Of a stretch of 64,000 nucleotides of DNA, positions 1 through 64,000 are shown piece after piece. Position numbers and translations under genes: made by a program. The stretch covers positions 1 to 64,000 of the forward strand of contig JAJYQA010000036.1 of the NCBI GenBank assembly GCA_021794835.1. The letters are read 5' to 3'. Below the pieces are notes generated by a model, which was given only the letters and a program-made list of their open reading frames with translations, had not been told where the DNA came from and did not search any database. Within the stretch, counting starts at the first letter, position 1; every line of letters starts with the position of its first letter. Source of the DNA: Actinomycetes bacterium (GTDB lineage: Bacteria > Actinomycetota > Aquicultoria > Aquicultorales > Aquicultoraceae).

Positions 1-1
1 A

Positions 2-376
2 ATACCTCGATATGTCGGTAAGGGAGAAAGTATCAGTGCAAGCTGCGAAACCAGAGTCGACTCTGGTTTCAGTCTAGGGGTTGATCTTGAGGAACGTAAT
101 TTACAGAAAAATTGGGACTTGATCCTTGCGAAGGAGCAAAGAGAATATGCGGAGACTACACGGCTACTTCTTAAGGGAAATCTAGGGCTAAATTATAGAC
201 AACAAGCACTAATTAAACATGCATTAAAAAGGCCAGGTTTTGTATATACCGTAGAATCGCACCGGATCTCGCATGGGATTACCCCGCAGACTGCCCGAAG
301 CGATTTACTTTCTTTGGTCGAACAAAGCCTCTTGATTCTTAATCAAGTAGGGAAAAAGCTATTTTATAGCCCCTGA
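2..376 (+). CDS. Fic/DOC-family protein, C-terminal part (cut by window edge)
   Basis: The frame is open from base 2 to the stop at 374-376, so this is the 3' end of a gene that begins outside the window. The last ~60 residues (YRQQALIKHAL then TPQTARSDLLSLVEQSLL) look like the winged-helix tail that follows the Fic domain in many Fic-family AMP-transferases. The catalytic HPFxxGNGR motif would lie upstream and cannot be seen. TTG at 119 is an internal codon, not the likely start. The family modifies proteins by adding AMP or related groups; the target here is unknown. The fold assignment is inferred from pattern only. Confidence 0.6.
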   Translation: MPRYVGKGESISASCETRVDSGFSLGVDLEERNLQKNWDLILAKEQREYAETTRLLLKGNLGLNYRQQALIKHALKRPGFVYTVESHRISHGITPQTARSDLLSLVEQSLLILNQVGKKLFYSP

Positions 377-457
377 GGATTTAGTGGAAAGAGTATCAAG
401 ACATGGAGCTTAAAACTCGGAATTTTGCATCTTTGTTAGAGATTTGTTAGAAGATAA

Positions 458-491
458 AGAGAAACACCGGAAGAGGAATCCGGTGTTCTCT
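458..491. terminator. Bidirectional hairpin between the Fic gene and tRNA-Phe
   Basis: AACACCGG (463-470) pairs with CCGGTGTT (480-487) around a 9-base loop. The stem extends to AGAG/CTCT with one bulged A. T-rich sequence follows on both strands (TATTTT on plus), so it can end both the Fic-type gene and the tRNA transcript. Confidence 0.7.
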
Positions 492-513
492 ATTTTACCT
501 GCACTTATTCTTG

Positions 514-586
514 TGGCCAGGGACGGAATTGAACCGCCGACACGGGGATTTTCAGTCCCCTGCTCTACCTACTGAGCTACCTGGCC
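514..586 (-). tRNA. tRNA-Phe (GAA)
   Basis: Read on the minus strand, a 73-base cloverleaf begins GGCCAGGTAGCTCAG. The anticodon loop is CTGAAAA (anticodon GAA) on a GGGGA/TCCCC stem. The T arm is GGCGG-TTCAATT-CCGTC and the acceptor end is CCTGGCC with discriminator A. The 3' CCA is not encoded (the bases after the discriminator are CAA) and must be added after transcription. Confidence 0.95.
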
Positions 587-737
587 GTTTTATCCGATTT
601 TGCCAGCTCAATGAGCCACTTCAATAGATTACGGGATAATTTTGAAAAAATCAAGTCTGGGCAATGGGGGTCTAAAGGTCTCTCACAGCCATCAAATCCT
701 GCTATTATATGGTTAGCTTGAAGATTTTGGGGAGAAT

Positions 738-1025
738 ATGGGTACAGCGGTTGCTTTTATTACACAAACCTATAATAAATACAGTATTTGCGCGCTGGCG
801 GGCACCCTTGAGAGTACCCTGGAAACTGCAGATAATCCCCTTTATTTCCTGGACGGTAAGAGTGCTGCCGGGCTTGTAAAAAAGCTGGATAGCCTTGCGG
901 GCAGGCACAAGACGATCCTTGCCCGCTATTTAAGCAGGCTTGCAAACAAGGGACTACAATTTGGCCAGTGGAAGACCCAGCAGAAAGCTGCCAAAGATAT
1001 TTCGGCTTTTACGAGCAGGGCTTGA
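738..1025 (+). pseudogene. N-terminal remnant of a B12-binding radical SAM-type protein
   Basis: A 95-codon frame with a good ribosome site (GGGGAG, then ATG). Its start (VAFITQTYNKYSICALAG then LE) and the following region (LDSLAGRHKTILARY) resemble the first ~70 residues of B12-binding-domain radical SAM proteins of the MJ_1487 type. Such proteins run to several hundred residues. Here the frame departs from the family after about residue 65 and stops, with no radical SAM CxxxCxxC motif downstream. I read it as a decayed 5' fragment; a short orphan protein is the alternative. Confidence 0.4.
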
Positions 1026-1029
1026 TTTA

Positions 1030-1194
1030 TCAAGCCGTCTTTCCCGGCTTCTGGCCGCCCTTACCGACAGCACGCCTCACAATTTCCCTTTGCTCTTCTT
1101 TTGATAGCTTCTCGGCTTCGCGCTCTTGCTTTATCCTTCTTTTTATTTCCTCCTCCGGTCCCCCCGGCGGCTCCTTTTTCTTTGGTTTTGCCAT
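1030..1194 (-). CDS. 54-residue highly charged protein of unknown function
   Basis: ATG at 1192-1194 and TGA at 1030-1032. The protein begins MAKPKKKEPPGGPEEEIKRR, continues through a Glu/Lys/Arg-rich helical stretch (EREAEKLSKEEQREIVRRAV) and ends GKGGQKPGKTA. A purine-rich GGGGGT lies about 9 bases before the start. It converges with the remnant at 738-1025 with a 4-base gap. The regular charge pattern and proper start suggest a real gene, perhaps nucleic-acid binding, but no family is recognised. Confidence 0.5.
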   Translation of the reverse strand: MAKPKKKEPPGGPEEEIKRRIKQEREAEKLSKEEQREIVRRAVGKGGQKPGKTA

Positions 1195-1334
1195 ATCAAT
1201 CAACCCCCGCTACGAGACGATATACTTATTGGTACCCACTATTTAAGAATGCTCATGTTTAGTTGATGTACGGGGGCACAGATCGGAATTGAAAATTAAG
1301 GGTCAAAAAGCGAAAATTAGTAAATAAACGATAG

Positions 1335-1808
1335 ATGATGTTTTTTTCGCAAAAGATTGGAGTGAGGGTTATAAAAATCAGACCTTCTATTATTTTAATA
1401 AACGAAGACAAAGTCCTTTTGATGAGATACCTCTACGCGGAGACGGAGGTATTTGGAATCCCGGGCGGTAGTATCCACGACGGTGAGACTTTGGCAGATA
1501 CCTTGCGGCGCGAGCTTGATGAAGAGCTAGGCGTCTCTATAGATGTAGGAGAACTGGCCTGTCTCGTCGAAACACCTACGGCCGCAAATGTTGAGCACAC
1601 GCTGCATTGCATCTTTGTTGGAAGCATAACCGGTGGGATGCCTGAGGCAAATTTCCGGCATACCAGCGCCTTATCCGTCTCATGGATAGACAAAGAGTTG
1701 ATCGACAGACTGGTTCTTTATCCCCCAATAAATGATGTAGTTGGAAAGGCTTTAAACGGGATTATAAGTACAAAGTATTTGGGTTTGCGCGAAAGAAAAT
1801 GGTTTTAA
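1335..1808 (+). CDS. Nudix hydrolase
   Basis: The Nudix box is complete: G45 x5 E51 x7 R59-E60-L61 x E63-E64 x G66-V67. Family members hydrolyse nucleoside diphosphates linked to another group, using Mg2+ held by the box glutamates. The length (157 residues) is normal for a single-domain member. The substrate cannot be told. The ATG at 1335 has no ribosome site. A purine-rich GGAGTGAGGG lies about 28 bases inside the frame, just before ATA and ATC codons, so the true N-terminus may be a few residues later and not at an ATG. It stands alone between non-homologous genes. Confidence 0.85.
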   Translation: MMFFSQKIGVRVIKIRPSIILINEDKVLLMRYLYAETEVFGIPGGSIHDGETLADTLRRELDEELGVSIDVGELACLVETPTAANVEHTLHCIFVGSITGGMPEANFRHTSALSVSWIDKELIDRLVLYPPINDVVGKALNGIISTKYLGLRERKWF

Positions 1809-1839
1809 TGACAATTTCATTGACTATTGGCTTTAGCTA

Positions 1840-1940
1840 TTGGTTTACTCTTCCCCCTCTGGCTTTTTGGCGAACCCACACTTCCAGACCCATGTATCAT
1901 CGGCCTTTTGGCCTTCTTCTAGCCCCGGTCCCTGGACCAT
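1840..1940. repeat. Intergenic word-repeat patch
   Basis: Non-coding gap downstream of the Nudix gene with repeated words around TATTGGCTTTAGC and GGCTTTTTGG. It contains the perfect 12-base palindrome GGCCTTTTGGCC (1902-1913) and the near-palindrome GGTCCCTGGACC (1927-1938). The same words recur in the gaps at 57.6-57.8 kb and 44.2 kb. Confidence 0.55.
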
Positions 1941-1944
1941 TCAC

Positions 1945-2640
1945 TTACTTTCCAATACCAGAAGCTATCTCCTCAAGCATATCCATATCCAGGATGGCCA
2001 CTTTCTTGCCATTGGTGTTTATTACACCGGCCGACTTCATCTTGCCAAGAGTTCTCGAGATCGTCTCGCTGATTGTCCCGAGCCTTTGGGCAAGCTCGGT
2101 TTTGCTCAAATCGAGTTCAACCTCAACCGCACCGTCTACATCCCGGCCGCTTTTTGAGATAAGGTCAAGAAGGTATTGCGCAACCCTTGCAGGCACATCC
2201 TTTAGCGAGAGGTCCTCGATAAGGGCGGCAAAACGCCTTAGGTGAAAGGACATAATCGCAATCATGTTTAAGCTAAGCTGCGGGTTTTTTGCAACAAGGG
2301 TCTTGAAATCATCACGTTTAAAGAAAAGGGTCTCGACGTCGGTAACAGCTTTTGCAAATGCCGGATAAGCAGTGCCAGCAAAGAGGGTTATCTCACCGAA
2401 AGGATCTCCGTTATGAACAAAATGAAGTATCTGCTCTCGTCCGTCGGGCCCAATCTTATATATCTTAACCCTGCCGCTCACAACAATATAAAATCCTTCC
2501 CCGGCATTCCCATCAAAGAAGATGATCTCGCCACGGGAAAACTTTCTGTATATCGCTATTGAGCAAAGTTCGTTTAAGTCCTCTTCCGGTAGACCTATAA
2601 AGAGATGGCAGGCCCTTATGTCTTTTTGCAGCTTATCCAT
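1945..2640 (-). CDS. Crp/Fnr-family transcription regulator
   Basis: 231 residues. A cyclic-nucleotide-binding-like beta-barrel (about 15-130, with the G-E-GEGFYIVVSGRVKIY pattern) leads through a long dimer helix into a winged helix-turn-helix (about 170-225, KTELAQRLGTISETISRTLG). Only two cysteines (11 and 26) lie in the sensor region, so an Fnr-type four-cysteine Fe-S cluster is unlikely. The ligand is unknown. The ribosome site GAGG precedes ATG by about 8 bases. It lies beside the nitrogen locus, but there is no direct sign that it controls it. Confidence 0.92.
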   Translation of the reverse strand: MDKLQKDIRACHLFIGLPEEDLNELCSIAIYRKFSRGEIIFFDGNAGEGFYIVVSGRVKIYKIGPDGREQILHFVHNGDPFGEITLFAGTAYPAFAKAVTDVETLFFKRDDFKTLVAKNPQLSLNMIAIMSFHLRRFAALIEDLSLKDVPARVAQYLLDLISKSGRDVDGAVEVELDLSKTELAQRLGTISETISRTLGKMKSAGVINTNGKKVAILDMDMLEEIASGIGK

Positions 2641-2698
2641 AAAATCATCCTCAAAATAAATTCACCCCAATTTTAGGCAAATCTGGTAGTTATCGCAA

Positions 2699-2815
2699 TT
2701 AGAGGGTGCATTTCTTAGAAATTGGGGTAGGGCAGATAAACTCCATCTCGGAGTCCCCAATGTTTTTAAACTGGTGCTCCTCGTCGGCGGGAACAAATGG
2801 TTCATAGTTTATTAT
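2699..2815 (-). pseudogene. C-terminal remnant of a cupin-domain protein
   Basis: On the minus strand a frame ends ...FVPADEEHQFKNIGDSEM then EFICPTP, stop at 2699-2701. The block P-x-x-E-x-HQF-x-N-x-GD-x-x-x-x-FICPTP is typical of the second half of a small cupin barrel. No start codon or first cupin motif is present upstream, where the sequence passes into word repeats (2843-2911). Likely the tail of a lost gene. Confidence 0.4.
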
Positions 2816-2842
2816 CGCCCGATAAATTGGGCAACTAAATCT

Positions 2843-2911
2843 TGTTCACCGGTTTACCAGTTTTCCGGTTTGCCCGTTCACCAATCTTTAATTCGCCATT
2901 CGAATTTTACT
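2843..2911. repeat. Intergenic word-repeat patch
   Basis: The run has four near-copies of a CCGGTTTACC-like word (TTCACCGGTTTACC, AGTTTTCCGGTTTGCC, CGTTCACC). It then changes to AATTCGCCATTCGAATT. Both word types reappear in gaps at 10.5, 35.0, 44.2, 51.6 and 62.1 kb. Confidence 0.55.
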
Positions 2912-2915
2912 TGAT

Positions 2916-3013
2916 TTAACCTACTTTTAATATTCATGCAACATTACTGTAATTAAACAGCAACATACATTTAACCCAGCCGAAACCTTTACGAAACACC
3001 CACCGGTTATTAT
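2916..3013 (+). promoter_or_regulatory. amt-1 promoter with eight phased 11-bp operator repeats
   Basis: Five-base boxes occur every 11 bp at 2916, 2927, 2938, 2949, 2960, 2971, 2982 and 2993: TTAAC, TTAAT, GCAAC, GTAAT, GCAAC, TTAAC, GAAAC, GAAAC, each followed by six unrelated bases. The last box ends at 2997, exactly 10 bases before a -10-like TATTAT (3008-3013), and no normal -35 box is present. This layout (direct repeats replacing the -35 element) is that of OmpR/PhoB-family activators. The box form agrees with the actinobacterial GlnR pattern GTnAC-n6-GAAAC. The regulator identity is inference. Confidence 0.75.
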
Positions 3014-3096
3014 CCAAAACAATAGCAGCTGCGGGTAGTTCAGTCGGCAGAAAGTTCATTGAAAAACTTGGCCTATTTTGAATGGAGGAATTCAAA

Positions 3097-4792
<1,696 letters not shown>

Positions 4793-4820
4793 GTTTGGAT
4801 GGTTATCCCTCCATCCACTT

Positions 4821-4848
4821 AAAAAAGGCGACTTCGGTCGCCTTTTTT
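4821..4848 (+). terminator. Terminator of the first amt-glnK operon
   Basis: Perfect 12-bp stem AAAAAAGGCGAC/GTCGCCTTTTTT with a TTCG loop and a closing T run. It separates the two amt-glnK units, so the second must have its own promoter. Confidence 0.95.
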
Positions 4849-4869
4849 GATTTCCTACCTCTACCCTAG

Positions 4870-4923
4870 TTAACATAGATTTAACCTTAAAGTAACTTAA
4901 ACGTAACAATGGTTCTTTAAAAT
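4870..4923 (+). promoter_or_regulatory. amt-2 promoter with four phased 11-bp operator repeats
   Basis: Boxes TTAAC, TTAAC, GTAAC and GTAAC start at 4870, 4881, 4892 and 4903, strictly 11 bp apart. The last box ends at 4907, and TAAAAT (4918-4923) begins after exactly 10 bases, the same distance as in front of the first amt. No -35 hexamer is visible. The shared geometry supports one activator acting on both promoters. Confidence 0.78.
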
Positions 4924-4980
4924 TTGCATAAATTCAGCTAAATATTGGATAATTGCATGTTTTAAAGATGGAGGGATACC

Positions 4981-6324
4981 ATGCAAAACATCAACACTGG
5001 CGATACCGCCTTTGTTCTTATTTCTGCTGCCCTAGTTCTGTTCATGACCCCGGGCCTTGCTCTTTTCTACGGCGGCATGGTAAGAAGCAAAAACGTGCTT
5101 GGCACAATCATGCATAGCTTTATCATCATCGGTATCATAAACGTTTTATGGATGCTCTTTGGCTACAGTCTTGCATTCGGCCCGGATAAGTTTCACCTTA
5201 TCGGCGATTTAAGCTGGATCGGCCTAAGAGGCGTCGGTATGGCCCCAAACACCAGTTATGCACCAACTATCCCGCACGAGGCCTTTATGATCTTTCAGGC
5301 AATGTTTGCGATTATTACACCCGCACTTATTACCGGTGCTTTTGCCGAGCGCATGAAATTTAAGTCTTTTCTGGTATTTATCATCGCCTGGTTTGTTATC
5401 GTGTACATCCCTGTCGCGCACTGGGTCTGGGGTGTCGGCGGGTGGCTGCGGAACCTCGGCGTGCTCGACTTCGCCGGCGGAATTGTGGTTCACGCAAGCT
5501 CCGGCGCCGCCGCCCTTGCCGCCGCTATTTTTGTTGGCAAGCGAAAAGGGTTTGGCACCGAGCCGATGATACCACACAACATCCCGTTAACAATAATCGG
5601 CACCGGCATCCTCTGGTTCGGCTGGTTTGGCTTTAACGCCGGAAGCGCGCTTGCTTCAGGATCCCTTGCAGCTAATGCGTTCGTCAACACGCAAGTGGCG
5701 GCAACTGCCGCTATAGTAAGCTGGACGGTCGTAGAGTGGCTAAGGGGTGGAAAGCCCACGACTCTTGGCGCTGCCACTGGCGCAATAGCAGGTCTTGCAA
5801 CGATTACTCCGGCGGCCGGATACGTCAGCCCGGCGGCCGCACTTCTTATCGGGCTTGCTGCCGGATTGGTCTGCTACTATGCCATCTCATTGAAATTTAA
5901 GTTTGGCTACGACGACTCGCTCGACGTTGTTGGCGTACATGGTGTGGGCGGTATCCTAGGAACGCTCTCGGTCGGTTTACTTGCATCCACTGCAATCAAC
6001 TCAGCTGGCGCAAACGGCCTTATCCACGGCAATTCTTCCCTAATCGGAATACAGGCTCTTGGCGTATTTACTGTCGTGGTATTCTCATTTATTGCAAGTC
6101 TAGTTATATTTAAAGTTGTCGATAAATTATTTGGTGTTAGAGTCGGGGAAGAGGATGAAATCACCGGTCTTGATCTATCGCAACATAGCGAGATAGGCTA
6201 TGATCTATCCGGGCTTGGCGGGAGTGCGGGAGAATTTGTTACTGCAAACGCTTTTTCTACGCAATCATCCGAGGTGCTTTCGGTGTCAGACGAGACATCC
6301 TTAACACCGGATAACTTGCCGTAA
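4981..6324 (+). CDS. amt: Ammonium transporter (Amt), second copy
   Basis: 447 residues, clearly paralogous to the protein at 3097 over its whole length. The pore histidines are kept (VVHASSGAAAL and VGVHGVGGI), as is the C-terminal GLDLSQHSEIGY. The helix after the first His differs from copy 1 (ASSGAAAL against INAAFAAL), so the two may differ in affinity or rate. The ribosome site GGAGG lies 7 bases before ATG. The gene is 13 bases from the second glnK. Confidence 0.96.
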   Translation: MQNINTGDTAFVLISAALVLFMTPGLALFYGGMVRSKNVLGTIMHSFIIIGIINVLWMLFGYSLAFGPDKFHLIGDLSWIGLRGVGMAPNTSYAPTIPHEAFMIFQAMFAIITPALITGAFAERMKFKSFLVFIIAWFVIVYIPVAHWVWGVGGWLRNLGVLDFAGGIVVHASSGAAALAAAIFVGKRKGFGTEPMIPHNIPLTIIGTGILWFGWFGFNAGSALASGSLAANAFVNTQVAATAAIVSWTVVEWLRGGKPTTLGAATGAIAGLATITPAAGYVSPAAALLIGLAAGLVCYYAISLKFKFGYDDSLDVVGVHGVGGILGTLSVGLLASTAINSAGANGLIHGNSSLIGIQALGVFTVVVFSFIASLVIFKVVDKLFGVRVGEEDEITGLDLSQHSEIGYDLSGLGGSAGEFVTANAFSTQSSEVLSVSDETSLTPDNLP

Positions 6325-6337
6325 GGAGGATAACTAA

Positions 6338-6675
<338 letters not shown>

Positions 6676-6676
<1 letters not shown>

Positions 6677-6830
6677 AGACTAGAAACAAGAAATCAGAGG
6701 TCAGAGGCAAGAGATCAGACGAGAGCGTAAGTAAATCGCCATTGCGAGAAGGCCGGCGAAGCAATCTCAATCTTGTTTCTGAAGGGCCGGCAGGCCCGAC
6801 CTGATTTCTGATCCCTGAAAGAGGCGGTCT
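6676..6830. repeat. Imperfect inverted word repeat upstream of glnD
   Basis: The left part has CTAGAAACAAGAAATCAGAG, GTCAGAGGCAAG and AGATCAGACG. The right part has the same words inverted: CTTGTTTCTGAAGG, CCTGATTTCTGATCCCTGAA. Between them lies GGGCCGGCAGGCCC. The patch is related to the one at 42703-42800. It can fold into a long imperfect hairpin. Confidence 0.6.
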
Positions 6831-6833
6831 AAA

Positions 6834-9383
6834 TTGGTAGGCCCGGCAGATATAACGGAGAAATATACTGTTGGATTCGCTGAATTAAAAAGGGATTATT
6901 TTAAGAAGCCAGCTGGGCGTGGGCTAACCAGCAAACGCTCCGATTTAATTGACGCGATTGTTACAGACCTATTTGACAAAGCAACCGATAATACCAGGCT
7001 AAGAGTTAACCCAAGCCGTAAAGGCATTGCAATCGTCGCCCTGGGTAGCTACGGGCGACGGGAGCTCTGCCCCTTCTCTGATATCGACCTAATGGTTCTA
7101 CATAGCTTAAAAGATAAGGCGGTTACCACTCAAGTATCTGAGAAGATCTTCTATCCCCTTTGGGATTTAGGGCTTAAGGTCGGACACGGCACGCGCACGA
7201 TTAAAGAAAGCCTGTCTATGGCATCAACCAACTTTGAACTACAAACGTCACTTATCGACATGCGCTTAATAGCTGGGGACACTATGCTCTTTCACAAACT
7301 GCAAGATAACTTAATCAGACAGATTCGCGCACGCGGTGGTAGGCGTTTTCTGCAAAATATCCTCAAAGAAAGTATCAGCCGCCATGCGCAGTATGGCCAA
7401 GCAGCATACCTTCTTGAGCCGGATATAAAAGAGGGCGAGGGCGGGCTTCGCGATGTCCATGCGATCATGTGGGCTTCCAGGGGCCTACTCGGCTATTCAT
7501 CCCCAAAAGAGCTGATTAAAAGAGGTTATCTAACCGGTTTTGACGCCGGGGCCCTTGAGGACGGTCTGGAGTTTTTGCTTCTCGTTAGAAACCACCTGCA
7601 TTACATATCAGGGCGCGAAAACGACCGGCTCTTTTTTGAGCACCAGGGAGAAATCGCAAAGACGCTTGGCTTTAAAGATGGAAGCGGAATCTCTGGCATC
7701 GAAAAATTCATGCGCTCGTTTTATACCCATGCAAGCGCAATTGAGCTCGTATCGAGGTCATTCTGGGAGCAAATTAAAAGCGATTTTCTACCAACTAAGG
7801 ATAAAAGAATCTCACTTACTAACCCAGCGGAGTACCCCAAGCATCCCGGTGCCGAGATGAAACTTTTCCGGCGGGCTGTAAAAGAGAGCCTCCCCATCGA
7901 CTACAAGAGGCTTAACATAATAAGAGAAGGCCTGGAGAAAAGCGAAAATCCAGTGGCCTGGACGCAGAATATAAGGGATGACTTCTTTGCAATCATAAGC
8001 TCGGGAGAGATATCGCTTCCCATACTTGAGGTCATGGATTATATTGGGGTTCTCTCCCGCTATATACCCGAGTGGAGCTATGTGCGCTGCCTGCCGCAAT
8101 ACGATTCATATCACCTCTACACAGTTGATATGCATCTCTTTTTAACGATTGCCGAAATCCAGAAGATGGGTGCGGGCAGGTACGATAAGGTAAATCCTCT
8201 TTTAAAACAGGTTTACAAAGAGGTCGGGCAAAAAGACCTGCTCTACCTTGCGGCCCTGTTGCACGATATCGGCAAGGGGCTCGGCAAAAACCATAGCGAG
8301 AAAGGAGAACAAATCGCAAAGAAGATATGCGCGCGCATGGGCCTTCCCCCTAAAGACTGCGAGACGGTCGGCTTTTTAGTTGGAAACCACCTTCTATTAT
8401 CAGATATCGCGTTACGCCGCGATCTGAACGACGAAAACGAAATCATTGACCTTGCGGAGAAAGTTATCGATGAGGAGCGGCTTAAAATGCTTTACCTTAT
8501 CTCGGTTGCCGATTCTATGGCCACCGGCCCTAAGGCCTGGGATACCTGGAAGGAGAACTTACTGCGCGAGATATTCTACAAAGTCATCCGTATAATAAGA
8601 AGCGGCGAGTACACGAATAAGGAGAGTATCGAGCGTATCCGTAAGACCGGCGCGAAGGTAAAGCAGGCTCTTACCCCGGAGTACGGCGAGGCCGAGGTAG
8701 GGCGGTTCCTCGACCAGATGCCCCACTCGTATCTACTTGCGCAATCTGGCGGGGATATCGTCGAGCATTTTGAGTTAATGCACAAACACAAAAATAAAAG
8801 CATAACGATTGCCGCAAAACAGCGGGAAGGCATGCGCGAGGTCATTATTATAGCGGGCGACCAGCCCGGCCTTTTCTATAAAGTATCCGGCGTGCTGGCC
8901 CTGCACGGGATAAATATCCTGGGTGCCCAGATATACACTCGAAGCAATGGTGTTGCACTTGATATATTTAAGGTTGAAGGGTATTTTGAGCACGAGATAA
9001 GCAACGAGAAGTGGCATAACATAAGCCGCGACATCAAGCGGGCTCTGGAGGGAAAAATCGCGCTTGATTACCGTATCGCCGAGAAAGCCAACCGCTACCA
9101 GCCCAAAAAGGCCTTAGAAAGGCCACCTAAGGTTGATATAGACAATTCCTCTTCTGATTTTTACACCATAATCGAGGTGCACGCGCAGGACCGGATCGGT
9201 CTTCTTTACACCGTCACCAGAGTCATGCACGACTTAAACCTCGATGTCCACCTGGCCAAAGTATCAACCAATGTGGATAAGGTGATCGACGTGTTTTATG
9301 TCTGGGATATCTTCGGACAGAAGCTATCCAACGAAGAGCAGATAAACGACATTAAGAAAGCAATACTTAAAGCGTTAGAGTAG
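6834..9383 (+). CDS. glnD: Bifunctional uridylyltransferase / uridylyl-removing enzyme GlnD
   Basis: 849 residues, the usual GlnD size. Domains in order: nucleotidyltransferase with the GSYGRRE-x-x-P-x-SDID signature (about 69-84), GlnD linker helices, HD hydrolase domain with LLHDIGKG (about 472-479), then two ACT domains (from about 668 and 775) that bind glutamine. It adds UMP to P-II at low glutamine and removes it at high glutamine. TTG at 6834 follows GAGGCGG. It lies directly downstream of both amt-glnK pairs, completing the nitrogen-sensing set. Confidence 0.96.
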   Translation: MVGPADITEKYTVGFAELKRDYFKKPAGRGLTSKRSDLIDAIVTDLFDKATDNTRLRVNPSRKGIAIVALGSYGRRELCPFSDIDLMVLHSLKDKAVTTQVSEKIFYPLWDLGLKVGHGTRTIKESLSMASTNFELQTSLIDMRLIAGDTMLFHKLQDNLIRQIRARGGRRFLQNILKESISRHAQYGQAAYLLEPDIKEGEGGLRDVHAIMWASRGLLGYSSPKELIKRGYLTGFDAGALEDGLEFLLLVRNHLHYISGRENDRLFFEHQGEIAKTLGFKDGSGISGIEKFMRSFYTHASAIELVSRSFWEQIKSDFLPTKDKRISLTNPAEYPKHPGAEMKLFRRAVKESLPIDYKRLNIIREGLEKSENPVAWTQNIRDDFFAIISSGEISLPILEVMDYIGVLSRYIPEWSYVRCLPQYDSYHLYTVDMHLFLTIAEIQKMGAGRYDKVNPLLKQVYKEVGQKDLLYLAALLHDIGKGLGKNHSEKGEQIAKKICARMGLPPKDCETVGFLVGNHLLLSDIALRRDLNDENEIIDLAEKVIDEERLKMLYLISVADSMATGPKAWDTWKENLLREIFYKVIRIIRSGEYTNKESIERIRKTGAKVKQALTPEYGEAEVGRFLDQMPHSYLLAQSGGDIVEHFELMHKHKNKSITIAAKQREGMREVIIIAGDQPGLFYKVSGVLALHGINILGAQIYTRSNGVALDIFKVEGYFEHEISNEKWHNISRDIKRALEGKIALDYRIAEKANRYQPKKALERPPKVDIDNSSSDFYTIIEVHAQDRIGLLYTVTRVMHDLNLDVHLAKVSTNVDKVIDVFYVWDIFGQKLSNEEQINDIKKAILKALE

Positions 9384-9405
9384 TGCATGGTTTAGCGCTT
9401 AGGCT

Positions 9406-10428
9406 TCATCCTGCCCTTCTTAACTGCTCCTCCGATATAGGGACCGATATTCTATCCTTCTGGCGCGCGGTTTTTGTGCCGAGTTCGCCGCACATCGCCT
9501 CCATGCGATCCATGATGAGGGTGGACTCGATTCCCTTTGCCAGCATGGCCTGGGCAAAAGATATATGGACCGGATATAGCTCAATGCTATCCATCTCCAC
9601 CCCATTTATGTTTAAGACAAAGATAAACGTCCAGTCGTTTCGGTAAATCGGGTCGATCGCGTAGTCATCAATAAAATCGCCGGTTGCGTAAAATATGGGC
9701 TTGCCTTCGTATATCTCGATTCCCTGAAAGTTGTGTGCGCTATGCCCGTGGATAATATCCGCCCCGGCAGCAATCATCCTATGTGCTGCCTCACGAAACT
9801 CAATCGGCAGTCGAAATTCCATGTTCGGCCCCCAGTGCGCCGAGACGATCAAGATATCGCAGGCGCGCTTCGCCTCAAAAACTGCCTCAAGGAATGAGTT
9901 GAACGGCTCGGTATCCAGATATACCGGCAAGTAGTCCACCCCAGACAATTCTTCTGCTGCGGCAAAGGCGGGTTCATTGTCCGTAAACGCAATCAGGCCA
10001 ACCCTGGTGTCACCGATCGCCCGGTAGGCGGGATCTCTTGCCTCAGGGAGGTTCCTCCCCGCACCCGCGTGGCATATACCGGCTTTGTCCAGAAAGTTAA
10101 GCGTATCAACCAACCCTTCCTCCTGGAAATCCAGGATGTGGTTGTTGGCTATACAGGCGCAGGATATATTAGCCGCCTTGAGGCAAGCGATGGCCACGCC
10201 GGGGTCGGCCCTAAAATAATATGCTTTCGGGGTTTTAGCCCAGTTCTTCTCATGGTAGGTAAGCGCGCACTCCAGATTTACTAGCGAGTAGTCGGCTGAT
10301 TTTATAATCTCCAGCGTATCACCCCAGGCATAGCCAGGAGGCGATTCTCTTATTAGCTCGTTTACGCCCCGACCAAGCATCACATCGCCAAGAAGGATAA
10401 ATTTTTTCTGCTCGGGAAGTTTACTCAA
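9406..10428 (-). CDS. CapA-family metallophosphatase-like protein
   Basis: The sequence carries the CapA/PgsA pattern: LLGDVMLGRGV near the start, NLECALT, ANNHILDF, SAHWGPN and HGHSAHNFQGIE. These belong to the calcineurin-like fold seen in poly-gamma-glutamate synthesis proteins. I place the start at TTG 10428 because AAAGGAG lies 6 bases upstream. Starting further out (to 10590) would translate word-repeat DNA. The result is about 340 residues. There is no clear signal peptide and no capB/capC partners nearby, so a polyglutamate role is not supported here. It converges with glnD. Confidence 0.8.
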   Translation of the reverse strand: MSKLPEQKKFILLGDVMLGRGVNELIRESPPGYAWGDTLEIIKSADYSLVNLECALTYHEKNWAKTPKAYYFRADPGVAIACLKAANISCACIANNHILDFQEEGLVDTLNFLDKAGICHAGAGRNLPEARDPAYRAIGDTRVGLIAFTDNEPAFAAAEELSGVDYLPVYLDTEPFNSFLEAVFEAKRACDILIVSAHWGPNMEFRLPIEFREAAHRMIAAGADIIHGHSAHNFQGIEIYEGKPIFYATGDFIDDYAIDPIYRNDWTFIFVLNINGVEMDSIELYPVHISFAQAMLAKGIESTLIMDRMEAMCGELGTKTARQKDRISVPISEEQLRRAG

Positions 10429-10519
10429 GAGTTGCTCCTTTGAATCACCTTTCACTCGCCATTTTTTATACCCAAATGCGCAAAGCAAAAGACGCCAGCG
10501 GAACAAATGCAGTTCACCG

Positions 10520-10573
10520 ATCACCCAGAAGCTGTTTTTAATTCGACATTCGAGGTTCGTAGTTTGACGTTTC
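10520..10573. repeat. Intergenic word-repeat patch
   Basis: Between the CapA-like gene and the NlpC/P60 gene the sequence repeats the word ATTCGACATTCGAGGTTCG. It is preceded by TTCACCGATCACC. Close relatives occur at 2891, 35012 and 62121. No gene was found here. Confidence 0.45.
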
Positions 10574-11635
10574 CTACGGTCTTGTAGCACCTACGTAGCC
10601 GGAACGCCCGTTAAGGCTCGCTATGCTTACAACCGCACCCGTATGTGGCGCATTGATGAAGCTGCCGTGGCCGACATACATGCCCACATGGGATATATAT
10701 CCCCCATAGGAGAAAAACACAAGGTCACCTGGCTGAAGTTGGTCTCTGCTCACATGTGTGCCGCAGTTATACTGGGCGGCAGCTGAATGAGGTAGGGAAA
10801 TTCCAACCTGTCTGTAAACATACATTGTTAATCCGGAGCAATCGAAATTATATGGGCCAGACCCACCCCAGACGTAAGGTCTACCAAGTAGGCTCAGGGC
10901 GATAGCTACAACGCTTGACCTTCCCCCGCCACGGGATACGGTTACCGGCACCGCTGCCATAAGCTTCTTTCTAAGCTCAGCCTGCGCAGCAGCCTGCTCA
11001 GCCTGCTCTTTTTTCCTAAGATCAGCAAGCTGGCCTTTGATTTGCGCTAGAAGATCGTTCTTTGCCTTAAGCTGGGCAATGATTTCGTCCTTTTTTGATT
11101 TAACTTCATTGATGAGTTCCTTTTGCTTTTTCTCCTTCTCCAGAAGGCTCGCGTTCTGCACCTCTATCTCTTTTTTAACCAACCTGATTTGCTCCATGGC
11201 CCTTGCATCTTGGTCGGATTGCCTCTCAGACAATTCCACATAATACAAGAACTGATCGAGGCTTTTTGAGGCAAAGAGCGCGTCTAGCAAGGATAAGTCA
11301 CCCTGACGGTAAACGCTGGCAAATCTTTTATTGATCATTAGTTGGTACATACTTAGATTTTTTTCGGCAGCCTGTATTCGGGCCTCCTGGGACTGAAGCT
11401 CTTTTTCGGTCTTACCTAAGGCAAGATTTGCCTCATTGTATTGCTCTACAATGACGTCTAGTTGGTTATTGATTTCGTTAGTCTGGGCTTGAATCTGATT
11501 AAATTCAGCCTGCTTGTCGGCTGCTTGCTGGTTGGTACTTGCCGGTTGGGCAGATACCGTTGTTGACGCCACGCCTGTTATTAATGCTGCTATTAAAGTT
11601 GCAATAAATATTGTTATTACTCTACTACGTAAAAT
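10574..11635 (-). CDS. Secreted NlpC/P60 peptidoglycan endopeptidase with coiled coil
   Basis: A signal peptide (ILRSRVITIFIATLIAALIT, then ...VSA) is followed by a ~200-residue Gln/Glu/Lys-rich coiled coil and an NlpC/P60 domain. The catalytic residues are Cys in FDCSGL, His in SHVGMY and a third polar residue near APHTG. The enzyme cuts cell-wall stem peptides, probably at division or in turnover. GGGGGAG is followed after 5 bases by ATT (11633-11635), so I give the start as AUU. The only normal codon, TTG at 11656, has no ribosome site and would put GGGGGAG inside the gene. A sigma-28-like promoter lies upstream. Confidence 0.85.
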   Translation of the reverse strand: MLRSRVITIFIATLIAALITGVASTTVSAQPASTNQQAADKQAEFNQIQAQTNEINNQLDVIVEQYNEANLALGKTEKELQSQEARIQAAEKNLSMYQLMINKRFASVYRQGDLSLLDALFASKSLDQFLYYVELSERQSDQDARAMEQIRLVKKEIEVQNASLLEKEKKQKELINEVKSKKDEIIAQLKAKNDLLAQIKGQLADLRKKEQAEQAAAQAELRKKLMAAVPVTVSRGGGRSSVVAIALSLLGRPYVWGGSGPYNFDCSGLTMYVYRQVGISLPHSAAAQYNCGTHVSRDQLQPGDLVFFSYGGYISHVGMYVGHGSFINAPHTGAVVSIASLNGRSGYVGATRP

Positions 11636-11716
11636 ACTATCTCCCCCTATTAACAATGCTACATAAAGCCCTCGTCAACCAATACAAAAGAACTTTAATC
11701 CAGACTTCCTTAATAG

Positions 11717-11743
11717 CTTTCGGCACATATACTCTAAACTTTA
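11717..11743 (-). promoter_or_regulatory. Sigma-28 (SigD/FliA)-like promoter of the NlpC/P60 gene
   Basis: On the minus strand TAAAGTTT (11736-11743) and GCCGAAAG (11717-11724) are separated by exactly 11 bases. This matches 14 of 16 positions of the classical TAAAGTTT-N11-GCCGATAA. The leader to the ribosome site would be about 70 bases. In Bacillus, SigD controls motility and autolysin genes, which fits a wall hydrolase. Confidence 0.55.
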
Positions 11744-11827
11744 GTGCCTTATTCCTTTTAAAGCCATTAATTTAAACAGTTTACCATAAATAGATAACCG
11801 AGAGCAAATCTAGTTGGCGAGTGTAGA

Positions 11828-12862
11828 TTAGTAAAGCTGTAGGTAGTTCTTTATACCATCAAAAACCGCCACAGCAATTTTTTGTCTGAATACCTCTTCG
11901 TTAAGAAGCATCCTCTCATTGGGGTTGGTGAAAAAAAGCGGTTTAATAAGGGCTGCGGGAATATCACCATCCAGCTTTAAACCGAAGCTGGATGGTTTGG
12001 CTCCAAGGTCTCGCAAGCCCAGAGAACGCAAAACCTCTTCTTTAATTACTTCGGCCAGCGTCCGGCTTTTTATTCCAACATCACCGGACGAGTTGTTATA
12101 AAAGATAATGCTTCCGCACGACTCGCTATTGGAAGCACAACTAAGCCTTAGGCCAACATATATATCAACCGCCCCGTCCGGGACTTTCAACTCGTCGACC
12201 CCTAGATAGTAGACATCCGCACCCAGAAGCTCAAGTAGATTGCCAAGTCGCATCCCAAGGTCCTGACTAATCTCGGCCTCCTCTTTAACGACGTCGACCG
12301 GCTCGCCTTCCTGCATGTCAAGGTCGATTACAATCCTCCGGCTGCGAAAAACCGATATCGCTGAGGGCTGGTCGCGATATGGGTCGGGGAATATGCGGCT
12401 TGCTTTATTTACTAAGAGATGCCTTAGGTTTCTTATCGCCGTGTAAGTAGATGATCCGAAGATGCCGTCGCTTGGTAGGCCGTAGTTGCGCTGAAACTCA
12501 CGGACCGCCCGCTCGGTCGTCTCACCATAGATACCATCTACTTTGCCGGTATTAAAGCCCAAGTTGTTAAGGGATATCTGAAGTTCACGTACGTCGTCTC
12601 CCCTAAAGAAGGGCGACCTTAGATAAAGAAACCTATCGCCTAGCTTATATGTCGCCTCAACGAGCGCCCTCCAGGTCTCCTCATCGACAACTCCGGTCTC
12701 GGCAAGGTTCCGACTGCTCTGGAAGCCTTTAACCGCATCATATGTTGCTGCGCTAAAGCATCCATCCGCCCCATTAGGCCCGGGCTTAAAGCCAAGTGTA
12801 GAGAGTTTTACTTGTATATCAACGACCTCGTCTCCCCGGTCTCCTATAGAGAAAGTTCGCAT
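11828..12862 (-). CDS. CwlM-like protein: two peptidoglycan-binding modules and a degenerate amidase domain
   Basis: Residues ~5-70 and ~78-146 are two peptidoglycan-binding modules (GDRGDEVVDIQVKLSTLGF and GDDVRELQISLNNLGF starts). Residues ~172-344 follow the Amidase_3 fold, but the zinc and catalytic positions are lost: VIDPGHGG has become VIDLDMQE (178-185), the LSxHxN region reads LSCASNS, and the final Glu motif reads IKPLFFTNP. It is therefore probably not an enzyme. Mycobacterial CwlM has this architecture and acts as a regulator of wall precursor synthesis; that role here is inference. No signal peptide is seen. ATG follows GGAG by 9 bases. Confidence 0.78.
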   Translation of the reverse strand: MRTFSIGDRGDEVVDIQVKLSTLGFKPGPNGADGCFSAATYDAVKGFQSSRNLAETGVVDEETWRALVEATYKLGDRFLYLRSPFFRGDDVRELQISLNNLGFNTGKVDGIYGETTERAVREFQRNYGLPSDGIFGSSTYTAIRNLRHLLVNKASRIFPDPYRDQPSAISVFRSRRIVIDLDMQEGEPVDVVKEEAEISQDLGMRLGNLLELLGADVYYLGVDELKVPDGAVDIYVGLRLSCASNSESCGSIIFYNNSSGDVGIKSRTLAEVIKEEVLRSLGLRDLGAKPSSFGLKLDGDIPAALIKPLFFTNPNERMLLNEEVFRQKIAVAVFDGIKNYLQLY

Positions 12863-13115
12863 AGTGGCTCGCTCCGTAAAGTAAATATGAACTTAACTAT
12901 TTTTTTACTCTTAGCAAAAGTTTTATTGTCCTATTGTTTAATTGTTCCATTGCTCGGCAAATAAACTTCAGTGACTTGCTAACTATATACTATAAACGGT
13001 CGAACTAGATTTTAAAATGAGAGTACGAAAACTCCTACGAATTGATACGCGATAAGTAGCGCAAAGAAAATATTTGTGCTGCTTAACCACCAAGCACATG
13101 CTTTTTACATGGCCT
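12863..13115. other. Gene-free gap with a word-repeat run
   Basis: No open frame, RNA motif or clear promoter was found here. Bases 12925-12952 consist of four near-copies of ATTGTTCC (ATTGTCCT, ATTGTTTA, ATTGTTCC, ATTG), the same style of repetition as in other gaps of this window. Confidence 0.4.
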
Positions 13116-13358
13116 CTTAAAAAAACATAAGCTTCGGCCAGTTATCTGCATAAAACACCGAAGCTTATGTTTCCCAGGCATGGCGGGTTTAAACGGAAGT
13201 GGTAGAGGAATTAGATTGGGCAAGGCCCAGGATATAGGGTTTCGTTCAAATCCCCATTAGGGGGCTTCTATGGAGTTCGTCTCCGGACGAGTGCTCCCAT
13301 AAGTGCTGACTCCAACCCTGACGTGGCAGTCAATCCTGAGCCTTAAAATAATCCATCT
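13116..13358 (-). ncRNA. Candidate structured non-coding RNA downstream of lon
   Basis: A promoter just past the lon stop and a terminator at 13123-13172 enclose about 240 bases without an open frame. The RNA folds as a rod. GGCUCAGGAU (13333-13342) pairs with AUCCUGGGCC (13224-13233) over 10 bp. AGGGUU pairs with AACCCU (13314-13319 with 13236-13241). An apical hairpin has CGUC/GACG inside UAUGG(G)AG/CUCCAUA. A side hairpin CCCC/GGGG lies at 13252-13263. The rod with an internal loop recalls 6S RNA, but I cannot confirm any family. The SRP and RNase P signatures are absent. Confidence 0.5.
13123..13172 (-). terminator. Terminator of the lon-distal RNA
   Basis: Perfect 15-bp stem AAACATAAGCTTCGG/CCGAAGCTTATGTTT (13123-13137 with 13158-13172) and a 20-base loop. 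On the minus strand it is followed by TTTTTTT. Confidence 0.85.
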
Positions 13359-13364
13359 AGCTCA

Positions 13365-13394
13365 ATGATACAATATCGCTTAGCAACCTTTCAA
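13365..13394 (-). promoter_or_regulatory. Promoter for the candidate ncRNA
   Basis: Minus-strand TTGAAA (13389-13394), an 18-base spacer and TATCAT (13365-13370), starting 8 bases beyond the lon stop codon. The predicted start is near 13358. Confidence 0.5.
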
Positions 13395-13401
13395 TCAGTT
13401 A

Positions 13402-15813
13402 TTAGCGACGCTTGGGCTTTGCGCTCATTGCCGGGACTTTGGGTAACTCTGCTTTTGTTAGTTCTTTCTTTTTAGCTCTTTGCTTGCGAAGTGCAAGCTC
13501 CAAAACCTCGTCCATGTGGCGCACAAAGTGAAACTTAAGCCCCTCTTTTACTTCTTTGGGGATAAGAGTGACATCCTTTTCGTTCTCCGCCGGCAGGATG
13601 ACTTCTTTGATTCCGGCCCGATGCGCCGAAAGGGTTTTCTCTTTAACGCCACCAATGGGAAGCACGCGCCCTCTTAAGGTGATCTCACCGGTCATGGCAA
13701 CATCTCGCCTTACCGGACGGTCGGTTAAGACCGAGGCTAGTGCGGTTGCCATGGTGATTCCGGCAGACGGACCGTCTTTAGGAATTCCACCGCTTGGCAC
13801 ATGGATGTGAATATCGTATTCGCTGTAGAAGTCCTTATCTATCTTAAGCATCTCGGTGCGCGAGCGGATATAGCTTACTGCGGCCTGAGCTGACTCACGC
13901 ATGACTTCGCCCAAATGCCCGGTAAGTAGCAGCTTTCCTTTGCCCGGCAGGGTTGCGGCCTCAACCGATAGTACATCCCCGCCAAACTCCGTCCAGGCCA
14001 GACCAGTTGCAACGCCGATCTCGTCGGACTCTCCCGCAACCCCGTAGCTAAACGGCTCAAGTCCAAGGTAGTCGTGGAGGTTTTTCTCCATTACCCGGAG
14101 TCGTTGTTTCTCACCTTCTACAATCTTACGAGCGGCCTGCCGGCAGATATTGGCAATCTTTCTTTCAAGATCGCGCACGCCGGCCTCGCGGGTATACTCA
14201 CGGATAATTTTTCTTAACGCCTTCTCGTCGATTGCAAGCTTCCTGCCGCTTAAGCCGTGCTCCTTAACCTGTTTAGGGATAAGGTACTTCTTTGCAATCT
14301 GCACCTTTTCCTCCTCGGTGTACCCTGAGTACGGGATTATCTCCATGCGGTCACGCAGCGCCGGCGGAATTGTTTCAAGCATGTTTGCAGTTGTTATAAA
14401 GACCACGTCGGAGAGGTCAAATGGGACTTCCAGGTAGTGATCCGAAAATGAGAAGTTCTGCTCCGGATCAAGCACTTCAAGAAGTGCCGCTGTAGGGTCG
14501 CCCCTAAAATCAGTGCCGACTTTGTCTATCTCATCGAGCATGAAAACCGGGTTTTTAGTACCTGCCTGATTTATCGCTTGGATGACGCGCCCGGGAAGTG
14601 CCCCCACATAGGTGCGCCGATGCCCACGAATCTCAGCCTCATCATGGACTCCGCCAAGCGATATCCTAATAAACTTTCTACCCAGGGCACGGGCAATTGA
14701 TTTTCCTATCGAGGTTTTACCCGTTCCCGGAGGCCCCACAAAGCAAAGGATCGGCCCTTTCATCTTATTTGTCAGTTGGTGTACCGCCAGATACTCAAGC
14801 ATCCTCTTTTTAACCTGATCAAGGCCGTAGTGGTCCTCGTCGAGGATCTTCTGGGCTTCTTTTAGATCAAGCTTTTGCTTACTCTTTTTCTGCCACGGCA
14901 AGCCAATTAACCAGTCAAGGTAGGTCCTAATAACAGCAGACTCGGCGGCAGCCAGGGGCATTTTAGCTAATCTATCCAGTTCTTTTAGGGCTTTTTCATT
15001 TACCTCCTTGGGCATTTTTGCTGCCCTGATCTTGGCTTTTAACTCGTCTATTTCGGCGGACTGCTCGTTAGCCATACCCAGCTCCTGTTGGATAGCTTTT
15101 AGCTGTTCACGCAGGAAGTACTCCTTCTGCGTTTTGGTAAGCTGATCTTTCACGCGGGATTGAATCTTGCTTCCAAGCTCAAGTATCTCCAGCTCGCGGT
15201 TTAGAAAAATACTTACCTTCTCAAGCCTGTCTTTAGCACTAACTGCCTCGATTATCTGCTGTTTTTCATCAATTTTTAGGTTAAGGTGAAACGCGACAAA
15301 GTCGGCCAATCTTCCTGGCTCCTCGATATTTGCAGTTGCAAGAAGAACTTCCTGCGGAATGGGTTTGCCAAGGGATGCTGATCGCTCAAACAGCATCGCT
15401 AGATTGCGCATCAAAGCCTCGGCCTCGACGTCTTTGTCTTCCTGCTCCGGCAGGACTCTAACCTTAGCCCTAAAATAGGGCTCAGTCTGGGTAAACTCGA
15501 CGATTTCAATACGGGATAGGCCTTCTACTAAAGCTTTTGCTGTACCATCAGGTATCTTTAGCTCCTGCATAATCACCGCGGCGGTCCCGATTTTATAAAG
15601 GTCCTCCAATTCCGGCTCCTGCAGCTCCGGCATTTTCTGGGTTACTAGGGCAACAATGTGCTCCTCTTTCATGGCGGCCTCTAAAGCCCCAATTGATTTT
15701 TCCCGGCCGACAAAAAGCGGGACCACGAGGTTTGGAAAAATAATTATGTCTCGCAAAGGAATCAGCGCTATTTCCTCTGGTATTGTCAACTCTTCTTTAT
15801 CTGGCTCGTGCAT
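13402..15813 (-). CDS. lon: ATP-dependent protease Lon
   Basis: 803 residues in the usual order: N-terminal substrate domain ([12 protein letters not shown]...), AAA+ ATPase with GPPGTGKT (~355-362) and the [10 protein letters not shown] Walker B, and a C-terminal serine protease domain. The Ser-Lys dyad is in PKDGPSAG (about Ser684) and [10 protein letters not shown] (about Lys727). Cytosolic; it degrades damaged and regulatory proteins. AGGAGG lies 5 bases before the ATG. It is transcribed alone. I saw no CIRCE or HAIR heat-shock operator in the upstream gap. Its leader contains AATAAGCT...AGCTTATT (15829-15858), a weak hairpin. Confidence 0.97.
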
Positions 15814-16020
15814 ATAGTCCTCCTATGAAATAAGCTATCAACTAGCTCTCAGCTTATTTTTATTGATAGTATCTAGCTATATTTAGCCAGTATTGGTGGT
15901 GAAACACAACTTATAACTCTAAGAATTATCGGACTATCTGATATTTGTCTTAATTTTAAGATTGAAAAATCGATACCATTAGCATTCAGTCGTCAGTTAC
16001 CAGCATACTTTTATGTATTT

Positions 16021-16065
16021 TAAGGCTGATTGCTGACCGCTGATAGCTGAAAGCTGTTTTTCCAA
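16021..16065. repeat. Intergenic word-repeat patch between lon and the PIN-TPR gene
   Basis: Near-copies of GCTGATTGCTGACC, GCTGATAGCTGAAAGCTG follow each other directly. CAGTCGTCAGTTACCAGC lies just upstream. The rest of the 295-base gap (15814-16108) shows nothing else beyond the start signals of the flanking genes. Confidence 0.5.
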
Positions 16066-16093
16066 ATGACTACCAGTTAAAGGGTGAAAAGTT

Positions 16094-16099
16094 TATAAT
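16094..16099 (+). promoter_or_regulatory. -10 box immediately upstream of the PIN-TPR gene
   Basis: TATAAT lies only 9 bases before the ATG at 16109, so transcription should begin about 3 bases before the start codon. No ribosome site is present. This would be a leaderless or nearly leaderless mRNA. A -35 match is not obvious. Confidence 0.45.
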
Positions 16100-16108
16100 A
16101 CAGTTACT

Positions 16109-17245
16109 ATGTCGAAGACAAATAAAAAGCGTCCGATATATGTTTTAGATACAAATGTGCTGCTCTATAACCCTAGAGCTATCTACGCCTTCCCTAACGC
16201 GGATGTCGTAATACCTGATATTGTGCTCGGAGAGTTGGACAAAGTCAAGACATCGCGAGCCGATCGGGAGCTTCGCTATCGCAGCCGCGAAATATCCCGG
16301 ATACTCTTTGAGCTTTCCGAAAACGGCAAACTTACCGACGGCATTCAATTTGGCAAAAACTCTGTTTTGCGGGTCCTAAGTTTTGACCCGGCAAAGGGCG
16401 TGCCAGAGATGTTAGGCAGCAAAAGCTCCGATGACAGGATTCTTTCCATCGTCTACCAGATAAAAAATGAGCACAACGGCCGCCCGGTTACAATAGTAAC
16501 CAATGACCTTAATATGCTGCTTAAAGCACAAGCACTAGAGACAAAAGTCGAGCACCCTGGGGAAGAATTTGCCTATGGCGGTATTAAAAGAGCCTTCTTT
16601 TTGCTGAAAGCTAATAAAAAGACCATTTGGGCAGCGGTTACAGCTGTTGTAATTATAGCGCTTTTGATTTTCGCTAAACAAAATCCCGGTTTTTTGGGCG
16701 TAAAGCCATCAAATAATAATACACTTACCGACGGGCCTCCGAATCTCGTCCAACAGTTCCAGGCCTATCAAAACGACGTAAACGCGCTAAACACACAAAA
16801 GGACACCTACGAGGCAATCCTAAAAAAGAATCCAAAAGACATGGATGCGCTAATTGGTCTTGGCGATACTTATTTTGATCTGGCGGGCGTAAAGCAGGAC
16901 CAAAAAATCTATCAAAAAGCGATAGATAATTACAAGAAAGCACTTGATATTGATCCAAGCCGCTCAAACGTAAGAACAGATATGGCTATTGCATATTATA
17001 AACTGGGTATGAATGACATCGCCATTAGAGAACTCAACAACGTAATAAATAAGGACCCGAATTTTTACCAGGCATACTTTAATCTTGGCTATATATACCA
17101 GGATAATAACGATTTAGCAAGGGCAAAGGATTACTATTCAAAAGTAGTCGAGAAGGCGCCTTCAGATAGTAAGTTCTCGCTTCAGGCTCAAGCGGCAATA
17201 AAGCATATCGATGCCCAAGTTAATGGGCACTCAAAAAGCAATTAA
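16109..17245 (+). CDS. PIN-domain protein fused to a membrane segment and TPR repeats
   Basis: Residues 9-150 form a PIN nuclease domain of the PhoH2/YlaK type: YVLDTNVLLYNP with Asp14, Glu42, the SSDD pair at 108-109, and TNDLNML with Asp133. All acidic metal ligands appear kept. Residues ~172-189 are one hydrophobic helix. Residues ~222-370 contain tetratricopeptide repeats (ALIGLGDTYFDL, VRTDMAIAYYKLG, AYFNLGYIYQDN). A PIN domain anchored this way, with no PhoH ATPase, is unusual. The likely topology is a cytosolic nuclease domain with the TPR on the other face; inference. It is followed closely by trxB (20 bases) and trxA, so it may be tied to stress or secretion functions. Confidence 0.82.
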   Translation: MSKTNKKRPIYVLDTNVLLYNPRAIYAFPNADVVIPDIVLGELDKVKTSRADRELRYRSREISRILFELSENGKLTDGIQFGKNSVLRVLSFDPAKGVPEMLGSKSSDDRILSIVYQIKNEHNGRPVTIVTNDLNMLLKAQALETKVEHPGEEFAYGGIKRAFFLLKANKKTIWAAVTAVVIIALLIFAKQNPGFLGVKPSNNNTLTDGPPNLVQQFQAYQNDVNALNTQKDTYEAILKKNPKDMDALIGLGDTYFDLAGVKQDQKIYQKAIDNYKKALDIDPSRSNVRTDMAIAYYKLGMNDIAIRELNNVINKDPNFYQAYFNLGYIYQDNNDLARAKDYYSKVVEKAPSDSKFSLQAQAAIKHIDAQVNGHSKSN

Positions 17246-17265
17246 CGAAAGGCAGGTAAAAAATA

Positions 17266-18183
17266 TTGGCAAACGAGTATGATGTAATAGTTATCGGCGG
17301 CGGCCCGGCCGGGCTTACCGCTGGACTTTATACTGCCCGCTCTATGCTTAAGGTAAAACTTTTTGAAAAGGAGGGCGTTGGTGGGCAGGCGGCAATAACC
17401 GACTATATTGAGAACTTTCCGGGATTTCCTGATGGTATCTCGGGCTTTGAGCTATCCGACAAGATACGTAAGCAAGCGGAAAAATTCGGTGTAGAGATCG
17501 GCTACGCTGAGGTGACTTCGGTTGATTTTAGCGGATCGGTAAAGAAGATTACCACGACAGATGGCGAGTATGAGGCCAAGGCTGTAATTATCACAACCGG
17601 CGTGCGCCCAACTAAGCTTGACGTCCCTGGCGCGGCGGAACTTACCGGTCGAGGAATATCCTACTGTGCAACATGCGATGGGCCGTTCTTTAAAAATAAG
17701 CGTGTGTTGGTTCTTGGCGGCGGAAACTCAGCAGTTGAAGAGGCGGTTTACCTCACCCGATTCGCAAGCCAGGTAACGATCGTCCACCGCAGAGACGAGC
17801 TCAGAACAGACAAAATTTTACAAGAAAGGGCCCGCAAGAATGATAAAGTCGACTTCATGTTTGATTCTGTCTTAACTAAGGTATCTGGCGATGGATTAGT
17901 TTCCGGGGCGGTGGTGAAAAATGTTAAGACCGGCGAAGAGGTAACGGTTCCGGTAAACGGCATATTCGTCTTCATCGGCAACCTCCCTAATACCGAGGTA
18001 TTTAACGGAAAAATTGAACTTGATGAAAAAGGCTACATTGTAACCAATAATAATCTTATGACATCGGCAAGTGGGGTCTTTGCCGCTGGCGATGTCCGGA
18101 ATAACCCACTTAAACAGGTGGTAACCGCAACCGGAGAAGGTGCGCTGGCTGCTGTATCGGCAGAGAAGTATATCGAGAGCTAA
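17266..18183 (+). CDS. trxB: Thioredoxin reductase
   Basis: 305 residues. FAD-binding GGGPAGLTAGLYTA near the N-terminus, redox-active CATC (about residues 133-136) in SYCATCDGPFF, the NADPH-binding GGGNSAVEEA segment and a C-terminal GDVRNNPLKQ FAD motif. It passes electrons from NADPH to the thioredoxin encoded next. TTG at 17266 follows AAAGGCAGG. Four downstream genes are closely spaced (trxA, DUF3842, CooT-like), probably one operon with the PIN-TPR gene. Confidence 0.96.
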   Translation: MANEYDVIVIGGGPAGLTAGLYTARSMLKVKLFEKEGVGGQAAITDYIENFPGFPDGISGFELSDKIRKQAEKFGVEIGYAEVTSVDFSGSVKKITTTDGEYEAKAVIITTGVRPTKLDVPGAAELTGRGISYCATCDGPFFKNKRVLVLGGGNSAVEEAVYLTRFASQVTIVHRRDELRTDKILQERARKNDKVDFMFDSVLTKVSGDGLVSGAVVKNVKTGEEVTVPVNGIFVFIGNLPNTEVFNGKIELDEKGYIVTNNNLMTSASGVFAAGDVRNNPLKQVVTATGEGALAAVSAEKYIES

Positions 18184-18208
18184 CGCTAGAAAGGAGCGTT
18201 CAAGCCCT

Positions 18209-18538
18209 ATGGCAGGCAATGTTGTTGAGGTAAGCGAGAATACTTGGAACGCAGAAGTTTTAAAATCTGATAGACCTGTCCTGGTTGATTTTTGGGCTGC
18301 CTGGTGTGGGCCATGCCGAATTGTTGCCCCGGTAATTGAGGAGTTGGCTAATATACACTCGAATAAGATGAAATTTGCTAAACTAAATGTTGATGATAAC
18401 CAGCGCCTGGCCGGACAATACCAGGTAATGAGCATTCCCACCTTTGCTATCTTTGTAGGTGGCGAGGTAAAGAAAAGATTTGTAGGCGCGATGCCAAAAG
18501 AAAGGTTTGTTTCTGAGCTATCGGAGTGGCTTAAGTAA
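18209..18538 (+). CDS. trxA: Thioredoxin
   Basis: 109 residues with the active site W32-C-G-P-C36 and the cis-proline segment SIPTFAIF. ATG at 18209 is chosen because AAGGAG lies 12 bases upstream and it gives the canonical thioredoxin length; the frame is open further upstream over the end of trxB. It reduces protein disulfides in the cytosol and is recharged by the adjacent TrxB. Confidence 0.96.
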   Translation: MAGNVVEVSENTWNAEVLKSDRPVLVDFWAAWCGPCRIVAPVIEELANIHSNKMKFAKLNVDDNQRLAGQYQVMSIPTFAIFVGGEVKKRFVGAMPKERFVSELSEWLK

Positions 18539-18542
18539 AATT

Positions 18543-18992
18543 ATGAAAATTTTAGTAGTAGACGGTGCAGGTGGAAGCATCGGCCAGCAAATTATCTCAC
18601 GCCTAAGGGAGAACCTACCCGAGAAAATTGAGATAATTGCGCTTGGGACAAACGCCATTGCTGCAAGCAACATGATGAGGGCCGGGGCGAACCTTGGCGC
18701 AAGCGGCGAAAACGCATTTAGGATAACGGTTCCTGATGTCGATGTGATCGTCGGCCCGATCTCAATTATGATACCAAACTCCTTTTTAGGAGAGCTTACA
18801 CCAGCGATGGCTGAGTACCTGTCCCGGTCGAAAGCAGAGAAAATACTCTTGCCGCTAGGCAAGCACCTGAAGCTGGTTGGAACCAGCGAACTTCCCCTAC
18901 CCCACTTGATGGATGAGACTATCAAGCTGGTGAAGATGGCGATTAGCGGGAAAAAATCTAACCGTGTTGCGGAGGTAAAAGAAAATGTGTGA
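18543..18992 (+). CDS. DUF3842-family protein
   Basis: 149 residues from ATG 18543, four bases past the trxA stop, so translation is probably coupled. The N-terminus MKILVVDGAGGSIGQQI has a Rossmann-like glycine pattern. The later VIVGPISIMIPNSFLGELTP and KHLKLVG match the DUF3842 family of anaerobes. The function is unknown. It overlaps the CooT-like gene by 8 bases (ATGTGTGA), which links it to metal-enzyme maturation by context only. Confidence 0.8.
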   Translation: MKILVVDGAGGSIGQQIISRLRENLPEKIEIIALGTNAIAASNMMRAGANLGASGENAFRITVPDVDVIVGPISIMIPNSFLGELTPAMAEYLSRSKAEKILLPLGKHLKLVGTSELPLPHLMDETIKLVKMAISGKKSNRVAEVKENV

Positions 18993-19179
18993 AACAAATG
19001 TATACGTCGAAAAAGACGGCGAACAGGAAGTCCTAATGAAAGATGTAATCTCCATTACGCCACAGGGAGGCAAACTTATCCTGGTCGACCTTTTTGGCGA
19101 GCAAAAACAGATTGAGGCCGATTTTAAGGAACTAAAACTCCTTGAGCACATGGTAATCCTTACTCCAAGAAGTAAGTAG
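18985..19179 (+). CDS. CooT-like nickel-binding protein
   Basis: 64 residues starting MCETNVYVEKDGEQEVLMKD. The family is defined by a cysteine right after the start Met and a small beta-sheet fold (VISITPQGGKLILVDLFGEQ). CooT of Rhodospirillum binds Ni2+ through Cys2 and helps mature carbon monoxide dehydrogenase. The start lies inside the end of the DUF3842 gene, so the two are translationally coupled. A Ni/Co importer cluster follows on the other strand, which fits nickel handling. Confidence 0.75.
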   Translation: MCETNVYVEKDGEQEVLMKDVISITPQGGKLILVDLFGEQKQIEADFKELKLLEHMVILTPRSK

Positions 19180-19291
19180 GGTCCAGGAATCAGATCGGAG
19201 CCGGGGGTTTAGTCCAAAAGCTGTTGTTTGGTTGTCTAAACTGGTTAGACATGTTAGAATAATGATTTAAGCAAATATCTACTAACTTACG

Positions 19292-19345
19292 ACCACGAAG
19301 GTCTAGCAAAGCGAGCTTCGCAAGCACTCGTGGTTTTGTTGTTTT
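19292..19345 (+). terminator. Terminator of the trx-CooT operon
   Basis: Outer stem ACCACGA/TCGTGGT (19292-19298 with 19328-19334), inner AAGC/GCTT hairpin, then TTTTGTTGTTTTT. Confidence 0.75.
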
Positions 19346-19392
19346 TAATTTCCCCCTCCCTTGGAGGGGAGGGGCTAGGGGAGGGTGAAAAT

Positions 19393-19629
19393 ATGTGCGA
19401 CGCAGGATTCAGTACCGCCGACTATAAGCTTGCGATTCACCAGCTAACCGAGCTATCTAAGCTCCTAAAGAGTAACACCGAGCAGTGGTCAAGGCTCGCG
19501 GCTACCGTGCACCAGGATCATTTATCAAACAGGTTGGAAGCAGCGGCAGCGGCAGTAGCCGAGGCCACCGTCTTGCTTGAATCGGCCTTTGATGAAGTGC
19601 ATGAGCATGACCATGTGCATATATCATAG
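19393..19629 (+). CDS. Small protein with a His-rich C-terminus, unknown function
   Basis: 78 residues from ATG 19393, which has GGGAGG 7 bases upstream. It begins MCDAGFSTADYKLAIHQLTE, continues as an amphipathic all-helical region (two or three helices, Ala/Glu-rich) and ends EVHEHDHVHIS. The tail can bind Ni2+ or Co2+ and resembles the much longer His tail on the neighbouring CbiO. It lies between the CooT-like gene and cbiO and may be a metal carrier or sensor; this is inference. No family is recognised. Confidence 0.6.
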   Translation: MCDAGFSTADYKLAIHQLTELSKLLKSNTEQWSRLAATVHQDHLSNRLEAAAAAVAEATVLLESAFDEVHEHDHVHIS

Positions 19630-19708
19630 TAAGATCATAGTAAGCGCATAAGCCCCTTCTATTTGGTGAAAATGCCTCTAATAAAGCGTTGCGGCTTTAA
19701 GCCCAAGC

Positions 19709-20524
19709 TTACCTATGCTGATCATGGTGATCATGCGCTGTATGTTGGTGGCTGTGCGCATGTATGATCGATCCATGCCTGTGCACGTGAAAATGTGCCA
19801 GGTTTCCCTTAATTAACAGCTCCTCGTCTTGAAGAATGTGTGCCGGGTTGCCTTCTGCAATTACCTTATGCTCCTCACCTAGAACATATATGCGCTCTGC
19901 TATCTCTTGCACGATGTTTAAGTCATGCGTTGCTATTACAGTTGTCTTTCCCGCCTGGTTTAATTCAATAATGCAGTCCACAACCCACGCCTGGGTTTTT
20001 GGATCAAGGCCGGCGGTCGGCTCATCTAAAAGCAATACCTCCGGGTTATACGAGAGTACCGATGCTATGGCAACTTTTTTCTTTTCACCGTCGCTAAGGT
20101 TATAAGGGTGCCGTTTTGAAAGCTTTGCGATGCCAAGCATACCCAGCACATCCTCAACCCTTTCTACAACTTCCTCTTGGGGTAGGCCGATCTGCAACGG
20201 CCCAAACGCCACCTCGTCCCAAACGGTGGATGAAAACAGCTGTACATCCGGATTTTGAAAGACAAATCCGACGCGGCGTCGGAATGCCTGCGAGAAACCG
20301 GGCTCTCGCAACCGCTCCTCAGTCAGCAATTCTCCAAAGGCATGAACATGACCGTGTTCAGGAAAATATAGCCCGTCCAGGATATGCAACAAAGTGGATT
20401 TCCCGCTGCCGTTTGCGCCGAGTATCGCTACTTTTTCGCCATTCTGGACATGCATACTGACCTGGTCAAGTGCTTCTGAGCCGTCAGAATACGAGTAAAT
20501 AACATCCTTTATTTCAAATATCAT
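19709..20524 (-). CDS. cbiO: Ni/Co energy-coupling transporter ATPase CbiO with His-rich tail
   Basis: 271 residues. Walker A GANGSGKST, ABC signature LSDGEKKKVAIAS, Walker B VLLLDEPTAGLD and the His switch ATHDLN are intact. The last ~30 residues alternate His with other residues (HFHVHRHGSIIHAHSHQH and on), about 14 histidines, a likely metal store or sensor. It powers import through CbiM/N/Q. It is last in cbiM-N-Q-O on the minus strand. The His tail and nearby CooT favour nickel as well as cobalt. Confidence 0.94.
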   Translation of the reverse strand: MIFEIKDVIYSYSDGSEALDQVSMHVQNGEKVAILGANGSGKSTLLHILDGLYFPEHGHVHAFGELLTEERLREPGFSQAFRRRVGFVFQNPDVQLFSSTVWDEVAFGPLQIGLPQEEVVERVEDVLGMLGIAKLSKRHPYNLSDGEKKKVAIASVLSYNPEVLLLDEPTAGLDPKTQAWVVDCIIELNQAGKTTVIATHDLNIVQEIAERIYVLGEEHKVIAEGNPAHILQDEELLIKGNLAHFHVHRHGSIIHAHSHQHTAHDHHDQHR

Positions 20525-20553
20525 GCAACACCTGTCATTTAAGAGCCATCATC

Positions 20554-20581
20554 TATCTCAGTACCATTTATCTCAGTACCA
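20554..20581. repeat. Tandem 13-base duplication at the cbiQ 3' end
   Basis: TATCTCAGTACCA occurs at 20554-20566 and again at 20569-20581. The second copy covers the stop codon of cbiQ and its last residues, so the repeat has reached the coding end. Confidence 0.6.
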
Positions 20582-21478
20582 ATTCAATATTATTACTGCC
20601 ACCAGCACAAGCAATGAAAATGACAACACGCCGAGATCAGCGATGCCTGCCTTGCCCGGCTGCAACGTCCTCGCCTCGCCGGTATATCCCCGGGAAAGCA
20701 TGGCCAGATACACGTGTTCGCTTAAACCCTGTGATTTTTTAAGCAGCACACCTATCCGCGAGGCTATCCAGTCTCGGTTCTCGCTTCCCGAGGTCCTTTG
20801 TAAGACTCTGCTTTTTCTTGCCAGGTGCATATCGTCAACAATTCTCAAGAGTAAGAATATATAGCGATATGTCATCTCGGTAGTTAAGATAAACGTTTGC
20901 GGGATGTAGAGAGCACGAAGAGCGCGCATGAGGTTCTGCCATTTGGTGGTAAGCACAAGAAGAACCGCAAATGAAACGGATGCACCGACGCGGGCGATTA
21001 TCATAAATGCCGCTTTTACCCCCTGCTCGGTGATAATTGCCGAACCTATGCTAAGAAGCGGCTTTCCCGGGGTTATAAAGCTGAAGATCGCAGGAAACAC
21101 GACAATGCCGGTATAAAGAGGGATAAAAAACCAAACACGGCGGATAAAAACCGTAAGCGGTATCCGTGAAGCCAGCGCCATAAGCAGTGCAAGCACATTC
21201 AGTGCTATAAGAAGACCTATCGAATGCGCAAATCCTGCGGCAAGCAAAAGTGCCAACACCGAAATCAGCTTAAAGCGCGCATCCATAGCCTGCAAAAGCC
21301 CCGGCAAGTTGGCATATTTTTGCGAGAACACCGCCTCTTCGATGATCGTAGATATGCCTGCAAGCGTCTTTTCGATAAAGCCATCCGTCTTGCGCTGCTT
21401 CGTTTGCAGCTTCGGCAAAGTAAATTGTTCGGTTTTTGTTAACCAATCCGGCAATGTTCGTGTGTTCATATTATCCAT
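20573..21478 (-). CDS. cbiQ: Ni/Co transporter transmembrane protein CbiQ
   Basis: Membrane coupling subunit with about five helices and the family motif region LMRALRALYIPQTF, then the Ala-Arg-Gly-type segment LSRGYTGEART. The start ATG 21478 overlaps the cbiN stop (ATGGATAA), so the two are coupled. The N-terminal ~50 residues before the first helix are longer than usual. It joins CbiO to CbiM. The frame ends in a duplicated word (see 20554). Confidence 0.9.
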   Translation of the reverse strand: MDNMNTRTLPDWLTKTEQFTLPKLQTKQRKTDGFIEKTLAGISTIIEEAVFSQKYANLPGLLQAMDARFKLISVLALLLAAGFAHSIGLLIALNVLALLMALASRIPLTVFIRRVWFFIPLYTGIVVFPAIFSFITPGKPLLSIGSAIITEQGVKAAFMIIARVGASVSFAVLLVLTTKWQNLMRALRALYIPQTFILTTEMTYRYIFLLLRIVDDMHLARKSRVLQRTSGSENRDWIASRIGVLLKKSQGLSEHVYLAMLSRGYTGEARTLQPGKAGIADLGVLSFSLLVLVAVIILNWY

Positions 21479-21815
21479 TGTTTTCTTTACTTTTAGCGAG
21501 CAGCCAGCCAAGAAGGTAAGTCATACCTAAAACAACAGCAACACCAACCACAGCGGACGCGATGTAGGCAAACGCGCTGTGGAGAAACGGGGCCCCTTCC
21601 CACCCTTTAAATGAGTAGTCGGGAAGCGGTGCTTTCCATAAATCTGAGAAACGCTGTAAGCCCTTGGGTATGAAACCAACCAGGCTTTTTATCTCATCGC
21701 TACCCCACTCGCCCCAGGCGGTTCCCGACGCTAAAAGGCCGAGCGGTGTAAGAACGATCATGACGAGAAGGCCGAGCCAAAGCTTAAGCCTGCCTTTTGC
21801 TTTACCTGAGCACAT
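21471..21815 (-). CDS. cbiN: Ni/Co transporter auxiliary subunit CbiN
   Basis: 114 residues with two membrane helices flanking an extracytoplasmic segment that contains the PDYSFKGWEG motif typical of CbiN/NikN. ATG 21815 is chosen because AGAGG lies 8 bases upstream. GTG at 21824 is an in-frame alternative. It assists metal loading into CbiM. Confidence 0.88.
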   Translation of the reverse strand: MCSGKAKGRLKLWLGLLVMIVLTPLGLLASGTAWGEWGSDEIKSLVGFIPKGLQRFSDLWKAPLPDYSFKGWEGAPFLHSAFAYIASAVVGVAVVLGMTYLLGWLLAKSKENNG

Positions 21816-21839
21816 AGAGTCCACCTCTTTCCTTAACCC

Positions 21840-22562
21840 TTAAGATTGAGCTGCAGTATCAACCGACCTGGCTGTATCAACTTGCTTACGCCCCTGGTTA
21901 AATAACGGCTCGCCGGAGCGCTGCAGGTATGCAACCACACCTGCCGTAACAATGGCCTCGACAACGCCGGCGACCAATAGATGCGGTATCGTCATCGCCG
22001 GAATTGTGACTGATAGCGGATATGGTGAGTAAAGCGGCACTCCCTGGGCCGTATGAAAAAGTGCAGGCTGTATTCCAAACTCAATAGCCGCTACCAAGGC
22101 GGCAGCGTTAATCCCAACATATGAGCCGATGCCAGCCGCCAGCCATTTATAGCGCGGATTTGGATTTATCCGAGAAGCAATAGTTTTATAAACGTAATAC
22201 CCTACAAACGGAAGCACAAAGGCCATATTAAAACAATTCGCCCCTATGGCAAGAATCCCGCCGTCGCCAAAAAATATTGCCTGGACAACGAGCGCGATTG
22301 TCACGGCAATTGTCGCGGCCCACGGACCGAGCGCAATTGCAACCAAGGTCCCGCCTACAGCATGGGCCGTAGTCCCGCCAGGAATTGGCACATTAAACAT
22401 CATGATTGTAAATGTGAACGCAGCGCCTAACGCCATCAATGGCACGTTTCTTGCCTGCAGCGTTCTCTTTACCTTCTGCGAGGCCCGAATCCATATCGGG
22501 GTCATCGCGGCGAGCAACACGCCGCTTGTCTGTGGGCTTAGATAGCCATCCGGTATGTGCAT
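21840..22562 (-). CDS. cbiM: Ni/Co transporter substrate-specificity subunit CbiM
   Basis: 240 residues, seven membrane segments. It begins MHIPDGYLSPQ; the first Met and His2 are the metal ligands in this family. Later motifs GTTAHAVGGT and ANCFNMAFV are conserved. First gene of cbiMNQO, with AGGAAGAGG just before ATG. Its ~215-base leader contains a terminator-like hairpin. Confidence 0.95.
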   Translation of the reverse strand: MHIPDGYLSPQTSGVLLAAMTPIWIRASQKVKRTLQARNVPLMALGAAFTFTIMMFNVPIPGGTTAHAVGGTLVAIALGPWAATIAVTIALVVQAIFFGDGGILAIGANCFNMAFVLPFVGYYVYKTIASRINPNPRYKWLAAGIGSYVGINAAALVAAIEFGIQPALFHTAQGVPLYSPYPLSVTIPAMTIPHLLVAGVVEAIVTAGVVAYLQRSGEPLFNQGRKQVDTARSVDTAAQS

Positions 22563-22652
22563 ATCCTCTTCCTTTCTCCAAAAGCTTTCTCTCTACGACT
22601 CAAAAATTACCTCGATATATTGATTGCCTATCCCGCTTATGGGCAAATCTGG

Positions 22653-22709
22653 CAAAACAAAAACCACGCACTCTTGCCAACCTTCGGATTGGCTAAAGAC
22701 CTGCGTGGT
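22653..22709 (-). promoter_or_regulatory. Attenuator-like hairpin in the cbiM leader
   Basis: On the minus strand ACCACGCA (22702-22709) pairs with TGCGTGGT (22663-22670) around an inner hairpin GCCAA/TTGGC, followed by TTTTGTTTTG. It lies between the cbi promoter and cbiM, so transcription must read through it. TTGGCAA in the inner arm can instead pair with TTTGCCA just downstream, a possible antiterminator. No B12 box or NiCo riboswitch core was found. Confidence 0.6.
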
Positions 22710-22785
22710 CTCATTTACTGCAATATGTACGCTTTTACTACTATATTAGATGCCTTGCCTTCGAGACAAAGCGTTTAATTTTATT

Positions 22786-22815
22786 ATAATAACACCCGTC
22801 AATGCCCGTAGTCAA
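22786..22815 (-). promoter_or_regulatory. Promoter of cbiMNQO
   Basis: TTGACT (22810-22815), 18-base spacer, TATTAT (22786-22791) on the minus strand. A second TTGACG lies between them. Confidence 0.5.
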
Positions 22816-22818
22816 TTA

Positions 22819-23595
22819 TTAAATTATAAACATCACATAGGGTTTTTCAGTTAAAGAATGCTTTTTTACCTCAACGGTTATTCCAAATACCCTGCGGATA
22901 TTATCTTCCGTTATGATTTCCTGAGGTGAACCCACCGCCTCGATGCGGCCTTCCTTAACAAGCATTAGCTGGTCCGCATAGTAAGCGGCAATATTTAAAT
23001 CGTGCAGCACTGCCAAAACACTTAAGCCATCAGCATTCAACCGTTTAAGCAGCTCCATTATTTCAAGTTGCTGGCCGATATCTAAATGGAGGGTCGGCTC
23101 ATCCAACAAAATAAGCTTTGGCTCCTGGGCTAGCGCCTGTGCTATAATAACGCGCTGTTTCTCCCCGCCACTCAATTCATTAATTGGTCGATCTCTTAAG
23201 TGCCAGCAGTTAGCCATTTGCATGGCATCTTTAGCAATACCATAATCGAGCGCGCCCTCTGTTTGCCAACGTGAAAGATGGGGCGTTCTTCCCATCATCA
23301 CAACCTGCAGTGCCGTAAAAGAGAATGCCATCAAACTTTCCTGGGGTACCACGGCAACCTTTTGGGCAAGACTTCTGCGGTTTAGCAAGACTATCTCGCT
23401 GCCGTCCACATACACCATACCGGTCTTTGGCTTTAGCACCTTGCTGATCGCCCTAAGAAGGGTCGTCTTTCCGCTTCCATTAGGCCCAACAATGGCTAAA
23501 AAATCACCGTTTTTAAGCGAGAATTCCATCTGCGGAACTACGGACCGATTTCCATAGCCAAGCCTTAAATTCTTAACCTCAAGTATCGGATTCAC
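22819..23595 (-). CDS. btuD: Corrinoid ABC importer ATPase
   Basis: 258 residues of the FecE/BtuD type. Walker A GPNGSGKTT, signature LSGGEKQRVIIAQ, Walker B LILLDEPTLHLD, switch His in LHDLN. GTG at 23595 follows AGGAG. It powers the adjacent permease. The cobalamin riboswitch at the head of the operon identifies the substrate as B12 rather than iron chelates. Symbol by context. Confidence 0.88.
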   Translation of the reverse strand: MNPILEVKNLRLGYGNRSVVPQMEFSLKNGDFLAIVGPNGSGKTTLLRAISKVLKPKTGMVYVDGSEIVLLNRRSLAQKVAVVPQESLMAFSFTALQVVMMGRTPHLSRWQTEGALDYGIAKDAMQMANCWHLRDRPINELSGGEKQRVIIAQALAQEPKLILLDEPTLHLDIGQQLEIMELLKRLNADGLSVLAVLHDLNIAAYYADQLMLVKEGRIEAVGSPQEIITEDNIRRVFGITVEVKKHSLTEKPYVMFII

Positions 23596-23605
23596 TACAA
23601 TACTC

Positions 23606-24646
23606 CTACGCCAAATTATTTCTCTTGACTCTCAATAAAAATATAAAAAACGGTGCTCCAAACAGTGCTGTTATAATACCGACAGGTATTTCAGCCGGTG
23701 CAAGGATAGTGCGGGCTAACGTATCAGTAAATATAAGAAAAATCGCTCCAACCAGTGCTGAGCATGGAAGTAAAATCCTGTGGTCCGGTCCGACTACCAA
23801 CCTTACAACGTGCGGAATGATCAAGCCGACAAACCCAATCAAGCCGCTTACCGAAACAGCCGCACCTGCAAGCAGAGATACCGCAACAATTAAAATCCTT
23901 TTTGCCCTCTCAATATCAACACCTAGTTGATACGCCCGCTCATCGCCCATTACCATAACGTTAAGCTCTCTTGAAAAAGCCATTGCCAGCGCAAACCCCA
24001 CAGCAATAAAAGGGATTACCATACCAACATGTCGCCAGCTACGTGCCGCCATACCTCCCATAAGCCAAAACACTACACTTTGCAAATCTTCGCCATGCAT
24101 GGCCATCAAAAGCGAGATAATCGCCGAGAAAAACGAGCCAACGGCGATGCCGGATAAAATTAAGGTTGAAACAGGCACCCTACCGCCGGTACGGGCCAGG
24201 TTATAGACAAGAAATGTCGCGCCAAGCGCTCCGAGAAATGCAGCCGCGGGAACCAAGAATTCGCCAAAGCCCAATGCGGCTCCGTAAAGAAGTGCGACTG
24301 TTGCCCCCAGCCCGCCGCCAAACGATACACCAACAATATAGGGATCGGCCATTGGGTTTTTAAACAGACCTTGGGTAGCTACGCCAGCTACGGCAAGCGA
24401 TGCCCCAACCAGCATACTTAAGACCACGCGGGGCATCCTGACCTGCCAGATAATAAAGTCTTTCATTCCCGTACCTACAGCGTGGCTACCGGTAAAGCCA
24501 CCCATTCTTGCCCAAATACTGCCCAAAATTGTTGCAAGTGAGATCGAAACCGCCCCGATCGAGCCTGCAATAATAATTGTCACTATTAATATTAATCCAA
24601 GAAGGGGGAAAACCGCCCCCCTCTTAAACCTGGATACAGAAGCCAT
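23606..24646 (-). CDS. btuC: Corrinoid ABC importer permease
   Basis: 346 residues with about ten membrane helices of the FecCD/BtuC family, including MPRVVLSMLVGASLAVAGV, FKNPMADPYIVG and GFVGLIIPHVVRLVVGPDHR, the segment that contacts the ATPase. It starts 2 bases after the stop of the binding-protein gene. Confidence 0.9.
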   Translation of the reverse strand: MASVSRFKRGAVFPLLGLILIVTIIIAGSIGAVSISLATILGSIWARMGGFTGSHAVGTGMKDFIIWQVRMPRVVLSMLVGASLAVAGVATQGLFKNPMADPYIVGVSFGGGLGATVALLYGAALGFGEFLVPAAAFLGALGATFLVYNLARTGGRVPVSTLILSGIAVGSFFSAIISLLMAMHGEDLQSVVFWLMGGMAARSWRHVGMVIPFIAVGFALAMAFSRELNVMVMGDERAYQLGVDIERAKRILIVAVSLLAGAAVSVSGLIGFVGLIIPHVVRLVVGPDHRILLPCSALVGAIFLIFTDTLARTILAPAEIPVGIITALFGAPFFIFLLRVKRNNLA

Positions 24647-24648
24647 TT

Positions 24649-25611
24649 TTATTTCTTTGTAAATAGCTCGGGGTATACTGCGGCAGCTATTTTCTCAACC
24701 GCATCGACCATCCTCGGCCCCGGCCTGTCAATAATATTCTCATCAAAAACATAAACTTTATGGTTTTTAACTGCCGATAGGCCCGCCCATCCACTGCGCT
24801 TTAATATATCACCTGGCGATTGCATACTGCCCGTTGATGCAAGATAAACGTCAGGGTCCTTCTGAAGAAGTGTTTCCAAGCTGTATTGGGGGTAGGCACT
24901 TTGGATATCGCCGGCGATATTGATAACACCGGCCTTACTCAATATATCGTTAATTGGGGATTTCGCGCCTACCGTCATAAGCGGTTCGTGGTAAAGCTCG
25001 TAAAATGCGGTCTTCTTTTTCTTTACGTGAGACAGCGTGCTCTCAACCTTTGCAAGTCTTTTCTCCAGGTTATCTGAAACGCTTTTTGCCCTATCTTCAC
25101 TACCCACTACCTTACCGATTCTTATCAGATCACCGATCATACCTTCGACTGTCTTTGGCGAGACGACAAAGGTGACTATTTTAGCTTCCTTGAGCCGTTT
25201 GATTACCGGCGCCTGGACGCCATCGGTAATAAAAACAATATCGGGTTTAAGCGACAGGATTTTCTCTAAGTTGGGACTTGCAAATGTGCCGACTTTTTCT
25301 TTCTTCTTCGCGTCCTTTGGATAGTCACAATAACTGGTTACACCAACCAACCTGTCCTGGCATCCAAGTGCATAAAGCATCTCGGTATTCGATGGTGCAA
25401 GCGAGATAAGGCGATTGGGTTCCTTTTTTATAGTGACTTTATGGCTCATATCGTCGGTTACGGTTACCGGAAATGACGCTTGCTTTTTCTCCACCTGTAC
25501 CGGTTTTTCTTGAGCCTTATTTATATTTCCAGCGGAGCAGCCAACTGTAAATACTAGAAACAGTAATAATAGCGGTACAACAATGCCTATAAGCCTTTTA
25601 TTTTTCACCAA
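24649..25611 (-). CDS. btuF: Corrinoid-binding lipoprotein of the ABC importer
   Basis: 320 residues. N-terminal signal with lipobox FTVGC (Cys25), then a short linker and a helical-backbone periplasmic-binding fold of the BtuF/FecB type (ISLAPSNTEMLYALGCQDRL; KPDIVFITDG). It captures corrinoids outside the membrane. TTG 25611 or GTG 25608 are both possible starts behind GAGG. First gene of the operon under the cobalamin riboswitch. Confidence 0.9.
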   Translation of the reverse strand: MVKNKRLIGIVVPLLLLFLVFTVGCSAGNINKAQEKPVQVEKKQASFPVTVTDDMSHKVTIKKEPNRLISLAPSNTEMLYALGCQDRLVGVTSYCDYPKDAKKKEKVGTFASPNLEKILSLKPDIVFITDGVQAPVIKRLKEAKIVTFVVSPKTVEGMIGDLIRIGKVVGSEDRAKSVSDNLEKRLAKVESTLSHVKKKKTAFYELYHEPLMTVGAKSPINDILSKAGVINIAGDIQSAYPQYSLETLLQKDPDVYLASTGSMQSPGDILKRSGWAGLSAVKNHKVYVFDENIIDRPGPRMVDAVEKIAAAVYPELFTKK

Positions 25612-25653
25612 TTGCTCATCCTCTCTACTAAACTATTTTGTAATAAACAAAAA

Positions 25654-25674
25654 ACCTCAGCCAGCCGCTGAGGT
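25654..25674 (-). terminator. Riboswitch-linked terminator before btuF
   Basis: On the minus strand ACCTCAGC/GCTGAGGT with loop GGCTG, then TTTTTTG. It lies between the cobalamin aptamer and btuF, the normal place for an expression platform that stops transcription when B12 is plentiful. Confidence 0.88.
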
Positions 25675-25729
25675 AAATTAATTAGTGCTCATCGCTATCA
25701 CCCCAATCCTCGAAGGTGGCTTTTGTATC

Positions 25730-25905
25730 GCTCACAGGCAGGTCTCCTGGCTTCTGGATCACCGCTTACCGCACCTTCCCAACCTTTCGGTCAGTGGTTT
25801 TTTTGCGGTTTGCTCTCCAGTTACAGTGACGGGCTCGCGCCGGATTTGCACCGGCTTCCCTATTATCCCCAAAGCTTGGGGCACCCGGGAGCATATTCAG
25901 TTTTG
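25730..25905 (-). promoter_or_regulatory. Cobalamin riboswitch
   Basis: Read on the minus strand, the B12 box AGCCAGGAGACCTGCC (25737-25752) is exact. Upstream elements are AATAGGGAAGCCGGTG, CAAATCCGGCGCGAGCCCG, the ACTG segment and GGTTGGGAAGG, in the standard order. It controls the B12 importer genes that follow. An 17-codon frame (GTG 25735 to TAA 25682, beginning MSDTKATFEDWGD) lies between aptamer and terminator, with AGGAG of the B12 box 8 bases before it. Confidence 0.95.
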
Positions 25906-26190
25906 TCCATTCTAACATATAAAAACAACCGTAGCAATGCATAGATAACTCTGCTGCAGAACCGATTGCCTTAGAAAGACTAGAAAAATGGCTTTCCCCA
26001 GATGAGTGCGGTAGTTTGCTATTATGGGAAGCGTTATATACAGTAACGCTAGTCCAAGGTGATACCGCTGTAGGTATTGACGATGTGGTACTTAGGGTAT
26101 ACTATTTATATTAGGATTAGCAATACTGTAGCCCCATATTAAGCTATACCGCTAGTACTTTTTACTCTATCAAAAAGGAGGTGAAATATT
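25906..26190. other. Gene-free gap upstream of the first cytochrome
   Basis: Between the riboswitch and the cytochrome start I see no gene and no known riboswitch (a c-di-GMP aptamer, common before cytochromes in other groups, is absent). The sequence is AT-rich, with several short repeats around TATACT and TAGCAATACTG, and ends in AAGGAGG. Confidence 0.35.
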
Positions 26191-27231
26191 TTGAAGGCAA
26201 TTTTTAAAACCAGGAAAACAACTGACAGAAGAGTAGCCGGGATGAGAAAAGGCTTGATTATTTTAGCTGCCCTTGCTGTTTTCTCTATGTTAAGCACCGG
26301 CATAGCGCTGGCTGGTAGTGATTATGGCACCTTTCAGGGGGGCTACAATGATCCAACGGCAGGGAAAAGTCCCCACGGTGGATATAGCGACACCACTGAC
26401 AAATGCAAGACCTGCCACGCAGTCCACAATGCATCAACTACGGGCCAGGTGCTTCTGCGCTCAACTGTCAGCAATGCCTGTGTGTACTGCCACGTAAGCA
26501 CAAACTTTACAATCACAAGGGTTTACGGGGGAGATGTTGCAAACTATGACAACCACTATGACAACAACCATGCATCTTTCCATAACAACAGCAGTACATT
26601 TACCTACAACGGCTGTGTAAACTGCCACTCCGTACACGGGGCAAACACCATTGCAACCGATACGGCAACCGGCGAGGTTCTCGCACCAAAAATCTTAAGG
26701 AATAACCCAGGCGGAACCATACTTGCTGGAAACACCGTAGGCGGGGTTGCTGCTCCAGCCGACAACCTAACTGATTTCTGCCGCGACTGCCATGATGGCA
26801 TGACTACCGAGGGCCAAGCTCTCTACAGTAGCAATGGTTGCGGCATGTGCCACGGCAGTACAAGCCCAAACTTTGTGGCAGCCATATACCCGGGCGCAAA
26901 GAACATCAAGAGCAACTGGAGCCACACCATGACTACCCCGGGAGGTATCACTGGCGGGACAGACCGCACCTATACCGGCCAAGTTGCCTGGAAAGCATCT
27001 AGCGAGTGCCGTAGCTGCCATAGCGGCGGTTACACCGATGCAAGCAGTTCAACCGACACCGCCGTGCGGCTTGACACAGCTGTAAACAACTTCCCTCACT
27101 ACACTCAGGGAGTAGACTTCTTGTCAGACGAACACACTACTACAGGCTCGCTTGACCTTGTCTGTTTGGACTGCCATACCAACACCGGTGATCCGGCAAC
27201 GGCAACCCAGGGAGTTGGCAAGACTTACTAA
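26191..27231 (+). CDS. Secreted heptaheme c-type cytochrome
   Basis: 346 residues. After a basic N-terminus and a signal peptide (GLIILAALAVFSMLSTGIAL ending ALA) there are seven CxxCH haem sites: CKTCH, CVYCH, CVNCH, CRDCH, CGMCH, CRSCH, CLDCH. Extra His residues can serve as sixth ligands. TTG at 26191 follows AAGGAGG. It probably acts outside the membrane in electron transfer. The C-terminus ends shortly after the last haem with no anchor. No cytochrome maturation genes are in the window. Confidence 0.88.
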   Translation: MKAIFKTRKTTDRRVAGMRKGLIILAALAVFSMLSTGIALAGSDYGTFQGGYNDPTAGKSPHGGYSDTTDKCKTCHAVHNASTTGQVLLRSTVSNACVYCHVSTNFTITRVYGGDVANYDNHYDNNHASFHNNSSTFTYNGCVNCHSVHGANTIATDTATGEVLAPKILRNNPGGTILAGNTVGGVAAPADNLTDFCRDCHDGMTTEGQALYSSNGCGMCHGSTSPNFVAAIYPGAKNIKSNWSHTMTTPGGITGGTDRTYTGQVAWKASSECRSCHSGGYTDASSSTDTAVRLDTAVNNFPHYTQGVDFLSDEHTTTGSLDLVCLDCHTNTGDPATATQGVGKTY

Positions 27232-27509
27232 TGCTTACCAACAAAACTTAACTTGCTTTAACAGGTCATTTGAACATCCACGTTTGCTTCCGATCACTTA
27301 ACGCTGGTTTACACTAGTAGTAATTCCAATTCCTTACTTTACTTTCGACATAAACAAGTTCTCAACAAGGGCGGTTTCCGCTAAGTACTTCACGGCTCGT
27401 CTGCAAGTCCTCTGCGGTTTGATTGAAACTAGTAGAGAAAGGGTAAATAATGCCCCGGTTTCGATAAAACCAGTAACATCTGCAAAATAATTTCCGTCAG
27501 AGGTGAGAT

Positions 27510-28178
27510 ATGCCAATAGACAAAGAAAGAACCATCAACTGCTACGATACGCTTGCGCCATTTTACTCTTTTTTTCGAAAAATCACCCATCGCTACGATA
27601 ATGAGGTAATGCCCTTTGTGCTCAACGCCCTTGAGACTGGCGGTGGCGAGGTTGTCTTGGATGCCGGGACCGGCCCCGGCATCTACGCGATTAAAATCGC
27701 CGAGCGGGCAAAAAACACTAATATTTATGGGGTAGATCTCTCACCCAAGTTCTTGGAACTTGCCAAGCGAAATGCCAACAACGCCGGCCTTGGTGGTAAA
27801 ATCAACTTTATTGAGGCCGACCTAGAGGACCTTCCCTTTAATGACAACCGCTTTGATAAGCTTGTTTGTGCCGGAGCCATGGAGGCGGTCCCGGATAAAA
27901 AGCGGGCGGCTGGCGAGCTTTACCGGGTGCTAAAGCATGGCGGTCGTGCGGTAATTATCGAGCCCAATCGGGGTAAAAGTATCCGCGATAAGGCGTATCT
28001 GCTTATGCTTTACAGCCTCGGCCTCATAAATCCTAGGTTACGCGGATTTGGCGCCAAAGACATCCCAAGATACTATTTCAACCAGGATGACTTCTATGAT
28101 CTCTTTAAGAGAGCTGGTTTCAGCGCAATTAACATCGTCGAGCGCGCGGGCAGCTTCTGCGCTGTTTGCCTAAAGTAG
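27510..28178 (+). CDS. Class I SAM-dependent methyltransferase
   Basis: 222 residues. Motif I is VLDAGTGPGIYAI (about 49-61), followed by the acidic YGVDLSP and EADLEDLPF segments, as in UbiE/MenG-like enzymes. The N-terminal YDTLAPFYSFFRKITHRYD resembles quinone or lipid methyltransferases, but the substrate is not determined. AGAGGTGAG precedes ATG. The 278-base gap before it (27232-27509) holds no feature that I recognise. Confidence 0.85.
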   Translation: MPIDKERTINCYDTLAPFYSFFRKITHRYDNEVMPFVLNALETGGGEVVLDAGTGPGIYAIKIAERAKNTNIYGVDLSPKFLELAKRNANNAGLGGKINFIEADLEDLPFNDNRFDKLVCAGAMEAVPDKKRAAGELYRVLKHGGRAVIIEPNRGKSIRDKAYLLMLYSLGLINPRLRGFGAKDIPRYYFNQDDFYDLFKRAGFSAINIVERAGSFCAVCLK

Positions 28179-28240
28179 CTGCAGGCTTTAAAATATAATA
28201 AAGCTGCACTTCAGCGGCTAAAAACTGTCTTGGGTGTTCC

Positions 28241-29128
28241 ATGAAAGAGAAAAATTACAACATAGCAATCATAGGTGCCGGCAAAGCTGGAGTTGCCATA
28301 GGCCATCTGCTGGCAAAAAAGGGGCATACAATCATTGCCGCCGTAGCAAGAAGCGGGGCATCGCTTGAAAAAGCTGACCCTTACCTACCTGGTGTGCACC
28401 TTACCAAAAATCCGGCCGAGGCCACGGCAGGTGCAGATATCATCTTTATTACCACCAGGGATTCCGAGATAAAGCCGGCCTGCGACAACCTTGTTTCTAA
28501 AGGAGCTATCTTCCCTTCCCAAACGGTTATTCACATGTGCGGCGCAGGCTCGTTAGATCTTCTTTCATCCGCAGCGAATATGGGTGCAAATGTGGCGGTT
28601 GTCCATCCAATCCAGTCCCTGGCAAGCGTGAATCTTGCAATCGAAAAGCTTCCCGGCTCGTACTTTGGGGTTACCGCCGAGGGCAAGGCAAAAGAGGTTG
28701 CCCTTTCGCTGGTGCGCGACCTTGAAGGTAAGGCGGTTGATATTGATGATAAAGATAAATCGCTTTACCATGCGGCGGCCTGCATTGCCTCAAACTACCT
28801 GGTTACGCTGCTATACGCAGCAACCTTAGCCTATAAAGCATCCGGCATGGATGAGACCTCGGCCCTCAATGCGATGCTCTCTCTAGTCAAGACAACGGTT
28901 TCAAACATCGAGGACGTCGGGGCGGTTGCCGCACTAACCGGGCCGATCTCTCGCGGCGACGCTAGCATCGTAAAACAGCACTTAAAAAGCCTAAAATCCC
29001 TGGATGGTGGTATTATAGACATATATAAGTCGCTCGGTCGCCTTACAATTGAGATTGCATTGAAAAAAGGCACGCTCGGCCAAGAAAATGCAGCCGAGAT
29101 CGCCACGCTATTAAATGATGGGGGCTAA
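28241..29128 (+). CDS. Rossmann / DUF2520 oxidoreductase, probable ketopantoate reductase
   Basis: 295 residues. N-terminal NAD(P)-binding IAIIGAGKAGVAIGHLLAKKG, then a helical DUF2520 domain (IASNYLVTLLYAA; LTGPISRGD). It lies directly before panB, panC and panD with small gaps, and no classical panE occurs in the window. In some bacteria a reductase of this architecture takes the PanE step (NADPH-dependent reduction of 2-dehydropantoate). The family assignment is from sequence; the reaction is inferred from context. Confidence 0.7.
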   Translation: MKEKNYNIAIIGAGKAGVAIGHLLAKKGHTIIAAVARSGASLEKADPYLPGVHLTKNPAEATAGADIIFITTRDSEIKPACDNLVSKGAIFPSQTVIHMCGAGSLDLLSSAANMGANVAVVHPIQSLASVNLAIEKLPGSYFGVTAEGKAKEVALSLVRDLEGKAVDIDDKDKSLYHAAACIASNYLVTLLYAATLAYKASGMDETSALNAMLSLVKTTVSNIEDVGAVAALTGPISRGDASIVKQHLKSLKSLDGGIIDIYKSLGRLTIEIALKKGTLGQENAAEIATLLNDGG

Positions 29129-29132
29129 TTTT

Positions 29133-29996
29133 ATGAAAAGAGTAACCGTCCAAACACTTAAAGAAATGAAGGCTAACCGGCAAAAGGTAACCGTGCTTAC
29201 CGCCTACGATTATACATTTGCAAAAATCTTAGATGAGGCGGGGATTGATATCCTCTTAGTCGGTGACTCCCTTGGTAATGTTATTTTAGGTTATGAAGAT
29301 ACGCTTCCGGTAACCGTCGAGGATATCATGCATCATACCAAAGCAGTCGCCCGTGGAGCGGCCCGAGCTATGGTGGTAGCCGACATGCCTTTTATGTCTT
29401 ATCAGGTGTCCGACGAAAAAGCAATGGAAAATGCCGGAGATATTATGAAGTTTACCGGTGCGCATGCGGTAAAACTCGAAGGGGGCACGCGGATTGCTGG
29501 GTTGGTTAAAAAGATGACCGATGCCGGCATCCCCGTTATGGGGCACTTAGGTTTAACGCCGCAATCGGTTCATCAATTCGGTGGGTACTCTCTTCAGGCC
29601 AAAGAGGTCGGCGAAGCCAAGGTCCTGCTTGAAGACTCGCTCGCACTTGAAGAAGCCGGGGCTTTTGCGGTCGTCTTAGAGAAAATTCCCGCCGAGCTTG
29701 CCGAGCTTGTTACCGTGAGGCTCTCCATCCCCACCATCGGAATCGGCGCGGGGCCGGCCTGCGATGGCCAGGTCCTTGTTGCGCAGGATATGCTGGGCAT
29801 GTTTGATAAATTTGTCCCCAAATTCGTAAAGCAATATGCAAATCTAAAAGCCACGATCGACAAGGCGGTGAAAAAATTCATAACAGACGTAAATACAGAT
29901 GCTTTCCCAGCAAGTGACCACTCCTATCATATGAACAAAGAAGCCCTGGAAAGATTTATGGCCAAGCTCGACAAAGAGCTAGAGGAGATAAAATAG
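29133..29996 (+). CDS. panB: 3-methyl-2-oxobutanoate hydroxymethyltransferase
   Basis: 287 residues. TIM-barrel enzyme with VTVLTAYDYTFAKILDEAGI, LLVGDSLGNVILGY, GGYSLQAKE and GIGAGPACDGQVLVAQD, all family marks. It transfers a hydroxymethyl group from methylene-tetrahydrofolate to 2-oxoisovalerate, the first step to pantothenate. ATG 29133 is chosen for the GGGGG 8 bases upstream; it lies 4 bases past the preceding stop. Confidence 0.96.
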   Translation: MKRVTVQTLKEMKANRQKVTVLTAYDYTFAKILDEAGIDILLVGDSLGNVILGYEDTLPVTVEDIMHHTKAVARGAARAMVVADMPFMSYQVSDEKAMENAGDIMKFTGAHAVKLEGGTRIAGLVKKMTDAGIPVMGHLGLTPQSVHQFGGYSLQAKEVGEAKVLLEDSLALEEAGAFAVVLEKIPAELAELVTVRLSIPTIGIGAGPACDGQVLVAQDMLGMFDKFVPKFVKQYANLKATIDKAVKKFITDVNTDAFPASDHSYHMNKEALERFMAKLDKELEEIK

Positions 29997-30000
29997 TTTA

Positions 30001-30873
30001 ATGTTGGAAATAAATAGCATTAAAGAATTGCGGGCAGTTATCAGGTCTGAAAGGTCTAAGGGTAAAAAAATTGGGTTTGTCCCCACAATGGGCTATTTCC
30101 ATGGAGGCCACCTAACCCTGATGCGCGAGGCCAAGCAGCATGCCGATATTGTTGTTGTCAGCATTTTTATCAATCCGACCCAGTTTGGTCCGGGCGAAGA
30201 CCTGGATAAATACCCGAGGGATTTAGAGAGAGACCGACGCCTTGCCATAGGCGCGGGCGTAGATATATTGTTCGTGCCAAGCGAGGCAGAGATGTACCCA
30301 GGAGGCTATGTCACATACGTTGAAGTTACCGGCATTACCGACGTCTTATGTGGAAAAAGCCGCCCCGGGCATTTTAGGGGCGTGGCTACCGTGGTAGCCA
30401 AGCTCTTAAATATAGTCTCGCCTGATGTCGCACTCTTTGGCAAGAAGGATTGGCAACAGCTTGTTGTTATAAAGAAAATGGTCTCCGACCTTAATATGGA
30501 TGTTGAGATTGCAGGTATCTCAACAGTGCGCGAGGCGGACGGGCTTGCGATGTCATCTCGAAACAAATACCTTGCACCCGGGGAGCGAGAAGCTGCCCTT
30601 GTCCTCTCAAAATCTTTAAGGCTTGCGCATGATATGGTAGGGTACGGCGAGACCGATCCCGCCAGGCTTGCGGCGTCGCTTGAGAAAATAATTGGGGCCG
30701 AGAAGCTGGTTAAACTCGAATACCTTGACGTCTGCGATCCGGATAGTCTCGCCCCGGTTGACAAGATAGAGACGGATACGCTGATTGCGGTTGCAGCATG
30801 GGTCGGCAGTACTCGCCTTATCGACAATACAATTGTGCGGCCGCATCTTGAAAATTCTGGCGGTTTAGTTTAA
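30001..30873 (+). CDS. panC: Pantothenate synthetase
   Basis: 290 residues. ATP-binding FVPTMGYFHGGHLTLM (the usual MGxLHxGH has Phe-His-Gly-Gly-His), INPTQFGPGEDLDKYPR, FGKKDWQQL and AMSSRNKYL are intact. It joins pantoate and beta-alanine using ATP. It starts 4 bases after the panB stop. Confidence 0.96.
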   Translation: MLEINSIKELRAVIRSERSKGKKIGFVPTMGYFHGGHLTLMREAKQHADIVVVSIFINPTQFGPGEDLDKYPRDLERDRRLAIGAGVDILFVPSEAEMYPGGYVTYVEVTGITDVLCGKSRPGHFRGVATVVAKLLNIVSPDVALFGKKDWQQLVVIKKMVSDLNMDVEIAGISTVREADGLAMSSRNKYLAPGEREAALVLSKSLRLAHDMVGYGETDPARLAASLEKIIGAEKLVKLEYLDVCDPDSLAPVDKIETDTLIAVAAWVGSTRLIDNTIVRPHLENSGGLV

Positions 30874-30914
30874 TTTAGTTTAAATTACTTTAAACTGTGA
30901 GCAGGTGAATATCC

Positions 30915-31304
30915 ATGCAGCGGTTCATGCTTAAAAGCAAAATCCATAGGGCAACCATTACTGAGGCGAACGTGGACTATATCGGAAGCATCACGGTTGA
31001 CGCCGAGCTGATGAAACTTGCCGATATACTGGAAAACGAAAAAGTCCAGGTAGTAAATGTGGATAATGGCACGCGCCTTGAAACCTATGCCATCTACGGC
31101 GAACATGGCTCGGGCGTTATTTGTTTAAACGGAGCCGCCGCAAAGCTCATGAGCCCCGGCGAACGCGTTATCATCCTTTCCTACGCCATCGCAAGTCGAG
31201 ATGAGCTTGACGACTGGCAGCCCAAAGTCATCTTTGTCGATGAAAACAACCATCCCTTCCCTTCCTTTAAAGAATTAAGAGTTAAGGCCAAAGATATGGC
31301 CTAA
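30915..31304 (+). CDS. panD: Aspartate 1-decarboxylase proenzyme
   Basis: 129 residues. Self-cleavage between Gly24 and Ser25 in YIGSIT gives the pyruvoyl cofactor. The Lys9, Tyr58 and NGAAA regions are in place. It makes beta-alanine for PanC. Last gene of the pantothenate run. Confidence 0.95.
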
Positions 31305-31328
31305 ATTAAAGAATACAGGTGTTTACGA

Positions 31329-31865
31329 CTAGCGTCTCCCCGACCACACTCTTCGTCGCATCCTCATCCGTTCTATAGCACTTGGCGCTTCCTCTTCGCG
31401 GATTGTCTTTCCGGTTAGCGCTAGATAAGCATCTTCCAGCGACTGCGTGTTTGTTTGCTTTTGAAGTTCCTGCGGCGAGGCTTGGGCGATGATTTTGCCG
31501 TGATCAATTACAGCGACGGTATTGGCGACACGTTCCGCCTCCTCCATGATATGCGTTGTAAAAAAGACGATGCCGAAAGACCGACGAGCGGCCTCTTGAT
31601 CTGTCACAGGATCATGCCCGTCAAGAAGTATCTTGCCGCTCGTTGGGGTAAGAAGCGTGGTTAGCATTTTAATCGTCGTGGTTTTGCCCGCCCCGTTGGG
31701 ACCTAAAAAAGCAAATATTTCACCCTTTCTAACCTCAAACGAAATGCCGTCAACAGCGGTGAAGCCATCGTATACCTTGGTGAGACCTCTAACTTCGATC
31801 ATGTTGTTATCCGGCAGCTTATCATCCAGCGGTTCTTGATCATCCATGGTGTTTTTATTCCGCAA
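31329..31865 (-). pseudogene. DrrA-type ABC transporter ATPase with a large internal deletion
   Basis: The frame is intact but joins FGIVF of the Q-loop directly to FTTHIMEEAERVA of the His switch (junction near 31558-31568). The helical domain, the ABC signature and Walker B, about 100 residues, are missing. Walker A (LGPNGAGKTTT) remains. A TTTTT run at the junction and the usual IFFTTH sequence of relatives suggest deletion between short repeats. No permease follows. The product could not work as an ATPase. Confidence 0.8.
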
Positions 31866-31935
31866 CCGGAATAGATCTAACCAAATGTTTGACCGGATTA
31901 GTTAATAAATCATAATTTTACCATTAACTGCGCTA

Positions 31936-32493
31936 ATGTTTGTGTCTATTTCGTACTCGGTCGCGTATGCTGCCACGAGTGAGGCTACTTGCACTCTTTG
32001 TAGTTCGCTGGGGAACCAATCATCAGGAGGAGGCTTACTTGGCAATGTAGGTTCTGCCCTTTGCGACCTGCTGATTGGAAGCCCTTCATCAGAAAGCACA
32101 CCGTCGTGTTGTGCACCAAGCGTAAGCTCATCGTCAGGCAGCTCGCCGTCAGGCAGCTCGCCGTCAGGCAGTACAAGTTGCCCCCCTGTTTGTGCTCCTT
32201 GTAGTTCTTCACCGTCAAGCGTAAGCTATCCATCAGGAGGAGGGAGCTTGCCTAGCAGCAGAGAAGACTCGCCTAGCAATACGAATATAAAAGGGGACAC
32301 TCCGACAAATCCCACACCACCTACTCGTTTCGTGTCGCTTACTCATTCACCGCCAAGGGTAGACTCGCCTAGCAACAGTAACACAAATAAAGGATCGTTT
32401 CCGTTTACTAGCGGTGAAGTACTGCTATTTTTACCGTTAGCCGGCGCTGCGCTTACATCTGCTGGTTTCGGTCTGAGATTTCTTAGTAGGTAA
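31936..32493 (+). CDS. Ser/Pro/Cys-rich surface protein with sortase-like C-terminus
   Basis: At least 185 residues. After a signal-like start (…ISYSVAYA) come low-complexity Ser, Gly, Pro and Cys stretches (CTLCSS, CPPVCAPCSSS), twice a DSPSN-x-N motif, and at the end FPFTSGE, a 20-residue hydrophobic helix (VLLFLPLAGAALTSAGFGL) and RFLSR. This is the layout of an LPxTG cell-wall sorting signal with FPFTS in place of LPxTG. The ATG at 31936 has no ribosome site, and the hydrophobic signal continues upstream in frame (IIILPLTAL from 31909), so the real start may be a non-standard codon near 31909-31915. Confidence 0.55.
   Translation: MFVSISYSVAYAATSEATCTLCSSLGNQSSGGGLLGNVGSALCDLLIGSPSSESTPSCCAPSVSSSSGSSPSGSSPSGSTSCPPVCAPCSSSPSSVSYPSGGGSLPSSREDSPSNTNIKGDTPTNPTPPTRFVSLTHSPPRVDSPSNSNTNKGSFPFTSGEVLLFLPLAGAALTSAGFGLRFLSR
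32133..32171 (+). repeat. 15-base tandem repeat in the surface-protein gene
   Basis: GTCAGGCAGCTCGCC occurs at 32133-32147 and 32148-32162, with a third partial copy to 32171. It encodes repeats of SGSSP. Confidence 0.85.
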
Positions 32494-32555
32494 GAATAAG
32501 GGGCGCCACTACAGATTTACGGGTTCACAGATTTCTAGCTGAGCTTTAAAGGTAT

Positions 32556-32586
32556 AAAGGGCAGAGCATCCGTCACTCTGCCCTTT
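32556..32586 (+). terminator. Terminator of the surface-protein gene
   Basis: AAAGGGCAGAG (32556-32566) pairs with CTCTGCCCTTT (32576-32586) around a 9-base loop; AATAAT follows. Confidence 0.75.
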
Positions 32587-32694
32587 AATAATCTATCCAA
32601 TAATCTATCTATTTATTTACGCTCTTTTGCCACTTTAGTTCCACCACGTTTTTGCCGTTTATATAGACAAATAATAGGTTAGCTGGGTGGGATC

Positions 32695-33633
32695 ATGGAC
32701 AAGGCACTTGAACTGGAGAATCTATCAAAAACCTATAAAATTGGCTTTAGAAAAGCCAGGCGAAGGGCCGTTGCAGATGTAAGTTTGAGCCTTCCGGCTG
32801 GCAAGGTATTTGGCTTGCTAGGGCCAAACGGGGCCGGTAAAACCACTACAATAAAGATAGCCCTTGGGTTTTTAAAGCCTGACTCCGGCCAGGTAAAGAT
32901 CTTTGGTGAGCCAAATAGCCCTAAGGCACGTGTTCATGTTGGTTTTTTGCCAGAGCAGCCCTACTTTTACCCGCATCTTAACGCTGAGGCCGCGCTTGAT
33001 TTCTACGGTAAGCTATTTGGGATAAAAAGAGCTGAGCGAGCTAAGCGGGCAAAGCTTCTCTTAGAGACTGTGGGGCTATCTGATGCGGTAAAACTTCCTT
33101 TGGGTAGATTTTCTAAGGGTATGCTTCAGAGGTTTGGCGTCGCCCAGGCACTCGTCAACAACCCCGATCTCCTAATTGTCGATGAGCCGGCATCCGGTCT
33201 TGATCCGATTGGGCAAGTTGAGATGAGGCGTCTCTTGACTGCACTAAATGCTGAAGGGAAATCCATCCTTTTAAGCTCACATTACCTTTTAGAAGTTGAA
33301 AATTTCTGCCATGAGGTCGCAATTATGAACAAGGGAACTGTCATTGCCCGAGGAAAGATCAGCAAGCTTCTTGATGCAGGAGACACGTACTCGGTCAAAG
33401 TAAAGTCGCTTCCTAAGACCTGGCGGCCCGTTAAATCAGTTATTAAAAAAGGACATATCAACGGGACCACAAACCTAATCGTTGGTGGGGAAGAGCTTGA
33501 TGGATTGGTTGACAGCATCCGCTCATCTGGCGGTCATATTGAGGACGTGCGCAAAATAACCAAAACACTTGAGGAGCTTTTTGTTGAACTTGTTGGCGCA
33601 AGTGCCAATGGAGGTGCTTTGGGTGCGGGCTAG
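32695..33633 (+). CDS. ABC exporter ATPase
   Basis: 312 residues. Walker A LLGPNGAGKTTT, signature FSKGMLQRFGVAQAL (an F-S-K-G-M variant of LSGGQ, common in ABC-2 ATPases), Walker B LLIVDEPASGLDP, switch His in SSHYLLE. The C-terminal ~80 residues form an accessory domain. It is followed by an overlapping permease and a TPR protein. The cargo is unknown. Confidence 0.88.
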   Translation: MDKALELENLSKTYKIGFRKARRRAVADVSLSLPAGKVFGLLGPNGAGKTTTIKIALGFLKPDSGQVKIFGEPNSPKARVHVGFLPEQPYFYPHLNAEAALDFYGKLFGIKRAERAKRAKLLLETVGLSDAVKLPLGRFSKGMLQRFGVAQALVNNPDLLIVDEPASGLDPIGQVEMRRLLTALNAEGKSILLSSHYLLEVENFCHEVAIMNKGTVIARGKISKLLDAGDTYSVKVKSLPKTWRPVKSVIKKGHINGTTNLIVGGEELDGLVDSIRSSGGHIEDVRKITKTLEELFVELVGASANGGALGAG

Positions 33634-34330
33634 GGCGATTGCCGTAAATGTAATTAAAGAGGCAATTCGGCAGAAGATTATCTACATAACGGTCCTTTTT
33701 ACATTTTTATTGTTCGCAATCGAGCCGATGATCCCATCCTTTAAGGTGGGACTTCGTGTCCAGCTCTTTGGAGACATCGCGCTTGGAGTGGCCTATCTTG
33801 CAATCGCAGTTATTGCTGTCGCGATATCGGTAAACCAGGTGCCAAAAGAGATCGAGCAACGTACCATCTACAATATCCTCTCCAAACCAGTTCGTAGGGC
33901 CGATTTTTTAATTGGCAAGTATCTCGGCATTCTTGTTGTGTTGGGAGCCTGTGGCGTCCTTATGGGCCTTGCGATATTCGGCTTTATCTACGCCTATTTT
34001 GAAAAAGTCGCCTACGGGATTTTTCAAGGGATAGCTATGATGTTTTTAGAGGCCGCGCTTATCTCGGCCTTTGCCATACTAGTTTCAACCCTTGCCTCAC
34101 CCACAGTTAACGTCTTTGCGTGCATTCTTTTTTACTTTGTGGGACACGTTAAGGGCGGTACGCTTAAATATATTCTGCCCTCACTGGAGAACTTTAATGT
34201 GAACGAGATTGTTGCGCGGGGTATCGTCTTAAAGGCTAACTTTGTACTTGAATCATTGCTTTATGCACTGGCCTATATTGCCGTTTTTCTTATGATCGCC
34301 TCCTTCTCCCTGGCTAGAAAGGAGCTTTAA
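33623..34330 (+). CDS. ABC-2-type permease subunit
   Basis: 235 residues, about six membrane helices (IIYITVLFTFLLFAIEP; LAIAVIAVAISVNQVP; YLGILVVLGACGVLMGLAIF and others). The segment IEQRTIYNILSKPVRRADFL is typical of ABC-2 permeases. GTG 33623 is chosen because GGAGGTG lies 7 bases upstream; it overlaps the ATPase gene by 11 bases, so the two are coupled. Confidence 0.82.
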   Translation: MRARAIAVNVIKEAIRQKIIYITVLFTFLLFAIEPMIPSFKVGLRVQLFGDIALGVAYLAIAVIAVAISVNQVPKEIEQRTIYNILSKPVRRADFLIGKYLGILVVLGACGVLMGLAIFGFIYAYFEKVAYGIFQGIAMMFLEAALISAFAILVSTLASPTVNVFACILFYFVGHVKGGTLKYILPSLENFNVNEIVARGIVLKANFVLESLLYALAYIAVFLMIASFSLARKEL

Positions 34331-34959
34331 TGCAAGCCATATCCTTGACGTTCAATTCTACCAAAAGAAAGGCCGCCGTATTCGTAATCGCCATGCTAGT
34401 TCTAATCCTAGTTACGGCATTTCTTCAGGCAAGAATAGATGCCGAGCGGGCCGGAATGGGGCTTACAATGACCGAAACTCAATCAAGCGCATCGACCATG
34501 CTAAAACTACTTGGAGGAGTAAGGTCGGCAGCAGCGGCTTACGTGTGGCTTAAAGTTGACCGGCTCCACGATGAGTTTTACGGCGAACTCTCAGCAAAAG
34601 AAGATGAATTGATCCCGCTTTACCGCATAACTACCTGGCTTAATCCACATATTGTGGATGCCTACTACGTGGGAAGCTATCTGCTCTACAAAGCCAACAG
34701 ACCGGATGAGGGATGGCAGTTTGCTCTAGAAGGACTTCGCATGAACCCAGATTCATCCGAAATGGAATTAAACGTGGGCCAGCTTGCCCTTTTTTATAGG
34801 AAAGACTACAAGACTGCGATTACCCACTTAGAGCGCGCCTATAAGCTTGCCCAAAACAAAGACGACAGGTTAATAGCGCTAAAGGGGATTGCGGCCGCCT
34901 ACAAAAACGCCGGGATAACAAAGAAAACCGAGGAGATCAAAGAAAAGCTGTCTCACTAG
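34330..34959 (+). CDS. Membrane-anchored TPR-like protein
   Basis: 209 residues. One N-terminal membrane helix (AAVFVIAMLVLILVTAFL), then helical repeats resembling TPRs (GWQFALEGLRMNPDSSEMEL; AITHLERAYKLAQNKDDRL). It overlaps the permease stop (TAATG), so it belongs to the exporter operon and may be an accessory or assembly factor; inference. Confidence 0.72.
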   Translation: MQAISLTFNSTKRKAAVFVIAMLVLILVTAFLQARIDAERAGMGLTMTETQSSASTMLKLLGGVRSAAAAYVWLKVDRLHDEFYGELSAKEDELIPLYRITTWLNPHIVDAYYVGSYLLYKANRPDEGWQFALEGLRMNPDSSEMELNVGQLALFYRKDYKTAITHLERAYKLAQNKDDRLIALKGIAAAYKNAGITKKTEEIKEKLSH

Positions 34960-34984
34960 ATATGGCTGCGCGCCTGCAGTCACC

Positions 34985-35033
34985 GCGGCAGATTCTAACC
35001 ACCGGTTTTTAATTCGGTATTCACAATTCGAAA
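34985..35033. repeat. Intergenic word-repeat patch
   Basis: ACCACCGGTTTTTAATTCGGTATTCACAATTCGAAATTAC is made of the same CCGGTTT and ATTCG words found at 2.85, 10.5 and 62.1 kb (shown in parts: ACCACCGGTTTTTAATTCGG, TATTCACAATTCGAAATTAC). It sits between convergent gene ends. Confidence 0.5.
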
Positions 35034-35651
35034 TTACTCTTTGATCCTAACCTTCTTGCCCTCTATCTCTAGCTTTCCTTCACAGTAGAGCTTGATTGCC
35101 CTGGGATAGATTACATGCTCGACCGCGTGGATGCGCTCGGCGAGGGTGTCCTCAGTGTCTCCCTCTTGGATTGGTACTGCATCTTGCAGAATAATCGGAC
35201 CCTCGTCATAGATATCATTGGCAAAGTGAACGGTAACGCCGGTAACTTTTACGCCATAGTCAAGGGCATCCTTTATGCCGTGCGCCCCGGCAAAGGACGG
35301 CAGAAGTGCCGGGTGGATGTTCATCACCCGGTTTGGATAGGCGTCCAAGACCTCTTTGCCTAAAAGGCGCATGTAGCCTGCCATGACAACAAGCTCCGTA
35401 CCGTACTCTTGTAGTTTATCTAGAACGGCGCGATTGTAAGCTACGTCGTTAGGAAATTTCTCTCGTGCGATATATATCGCCGGGATATTGCAGCTTTTAG
35501 CCCGCTCGAGGCCATAGGCGTCACTCCGGCTACTTATCACAACCGCAACTTGCGCGGGTAGCTCCCCGGCCTCGCATTTGTTGATTATGGCCTGCAGGTT
35601 GGAGCCGCTTCCCGATATTAAGACGCCGAGCTTTACCGGCCGGTTAGACAT
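35034..35651 (-). CDS. purN: Phosphoribosylglycinamide formyltransferase
   Basis: 205 residues. VLISGSGSNLQAII at the start, the catalytic block MNIHPALLPSF with AHG after it, and VTVHFANDIYDEGPII with the active-site Asp. It uses 10-formyl-tetrahydrofolate (third step of purine synthesis). ATG 35651 overlaps the purM stop by 8 bases and has GGGGTGG upstream. Last gene of the purine run. Confidence 0.95.
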   Translation of the reverse strand: MSNRPVKLGVLISGSGSNLQAIINKCEAGELPAQVAVVISSRSDAYGLERAKSCNIPAIYIAREKFPNDVAYNRAVLDKLQEYGTELVVMAGYMRLLGKEVLDAYPNRVMNIHPALLPSFAGAHGIKDALDYGVKVTGVTVHFANDIYDEGPIILQDAVPIQEGDTEDTLAERIHAVEHVIYPRAIKLYCEGKLEIEGKKVRIKE

Positions 35652-36684
35652 ACTTAACCACCCCTTTGCCGGCAACTATCTTGCCGATAATGTAAACCTT
35701 CTCGCCAGCCTGGGTTAACAAATTGATTGCCTCACCCTCATATTTTGAATCGACTACCACAACCATCCCGATACCCATGTTAAAGGTCTGAAGCATCTCG
35801 TCTTGATCGACGGCCCCTTCTTTCGCAATAAACTCAAAGACAGGCAAAACCGGCCACGAGCCAAGTTTTATCTCGGCATCAACGGTCTTGGGCAAGATCC
35901 TGGGGATGTTATGTGTAAGTCCTCCCCCAGTTATATGTGCCAGGCCCTTTACAGGATAATTTCCTATAAGATTTAGGATGCTTTTTGCGTAGATGCGGGT
36001 CGGCTTTAAATACTCCTTACCCAGCGTGTCCCTACTACCCCAATAGGACTTATCTAAGGATAGACCGCCCACCTCAACAAGCTTTCTGGCCAGCGAGTAG
36101 CCGTTTGAATGGAGCCCTGACGAGGCAAGCCCGAGGATTACATCACCTTGGGTAATTACTTCACCGGTGATGATATTTTCTTTGTCCACCACACCAACCG
36201 CAAAGCCGGCGAGGTCGTACTCGCCGGGCAGGTAAAATCCCGGCATCTCGGCGGTCTCGCCGCCAAGTAGGGCACAGCCCGCCTCACGGCACCCCCGCGC
36301 TATCCCCTCAATTACTTGTGCGGTTTTAGCTGGCTCAAGCTTACCGGTTGCAAAGTAATCCAGGAAAAATAAAGGCTCTGCCCCCTGGACTAAGATATCG
36401 TTTACACACATCGCAACCAGGTCGATGCCCACTGTGTTATGGATATCCATCACCTGGGCAACTTTTAGCTTGGTTCCCACGCCATCGGTTCCGGATACCA
36501 AGACCGGCTCGCGAAACTTACTCTTATCCAGCGCAAAAAGCCCGCCAAAACCTCCAATGTCGGTTAAGACGCCGGATGTAAATGTCGAGCGCACTGATTT
36601 CTTTATCAGCTCTACAATCCTTTCGCCGGCTTCAATATCCACACCGGCGCCCTTGTAGGTCAGTCCCTTCTTTATATCAGCCAT
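35644..36684 (-). CDS. purM: Phosphoribosylformylglycinamidine cyclo-ligase
   Basis: 346 residues, normal length. SGTDGVGTKLKVA, the GCALLGGETAEMPGFY block and HITGGGLTHNIPRI are typical of AIR synthetase. It closes the imidazole ring (fifth step). The start overlaps the purF stop (TAATG). Confidence 0.96.
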   Translation of the reverse strand: MADIKKGLTYKGAGVDIEAGERIVELIKKSVRSTFTSGVLTDIGGFGGLFALDKSKFREPVLVSGTDGVGTKLKVAQVMDIHNTVGIDLVAMCVNDILVQGAEPLFFLDYFATGKLEPAKTAQVIEGIARGCREAGCALLGGETAEMPGFYLPGEYDLAGFAVGVVDKENIITGEVITQGDVILGLASSGLHSNGYSLARKLVEVGGLSLDKSYWGSRDTLGKEYLKPTRIYAKSILNLIGNYPVKGLAHITGGGLTHNIPRILPKTVDAEIKLGSWPVLPVFEFIAKEGAVDQDEMLQTFNMGIGMVVVVDSKYEGEAINLLTQAGEKVYIIGKIVAGKGVVKYV

Positions 36685-38135
36685 TAACTATTGGCCTTCT
36701 CCTCTTCAAGTATAAGTTTAGCTACCCTAATGTCTTCAGGTACTTCAATCGGGTACTTGCCATCAAAACAAGCAAGACAGAAGTTTTCGCGCTTGTTCTT
36801 TGTTGCCTTAACCAAGCCCCTTATACTTAGGTAGCCCAGGCTGTCGGCCCCGATAAATTCCCGTATCTCATCGACCTTCTTGTTAGCGGCAATAAGCTGC
36901 TTCTGGTCATCGGTATCAATCCCGTAAAAACACGGCCACTTAACCGGCGGTGAGCTAACGCGTATATGTACCTCTTCTGCGCCGGCCTCCTTTAATATCT
37001 CAATGATCTTCTTACTGGTGTTCCCGCGAACGATTGAGTCATCGACCACCACTACCTTTTTGCCTTCAATTACTTCACAGAGCGGGTTTAGTTTTAATTT
37101 AATTCCGGTCTGGCGGATGGTTTGCGTCGGCTGGATGAATGTGCGCCCGATGTAGCGGTTCTTAACCAACCCCTCGCGGTAAGGTAAGCCTGATGCTTGC
37201 GCATAGCCAATTGCAGACGGCACACCCGAGTCAGGAACGCCGATGACTAAATCCGCCCCCTCACAAGGCTGCTCTTTGGCAAGCTCAGCCCCCATCGCCT
37301 CACGGGCGCTGTAAAGCAGCCGACCGTAAAGTCGGGTGTCGGGCCTTGCGAAATATATAAACTCAAATATGCAAAGCGCTGATTTTTTTGGCTTTACCGC
37401 CTGTATGCTGGTTAGACCGTTCTCGTCAATTACAACAATCTCACCTGGCTTAACGTCTCTAAAGGAGTCCGAGCCTATGATATTAAGGGCACAGCTCTCA
37501 GATGCAACAACGTAGTGGCCGTTAAGTTTGCCGATGGCAAGCGGGCGCACCCCATGTGGATCGCGCACCGCAAATAGCTTTTTTTCGGTAAGTATTACCA
37601 GCGAGTAGGCCCCAAGAAGCTGTTCCATCGTCTTGGCAATTGCATCTTCAATCTTCTTCCCTTTGCCAGCATAGGATGCGATCATTGATGCGATGACCTC
37701 GCTATCGCTCGTTGAGCGGAAGCGAAGACCGTTTTGGCTAAGCTTTGCTCTAAGCTTCTGGGTATTGATAAGGTTACCGTTATGCGCAAGGGCCAAACTT
37801 CCACCTTTAAAGGTTTTATAGATAGGCTGGGCATTTTCCCAGTGGGTTGAACCAGTTGTGGAGTAGCGAGTATGCCCAATTGCGATATCACCCTCTAGAC
37901 TGGCCAGGTTGCGCTCGTTAAAGACCTGGGTTAAAAGACCCATATCCTTGTAGATGATGATGGACTTGTTAGAGTCCACCACCGCAATGCCCGCGCTCTC
38001 CTGACCCCGGTGCTGGAGCGCATGCAAACCAAAGTAGGTGAGCTTGCTCACATCTTCTCCCGGTGCGTAAATACCAAAAACGCCGCAAGCCTCCTCAGGC
38101 TTGTCAGGACGATCGAAATCATCATTGGGATTCAA
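36684..38135 (-). CDS. purF: Amidophosphoribosyltransferase (Fe-S type)
   Basis: 483 residues. A 16-residue propeptide precedes the catalytic Cys17 (EEACGVFGIYAP). The PRPP loop VVVVDDSIVRGNTS is present. Four cysteines that hold a 4Fe-4S cluster in the Bacillus type are visible (ALCIFEF, VKWPCFYG and NFCLAC). It commits PRPP to purines. TTG start behind AAGGAG. Confidence 0.96.
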   Translation of the reverse strand: MNPNDDFDRPDKPEEACGVFGIYAPGEDVSKLTYFGLHALQHRGQESAGIAVVDSNKSIIIYKDMGLLTQVFNERNLASLEGDIAIGHTRYSTTGSTHWENAQPIYKTFKGGSLALAHNGNLINTQKLRAKLSQNGLRFRSTSDSEVIASMIASYAGKGKKIEDAIAKTMEQLLGAYSLVILTEKKLFAVRDPHGVRPLAIGKLNGHYVVASESCALNIIGSDSFRDVKPGEIVVIDENGLTSIQAVKPKKSALCIFEFIYFARPDTRLYGRLLYSAREAMGAELAKEQPCEGADLVIGVPDSGVPSAIGYAQASGLPYREGLVKNRYIGRTFIQPTQTIRQTGIKLKLNPLCEVIEGKKVVVVDDSIVRGNTSKKIIEILKEAGAEEVHIRVSSPPVKWPCFYGIDTDDQKQLIAANKKVDEIREFIGADSLGYLSIRGLVKATKNKRENFCLACFDGKYPIEVPEDIRVAKLILEEEKANS

Positions 38136-38192
38136 AACGGTATGCTCCTTAAGAGATTACTCCAATTCAAAGATACCAAATCTCTTGACCAA

Positions 38193-38987
38193 TTAAAAAT
38201 TCTCTCTTACATAACTTACAGCATTCCTAAACAACGCCAACCCGTCTCCCTCATCGGGCAAATCTTCTCTTGTCCAACGGGGATGTTGAGTGCGTATGAT
38301 ATAGTTTTCGGGGTGCGGCATCATGCCAAAGACACGCCCGGTTTCGTTGCAAATGCCTGCGATATGGGCAATTGAGCCGTTTGGATTTACAGGATACGGG
38401 CCAAACTGCCCATTTTCGTCAACGTATTGAACTACCACCTGGTTGTTCTCCTGTAGGCGATTTAGCACGTCATCGTCGCGCGGGATGAACTTGCCCTCGC
38501 CGTGACAAATCGGTACGTAGATAAGTTTTTCAATCCCTCGCGTAAAAACGCATTTTGAATTGGGGTTTATTTTTAGATGAACCCAGCGGTCCTCAAATTT
38601 TCCGGAATCATTGTAGGTTAGGGTTACGTCTTGTTTTAGGTAGTTACCATCAAAGCCAGGTAAAATCCCCAGTTTTGCCATCACCTGAAAACCGTTGCAG
38701 ACTCCTAGGACCAGCTTGCCGTCGGCAATAAACTGCAAAAGGTCATCTTTCAGCTTATATTTTAGCTTGTTGGCCAGAACTTTTCCGCTTGCAATATCAT
38801 CGCCAAATGAAAAACCGCCCGGAAGCATTAAAATCTGGTAGTCTTTAAGTTTCTTCCGCCCGTCGGCGATATCGTTTATATGCACGCGCTCAGCATCAGC
38901 CCCAGCTAAGCGAAACGCATCCTCGGCGTCTTTGTCACGGTTTATTCCCGCAGCTAAAAGCACTAATACTTTAGGTTTTTCGCTCAA
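38193..38987 (-). CDS. purQ: FGAM synthase glutaminase subunit PurQ
   Basis: 264 residues. Class I glutaminase with LMLPGGFSFGDDIASGK, the catalytic Cys in LGVCNGFQVM, and MPHPEN near the end. It feeds ammonia to PurL. It is of the longer PurQ type (short forms have ~225 residues). TTG 38987 is chosen because AGGTGG lies 7 bases upstream; GTG codons at 38999/38996 are possible. Confidence 0.93.
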   Translation of the reverse strand: MSEKPKVLVLLAAGINRDKDAEDAFRLAGADAERVHINDIADGRKKLKDYQILMLPGGFSFGDDIASGKVLANKLKYKLKDDLLQFIADGKLVLGVCNGFQVMAKLGILPGFDGNYLKQDVTLTYNDSGKFEDRWVHLKINPNSKCVFTRGIEKLIYVPICHGEGKFIPRDDDVLNRLQENNQVVVQYVDENGQFGPYPVNPNGSIAHIAGICNETGRVFGMMPHPENYIIRTQHPRWTREDLPDEGDGLALFRNAVSYVRENF

Positions 38988-38992
38988 ACTTA

Positions 38993-41953
38993 TCACCACC
39001 TAAGAGGCCTCTGCCAGGCCTCTTTAAGCTTATCCATATCTATATCTATGGTGGGCTTTCCATCTTTTCCGATTGCAATAAACTTGCTATCTGCTATTAC
39101 CTCTCCTACCTGGGCAAATGCACAATCAGCCAATGTGGTCTCAAAGAATTGCGCTTTTTGGGGATTTACCGTTACCACAAACCGGCTATTAGATTCAGAG
39201 AAGAGGACTTTGGCATCATCCATTTCTCCTGCTACCGGCACTCTGCCAAGTTCAAGGCGTACGCCCAAGGCACCGGCAAAGGCGGACTCTGCCGCCGCTA
39301 CCGCAATACCGCCCTCGGAGCAGTCGTGACATGATGCCACCAACCCACCTTGAATTGCCTCGTGAAGAGCCCGGTAGAGCTTTAGGGCATTCTCAACATC
39401 CACTTTAGGCACCTGGCTGCCCTTAGACCCACTTATCATATAATAGTGCGAACCCCCAAGCTCAGCAAAGGTTTGGCCAAGCACGTATACTATATCACCT
39501 GCAGTTTTTGCATCCATAGTAACCGCACGCTCGACGTCAGGGACGACGCCTATTGCCGAGATTAGAAGGGTAGGCGGAATTGCGATTGTTTTATTCTCAA
39601 GACGGTATTCGTTATGGAAGCTATCCTTGCCCGAGATAAACGGTGTACCAAGACCCACCGCAACGTCATAGCAGCCTTTGGCAGCGCGAACCAGCTGGGC
39701 GAGCTTATGGTCGCCATCCGAGTTTGCCGCAGAGTGAATCGGGTTTCCCCAGCAAAAGTTATCCAAAATTGCAATTCTGTCGGGGTCGCCACCCACCGCG
39801 ACGATGTTTCTTATTGCCTCATCGATTGCCGAGGCCGCCATCCAGTAGGTGTCAATTTCACCGTATTTGGGGTTAATGCCGTTTGATACTGCAATACCGC
39901 GCTTGGAGTCAACCAATGGCCGGATGACTGAGGCATCAGATGGCCCGTCGTTTTTCATTCCAACCAGGGGCTTTACAACACTTGCTCCTTGAACCTCGTG
40001 GTCATATTGGCGAATAACCCACTCCTTGGAGCAGACATTAAAGCTGGCAAGAATTTTAATAAGCGAGCCACTTAAATCGTCTTTGACCTGAGGCTCGGGC
40101 TCGGGGCTGGGCCGCCAGTTGGCGACAAGTCTTAAGCCCGGGAGCCCCTCGTGGACAAATTCTAAGTCGAGATATAAGACAGTCCTGCCGTCGTATTTTA
40201 CCTGGACTTTGCCAGAATCGGTAAAGACTCCGATGACCGTTGCCTCAACGTCTCGCCGGCGGCATAGGTCCAAAAACTCAGCTATCTTTTCTGGCGGCAC
40301 CGCCACCGTCATCCTCTCCTGCGACTCAGAAACCCATAGCTCCCAGGGCTGCAAGCCCGGATATTTAGTTGGGGCTTTTTCCAAGTCAACCTCGCAGCCG
40401 CCGGAGAATTCGCTCATCTCGCCGACGGATGAGGAAAGTCCGCCCGCCCCATTATCGGTTATCGCGTTATATAGCCCGGCTTCCCTCGCCTCTTTTAAGG
40501 CATCCTGCATCTTGCGCTGTACAATAGGAGCACCGATTTGCACCGCGGCAGATGAGGTTTCCTCATCCAAAGCCACCGAGGAGAAGGTTGCGCCGTGGAT
40601 GCCGTCTTTTCCAATACGCCCGCCGACCATAACAACCAGATCGCCGGGATTTACGGTTTTTATATGCGATGGTTTGCCGGCAATTTCCTTTTTGATGAGG
40701 CCACCGGTCCCGCAGTAGACCAGTGGATTGTAAACGTAGGCCTCATCAAAAAGAATAGCGCCGTTTACCGTAGGAATTCCAATTTTGTTTCCGCCATCCT
40801 CTACTCCTTTTCTAACACCGCGGAAGATGCGTTTAGGATGAAGCACGGAAGAGGGAAGTTTATCGTAGTCAAAATCCGGCGGTCCAAAACAAAAGATATC
40901 GGTGTTAAAGATAAGATCCGCCCCCAGCCCTGTCCCCATGGGGTCGCGGTTTACCCCGACAATACCGGTTACTGCACCGCCGTACGGGTCGAGTGCCGAG
41001 GGATGGTTGTGCGTCTCGACCTTAAATACCATGTTATGCACGTCGTCAAATTCTACCACCCCAGCGTTATCCGCAAAAACGGATACCAGCCAGTCTTTTT
41101 CTTTTCCGATCTCCTCGGTTGCCTTTCTGATATATGTTTTAAAGAGGCTATCTATTTCTTCAGTTTGTCCGTCTTCGGAGTAGGTGATCTTCGCGTTAAA
41201 TATCTTGTGCTTGCAGTGCTCCGACCAGGTCTGCGCAAGCATCTCAAGCTCAATATCGGTTGGCCGCGGCCCGAGGCCGACTTTCTCGCGCTCGGCAAGA
41301 ACCCGCGGGTCTTTAAAGTAGTTGCGAATTAGGCGCATCTCTTCTAGATTGAGTGAGAGCACGCCTTTGCGGCTTATCTCCATAAGCTCATCGTCGGAAA
41401 CATCTAGATCTGCTTCAGCAACCGTTGGTTTAAAATCCGGTAGCTCTGTACGGGCGGCGATTTTTTTAGCAGTGGATATGATATCTTCGCCGTCCCGCCA
41501 TATCTGGTATCTTTCAATAATCGGGTTGGCAAGCAGACCTAAGCAGATTTTCTCGGCCTCAGCCTGCGAGACATCTCCAACTAAGAGATAGAGCTTTGAA
41601 GTATGAACTGATTCAGCTGGCGAGAATTTGATTCCAAGAAGGTCCTCGATTCCCTCAACAGTGGTTGCGCCCGCATTATCGGTAACGCCGGGCTTGAAAC
41701 CAACCTCGATTGCCACTGCGAAGGGGCGATCAAACCCCTCATTTATTTTATATTCCTGGGTTATGGGATCGGTAAGTAAATCGCGGGCTACCGTCTCAAT
41801 CTGTTCCTGGGTAAGGTTAGCATTTATTGTGTAGACATTTATAACTTGGACGGAGTCGGCATCAACCCGAAGGTCCTCGATGATTTGCCTTCTAACGGAG
41901 TTCCCCTGGGCATCGGTAACCCCGGTCTTTAGCGCGACTTCAACTCGCCACAT
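38993..41953 (-). CDS. purL: FGAM synthase PurL with two fused N-terminal PurS domains
   Basis: 986 residues. Residues 1-70 (VEVALKTGVTDAQGNSVRRQ) and 77-151 (VAIEVGFKPGVTDNAGATTV) are two homologous PurS-like units, each ending in IxxYxI. From about 190 the protein is a normal small PurL (GPRPTDIELEMLAQTWSEHC, KVETHNHPSALDPYGGA, SESQERM). Small PurL normally needs a separate PurS dimer; here both copies are in the chain, and no purS gene is present. Large E. coli-type PurL carries a PurS-like N-terminus too, but also PurQ at its end; here PurQ is separate. The start abuts the purC stop. Confidence 0.95.
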   Translation of the reverse strand: MWRVEVALKTGVTDAQGNSVRRQIIEDLRVDADSVQVINVYTINANLTQEQIETVARDLLTDPITQEYKINEGFDRPFAVAIEVGFKPGVTDNAGATTVEGIEDLLGIKFSPAESVHTSKLYLLVGDVSQAEAEKICLGLLANPIIERYQIWRDGEDIISTAKKIAARTELPDFKPTVAEADLDVSDDELMEISRKGVLSLNLEEMRLIRNYFKDPRVLAEREKVGLGPRPTDIELEMLAQTWSEHCKHKIFNAKITYSEDGQTEEIDSLFKTYIRKATEEIGKEKDWLVSVFADNAGVVEFDDVHNMVFKVETHNHPSALDPYGGAVTGIVGVNRDPMGTGLGADLIFNTDIFCFGPPDFDYDKLPSSVLHPKRIFRGVRKGVEDGGNKIGIPTVNGAILFDEAYVYNPLVYCGTGGLIKKEIAGKPSHIKTVNPGDLVVMVGGRIGKDGIHGATFSSVALDEETSSAAVQIGAPIVQRKMQDALKEAREAGLYNAITDNGAGGLSSSVGEMSEFSGGCEVDLEKAPTKYPGLQPWELWVSESQERMTVAVPPEKIAEFLDLCRRRDVEATVIGVFTDSGKVQVKYDGRTVLYLDLEFVHEGLPGLRLVANWRPSPEPEPQVKDDLSGSLIKILASFNVCSKEWVIRQYDHEVQGASVVKPLVGMKNDGPSDASVIRPLVDSKRGIAVSNGINPKYGEIDTYWMAASAIDEAIRNIVAVGGDPDRIAILDNFCWGNPIHSAANSDGDHKLAQLVRAAKGCYDVAVGLGTPFISGKDSFHNEYRLENKTIAIPPTLLISAIGVVPDVERAVTMDAKTAGDIVYVLGQTFAELGGSHYYMISGSKGSQVPKVDVENALKLYRALHEAIQGGLVASCHDCSEGGIAVAAAESAFAGALGVRLELGRVPVAGEMDDAKVLFSESNSRFVVTVNPQKAQFFETTLADCAFAQVGEVIADSKFIAIGKDGKPTIDIDMDKLKEAWQRPLRW

Positions 41954-42685
41954 CTAGAAGCTGCCGACCTCCTTGTCGCTTCCTTTTACTCGGCTTAAAA
42001 CTTCCTGGTAGGCTTCCTCAACTTTTCCAAGGTCTCTTCTAAAACGGTCCTTATCCATCCTTTCGCCGGTTGCTTTATCCCAAAAGCGACAGGTATCCGG
42101 CGAGATCTCGTCGCCGAGGAAAAGGCGGCCATCCCTCAATCCAAACTCAAGCTTAAAGTCGACCAGCATTAGGCCAAGTTTGTCGAAGAAACGGCGTAAG
42201 ATATCATTTACCTTAAGACCGGTCTCTCTCATCTCCTGGACCTGCTCTTTCGTTGCCGCTGCAAGCTCTTCGATGTGGTCGTCGTTTATGAAGGGGTCGC
42301 CCAGGTCGTCTTTTTTGTAGTAAAACTCAACAATTGCCTTTTTTAGGGGTGTGCCCTCTTCATAGCCAATCCGCTTGGCAAGGCTCCCTGCGACAACGTT
42401 TCGCACAACGACTTCGACAGCCAGCATATCGAGGCGGTCGGTAAGCATATTTCTACCGTCCAGCAATTTTCTAAAATGGGTTCTTACACCCTGGTTTTCA
42501 AGAAGTGTAAAAAGGGCCGCAGAAACTTGAGCGTTTACCGAACCCTTACCTAAAATCTGGCCCTTCTTTTTGCCGTCAAAAGCGGTTGCATCATCCTTAA
42601 ACTCGTGGATGATTGCCTCCGGATCATCAGTCGTAAAAACTCTTTTTGCTTTTCCTTCGTAGATTTGATCTAGCTTTTGAACCAC
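41954..42685 (-). CDS. purC: SAICAR synthetase
   Basis: 243 residues. YEGKAKRVFTTDDPEAIIHEF, VNAQVSAALF, MLAVEVVVRNVVAGSLAKR and the SPDTCRFWD block are diagnostic. It adds aspartate to CAIR. GTG behind GAGGAGG. The genes for purE, purK and purH are not in the window. Confidence 0.96.
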   Translation of the reverse strand: MVQKLDQIYEGKAKRVFTTDDPEAIIHEFKDDATAFDGKKKGQILGKGSVNAQVSAALFTLLENQGVRTHFRKLLDGRNMLTDRLDMLAVEVVVRNVVAGSLAKRIGYEEGTPLKKAIVEFYYKKDDLGDPFINDDHIEELAAATKEQVQEMRETGLKVNDILRRFFDKLGLMLVDFKLEFGLRDGRLFLGDEISPDTCRFWDKATGERMDKDRFRRDLGKVEEAYQEVLSRVKGSDKEVGSF

Positions 42686-42702
42686 TTGGCCTCCTCTATT
42701 CA

Positions 42703-42800
42703 GAAACTAGAGACAAGAAATCAGAGAACAGATAATTAGGGTCTAGAATGTAAAAGCATTCATATCTTGTTTCTTGTCTCTGAATTGCCTGATAAATCAG
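42703..42800. repeat. Imperfect inverted word repeat between purB and purC
   Basis: The left arm CAGAAACTAGAGACAAGAAA with TCAGAGAACAG is mirrored by TCTTGTTTCTTGTCTCTGAA (42763-42783). GGGTCTAGAATG lies between, and TTGCCTGATAAATCAGGCAA (42785-42804) forms a second hairpin. It is closely related to the patch at 6676-6830. Confidence 0.65.
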
Positions 42801-42906
42801 GCAACTACATTTCCTTAAAATGGGTTATCTGCAATCTCATATTAACCGAAAGTAATAGGTTTTACAAATTAATTTCTCATTGCATGTCAGCTCAGATCCC
42901 CGAATC

Positions 42907-44208
42907 CTAATCATTTAGTTTTGCCAGTCGATCGAAAATCACGCCGACATTTCGTAAGAAGTATTTAACATCAAAAAGCTCGTCCAACTCTTCTTCGCTC
43001 AGGTAATGCATGACATCGGAATCGGTTTTCAGAAGTGTTTTAAGCTCGCCCCCACCTTGCCAGGTTGCCATAGTATTTCGCTGGACCAGCTCGTAGGCGT
43101 ACTCCCTGGTTATCCCTTTCTCAACAAGAGCAAGTAGAACGCGCGATGAGAAGACCAGACCACCGGTTCTTTCAAGATTCTTTTGCATATTCTCCGGGTA
43201 GACCAGAAGTCCCTTAAGAAGCCACTTAAGTTTGTTTAGCATATAATCGAGAAGGATTGTGCTGTCCGGGATGATCACGCGCTCAACCGAGGAATGCGAG
43301 ATGTCACGCTCGTGCCAAAGTGCAACGTTCTCGAAGGCAACTTGGGCGTTCGATCTTAAGATTCTTGCCATTCCGGTTAGTCTTTCCCCGACGATTGGAT
43401 TTCGCTTATGCGGCATCGCCGATGATCCTTTTTGCCCTTCAGCAAAAGGCTCTTCGACTTCCCTAGTGTCGGTCTTCTGAAGACCTCTCAGCTCGGTAGC
43501 AATTTTCTCTATCGTTGCGGCACACACCGCAAGTGTCGACATGTACTCGGCATGGCGGTCGCGCTGCAATACTTGCGTTGATATTGGAGCCGGCTTTAGG
43601 CCAAGTTTTTTGCAGACATACTCCTCAACCCACGGGTCGATATTTGAATAGGTGCCGACCGCACCGGAGAGTTTACCAACTGAAATAACCGCTTTGGCGC
43701 GCTCAAGACGATTTAAGTTCCTATGCATCTCAAACGCCCAGTTGGCAAACTTTAGGCCAAAACTCATTGGCTCGGCATGGACGCCGTGCGTGCGGCCTAC
43801 GCTGACAGTATCTTTATATTCAAAAGCCTTGGCCTTTAGGATACCGATGATATCTCTTATATCCTCAATGAGAATATCGACGGCCTCCTTCATCTGAATC
43901 GCCAGGCCGGTATCGACAACGTCGGATGACGTCAGCCCGTAGTGAATATAGCGCGAGGCGGGCCCGACGTTCTCGGCAACGTTGGTTAGAAAAGCGATGA
44001 CATCGTGGTGTGTCTCGGCCTCAATTGCCTCAATGCGATCTACGCTAAACGACGCCTTAGCCTTTATTTCCTCAAGGGCATCTTGGGGCACCACGCCAAG
44101 CTTAACGTGAGCTTCAGTGGCGAGGATTTCTATCTCCAGCCATTTACTGAATTTGTTCTCAAGCTCCCAAATTGCCCCCATCCGGGGTAGTGTATACCTT
44201 TCAATCAT
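42907..44208 (-). CDS. purB: Adenylosuccinate lyase
   Basis: 433 residues. The superfamily signature GSSAMPHKRNP is present, with HYGLTSSDVVDT and GRTHGVHAEPMSFG. It acts twice in purine synthesis (SAICAR and adenylosuccinate cleavage). ATG 44208 follows AGAGGAC at a normal distance, better than TTG 44214. Confidence 0.96.
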   Translation of the reverse strand: MIERYTLPRMGAIWELENKFSKWLEIEILATEAHVKLGVVPQDALEEIKAKASFSVDRIEAIEAETHHDVIAFLTNVAENVGPASRYIHYGLTSSDVVDTGLAIQMKEAVDILIEDIRDIIGILKAKAFEYKDTVSVGRTHGVHAEPMSFGLKFANWAFEMHRNLNRLERAKAVISVGKLSGAVGTYSNIDPWVEEYVCKKLGLKPAPISTQVLQRDRHAEYMSTLAVCAATIEKIATELRGLQKTDTREVEEPFAEGQKGSSAMPHKRNPIVGERLTGMARILRSNAQVAFENVALWHERDISHSSVERVIIPDSTILLDYMLNKLKWLLKGLLVYPENMQKNLERTGGLVFSSRVLLALVEKGITREYAYELVQRNTMATWQGGGELKTLLKTDSDVMHYLSEEELDELFDVKYFLRNVGVIFDRLAKLND

Positions 44209-44230
44209 TCGCAAGTCCTCTTTCTTTATT

Positions 44231-44281
44231 AGGGCCCTGGTCCTTGGACCTTAATTTATTCCGGTTCACCGGTTAACCGGT
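44231..44281. repeat. Intergenic word-repeat patch
   Basis: CCCTGGTCCTTGGACC is followed by TTCCGGTTCACCGGTTAACC, then GGTTATT. Each is a near-palindrome made of repeated words. Related words: 1927, 2843, 51639, 63322. Confidence 0.55.
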
Positions 44282-45544
44282 TATTGCTCTTAGTGCGATG
44301 TCCTTCCGGTAGTGCATGCCGTTAAAGTGGATTTTATCTATCGCGGCATAGGCCCTCTCGCGGGCCTGAGTAAAGTCTTTGCCCAGCGCGCTTACATTTA
44401 AGACCCGCCCGCCAGAAGTCACAACCTTTCCGTTCTTTAACTTGGTACCGGCGTGAAAGATAGTGACGCCTTCCCTAGAAGACGCCTCATCCAATCCTTT
44501 TATCTCATAGCCAATCTTGTAATCGCCGGGATAGCCACCGGATGCCAGAACCACGGTGACGCAGGGCTCCTCGGTCCAATTAAGTCTTATACCGGAAAGA
44601 CCCCCTTCGGCGCAGGCAAGCATCGGCTCTAAGATGTCGCTTTTTAGCCGTGGTAGAATCGCCTGCGTCTCGGGGTCGCCGAAGCGCACATTAAATTCCA
44701 AGACTTTTGGCCCGCCTTCAGTGATTATAAGGCCGGCATAAATCACACCCCTGTACTCAATCTCTTCGGATGCAAGACCGGCAACTGTGGATTCAAGGAT
44801 GTTCTTTACTATATCGCCGTAAAGCGATGGGGTGACGATAGGTACCGGAGAATAAGACCCCATTCCCCCAGTGTTTAAACCCTCGTCGTTATCATAAGCC
44901 CTTTTATAGTCCTGTGCCGGAACCATAGGCAAAACATCCTTGCCGTCGGAAAAAGCAAGTATGGACAACTCCGGCCCCTCGAGATGCTCCTCGATAAGGA
45001 TAAGTTCTCCGGCCAAACCAAATTGCTTATCGACCAAACAGCTTTTAACCGCCGCCTTAGCCTCATCCAAGGTTTTTGCGATAAAAACACCTTTGCCAGC
45101 GGCAAGGCCATCGGCCTTTATTACGTATGGAGGCTTAAGACTCTCAAGGTAAGAAACAGCCTCCGCATAATTATCAAAAAGGCTTGCCTCTGCCGTAGGA
45201 ATGCCGTATTTTTTCATTATCTCTTTGGCAAAGCTCTTACTACCCTCAAGCCTGGCAGCCTCGGCATTTGGACCAAACACTTTAAGATTTTTATTAGCAA
45301 AAACATCGGCAATGCCGCCGACCAGCGGAGCCTCCGGGCCGACTACGGTAAGATCGATTGCCTTATCCTGAGCAAAATCCGCCAGCGCTATAAAATCGGT
45401 TTGGTCGATATTTACACACTCGGCAAGCTGAGCGATTCCTCCGTTTCCAGGTACGCAAAATACTTCGTCTACCATCGGGCTTTGCTTTATCTTCCAAACC
45501 AGAGCGTTTTCGCGACCCCCACTGCCAATGACAAGTACTTTCAA
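44273..45544 (-). CDS. purD: Phosphoribosylamine-glycine ligase
   Basis: 423 residues. MKVLVIGSGGRENALVWKI is the canonical N-terminus. ATP-grasp motifs (VIKADGLAAGKGVFIA; LIIEEHLEGPE; EFNVRFGDPETQ) follow. TTG 45544 is chosen, since GGAGGAG lies just upstream and it gives the canonical N-terminus. First gene of the purine run; the purB gene follows with a 64-base gap. Confidence 0.95.
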   Translation of the reverse strand: MKVLVIGSGGRENALVWKIKQSPMVDEVFCVPGNGGIAQLAECVNIDQTDFIALADFAQDKAIDLTVVGPEAPLVGGIADVFANKNLKVFGPNAEAARLEGSKSFAKEIMKKYGIPTAEASLFDNYAEAVSYLESLKPPYVIKADGLAAGKGVFIAKTLDEAKAAVKSCLVDKQFGLAGELILIEEHLEGPELSILAFSDGKDVLPMVPAQDYKRAYDNDEGLNTGGMGSYSPVPIVTPSLYGDIVKNILESTVAGLASEEIEYRGVIYAGLIITEGGPKVLEFNVRFGDPETQAILPRLKSDILEPMLACAEGGLSGIRLNWTEEPCVTVVLASGGYPGDYKIGYEIKGLDEASSREGVTIFHAGTKLKNGKVVTSGGRVLNVSALGKDFTQARERAYAAIDKIHFNGMHYRKDIALRAITG

Positions 45545-45600
45545 GTCTCCTCCGTTTCGCATAATCAAGATATTGGTTAATCACAAACTCACTAATGTTA

Positions 45601-45629
45601 ATTTTAAGGGAAACCGGTTTTAGCTGCAA
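45601..45629 (-). promoter_or_regulatory. Promoter of the purine run
   Basis: TTGCAG (45624-45629), 17-base spacer, TAAAAT (45601-45606) on the minus strand, about 57 bases before the purD start. No purine riboswitch was recognised in the 255-base gap. Confidence 0.5.
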
Positions 45630-45738
45630 GAAAGGCACATCGTGATAAGCTTATGTACCAATTGCTTGTTTTAGTTAGGCACGTTTTATAACACACTTCG
45701 TAGTTGAAACATCGATTGATTCCATGTAAAATCTTCTA

Positions 45739-45766
45739 TTGCTAACACAGGTACTTTATCTATACT
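45739..45766 (+). promoter_or_regulatory. Promoter of the small membrane protein gene
   Basis: TTGCTA (45739-45744), 16-base spacer, TATACT (45761-45766), divergent from the purD promoter. Confidence 0.4.
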
Positions 45767-45799
45767 AAAATAAACGGTTACCGGATAAAAGTTAAAAAA

Positions 45800-46129
45800 T
45801 TGAGAAAAATCTTTATATTTATTAGCACATTAGCAATAATACTTACGATAACCCTACCTCTTGTGTGTACGGTTGCTTCTGCCAAAACGACCGGCACTGC
45901 GGGTAATCCGGCTGCCGCAATAAAAGCGGCAGGCACATTAGTAGCCACTCAACACCGCATCCGGGTTTCCCTAGCAAGTGGCACACCGCACCCGAAAAAA
46001 CGCAAACCGTTTAGCCTGGGGTTCGATCTAAAGCCCTATCTTGCGGTAATCGCCCTTTTGTTTGTCGCTGTAAAGACGGGCTATGCAAGAACATCCTCTT
46101 CTTCCTTAAAATATTCAAAGTTGCTTTAA
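45800..46129 (+). CDS. Small secreted or membrane protein, unknown
   Basis: 109 residues from TTG 45800. A signal peptide (IFIFISTLAIILTITLPLV, ending ASA) is followed by a basic, proline-containing middle (TPHPKKRKPF) and a hydrophobic helix (PYLAVIALLFVAVKTG) near the C-terminus. No ribosome site is clear. No family is recognised. It precedes the glycosyltransferase by ~110 bases. Confidence 0.5.
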   Translation: MRKIFIFISTLAIILTITLPLVCTVASAKTTGTAGNPAAAIKAAGTLVATQHRIRVSLASGTPHPKKRKPFSLGFDLKPYLAVIALLFVAVKTGYARTSSSSLKYSKLL

Positions 46130-46237
46130 GCAACGTGGCACATATAATAAAAGCAGGCATAAAATCGCCTACGTATATAATTTTCAAGCCTTGGGCATAA
46201 AATACAGTAATTAATAAGTAATCTGGCTGGTATTTCT

Positions 46238-47206
46238 ATGTCAAACAACCGTTCATACGATAACCCAACAGTGTCGCTTATCATCCCAGTCTATAATGAA
46301 AGCTTGGGCTTAAGAGCCAACCTTCCCATAATTCGGGATTGGGCTGAAAAAAGTGGTGTCGCCTATGAGATCATAATAGTCGATGACGGATCAACCGATA
46401 GTACCTGGGATGTAATAGCTCAAGTATCGCGTGAGATACCTAAGATCGGTGCACTTAGGCTTAGCCGAAATTTCGGCAAAGAAGCTGCTATCCTCTGCGG
46501 GCTTAAAGAGGCCGGCTCGGATGCCGCAATCGTGATAGATAGTGACTTGCAGCACCCGCCCAATCTCATCCCCGAAATGACAAGGCTCTGGTTGGAAGAA
46601 GGCTACGACATTGTTGAGGCGCAAAAAGTAAACCGGGGCAAAGAGCCTTTCTTAAGAAAATGGTTTGCGCAAGGCTTCTATTCGGTAATGAGATTTTTAT
46701 CTGGTTTTGACTTGGCGGGGGCTGCCGACTATAAGCTCTTGAGCCGCGCTGTAATCGACTCCTATATCAATATGCCTGAGACCAACAGGTTTTTCCGGGG
46801 TCTCATAGCGTGGCTCGGTTTTAATAAGACAACGGTCCCCTTCAGTATCCCAGCAGATGATAATAGATCATCGCGTTGGTCGACTGGTAGGCTCATCAAG
46901 CTATCTTTCAGCGCAATTACCGCGTTTTCTTATATACCGCTGCAGCTTATAACAGTTGTCGGTTTTATCACTTTTATGTTTAGCTTTGCCCTCATTCTGC
47001 AAACGCTATATATGAAATTTTCCGGAAGGGCCGTAGAGGGCTTCACGACGGTAATTTTGGCCGTGCTATTTACCGGAAGCGTAACCATGCTAAGCTTGGG
47101 TATAATCGGGGCCTACTTGGCCCGGATCTATGAGGAGCTTAAGAGAAGGCCGAATTATGTGGTAAGAGATAGGATCGGTAAAAAACAATTGCTCAACGAG
47201 GTGTAA
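46238..47206 (+). CDS. Membrane GT2 glycosyltransferase (DPM1/GtrB type)
   Basis: 322 residues. GT-A fold with SLIIPVYNES, IIVDDGSTDSTW, the DSDLQHPP metal motif and a QxxRW-like RSSRWSTGRL, then two C-terminal membrane helices (~230-250 and ~265-290). Such enzymes charge polyprenyl phosphate with a sugar at the inner membrane face. The large membrane protein that follows (gap ~60 bases) could be the partner that uses it. Confidence 0.88.
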   Translation: MSNNRSYDNPTVSLIIPVYNESLGLRANLPIIRDWAEKSGVAYEIIIVDDGSTDSTWDVIAQVSREIPKIGALRLSRNFGKEAAILCGLKEAGSDAAIVIDSDLQHPPNLIPEMTRLWLEEGYDIVEAQKVNRGKEPFLRKWFAQGFYSVMRFLSGFDLAGAADYKLLSRAVIDSYINMPETNRFFRGLIAWLGFNKTTVPFSIPADDNRSSRWSTGRLIKLSFSAITAFSYIPLQLITVVGFITFMFSFALILQTLYMKFSGRAVEGFTTVILAVLFTGSVTMLSLGIIGAYLARIYEELKRRPNYVVRDRIGKKQLLNEV

Positions 47207-47265
47207 GCGGTAAAAGATCGCTAAAGCCGACGATGTAGAATAAATTATTATCTGGAGGAAGAGCA

Positions 47266-49419
47266 ATCAACAACCCACTACTCCTCGCTGAAAAGAATAA
47301 GTTTCCGCGTTACTTAACAACAATTGGCTTTGTCGCGATCTATGCGTTCTTGTTCTTCTATTTTAAGCCCTCGCTTATATTCTCACCAACTACTGCAGCG
47401 GGCGGCGATACCGGATCACACCACTACATCGCCTATTTTTTAATCAAGAATCTTCTTCCGCACGGACAGATCACCGGCTGGTCTATGGGGTGGTTTGCTG
47501 GTTTCCCCATGCTATACTTTTACTTTCCTCTACCGTATCTTTTAATCGCACTTCTAAGCGTCGTTATAAAATATCAGGTGGCGTTTAAGATCGTAACCAT
47601 TCTTGGCGTGTTTTTGCTCCCGTTAACCACCTACCTTGCTTTTCGGGTACTTAAATTTGGTTCCCCGTTTCCTATAATGGCAGCAGTTTTTACTCTGCCA
47701 TTTCTTTTTATGGAGAGCTACTCGATCTACGGTGGAAACATCTTAAGCACACTTGCCGGGGAGTTTGGCTACAGTTTAAGTTTTGCGCTAGCAATTCTTT
47801 TCCTGGCGCTACTTTACCGTGATGTAAAAGAGCAAAAGTTTAGGATCACAACCGGCATATTGCTTGCTATTATCACTCTATCACATCTTATTCCGGTAAT
47901 TATGATAGTTGTTTTTTCATCCTACTTTTTAATAGTTCGCCCTAGCCTTAAACGTTTTGGCATTTTAATTGGTGTGTTCAGCGTCGGATTTTTACTAAGC
48001 GCGTTTTGGGCAATCCCCTTCTTGGCAGGAACGGGATATACCGCCCATATGAAATGGGACCAGCTTAAAGGGATTAGCAATATCTTTCCCGCCCCGGTAT
48101 GGCCGTTTCTCGCCCTTAGCGCCATCGGTGTAATCAAGGCTTTAGTCAAGCAAGATAATCGGATGAATTTTATCCTCTGGATGACCGTTACCACCGCACT
48201 TATATTTTTTATACTCCCCGATGGGCAGCTCTGGAATGGCAGGATCGTGCCGTTTTTCTATTACTTCACGTTTGTTTGGGCAGCTTACGGCATCTGGTTT
48301 TTACTTGCGTTTGCCGCACGCCTTCTCTACAACCACCTGCTGATTCCAAAGCACTACACCGAGTACGCAGTATTTACAGTTACCTTAATCGCCATACTAC
48401 TTGGTGTATTTTACTCAAGCCAAGTCGCACCGGTTTGGATCAAGTGGAACTATTCAGGATACGAGGGAAAGCAAACCTGGCCGAGTTTTAAAAAAATAAA
48501 TGACTATATATCTAAACTTCCTCCCGGAAGAGTTATGTGGGAGCACTCGCCAAAAACCGATGAGCTTGGCACGCCACGCGCTTTTGAGCTTCTCCCTTAT
48601 TTTACCGGACACCCCTCGATGGAGGGACTTCTCATGGAATCATCAATTACTGCGCCTTACCACTTCATAAATCAAGCTGAGCTATCCAAAGAGCCAAGCT
48701 ATGCGATTCAAGGTATAAACTACCCGGGCCTAAACATTCCCGATGGCATCAGACATCTAAAGTTATACAACGTAAAATATTTTCTGGCGGTCTCCGACGA
48801 GGTCAGGCACGAGGCAGATAAAGACAAAGACTTGAAGTTGCTTAAAGTCTTTGCCGTCCGCAACAGCGACTTAAAATACGCACTTTATGAGATCAACACA
48901 CAAGGCTATGTTGTAATCCCTAAGTATGAGCCGGTCTTAACAAATACTAAGAATTGGAGAGAAACCTCGCTTGCCTGGTATGAAAATCCCAGCCTTTTAG
49001 ATATACCGCTGGTCGATGCAAACAAGGCAAAGTCGCTTATCGGAAAATTTCCGCTGGTTGGCAAAGACCTCCATAACCTACCCCGCGTACCGGTTAAGGC
49101 AAGCGGTAAAGTTACCGACGTTAAGATAACCAACCGTGAGGTTAAGTTCACAACCACGGCAATCGGGGTACCCCACTGGATCAAGGTCTCTTACTTTCCA
49201 AACTGGCAGGTCAAAGGAGCCGACGGCCCCTATCTTGCATCTCCCTCAGTCATGATGGTGCTCCCACGGCAAAAAGAAGTCACGCTATACTTCGGAAACA
49301 CCTTCTTCGATACCCTCGGCGCAACGCTTACCACGGTCGGGTTGCTTTTAGTCATATCTTACGTGGCGGTAACTTCCCGGCGTAAAACCATCCCAGCGAG
49401 CGATTTTAAAAATTTCTAG
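47266..49419 (+). CDS. Large multi-spanning membrane protein (YfhO/GT-C-like)
   Basis: About 717 residues. The first half has about a dozen membrane helices, with GGDTGSHHYIAYFL near the start (an acidic-His loop as in GT-C enzymes). The second half is an extracytoplasmic domain with a last helix near the end. Similar proteins are labelled 6-pyruvoyl-tetrahydropterin synthase-related or YfhO-like and probably transfer sugars from lipid carriers. GGAGG (47254-47258) is 7 bases before ATC at 47266, and the first membrane helix begins upstream of the only normal start codon (TTG 47350), so I give AUC as the start. Confidence 0.7.
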   Translation: MNNPLLLAEKNKFPRYLTTIGFVAIYAFLFFYFKPSLIFSPTTAAGGDTGSHHYIAYFLIKNLLPHGQITGWSMGWFAGFPMLYFYFPLPYLLIALLSVVIKYQVAFKIVTILGVFLLPLTTYLAFRVLKFGSPFPIMAAVFTLPFLFMESYSIYGGNILSTLAGEFGYSLSFALAILFLALLYRDVKEQKFRITTGILLAIITLSHLIPVIMIVVFSSYFLIVRPSLKRFGILIGVFSVGFLLSAFWAIPFLAGTGYTAHMKWDQLKGISNIFPAPVWPFLALSAIGVIKALVKQDNRMNFILWMTVTTALIFFILPDGQLWNGRIVPFFYYFTFVWAAYGIWFLLAFAARLLYNHLLIPKHYTEYAVFTVTLIAILLGVFYSSQVAPVWIKWNYSGYEGKQTWPSFKKINDYISKLPPGRVMWEHSPKTDELGTPRAFELLPYFTGHPSMEGLLMESSITAPYHFINQAELSKEPSYAIQGINYPGLNIPDGIRHLKLYNVKYFLAVSDEVRHEADKDKDLKLLKVFAVRNSDLKYALYEINTQGYVVIPKYEPVLTNTKNWRETSLAWYENPSLLDIPLVDANKAKSLIGKFPLVGKDLHNLPRVPVKASGKVTDVKITNREVKFTTTAIGVPHWIKVSYFPNWQVKGADGPYLASPSVMMVLPRQKEVTLYFGNTFFDTLGATLTTVGLLLVISYVAVTSRRKTIPASDFKNF

Positions 49420-49499
49420 AGAAAAATTTTTTAAAATGCGCGATTTTTCACAAGTTAATTCGTTTAATACCTATAGGAGTATATAACTAGCGCATGGCG

Positions 49500-49524
49500 T
49501 AAGTATAGATACTATACTTATAAT
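49500..49524 (+). promoter_or_regulatory. Operator-like palindrome over a -10 box
   Basis: TAAGTATAG (49500-49508), ATA, CTATACTTA (49512-49520) is a perfect 9-bp inverted repeat. It overlaps TATAAT (49519-49524). A repressor bound here would block a promoter for the lipoprotein-cytochrome pair. The 237-base gap (49420-49656) holds nothing else I recognise. Confidence 0.55.
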
Positions 49525-49656
49525 ACATTTTTAATCCAGCAAAGGTGCTGTTTTCATAAGCGCCCTTACCACTCCAAGCACGAAACGGAGGGATGCCTAT
49601 CGTAAATATATGTTAGAATGTAGTCGGTTATTCTTGTTTGATAGCGGGGGATTGTT

Positions 49657-50061
49657 TTGAAACGTAAAAGTATTTTGTTTGCTATGCTGTTGCTGGCGGT
49701 GTTAAGTTTAGTATTATACGGTTGCAAATCTGGTCCCGGCGATGCCGGTAGTCCCCAGGCTTTGCTAGACAAATATTTCTCATCTGCAATAAAGCAAGAC
49801 TATGCCGGAGCATACTCCTGCTACTACCAAGCTTATAAAGACAAAATTAGCCAGGAAGATTACATCAAGCACCGCAAAGAGGCATCGGTTTTACAGAGTT
49901 ACAAAATCTTATCCATTCAAGAAAATGGAAACACTGCCAAGGCGAAAGTAACTCTAACATTTGCTCCCTCCAAGAAATTCAATAGAAACAAACCGGCTAC
50001 GGTGAAGGTTACCGAAGATCTAATTAAGGAAAACGGTCAGTGGAAAATCAAGGTCTGGTAA
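49657..50061 (+). CDS. Small lipoprotein, unknown function
   Basis: 134 residues. Signal peptide with lipobox LVLYGC (Cys23). The mature part (ALLDKYFSSAIKQDYAGAYS; QENGNTAKAKVTLTF; ENGQWKIKVW) resembles NTF2-like DUF4878 lipoproteins. TTG start behind GGGGG. It lies 46 bases before the cytochrome gene and may be co-transcribed. Confidence 0.75.
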   Translation: MKRKSILFAMLLLAVLSLVLYGCKSGPGDAGSPQALLDKYFSSAIKQDYAGAYSCYYQAYKDKISQEDYIKHRKEASVLQSYKILSIQENGNTAKAKVTLTFAPSKKFNRNKPATVKVTEDLIKENGQWKIKVW

Positions 50062-50107
50062 TCTGTAAGGATTCAAAACTATCTTAAAAAAACAAAGGAT
50101 GTTAAAA

Positions 50108-51568
50108 ATGAAAAAAGCATCAATTGCAATCTGCTTGATTGCAGCGTTTTGCCTGATGCTTGGTGGAGTTGCTTTGGCCGGCGATAAGGGTTCTGGGGGT
50201 GGTGGATCTACCGGAACAATCAGCGGAACTGTAAAAGACATTAACACCGGTGCCGCTATATCCGGAGCCACTATAAGCAATGGCTCGGCAAGCGCAACCA
50301 CAGACGCAAACGGCAACTATACTATGAGTGCAACTGCCGGGAGCAACACGCTATCCGCTTCCGCAAGCGGCTACCAGCAGACTTGGCAAGTATGCTCAGT
50401 TACGGCCGGTCAAACTACCTCAGTTAATTGGAGCCTTACTAAAGCATACGGAAGCCAAACGATACCGGCGGCAAGCATGGATTGGGTTATACTTGGTTGG
50501 AACGACCTTGGCATGCACTGCGACCAGGATGATTATTCTTACTTCTGCGTGCTGCCGCCGTTTAACACGCTACATGTGCAGGTATTCCAGCGCAGCTCAA
50601 AAAGTAGCCCGGTAATGAGCGGGATTACGGTTAGTTACGCTTTTGCGAAAAAAACCGATTCTACTCTTCACACCAACTTCTGGACCTATGCCTCAAATTT
50701 CGGTTGGAATTTAGCTCCAAACGTTGGCCTAACCGGAAACGGCTTATCCGGCGACATGAAGGCCGACTCAAATAACCTGAGCTGGGTTGCCGATGGTATC
50801 CCGATTACCCCCTACGACGACGATGGAACCTGGGACCCCTACGGCACTGCAACTATTACCGTTAAGGATAGCAGCGGCAACGTCCTTCAGACGGCCGATG
50901 TTGTAGCACCGGTTTCGACCGAAATGATGTGTTCAAACTGCCACGGGACAAGCAACCCGCAGCTTGATATCCTGCAAGAGCATGATTCCTACAACGGGAC
51001 CACTTTGGCATCTGATGCACAGGCCGGAAAGCCGCACCGTTGCTCTGAGTGCCATGCAGACAATGCTCTTGGCGCACCAGGCCAACCAGGTGTAGAGAGC
51101 CTCTCGCTTGCAATGCATAAATTCCATGCCGGTAAAGTCGCCGCCACGACAGACGGCTGCTATAACTGCCATCCCGGATCAAAAACACAGTGCCTGCGAG
51201 GTATTATGGAGCGCGCCGGCAAGGGATGCATCGATTGCCATGGGGATATGAACCAGGTTTATACATCAATTCAAAATGGCCGCAGCCCATGGCTCAATGA
51301 ACCGAAGTGTGCAAATTGCCACGACTCAAAGCATCAGGAGAATAGCAATACGCTTTATCGCAACTCTATCCTAAATAACTCGCCCGGCAGCAGCATGAAC
51401 GGCAAACTCTATTGCGAAGCCTGCCACAACAGCACGCATGCCGAGCTTACCACAGCAAATTCTGCCGACCCAACCATCCCGCAAAAGTTCCAGGGCGATA
51501 ACTACTGGATTTGGAGTTGTCAGATATGCCACACGGGCAAGACCAATACAGCAGCAATGCATAAATAA
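50108..51568 (+). CDS. Secreted heptaheme cytochrome with N-terminal Ig-like domain
   Basis: 486 residues. A signal peptide is followed by a carboxypeptidase-regulatory-like beta domain (TISGTVKDINTGAAISGATI, to about 115), then a region WVILGWNDLGMHCDQDDYSY to PPFNTLHVQV. The second half has seven haem sites: CSNCH, CSECH, CYNCH, CIDCH, CANCH, CEACH, CQICH. ATG 50108 follows AAAGGATG. The beta domain may attach it to the cell surface or a sugar polymer. Probable extracytoplasmic electron carrier; the partner is unknown. Confidence 0.88.
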   Translation: MKKASIAICLIAAFCLMLGGVALAGDKGSGGGGSTGTISGTVKDINTGAAISGATISNGSASATTDANGNYTMSATAGSNTLSASASGYQQTWQVCSVTAGQTTSVNWSLTKAYGSQTIPAASMDWVILGWNDLGMHCDQDDYSYFCVLPPFNTLHVQVFQRSSKSSPVMSGITVSYAFAKKTDSTLHTNFWTYASNFGWNLAPNVGLTGNGLSGDMKADSNNLSWVADGIPITPYDDDGTWDPYGTATITVKDSSGNVLQTADVVAPVSTEMMCSNCHGTSNPQLDILQEHDSYNGTTLASDAQAGKPHRCSECHADNALGAPGQPGVESLSLAMHKFHAGKVAATTDGCYNCHPGSKTQCLRGIMERAGKGCIDCHGDMNQVYTSIQNGRSPWLNEPKCANCHDSKHQENSNTLYRNSILNNSPGSSMNGKLYCEACHNSTHAELTTANSADPTIPQKFQGDNYWIWSCQICHTGKTNTAAMHK

Positions 51569-51590
51569 TCGAAGTAAAGCAGTTCGTACG

Positions 51591-51629
51591 GATAACTGTG
51601 GGGGAGCCAACGGCTCCCCCACAGTTATC
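51591..51629. terminator. 18-bp hairpin between convergent cytochrome and purA genes
   Basis: GATAACTGTGGGGGAGCC (51591-51608) pairs perfectly with GGCTCCCCCACAGTTATC (51612-51629) with a 3-base loop. It lacks a U run on either strand but stands between the two gene ends. Confidence 0.6.
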
Positions 51630-51657
51630 TTCACTTTCTGTTTACCAGTTCACCGGA

Positions 51658-52929
51658 TTACCTAAGCATCGTCTGTGTCCTATTCGGCCCAACTGAGATC
51701 ATTGCAATAGGCACTCCGGCTATCTCCTGAATTCTCTCAACATAGGCACGAGCCTGCTTGGGCAATTTCTCAAACGAGGTAACGCCGCTTATATCTGCCT
51801 GCCAGCCCTCCATCTCTTCGTAGATGGGGGTGCATTTATGAAAGACTGTCTGGTGGTTGGGCATGTGCTCGTAAACTACGCCGTCGTGTTTATACCCTAC
51901 CGCAATTTTTATCGTCTCAAATGGAGACAAAACATCCAGTTTAGTAAGCGCAATTTCGGTTAGCCCGTTAAGCCTTACGGCGTATTTTAGGATAACGCCG
52001 TCCAGCCAACCGCAGCGTCTGGGTCGACCCGTCGTTGTGCCAAATTCGCCGCCCACCGAGCGCATTGCTTCGCCGGTATCGTTTTCCTGCTCAGTGGGGA
52101 ACGGGCCCGAGCCAACCCTTGTCGTATAGGCCTTAACAATCCCAATGATCCTTTTAACTCTTATGGGGCTGATGCCAGTTCCTATGCAAGCTCCACCGGC
52201 AATCGGCGAAGAAGACGTCACAAACGGATAGGTGCCGTGGTCGATATCTAACATCGTACCCTGCGCACCCTCTAGAAGAACGTTTTTGCCCGCATCAAGC
52301 GCCTCGTTGATAACCCGGCTGGTATCTCCAATCATTCCTTTGAGCCTATCGGCATAGACGCTATACTCATCCATAACCGCATCAATCTCAACTGGCTCCA
52401 TTCCATAGATTTTGGTTAGAACCTGGTTCTTAAAATCAAGCGCAACCTCAAGTTTTTCGCGGAAGATTTTCATGTCAAGTAAGTCTTGGACACGCAGCCC
52501 AACCCTAGATGCCTTATCCGTGTAGCATGGGCCAATGCCTAAGCCCGTTGTTCCTATCTTGGATTTACCAAGCTTAAACTCGGCTGCCTGGTCGAGAAGC
52601 CTGTGATACGGCATTATAAGGTGCGCATTGGAACTTATAATAAGGTTGGGATCAGAAATGCCGATTTCTTTAATCTGATCCAGCTCGGCGATGAGTGCCT
52701 TTGGATCGATTACCAGCCCAGAGGCTATAACCGAAGTAATATGCGGGCGCAGGATGCCAGATGGCAAAAGATGTAGTTTTAGCTCATGGCCCTCGGCAAT
52801 AACCGTGTGTCCTGCGTTATGTCCTCCCTGGTAGCGAACGATCATATCCATATCGTTCGCTAGCCAGTCGGTTACTTTTCCTTTCCCCTCATCTCCCCAT
52901 TGCGTTCCTATAATAATTGTTGCAGGCAT
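51658..52929 (-). CDS. purA: Adenylosuccinate synthetase
   Basis: 423 residues. IIIGTQWGDEGKGKVTDWLA, RYQGGHNAGHTV and the GTTTGRPRRCGWLD block are diagnostic. It joins IMP and aspartate with GTP, using the product pathway of the pur run. The start overlaps the stop of the flavoprotein gene (TAATG). Confidence 0.96.
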   Translation of the reverse strand: MPATIIIGTQWGDEGKGKVTDWLANDMDMIVRYQGGHNAGHTVIAEGHELKLHLLPSGILRPHITSVIASGLVIDPKALIAELDQIKEIGISDPNLIISSNAHLIMPYHRLLDQAAEFKLGKSKIGTTGLGIGPCYTDKASRVGLRVQDLLDMKIFREKLEVALDFKNQVLTKIYGMEPVEIDAVMDEYSVYADRLKGMIGDTSRVINEALDAGKNVLLEGAQGTMLDIDHGTYPFVTSSSPIAGGACIGTGISPIRVKRIIGIVKAYTTRVGSGPFPTEQENDTGEAMRSVGGEFGTTTGRPRRCGWLDGVILKYAVRLNGLTEIALTKLDVLSPFETIKIAVGYKHDGVVYEHMPNHQTVFHKCTPIYEEMEGWQADISGVTSFEKLPKQARAYVERIQEIAGVPIAMISVGPNRTQTMLR

Positions 52930-54314
52930 TATTTCCTCCCAGCTATCGAATTTAAAATTGCACGCGCCGCGACAATGCCGCTTGCTGAAGACTGCATAAG
53001 GCCCCTTGTTACCCCAGCTCCGTCGCCTATGGCGTACAGGTTTTTAATCTCTGTCTCAAGCGTCGGCTTTAGTTTAAGCCTTGATGAGTAAAACTTAACC
53101 TCCACTCCATATAGAAGCGTATTTCTTGAATTAACCCCTGGCGCAAGCCTATCCAGCGCCACCAGCATTTCTTTAATATCAGATATGTAGCGATATGGCA
53201 ACACAAAGCTTAAATCGCCCGGGGTCGCCTCAGTATATGTCGGCACCGTTGTACCTCTTGCAATCCGCTCTGGTGTCGAGCGGTGCCCATCCGTCAAGTC
53301 ACCAAGCCGCTGCACGATAATCCCCTCGCCCAGAAGATTTGCCAAGCGGGCGATATACTTGCCGTACGCAATTGGCTCATGGAACGGCTCAGTAAATGTT
53401 GTGCTCACTAGAAGCGCGAAGTTAGTGTTTTCTGTCTTCTTTTCGGCATAGCTATGTCCATTTACCGTCGTTATGCCATCGGTTGATTCAGACGCAACGA
53501 CTCCATACGGGGAGACGCAAAACGTCCTTACCCTATCCTGGAATGACTTTGACGTGTAGATAAGCTTTGGCTCGTAAAGGTCTTTAGTCAGTGGCTCCAT
53601 AACTACCGCCGGCACCTCAACACGCACTCCAATATCAACCGCGTTGTTTACAGTCTTAAGACCAAGCCTTCTTGCTTCGATGTTTAGCCACTCAGCCCCT
53701 TCTCTACCCGGTGCAGCGATAACATGCTTGCCGGTAATTACCTGACCGTCGCCGGTTAAGACACCGGCCACCCGGTCATTTTCAACCAGAATATGGGATA
53801 CTCTTACGCCGGTTTGGATGTCGATGTGGTAGCCAAGCCGCTCCTTCATCGCGGTTAAGATATCGTAGCTGCGATCGGTGCCTAAATGACGGACCTGCAT
53901 GGGAACAAGCCTCATGTCCGCAAGAGTCGCCTTTTTCTGGAGGCGGTTTACCTTGTCCTCGTCGGTGCCGTGCACAACATCGGTTGCGCCAAACTCACGG
54001 TAGACACTATCGACGTAGCCGATAAGATTGGTTAGCTCACGCTCGCCAACATATTCGCTAAGCCATCCGCCAATCTCGGTAGATAGTGTGAGCTTGCCAT
54101 CGCTAAATGCACCAGCACCGCCCCATCCCGATGTGATGCGGCAGGGCTTGCAATGGGCGCATTTGCCCGTTGTCCTCTCGTAACATTTTCTTTTTTCAAT
54201 ATCCGGCCCCTTCTCAAGGACAAGAACTTTGAGATTGTCCTTTTTGATAAGCTCAAGGGCGGCAAATATGCCCGCCGGGCCACTTCCGACTACGATGACA
54301 TCGTAACCTGCCAT
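52929..54314 (-). CDS. FAD-dependent dehydrogenase (COG2509-like)
   Basis: 461 residues. FAD-binding DVIVVGSGPAGIFAALEL at the N-terminus, CAHCKPC cysteine motif (~52-58) that may bind a metal or Fe-S centre, a GWGGAGAFSDGKLTL block and a C-terminal IGDGAGVTRGLMQSSASGI. The same gene often sits next to purA in Gram-positive bacteria. The reaction is unknown. Confidence 0.85.
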   Translation of the reverse strand: MAGYDVIVVGSGPAGIFAALELIKKDNLKVLVLEKGPDIEKRKCYERTTGKCAHCKPCRITSGWGGAGAFSDGKLTLSTEIGGWLSEYVGERELTNLIGYVDSVYREFGATDVVHGTDEDKVNRLQKKATLADMRLVPMQVRHLGTDRSYDILTAMKERLGYHIDIQTGVRVSHILVENDRVAGVLTGDGQVITGKHVIAAPGREGAEWLNIEARRLGLKTVNNAVDIGVRVEVPAVVMEPLTKDLYEPKLIYTSKSFQDRVRTFCVSPYGVVASESTDGITTVNGHSYAEKKTENTNFALLVSTTFTEPFHEPIAYGKYIARLANLLGEGIIVQRLGDLTDGHRSTPERIARGTTVPTYTEATPGDLSFVLPYRYISDIKEMLVALDRLAPGVNSRNTLLYGVEVKFYSSRLKLKPTLETEIKNLYAIGDGAGVTRGLMQSSASGIVAARAILNSIAGRK

Positions 54315-54658
54315 CTTACGTCACCTTTTTGCACATAATTTTCAAATTACGCAATAATTTGCCTGCACGCTGGCGTGCAGGCGTTAAATCTCTCTTATAA
54401 AGCATACGGGGCTTTGTGAAACTTGCGCGATTTTCGCTCGAAAAACCGCAAATTAGCCGCGTATTTAGCATAGCTAAACGCCCAGCTAAAGTCAAGAAAA
54501 ATAGGCACTCTCCTAACAACAATGCCCAGCTTAATCAAAACGTTCATATTTATTGCCCGACCGGTTTGCCTATAAACCTGTTTTATCTCTTTTGTTAAAT
54601 ATTGCTTGATAATTATCTGGTCGGCGATGTGATATTATTCTCTATAGGTGAAGCAGTC
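54315..54658. other. Divergent gap with two symmetric elements
   Basis: GCCTGCACGC-TG-GCGTGCAGGC (54361-54382) is a perfect hairpin in the leader of the flavoprotein gene. TTTAGC-ATA-GCTAAA (54464-54478) is an operator-like palindrome further upstream. No other gene was seen. Confidence 0.5.
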
Positions 54659-55243
54659 TTGAGTTTAAGAGAAGAAATCGAAACATTTGCCCTTAAGATG
54701 CTAAGCAGACCGGGACAAACATCTGATTTCAGGCGAAGGATCGTCGCGGAGGCCGGGATTGGTCCAGATACCAGAGTAATAGACGTAGCAACCGCCGTTG
54801 GTGGTATGGCCTTTGCCGCTGCCGAGAAATCCCACAGTGTTACGGCAATCGATACCTCTGAAGAGCGCATCAAGATTGCTAAGGCCGACCCACGTGCTAA
54901 TAACATCGGTTTTCGTGTGATGGATGCCGCCAATACCGATTTTCAAGACAAGGCGTTTGATATGGCCTTAGTAGTGCTTGGCCTGCATGAGATGACAACC
55001 CCTGGGGCCAAAGCCGCGCTTAAAGAGGCCAGGCGTATTGCAAAAAAGCTAGTAGTAGTGGAGTTTGGCCTGGATAAGTGGCCGCTATTCTGGAGCTTCT
55101 TCAGATACGCACTTGCGCTACTTGAACCGCCAGGGTTCCTTAAATTTACCAGGCACAATATCGCTGGTCTAATTGAAGAAGCTGGCTGGAAGATCGACCA
55201 AGAGCATGCCAAGTTCCCGTTCGTCACCTACGTCTGCACATAA
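54659..55243 (+). CDS. SAM-dependent methyltransferase
   Basis: 194 residues from TTG 54659, which has AGGTGA at a good distance. Motif I is VIDVATAVGGMAFAAA (a variant of the D-x-G-x-G-x-G loop), followed by VTAIDTSEERI and FDMALVVLGLHEM. Related to UbiE-type enzymes. The substrate is unknown. Confidence 0.75.
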   Translation: MSLREEIETFALKMLSRPGQTSDFRRRIVAEAGIGPDTRVIDVATAVGGMAFAAAEKSHSVTAIDTSEERIKIAKADPRANNIGFRVMDAANTDFQDKAFDMALVVLGLHEMTTPGAKAALKEARRIAKKLVVVEFGLDKWPLFWSFFRYALALLEPPGFLKFTRHNIAGLIEEAGWKIDQEHAKFPFVTYVCT

Positions 55244-55331
55244 AATCCAACCATAAAGCATCAAAGTACATCGATGACCATTTATAAATGACTTAACCTG
55301 GAGATTAGTAATTGAAATACTTTGATCCGGC

Positions 55332-56705
55332 TTAGCCCCCGACGTAGTTCTCAAACCTGGTGAACCGCTCTTGGAAGATAAGTCTTTCGACCCCGGTTGG
55401 ACCGTTTCTGTGCTTTGCCACATGTATCTCGGCAATCCTTCGCTCATCTGCCGCATCCGGGTCGTCTAAGCTGCCGTAAATGTTGCGGTGAATGAACATG
55501 ACGATGTCGCTATCCTGCTCGATGCTGCCGGATTCACGTAGGTCACTAAGTTGCGGTTTCTTGTCACTTCTCTGCTCAACCGCACGTGAGAGCTGTGAGA
55601 GGGCGACTACTGGCACCTCCAACTCCTTGGCTAGAATCTTGAGTCCTCTTGATACCTCGGCGATCTCTTGTTGCCTGTTTTCCACCCTGCGATGCGACTG
55701 CATTAGCTGCAGATAATCGACAATTATGACTCCCGGTGAATGCCTGGCAAAAAGGCGTCTTGCCTTGGCGCGTATCTCAAGAATTCCGATGTTTGGAGTA
55801 TCGTCGATAAAGATAGGCCTATCCGCAACTCTTCCGATTGCATTGACGAGATCCTTCCAGTCCTCGTCACGCAAATGCCCGGTCCTTAAGCGGTGGCTGT
55901 CAATTCTGGCTTCGGCACACATCATCCTCTGGGCCAACTGCTGCCGGCTCATCTCAAGCGAGAATATAGCAACCGGGATATTGTTTAGTCCTTTGTTGGA
56001 TGCAATGTTGGCAGCAATATTTAAGGCAAGTGCGGTTTTGCCCATCGCAGGCCTCGCGGCAAGAATAACTAGGTCGCCGGGATGAAACCCTGCGAGCAGC
56101 TTATCCAAATCAACATAACCGGTCGGGATGCCGGTAATCTGCTCTTTTTTCTCGTAGAGGCTCTCGACCATCTCAAAGCCTTCCTTAAGAAGGTCCTTGA
56201 TGTGGACAAACTTTTCGCTCATGCGCTTATGCGCAATTTGAAAGATGAGATTCTCCGCTCTATCGATTAGCCCCTCGACATCCTCGGGTGCCTCATAGCC
56301 AAGCGAGGCTATCTCTGTTGACACTTTAATAAGTGCGCGAAGCGTTGCATTTCTCTCAATAATTCTTGCATAGTACCTGGCGTTGGCCGCACTTGGCACA
56401 GAGCTTACAAGAGTATGTATGTAGGGTTTACCACCACAGACCTCAAGATATCCCCTGCTTGTAAGAGCCTCAGAAAGGGTGATCGGGTCTACCGGCTCGC
56501 CTTTTGCATAGAGTTCGATTATTGTCTCATAGATTTTTCGGTGCGCCTCGGTGTAGAAGGCGTCTGCGCCTAAAAATTCCAAGATTTCCGAGATTGCATC
56601 CGGGGATATGAGCATGGCGCCAAGGAGCGATTGCTCCGCCTCGATGTTATGGGGCGGAACCTTATCAAAGTTTGCAAATTGCTGCGGTTTATCTGCCGCC
56701 TTCAT
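55332..56705 (-). CDS. dnaB: Replicative DNA helicase
   Basis: 457 residues. N-terminal domain (PPHNIEAEQSLLGAML), then a RecA-like motor with Walker A AARPAMGKTALALN, VIIVDYLQLM (Walker B) and the SDLRESGSIEQDSD block. It unwinds DNA at the fork as a hexamer. No intein. The start overlaps rplI (TAATG). Confidence 0.97.
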   Translation of the reverse strand: MKAADKPQQFANFDKVPPHNIEAEQSLLGAMLISPDAISEILEFLGADAFYTEAHRKIYETIIELYAKGEPVDPITLSEALTSRGYLEVCGGKPYIHTLVSSVPSAANARYYARIIERNATLRALIKVSTEIASLGYEAPEDVEGLIDRAENLIFQIAHKRMSEKFVHIKDLLKEGFEMVESLYEKKEQITGIPTGYVDLDKLLAGFHPGDLVILAARPAMGKTALALNIAANIASNKGLNNIPVAIFSLEMSRQQLAQRMMCAEARIDSHRLRTGHLRDEDWKDLVNAIGRVADRPIFIDDTPNIGILEIRAKARRLFARHSPGVIIVDYLQLMQSHRRVENRQQEIAEVSRGLKILAKELEVPVVALSQLSRAVEQRSDKKPQLSDLRESGSIEQDSDIVMFIHRNIYGSLDDPDAADERRIAEIHVAKHRNGPTGVERLIFQERFTRFENYVGG

Positions 56706-57160
56706 TACTCCTCTTTGCTTGCAACAACGTTAACCTTAACCACAGCTTCAACACCTGGGTAGATCCTTATGTGAGCCGGATAGGTGCCGACTTCTTTTAT
56801 CACCTGTCCAACCTCGATCTTCTTCCTATCCACCTCTACCTTAAGTTGCTTATGAATTGCAGTTACGACTTCTTTTGAGCCGACCGAGCCGTAGAGCTTG
56901 CCTTCCGCGCCGACTTTTGCCTCGACCGTTACTTCTTTGTCGTTTATTTCAGCAGACAGTTTCTCGGCCTCAGACCTCTCCTGAGCTTCTCTCTTAACGA
57001 TAACCGCTTTCTTTTGCTCCCACTCTTTTAGAGCACCCGGGGTGGCTGCAACCGCCAATCCGTTTGGGACAAGATAGTTACGGGCGTAGCCGTCCGCCAC
57101 GTTTACAACGTCTCCAACTTTTCCAAGGCCTCCTACGGCCTCCTTAAGGATTACTTTCAT
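56705..57160 (-). CDS. rplI: Ribosomal protein bL9
   Basis: 151 residues. N-terminal MKVILKEAVGGLGKVGDVVN then VADGYARNYLVPNGLA, long connecting helix, C-terminal RNA-binding domain. The rpsF-ssb-rpsR-rplI-dnaB order is widely conserved. GGAGGG precedes ATG. Confidence 0.97.
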   Translation of the reverse strand: MKVILKEAVGGLGKVGDVVNVADGYARNYLVPNGLAVAATPGALKEWEQKKAVIVKREAQERSEAEKLSAEINDKEVTVEAKVGAEGKLYGSVGSKEVVTAIHKQLKVEVDRKKIEVGQVIKEVGTYPAHIRIYPGVEAVVKVNVVASKEE

Positions 57161-57257
57161 TATTCCCTCCAGAAAAGAAATAATCTTGAGTTTATAATAT
57201 TAGCATAACTATATTGATGAGTCGATTAAATAGTAAACCAACCGCTCTTAACAAGCA

Positions 57258-57290
57258 TGCAAGGGGTGGAGTTTGTCCCCACCCCTTGCA
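57258..57290 (-). terminator. Hairpin between rpsR and rplI
   Basis: TGCAAGGGGTGG (57258-57269) pairs with CCACCCCTTGCA (57279-57290) around 9 bases. The following U run is weak (TGCTTGTTAA), so it may only partly terminate transcription. Confidence 0.55.
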
Positions 57291-57327
57291 CTTATAGTTC
57301 TTTGTTCATCGATTTTTAAATTACTTA

Positions 57328-57555
57328 TTACCTTAACGTATATGGCAAAAGTGCCATCTCTCTTGCACGCTTTATCGCAATTGATAGATCGCGCTGGTGC
57401 TGAGCGCAAGTGCCAGTAACCCGGCGCGGTCTGATCTTGCCGCGATCACTCATAAATCGGCGCAAGAGATTGAAGTCTTTATAATCGATATAATCAACTT
57501 TGTCCTTACAAAAGGCGCAATACTTACGCCTTGGCTTGCGGACGTAATCTGCCAT
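57328..57555 (-). CDS. rpsR: Ribosomal protein bS18
   Basis: 75 residues. [20 protein letters not shown], with a CxxC pair (zinc-type form), and the conserved [26 protein letters not shown] before ATG. Confidence 0.97.
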
Positions 57556-57599
57556 GTTTTATATTCCTCCTAATTATCTTCTTTAAGACTTTTCCTTGG

Positions 57600-57832
57600 T
57601 TTAAAGCTCGTGCCTCACTCCACGGTCTAGGCCAAAAGGCCAAAGAAAAACAGTCAAAATAGCCAATGATATGTTGGTCTAGATTAAGAGTAAATCAAAT
57701 TAAATAGGTCTTAATGTCTTTATTGGCTACTTGGCTAATTGGCTTCCTCAGGGCTATTGCCTATTGGCTAGCTTTTCGCCTTTTGGCCAACTTGCATTCT
57801 AGGCTCACTTTTAATTGGCCTTTTAGCCCTCT
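57600..57832. repeat. Word-repeat patch inside the ribosomal operon
   Basis: The 277-base gap between rpsR and ssb holds GGCCAAAAGGCC (57630-57641), CGCCTTTTGGCC (57777-57788) and many TTGGCTA, TATTGGC and AATTGGC words. GCCAATTAGCCAAGTAGCCA reads on the minus strand. The same palindrome occurs at 1902. Its length is unusual for this operon, where these genes are normally close together. Confidence 0.6.
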
Positions 57833-58252
57833 TTAAAACGGTACATCGTCGATATCGCCAACTCCAAGTGCTTGGAGATCGGTATCGGCTTGCTCCGCTG
57901 TTGCATCCTCGCTGCGAGCCCCCGCCCTATCTAGAAACTGGACCCTGCTTGCAACAATTTCAACAGTTGAGCGTTTCTGACCATCGGATGTCTCCCAGGA
58001 GCGGCTGCGAAGCCTTCCCTCGATAAGAACCGGCCGTCCCTTTCTTAAATACTCGTTTGCGACCTCAGCTTGCCTTCCCCAGGCAACCACGGTGAAAAAA
58101 CTCGCCTCTTCCACCCAATCACCTGATGTACCCTGATAGCGATGATTTACTGCAACCCTTAGGTTGGCGACGGCGGTCCCGCTCGGGGTAAATCTAAGCT
58201 CCGGATCCATCGTCAGGTTCCCGATAATAAACACCCTGTTTAGACTGGCCAT
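57833..58252 (-). CDS. ssb: Single-stranded DNA-binding protein
   Basis: 139 residues. OB fold (NRVFIIGNLTMDPELRFTPS; FTVVAWGRQAEVANEYLRKG) and the acidic tail DIDDVPF that recruits partner proteins. Starts 9 bases after rpsF. Confidence 0.96.
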   Translation of the reverse strand: MASLNRVFIIGNLTMDPELRFTPSGTAVANLRVAVNHRYQGTSGDWVEEASFFTVVAWGRQAEVANEYLRKGRPVLIEGRLRSRSWETSDGQKRSTVEIVASRVQFLDRAGARSEDATAEQADTDLQALGVGDIDDVPF

Positions 58253-58261
58253 GTTACTCTC

Positions 58262-58549
58262 CTATTCTCCAATACGAACAATCATATGGCGGACAACTTC
58301 ATCGGTAATTTTAAGGACGCGGTCCAGCTCAGAAACGGTCTCGTTTTTACCTTGAATATTTAGGATAACATAATAGCCTTCGGTATTTTGGCCGACCTGA
58401 TAGGCAAGACGGCGTTTGCCCCATTTGTTTACATTCTCAACCTTGCCGTCGTTTTTGGCAACTATATCTGAAAACCTGGCAATTGAGTTGTCAATCGCTT
58501 CAGTTTCCAAAGTGGGGTCAAGAATGATCATGCACTCGTAGTTCCTCAC
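58262..58549 (-). CDS. rpsF: Ribosomal protein bS6
   Basis: 95 residues. MRNYECMIILDPTLETEAID at the start and WGKRRLAYQVGQNTEGYYVI in the middle. GTG start behind GGGGAGG. In the leader (58567-58584, minus) CUAA-CUGAAGCCGA-UUAG contains CCGA, as in known S6:S18-binding leaders, but the match is short. Confidence 0.96.
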   Translation of the reverse strand: MRNYECMIILDPTLETEAIDNSIARFSDIVAKNDGKVENVNKWGKRRLAYQVGQNTEGYYVILNIQGKNETVSELDRVLKITDEVVRHMIVRIGE

Positions 58550-58580
58550 TTTTCACCTCCCCTGGACTAATCGGCTTCAG

Positions 58581-59564
58581 TTAGGCTGAAGCAGGAGTAT
58601 AAGATCTACCAATTATAGCAGGTACGCGAGATGTCAACAAGACACGCCCCACAATTAGCATCAATATAGTAAGAATCAAAAAGGCGGACCCGACCCCGGC
58701 CAGAAGTCTAACGTACGGCGAAATGATCCATAGATACCGGGGCGGCTTTACGGTGCCTACATACCGGACTTTGTCCAGACTAACGATAAGTTTGTTTTCG
58801 CTTACCAAAGCCAGACGGCTTAAGTTTGTCTCTTTGCCGCGATATTTTAAAGGCGGCTCAGCCAAATTTGTAACCTTTCGACTGGGGCTGGCAATGGGAA
58901 CGGCTGGATTTTCAATATGCGGACTGCTTGGCATAGCTGCCTCTACCCGGATCGCCATGGCTGCCTCTACCGGTCTTGGGCCGATCGGCTCAACACTTGG
59001 CTTGACCGCAGCTACCTCGCCGGGATTATTCTTTGGAATATCCGCCAGTACCATCACCTGCGCCGGTTTTTCTACCTCCACGGAACTATTCCCGGTCTTT
59101 ACGTCTTTGCTTAGCAAAAAATCACAAGGGTTAAGATAGTTTTTATCACTCCGGGATGCTGTATCAAATATGCCAAAGTGAAGATGCGGCTTATCACTTG
59201 ATTTGTCGGTCTCCCGGGATATCATCCCAATTGCATCACCAGCCTTTACCGCCTGCCCCTTTTGGACCGATACCTGAACCGGAAGGTATGTACTCGTTAG
59301 ACCGCCGGGATGATCTATCGATATGCATGGCTCGCCACTCGGGGTCTTTCCCACCCAGTGGACAACCCCCTCCCGGGTGGCAGTAATAGTATCGCCTACA
59401 CTCGCGGCAATATCGATGCCCCGATGTTCATCTGGGGTAAACTGCTTGATAACCTCTCCTTTAGCCGGCCAAAGCAAGGTACTATTTGCAAAAGCTTGTG
59501 ATGTAAAAACAAAACAAAGCATTATAAAAACGGCGGAAAATAATAGCAACCTTTGCATAGCCAT
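58581..59564 (-). CDS. Secreted M23 metallopeptidase with C-terminal anchor
   Basis: 327 residues. Signal peptide (~1-26, ending AFA), M23 domain with zinc ligands H47 and D51 in HRGID, and H127/H129 in HLHFG, then a proline- and valine-rich linker and a membrane helix (LLAGVGSAFLILTILMLIVG) near the end. It probably cuts wall cross-bridges, or is regulatory if held to the membrane. GGAGGGG before ATG. It lies 31 bases upstream of rpsF. Confidence 0.88.
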   Translation of the reverse strand: MAMQRLLLFSAVFIMLCFVFTSQAFANSTLLWPAKGEVIKQFTPDEHRGIDIAASVGDTITATREGVVHWVGKTPSGEPCISIDHPGGLTSTYLPVQVSVQKGQAVKAGDAIGMISRETDKSSDKPHLHFGIFDTASRSDKNYLNPCDFLLSKDVKTGNSSVEVEKPAQVMVLADIPKNNPGEVAAVKPSVEPIGPRPVEAAMAIRVEAAMPSSPHIENPAVPIASPSRKVTNLAEPPLKYRGKETNLSRLALVSENKLIVSLDKVRYVGTVKPPRYLWIISPYVRLLAGVGSAFLILTILMLIVGRVLLTSRVPAIIGRSYTPASA

Positions 59565-59808
59565 AAGCGCCCCTCCAGTTATTATGCAATTATGCTTTTA
59601 CGCATCTGTAATAAAGGTACCGCAAGTTGGGCGTGCGGTCAAGGCTATTTAATAATTTTTCTAAAATTATTCTCTTAAACGTTAATCATAAAAATTATCG
59701 ATTATATGCAATTTAATAACCCATATGGGGGATATGGGATAACCAAATCCAGGTCGATAACTAGCATTAATCTACTAAAACAATAGGTATTCAGAAGGAG
59801 TGATCGAG

Positions 59809-60000
59809 GTGAATTGTTGGGAGTTTAAGAACTGTGGAAGGGATAAGGGCAATAATTGCCCAGCTTATCCAAATAATGGTATGGAATGCTGGCGGATAGC
59901 CGGCACGATGTGCGGTGGTAAGGTCCAGGGCACATTTGCCCAGAAACTTGCTAACTGTATGGAGTGCGACTTCTACAAAAAAGTTAAGGGTATTGGTTAG
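59809..60000 (+). CDS. Small two-CW-type cysteine protein
   Basis: 63 residues from GTG 59809 (AAGGAG 8 bases upstream). The sequence NCWEFKNCG, CPAYPN, ECWRIAGTMCGG and NCMECDFYK has nine cysteines with two CW pairs, the pattern of the two-CW domain found alone or in signalling proteins of anaerobes. It may bind a metal or redox centre; unknown. Confidence 0.7.
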   Translation: MNCWEFKNCGRDKGNNCPAYPNNGMECWRIAGTMCGGKVQGTFAQKLANCMECDFYKKVKGIG

Positions 60001-60029
60001 TAAGAGAAAAGGCCGTCTTTCCTCTTACT
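59999..60029. terminator. Hairpin between convergent small genes
   Basis: AGTAAGAG (59999-60006) pairs with CTCTTACT (60022-60029), with an inner AAAG/CTTT. T-rich sequence follows on plus (CTTTGTCTT). Confidence 0.55.
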
Positions 60030-60036
60030 CTTTGTC

Positions 60037-60228
60037 TTAGTATCGCTTTACAAACCCTCTGAACCTACGATCAAAATCATATCTTAGCAGGCGGACCTTG
60101 TGGCCACAACCCAGACACGTAAGACCAATATCCATCCCCAACTTCGTGATTTCCCACTCGTTTGCACCGCAAGGATGGGGTTTTTTTAATTTTACGATAT
60201 CCCCAATTCCAACCTTTACAACGTCCAT
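60037..60228 (-). CDS. DUF951-family protein
   Basis: 63 residues from ATG 60228. VKVGIGDIVKLKKPHPCGAN then WEI, and LTCLGCGHKVRL. The small beta barrel with a Cys-Gly/CLGCG pattern is typical of DUF951, widespread in Gram-positive bacteria and probably RNA- or metal-binding. Function unknown. Confidence 0.85.
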   Translation of the reverse strand: MDVVKVGIGDIVKLKKPHPCGANEWEITKLGMDIGLTCLGCGHKVRLLRYDFDRRFRGFVKRY

Positions 60229-60377
60229 AGAATCACCAAGATAATAATACAACGCCACCTACAGATATGAAACAAAAGCTTTGGCGGTCCTCAATTTTGC
60301 CCAATATTTCCAGATAGATAAAACTATCTTATACTAGATTGAAGGTTAGCTATTTGGCTGAACTAAGGGAGAAAAAG

Positions 60378-60653
60378 ATGAAAGGCAAAGCCATCGTAAC
60401 GGTCCTTGGCAAAGACCGCGTGGGGATAGTCGCTGGGGTAAGCCGCGTGCTTGCCGAAAACAATGTAAATATTGAGGATATCAACCAAACCATTATGCAG
60501 GAATTCTTTACTATGATGATGCTGATCACTGTCGACGAGGACATTATATCGATAGCCAGCCTCCAAGAAAAACTTAATGCGCTAGCGGAAGAGCTGGGCT
60601 TAAAAATCACTGTACAGCATGAAGATATCTTCCGCTACATGCACCGGATTTAG
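60378..60653 (+). CDS. ACT-domain protein
   Basis: 91 residues from ATG 60378 behind GGGAG. One ACT domain (AIVTVLGKDRVGIVAGVSRV and onward), which usually binds amino acids. In many bacteria this gene precedes the DUF711 gene, as here (13-base gap). The ligand is unknown. Confidence 0.9.
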   Translation: MKGKAIVTVLGKDRVGIVAGVSRVLAENNVNIEDINQTIMQEFFTMMMLITVDEDIISIASLQEKLNALAEELGLKITVQHEDIFRYMHRI

Positions 60654-60666
60654 AGGAGCTTAAATA

Positions 60667-62028
60667 ATGTGGCTTAACACCGAAGAGATAAAAGAGACTA
60701 TTGAGATGATCCAGGAGCAGAGGCTTGATATTAGAACCATTACTATGGGGATAAGCCTTCGCGACTGCATCGACCCCGACGGGGACAAACTGGCAAAAAA
60801 TATCTACCGCAAGATCGCCGATTCAGCCGGAAAGCTGGTTGACGTTGCCGGTGCGCTTCAGAAAAAATACGGGATTCCGATTGTGAATAAGCGGGTTTCT
60901 GTCTCGCCGATTGCGGCGATCGCCGAGTCCAGCGACCTCGATGACTATGTGCCGATAGCAAAAGTGCTTGACCAGGCTGCACATGACATCAATGTTGACT
61001 TTATCGGTGGCTTTACCGCACTTGTCCAGAAGGGCATGACCCCAGGAGATACCAAACTTATCGATTCGATTCCAAGAGCGATTTCTGAGACCGAGCGGCT
61101 CTGCTCATCGGTTAATGTTGCCTCTAGTAAAGCTGGAATCAATATGGATGCAGTGCTAAAGATGGCCGAAGTGGTCAAGGAGACTGCAGAGCGCACGGCT
61201 AAGCAGGATGGCATTGGCTGTGCGAAACTTGTCGTCTTTGCCAACATCCCGGAGGATAACCCATTTATGGCCGGGGCGTACCACGGCTTTGGCGAGCCAG
61301 ACAAGGTTATAAATGTCGGTATTAGCGGACCGGGAGTAGTAAGAGCCACACTTGAAAAATACCTGAATATCGATCTTCTGCGAGTCGCCGAACTCATTAA
61401 GCAGACCGCCTTTAAGATCACGCGCATGGGCGAGCTCATCGGTCGCGAGTCGGCCGCTATGCTTGGGGTAAAGCCCGGCGTGGTTGACCTATCGCTTGCG
61501 CCAACGCCGACACCGGGCGATTCAGTTGCCCAAATCATCGAGGCGATGGGGATTGAACGCTGTGGTGCGCCGGGCACAACAGCCGCGCTTGCGCTTCTTA
61601 ACGACGCGGTTAAAAAAGGCGGTGCAATGGCGACCTCCTCAACCGGCGGGCTATCGGGAGCATTCATTCCGGTATCGGAGGATTTAGGGATGGTTGAAGC
61701 CGTTGAGGCCAGCTCGCTTACAATAGAAAAGCTCGAGGCAATGACCGCGGTCTGCTCGGTAGGACTGGATATGGTAGTGATCCCGGGAGACACACCAACC
61801 GAGACAATTGCCGGAATCATTGCAGATCAGATGGCAATCGCGGTTGTAAACCGCAAAGCTGCCGGAGTAAGGCTCATTCCTGCTCCTGGCAAGAAAGAGG
61901 GAGACAAGGCGGTCTTCGGTGATTTGCTCGGATTTGGACCGGTTATGCCGGTCAATAGGTTCTCTTGCGCAAACTTTGTACGAAGAGGCGGCAGGATACC
62001 AGCTCCACTTACAAGCCTGAATAACTAG
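60667..62028 (+). CDS. DUF711 / UPF0210-family protein (PFL-like)
   Basis: 453 residues. Family segments [52 protein letters not shown] and GRGG-type [10 protein letters not shown] end. Its fold resembles pyruvate formate-lyase-like proteins, but the glycine-radical motif is absent. It pairs with the ACT protein. Function unknown. Confidence 0.92.
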
Positions 62029-62140
62029 GGTCTAGAAAGAGGGCGAATTGCGAATTAAAGAATTAAAAGCATGAAGGGCAGAGATAAAAAAAATCCGCCC
62101 TTTACTTGTATAATCATTTGACATTCGAAATTCGACATTC
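62028..62140. repeat. Intergenic word-repeat patch
   Basis: TAGGGTCTAGAAAGAGGGCG, AATTGCGAATTAAAGAATTA, then GACATTCGAAATTCGACATT. These are the GGGTCTAGA and ATTCG words found elsewhere. AAGGGCAGAG...TCCGCCCTT (62071-62103) can form a weak hairpin that may end the DUF711 transcript. Confidence 0.5.
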
Positions 62141-62599
62141 CTAGTCTTGTTGTTCCATATTTTGCGCTTTAACTGATAGATAGTAAGCAGCCATAAGCGT
62201 AATAACGATGAGCGCGCTTAAGCCCATTTCGTAAAGTTTGTCGATAGGTATGTGGTTCATGCTTGAAGTCTCTGCCTCAATTAAAAGAATTCCTCTAACT
62301 GAAGCAATAATACCGGTAGCAAGAAAAGGTCCTAGAATAAATTTTTGCTTCTTCAAAAACCTTACGATCGTCCAGAGAAGCTCAAGGATGATCAAAACAA
62401 GAAGGACATCGTTTACAAGTTGGATCATCGAGTCCTTGGTGGGAGTTAGGATATTAAGTAATGCATAGTAAAAGATAACGGCCGCTGCAAGAAGCAATAA
62501 AAGCCCAGCAATAATATGAAAAACCATATCCGCCTGCACAAGGGTTTTTCTAAATATTTCTACAATGTCGTTTCTCTGTACTGTGGTCTCTTTTTCCAT
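62141..62599 (-). CDS. PsiE-like membrane protein
   Basis: 152 residues, four membrane helices (FHIIAGLLLLLAAAVIFYYA; LLVLIILELLWTIVRFL; FILGPFLATGIIASVRGILL; ALIVITLMAAYYLSV). The pattern matches the phosphate-starvation-inducible PsiE family. Role unknown. Confidence 0.78.
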   Translation of the reverse strand: MEKETTVQRNDIVEIFRKTLVQADMVFHIIAGLLLLLAAAVIFYYALLNILTPTKDSMIQLVNDVLLVLIILELLWTIVRFLKKQKFILGPFLATGIIASVRGILLIEAETSSMNHIPIDKLYEMGLSALIVITLMAAYYLSVKAQNMEQQD

Positions 62600-62770
62600 T
62601 AGGTTAAAACTTACCTCGCTCTTTTTAATAGTTTAGCCTGTACTTATATGGCATTTGCAGCTGGGACGTTTTGCTCAATTATTATACCATAGGGAAGATT
62701 TTATACTAAAAACTAAGTTGATTAATTTTCTGGTATTACTAATTTACCTGGGGATATATCGAAAAACTAA

Positions 62771-62803
62771 AAAGCTGCGGCCCTAGCCTAGGGCCGCAGC
62801 TTT
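62771..62803 (-). terminator. Terminator of the YtxH-like gene
   Basis: 15-bp stem AAAGCTGCGGCCCTA/TAGGGCCGCAGCTTT, 3-base loop, followed on minus by TTAGTTTTTC. Confidence 0.85.
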
Positions 62804-62826
62804 ATCTCGCTCATATAAAAGTAATT

Positions 62827-63120
62827 TTACGCAATTTTCTCGGCTTCTTCTGGCATTTCTGCAGCTCTTCTCGCCATTTTCCTCGCGCTCTCTATCGCTT
62901 CTGAAGTGCGATCGCCAATGCGATGGCGAGTTTCATAGCCGCTAGACGGCGCAATTAAGATACCTGCTAACATGCCAGCGGCAAACCCCGACACCGCAAC
63001 AAGCGCAAAAGTCAACAAACTCCTTGCCTCTGCTTCCTCCATTAGCCTAGAGGCGCGCCCTCCCAGTTGCTCACCAGCCGACATAGCCGATTCACGCAAA
63101 GCACTCAAGCGTGATGCCAT
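62827..63120 (-). CDS. YtxH-like small membrane protein
   Basis: 97 residues. One membrane helix (LLTFALVAVSGFAAGMLAGI) followed by LIAPSSGYETRHRIGDRTSE, the YtxH-domain hallmark (APxSGxETR). Helical tails on both sides. General stress-type protein in other Gram-positives. AGGAGG before ATG. Confidence 0.85.
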   Translation of the reverse strand: MASRLSALRESAMSAGEQLGGRASRLMEEAEARSLLTFALVAVSGFAAGMLAGILIAPSSGYETRHRIGDRTSEAIESARKMARRAAEMPEEAEKIA

Positions 63121-63261
63121 TACGCTGCCTCCTTTCTTTTAACTCGATAATCTGCATTCGTCTAAGCAATGTTTATTTTCCCGTCTGAAGTCAATATAAA
63201 CGAAGATGTCGGGGTTAATATTCAAGCGAGCAATAATTAGAAACCTTTACGCAAACAAAAA

Positions 63262-63282
63262 GGGCGGACACAAGATCCGCCC
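63262..63282 (-). terminator. Terminator of the gltD-like gene
   Basis: GGGCGGA/TCCGCCC stem with a 7-base loop and TTTTTGTTT on the minus strand. Confidence 0.9.
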
Positions 63283-63288
63283 CAGCAT

Positions 63289-63332
63289 TAATTCGGCATT
63301 TTAATTTCAGGAGTTTTGCAATTCCCTGGACC
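63289..63332. repeat. Short word-repeat patch after the gltD-like gene
   Basis: TTAATTCGGCATTTTAATTTC and CCCTGGACCCTAATTCTTCA contain the ATTCGG and CCTGGACC words seen at other gaps. Confidence 0.4.

Positions 63333-64000
<668 letters not shown>

Follow-up and report, generated by a model that had tools for sequence, protein, structure and literature searches.

The window analyzed here, a stretch of 64,000 nucleotides from an Actinomycetes bacterium, carries two ammonium transporter genes, each followed by a P-II gene, in the order amt1, glnK1, amt2 and glnK2 and then a long glnD-like gene, with amt2, glnK2 and glnD named from their translations (Table 1). The closest amt relative, at 91%, belongs to an unidentified bacterium; that of Candidatus Aquicultor secundus comes next at 85%, ahead of those from other Actinomycetota MAGs, and the host is a relative of Candidatus Aquicultor within the Actinomycetota. 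On the minus strand, positions 2705-2797 hold a cupin gene remnant of 31 residues that is 84% identical to an intact cupin of 117 aa, the rest of the gene being gone; in relatives (L196 and L214) the intact cupin gene lies between amt1 and a Crp/Fnr gene. Short direct repeats of the CCGGTTT/CCAGTTT type, recognized by eye, occupy positions 2848-2882. An Rfam match to sraA within 2400-6900 was below threshold (29 vs. 56 bits) and was ignored, and there was no other match in this region.

Table 1. Features of the amt1 and amt2 promoters and the genes that follow them (window coordinates).
Feature	Position	Strand	Remarks
Box 1	2916..2920	+	TTAAC, upstream set
Box 2	2927..2931	+	TTAAT, upstream set
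Box 3	2938..2942	+	GCAAC, upstream set
Box 4	2949..2953	+	GTAAT, upstream set
Box 5	2960..2964	+	GCAAC, core set; GCAAC in 9/11 family members
Box 6	2971..2975	+	TTAAC, core set; TTAAY in 11/11 family members
Box 7	2982..2986	+	GAAAC, core set; GAAAY in 11/11 family members; roughly at the place of a -35
Box 8	2993..2997	+	GAAAC, core set; GAAAY in 11/11 family members; ends 10 nt 5' of the -10
-10 hexamer of amt1	3008..3013	+	TATTAT; fixed offset from array, no -35
amt1, ammonium transporter (TIGR00836)	3097..4440	+	likely start ATG at 3097, GGAGG at 3084-3088
glnK1, P-II signalling protein	4454..4792	+
Second GlnR-type array (predicted)	4870..4907	+	TTAAC TTAAC GTAAC GTAAC, 11 bp, before amt2
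-10 hexamer of amt2	4918..4923	+	TAAAAT; offset identical to that of amt1
amt2, second ammonium transporter	4981..6324	+	translation closely similar to amt1
glnK2, P-II protein	6338..6676	+	translation closely similar to glnK1

Upstream of amt1, eight pentamers of the form [GT]NAA[CT], all on the plus strand, recur with an exact 11-bp period over positions 2916-2997, and the phase is lost on both sides of this array, the units at 2883-2905 and at 3004 being non-box sequence. The best -35 match of the amt1 promoter is 1/6. A sequence-only reading of this DNA had described eight boxes 11 bp apart that end 10 nt from a -10 hexamer lacking a -35, and every element of that description is borne out; its list of box types (TTAAC, GTAAT, GCAAC and GAAAC) holds for the four named and leaves out TTAAT (2927). 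On the other side of the -10, the hexamer CAGCTG (3026-3031) is found 21-22 nt 3' of the array in five of eight representative genomes, and in a sixth at 16 and 29 nt; the leader around it is otherwise poorly conserved.

Conservation in related genomes had been suggested as a check on the array, and each of the 11 genomes of the family proves to have the array upstream of this same amt gene. Eight boxes are present in ten of them, and the remaining one (G017) carries seven plus a degenerate TTTAC at position 1. Among eight representatives, the first four positions of the box hold 1.6-2.0 bits of information and the fifth 1.2, the linkers 0.6-1.1 and the upstream flank 0.39. It is also evident that box identity is specific to position, with GCAAC at box 5, TTAAY at box 6 and GAAAY at boxes 7 and 8, and that boxes 5-8 are somewhat better conserved than boxes 1-4 (about 8.9 vs. 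8.0 bits of summed box information, calculated by hand). In a scan of 296 Actinomycetota genomes for six KNAAY units, matches were found in all 10 sampled family members, and those beyond the family comprise one amt promoter (G056), tandem-like TTAAT runs in three members of the class and one TAAAC tandem repeat. A search of 396 Actinomycetota genomes for eight units restricted to boxes ending in C (KNNAC) proved overly stringent: it retrieved only tandem repeats and did not pick up even the amt1 array. Outside the family, six-box arrays precede amt genes in G020, G030 and G056. Tandem TTAAT repeats with a period of 11 or 22 bp (L203, L204 and L205) occur away from amt genes in three genomes of the same class.

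The same kind of box is found at the promoters of other nitrogen-assimilation genes (amt and glnA). A four-box pattern is placed 46 times in seven relatives, compared with 1 placement of the reversed control, and 8 times in the genome of the window itself, where the control has 0 (54 vs. 1 together); the placements that were followed up lie mostly before amt1, amt2 and glnA. Arrays of three to six boxes, with the same -10 geometry as at amt1, stand before the second amt gene and before glnA, and a six-box run precedes a glutamate synthase gene in G015. Another six-box run, in G017, is found at a contig end beside polA and presumably sits before the glutamate synthase gene, and four-box runs adjoin nrpR in two relatives, where they point away from nrpR to the contig end. 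Among 27 array promoters, 25 have a -10 with at least a 3/6 match to TATAAT at one exact offset, the last 11-bp unit and the start of the -10 being exactly four bases apart. At this common offset the hexamer matches TATAAT at 4.7/6 positions on average, compared with no more than 2.6 at any other, and -35 matching is weak (1-3/6). The remaining two promoters, those of the glutamate synthase arrays, have no -10 at the common offset. Because arrays of shared -10 geometry lie before the second amt gene and glnA, the array set defines a predicted nitrogen regulon. Elsewhere in the window's own genome, a run of TAAAT TAAAT GTAAT GCAAT GTAAT on the minus strand (L148:2630-2684) lies directly before a rubrerythrin-like gene and leaves no room for the usual -10. 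A NrpR-type nitrogen regulator (Pfam NRD1_2; L142:209-1210, plus strand) adjoins glutamate synthase in GlnR-bearing relatives, a lineage with two nitrogen regulators.

A protein of about 210 residues adjoins glnA in relatives, its gene lying immediately 5' of glnA in G003, G005 and G014 and immediately 3' of it in G007. Its best PDB matches are 8hig (137 bits), 8hih (132) and 8hml (112), with RegX3 at 87 bits. These three entries are taken to be GlnR, for which structures with RNA polymerase and with DNA are described in PMC10704036; the depositors' molecule names are generic. In a tree of moderate support with several long branches, the DNA-binding domain, a winged helix of OmpR type, falls together with those of the solved GlnRs (92/87); from this tree several regulator rows not caught by the motif used were left out. 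The Pfam model GlnR_1st gives a weak match to P0001 (E = 0.00015; 22.1 bits, with a cut-off of 27) and no match to P0002. In P0001, P0002 and the L220 protein, the receiver is without the acidic pair and the conserved lysine, both of which are present in L001 and L005. Judged from these residues, the glnA-adjacent protein is a putative atypical OmpR-type regulator, whose receiver appears to be without the residues needed for phosphorylation. Of the ten other family members, nine encode a GlnR-like regulator, and the one lacking it (G008) is an assembly of 77% completeness. In G056, which belongs to another family, the amt gene that carries the six-box array is immediately preceded by the gene for a GlnR-like protein whose place in the tree is unsettled. 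Second GlnR-like paralogues, with 45-49% identity to the glnA-adjacent one, are present at L257 and L258 (G014:C23 and G015:C30).

The sequence-only reading had assigned the array to a GlnR of the OmpR family, and this is now supported by the family-wide array, by the motif before the second amt gene and glnA and by the GlnR-type regulator beside glnA in relatives. The form of the boxes, which had been likened to GlnR sites, also agrees: the pentamers and their 6-bp separation fit the Mycobacterium smegmatis consensus t/gTAAC-n6-Gc/aAAC (PMC10704036). The proposed search of the genome for such a regulator succeeded in relatives, beside glnA, but in the window's own assembly (97.8% complete, 44 contigs) no GlnR gene was found and the adjacent glnA is missing with it. 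The seven OmpR-family regulators of this assembly were considered as binders, but all look canonical and 0/7 are GlnR-like. The only glutamine synthetase of this assembly is a divergent one. A 19-kb piece from a genus-mate, bearing glnA, glnR, subunits of glutamate synthase and hydrogenase genes, has no match as a block in the own assembly beyond short repeats. The absence of glnR and glnA is thus probably that of one block, through a missing contig or an assembly gap, and the presence of the regulator in the window's organism is inferred from its relatives.

Could the array instead be a product of chance, of A/T composition or of simple tandem repetition without regulatory meaning? Tandem TTAAT or TAAAC repeats of equal period do occur in a few other genomes (L203-L205 and L268), but in the array the linkers vary between units and between species whereas the boxes do not. 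At the box frequency of the window, eight-box runs are expected about 1.5e-10 times per window, a figure made optimistic by a box definition drawn post hoc from the array itself; neither the second array nor the conservation in relatives depends on this definition. Shuffling comes nowhere near eight boxes, with at most three at 11 bp and four at any period of 8-22 in 150 dinucleotide shuffles of the window, and at most four when the intergenic region is shuffled 2000 times. Besides the amt1 array, only the one at 4870 (four boxes, 11 bp) reaches a length of four boxes at any period of 8-15 in the 64-kb window. Equal arrays at random positions, which had been named as evidence against the claim, did not appear in the pattern scans. 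A three-box pattern gives 24 matches in the own genome, of which the two amt arrays account for 8, and its reversed control gives 8; most of the three-box matches away from amt were treated as chance. The conservation already refutes chance, which is excluded for the array, and we regard this whole class of explanations as practically negligible.

An operator of a different regulator is a more substantial alternative, yet still an improbable one. The array might be bound by a PhoB/PhoP-type regulator, such as the PhoB-like L005 beside pstS, or by another canonical response regulator of the OmpR family. Members of this family share 11-bp direct repeats, seven canonical ones are encoded in the own genome, and a TTAAC-TTAAC-TAAAC run upstream of pstS (L149:4653-4688), adjoining L005, is possibly a Pho operator; PhoP is also known to compete with GlnR at Streptomyces amtB (PMC5826061). 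However, the motif tracks amt, glnA and glutamate synthase across genomes, and the GlnR-like protein beside glnA in relatives is a dedicated one, distinct from the seven OmpR-family members. No phosphate-gene regulon emerged, the long arrays being at nitrogen genes and only a three-unit run near pstS, and PhoP may overlap GlnR at part of the array. There is likewise only a slim chance that the array is a true GlnR operator that has become a relic, in a strain that lost glnR and the usual glnA, and that it is now decaying or served by another regulator. Both genes are indeed missing from a nearly complete assembly, and of a neighboring cupin gene only a decayed remnant is left here. Nevertheless, within the window none of the eight boxes and neither -10 is damaged. 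The assembly also lacks the neighboring glutamate synthase and hydrogenase genes of the block, a pattern that favors an assembly gap, and a genus-mate rated 100% complete has GlnR.

In our judgment it is highly probable that the array serves, at the amt1-glnK1 promoter, as operator for an orphan activator of GlnR type from the OmpR/PhoB family. This explanation accounts best for what is seen directly, namely the motif, its period and conservation, the -10 geometry, the content of the regulon and the GlnR-type regulator in relatives, and it would entail GlnR occupancy, two-set loading, a response to nitrogen and the regulator itself in this organism. Under nitrogen limitation, GlnR protomers would bind head to tail, one per 11-bp unit. 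Boxes 5-8, whose distance from the -10 equals that seen in the four-box arrays of amt2 and glnA and of which boxes 7 and 8 fall roughly at the place of a -35, would position a core complex that replaces the missing -35 and touches RNA polymerase over the -10 located 10 nt downstream, and boxes 1-4 would bind a second set of protomers that makes activation steeper or faster. In the known GlnR-RNA polymerase complex, four GlnR DNA-binding domains occupy four sites head to tail, and the receivers form a tetramer that bridges to the polymerase (PMC10704036). In Streptomyces coelicolor, amtB is induced 300-fold with three GlnR boxes vs. 45-fold with two (PMC5826061); by analogy, the extra set at amt1 likely gives faster and stronger induction. 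The eight protomers would load cooperatively. Since the B-DNA repeat, at about 10.5 bp, is shorter than the 11-bp period, the eight units would drift by about a third of a turn, and distal protomers may face the polymerase differently from proximal ones. A more specific version, which we hold only tentatively and would not favor outright, is that two GlnR tetramers bind in series, the proximal one contacting RNA polymerase and the distal one only tuning steepness or speed, with the number eight fixed by selection throughout this family of deep-branching actinobacteria. If this were true, the regulon would form an operator ladder, with 8 boxes at amt1, 4-6 at amt2 and 3-5 at glnA, in which array length ranks promoters within one regulon.

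Direct repeats of 11 bp in place of a -35 are a general mode of the OmpR/PhoB family. The array shares this layout with PhoB/PhoP boxes but differs from them in its nitrogen-gene targets and in the regulator beside glnA, which is GlnR-like rather than PhoB-like. In its letters, it closely matches mycobacterial GlnR sites. With S. coelicolor amtB it has in common the target gene family, the regulator family and 5-bp sites with 6-bp spacers within the box, and in both cases amt receives more boxes than other targets, most Streptomyces targets having four pentamers. The earlier statement that known sites usually hold two to four boxes needs qualifying, as Streptomyces amtB carries three GlnR boxes (a3-b3, a1-b1 and a2-b2), that is, six pentamers (PMC5826061); the amt1 array differs from these six in having eight in one uninterrupted 11-bp register. 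The four-site head-to-tail geometry of the GlnR-RNA polymerase complex (PDB 8hih) fits boxes 5-8 and the four-box arrays of amt2 and glnA, whereas four further sites lie upstream at amt1, beyond the four protomers of that complex. A search in a limited literature collection turned up no study of GlnR in Aquicultor. Switches of this kind are known; what sets the amt1 array apart is a length beyond those described and the keeping of eight boxes across a bacterial family. With these results, predicted GlnR control reaches a deep-branching Actinomycetota class that is known chiefly through metagenomes, and a natural series of array lengths inside one regulon becomes available. Moreover, since GlnR-RNA polymerase structures account for four sites, a fixed number of eight makes the role of the extra protomers testable, and the fixed -10 offset offers a simple sequence rule to predict nitrogen-starvation promoters in this group.
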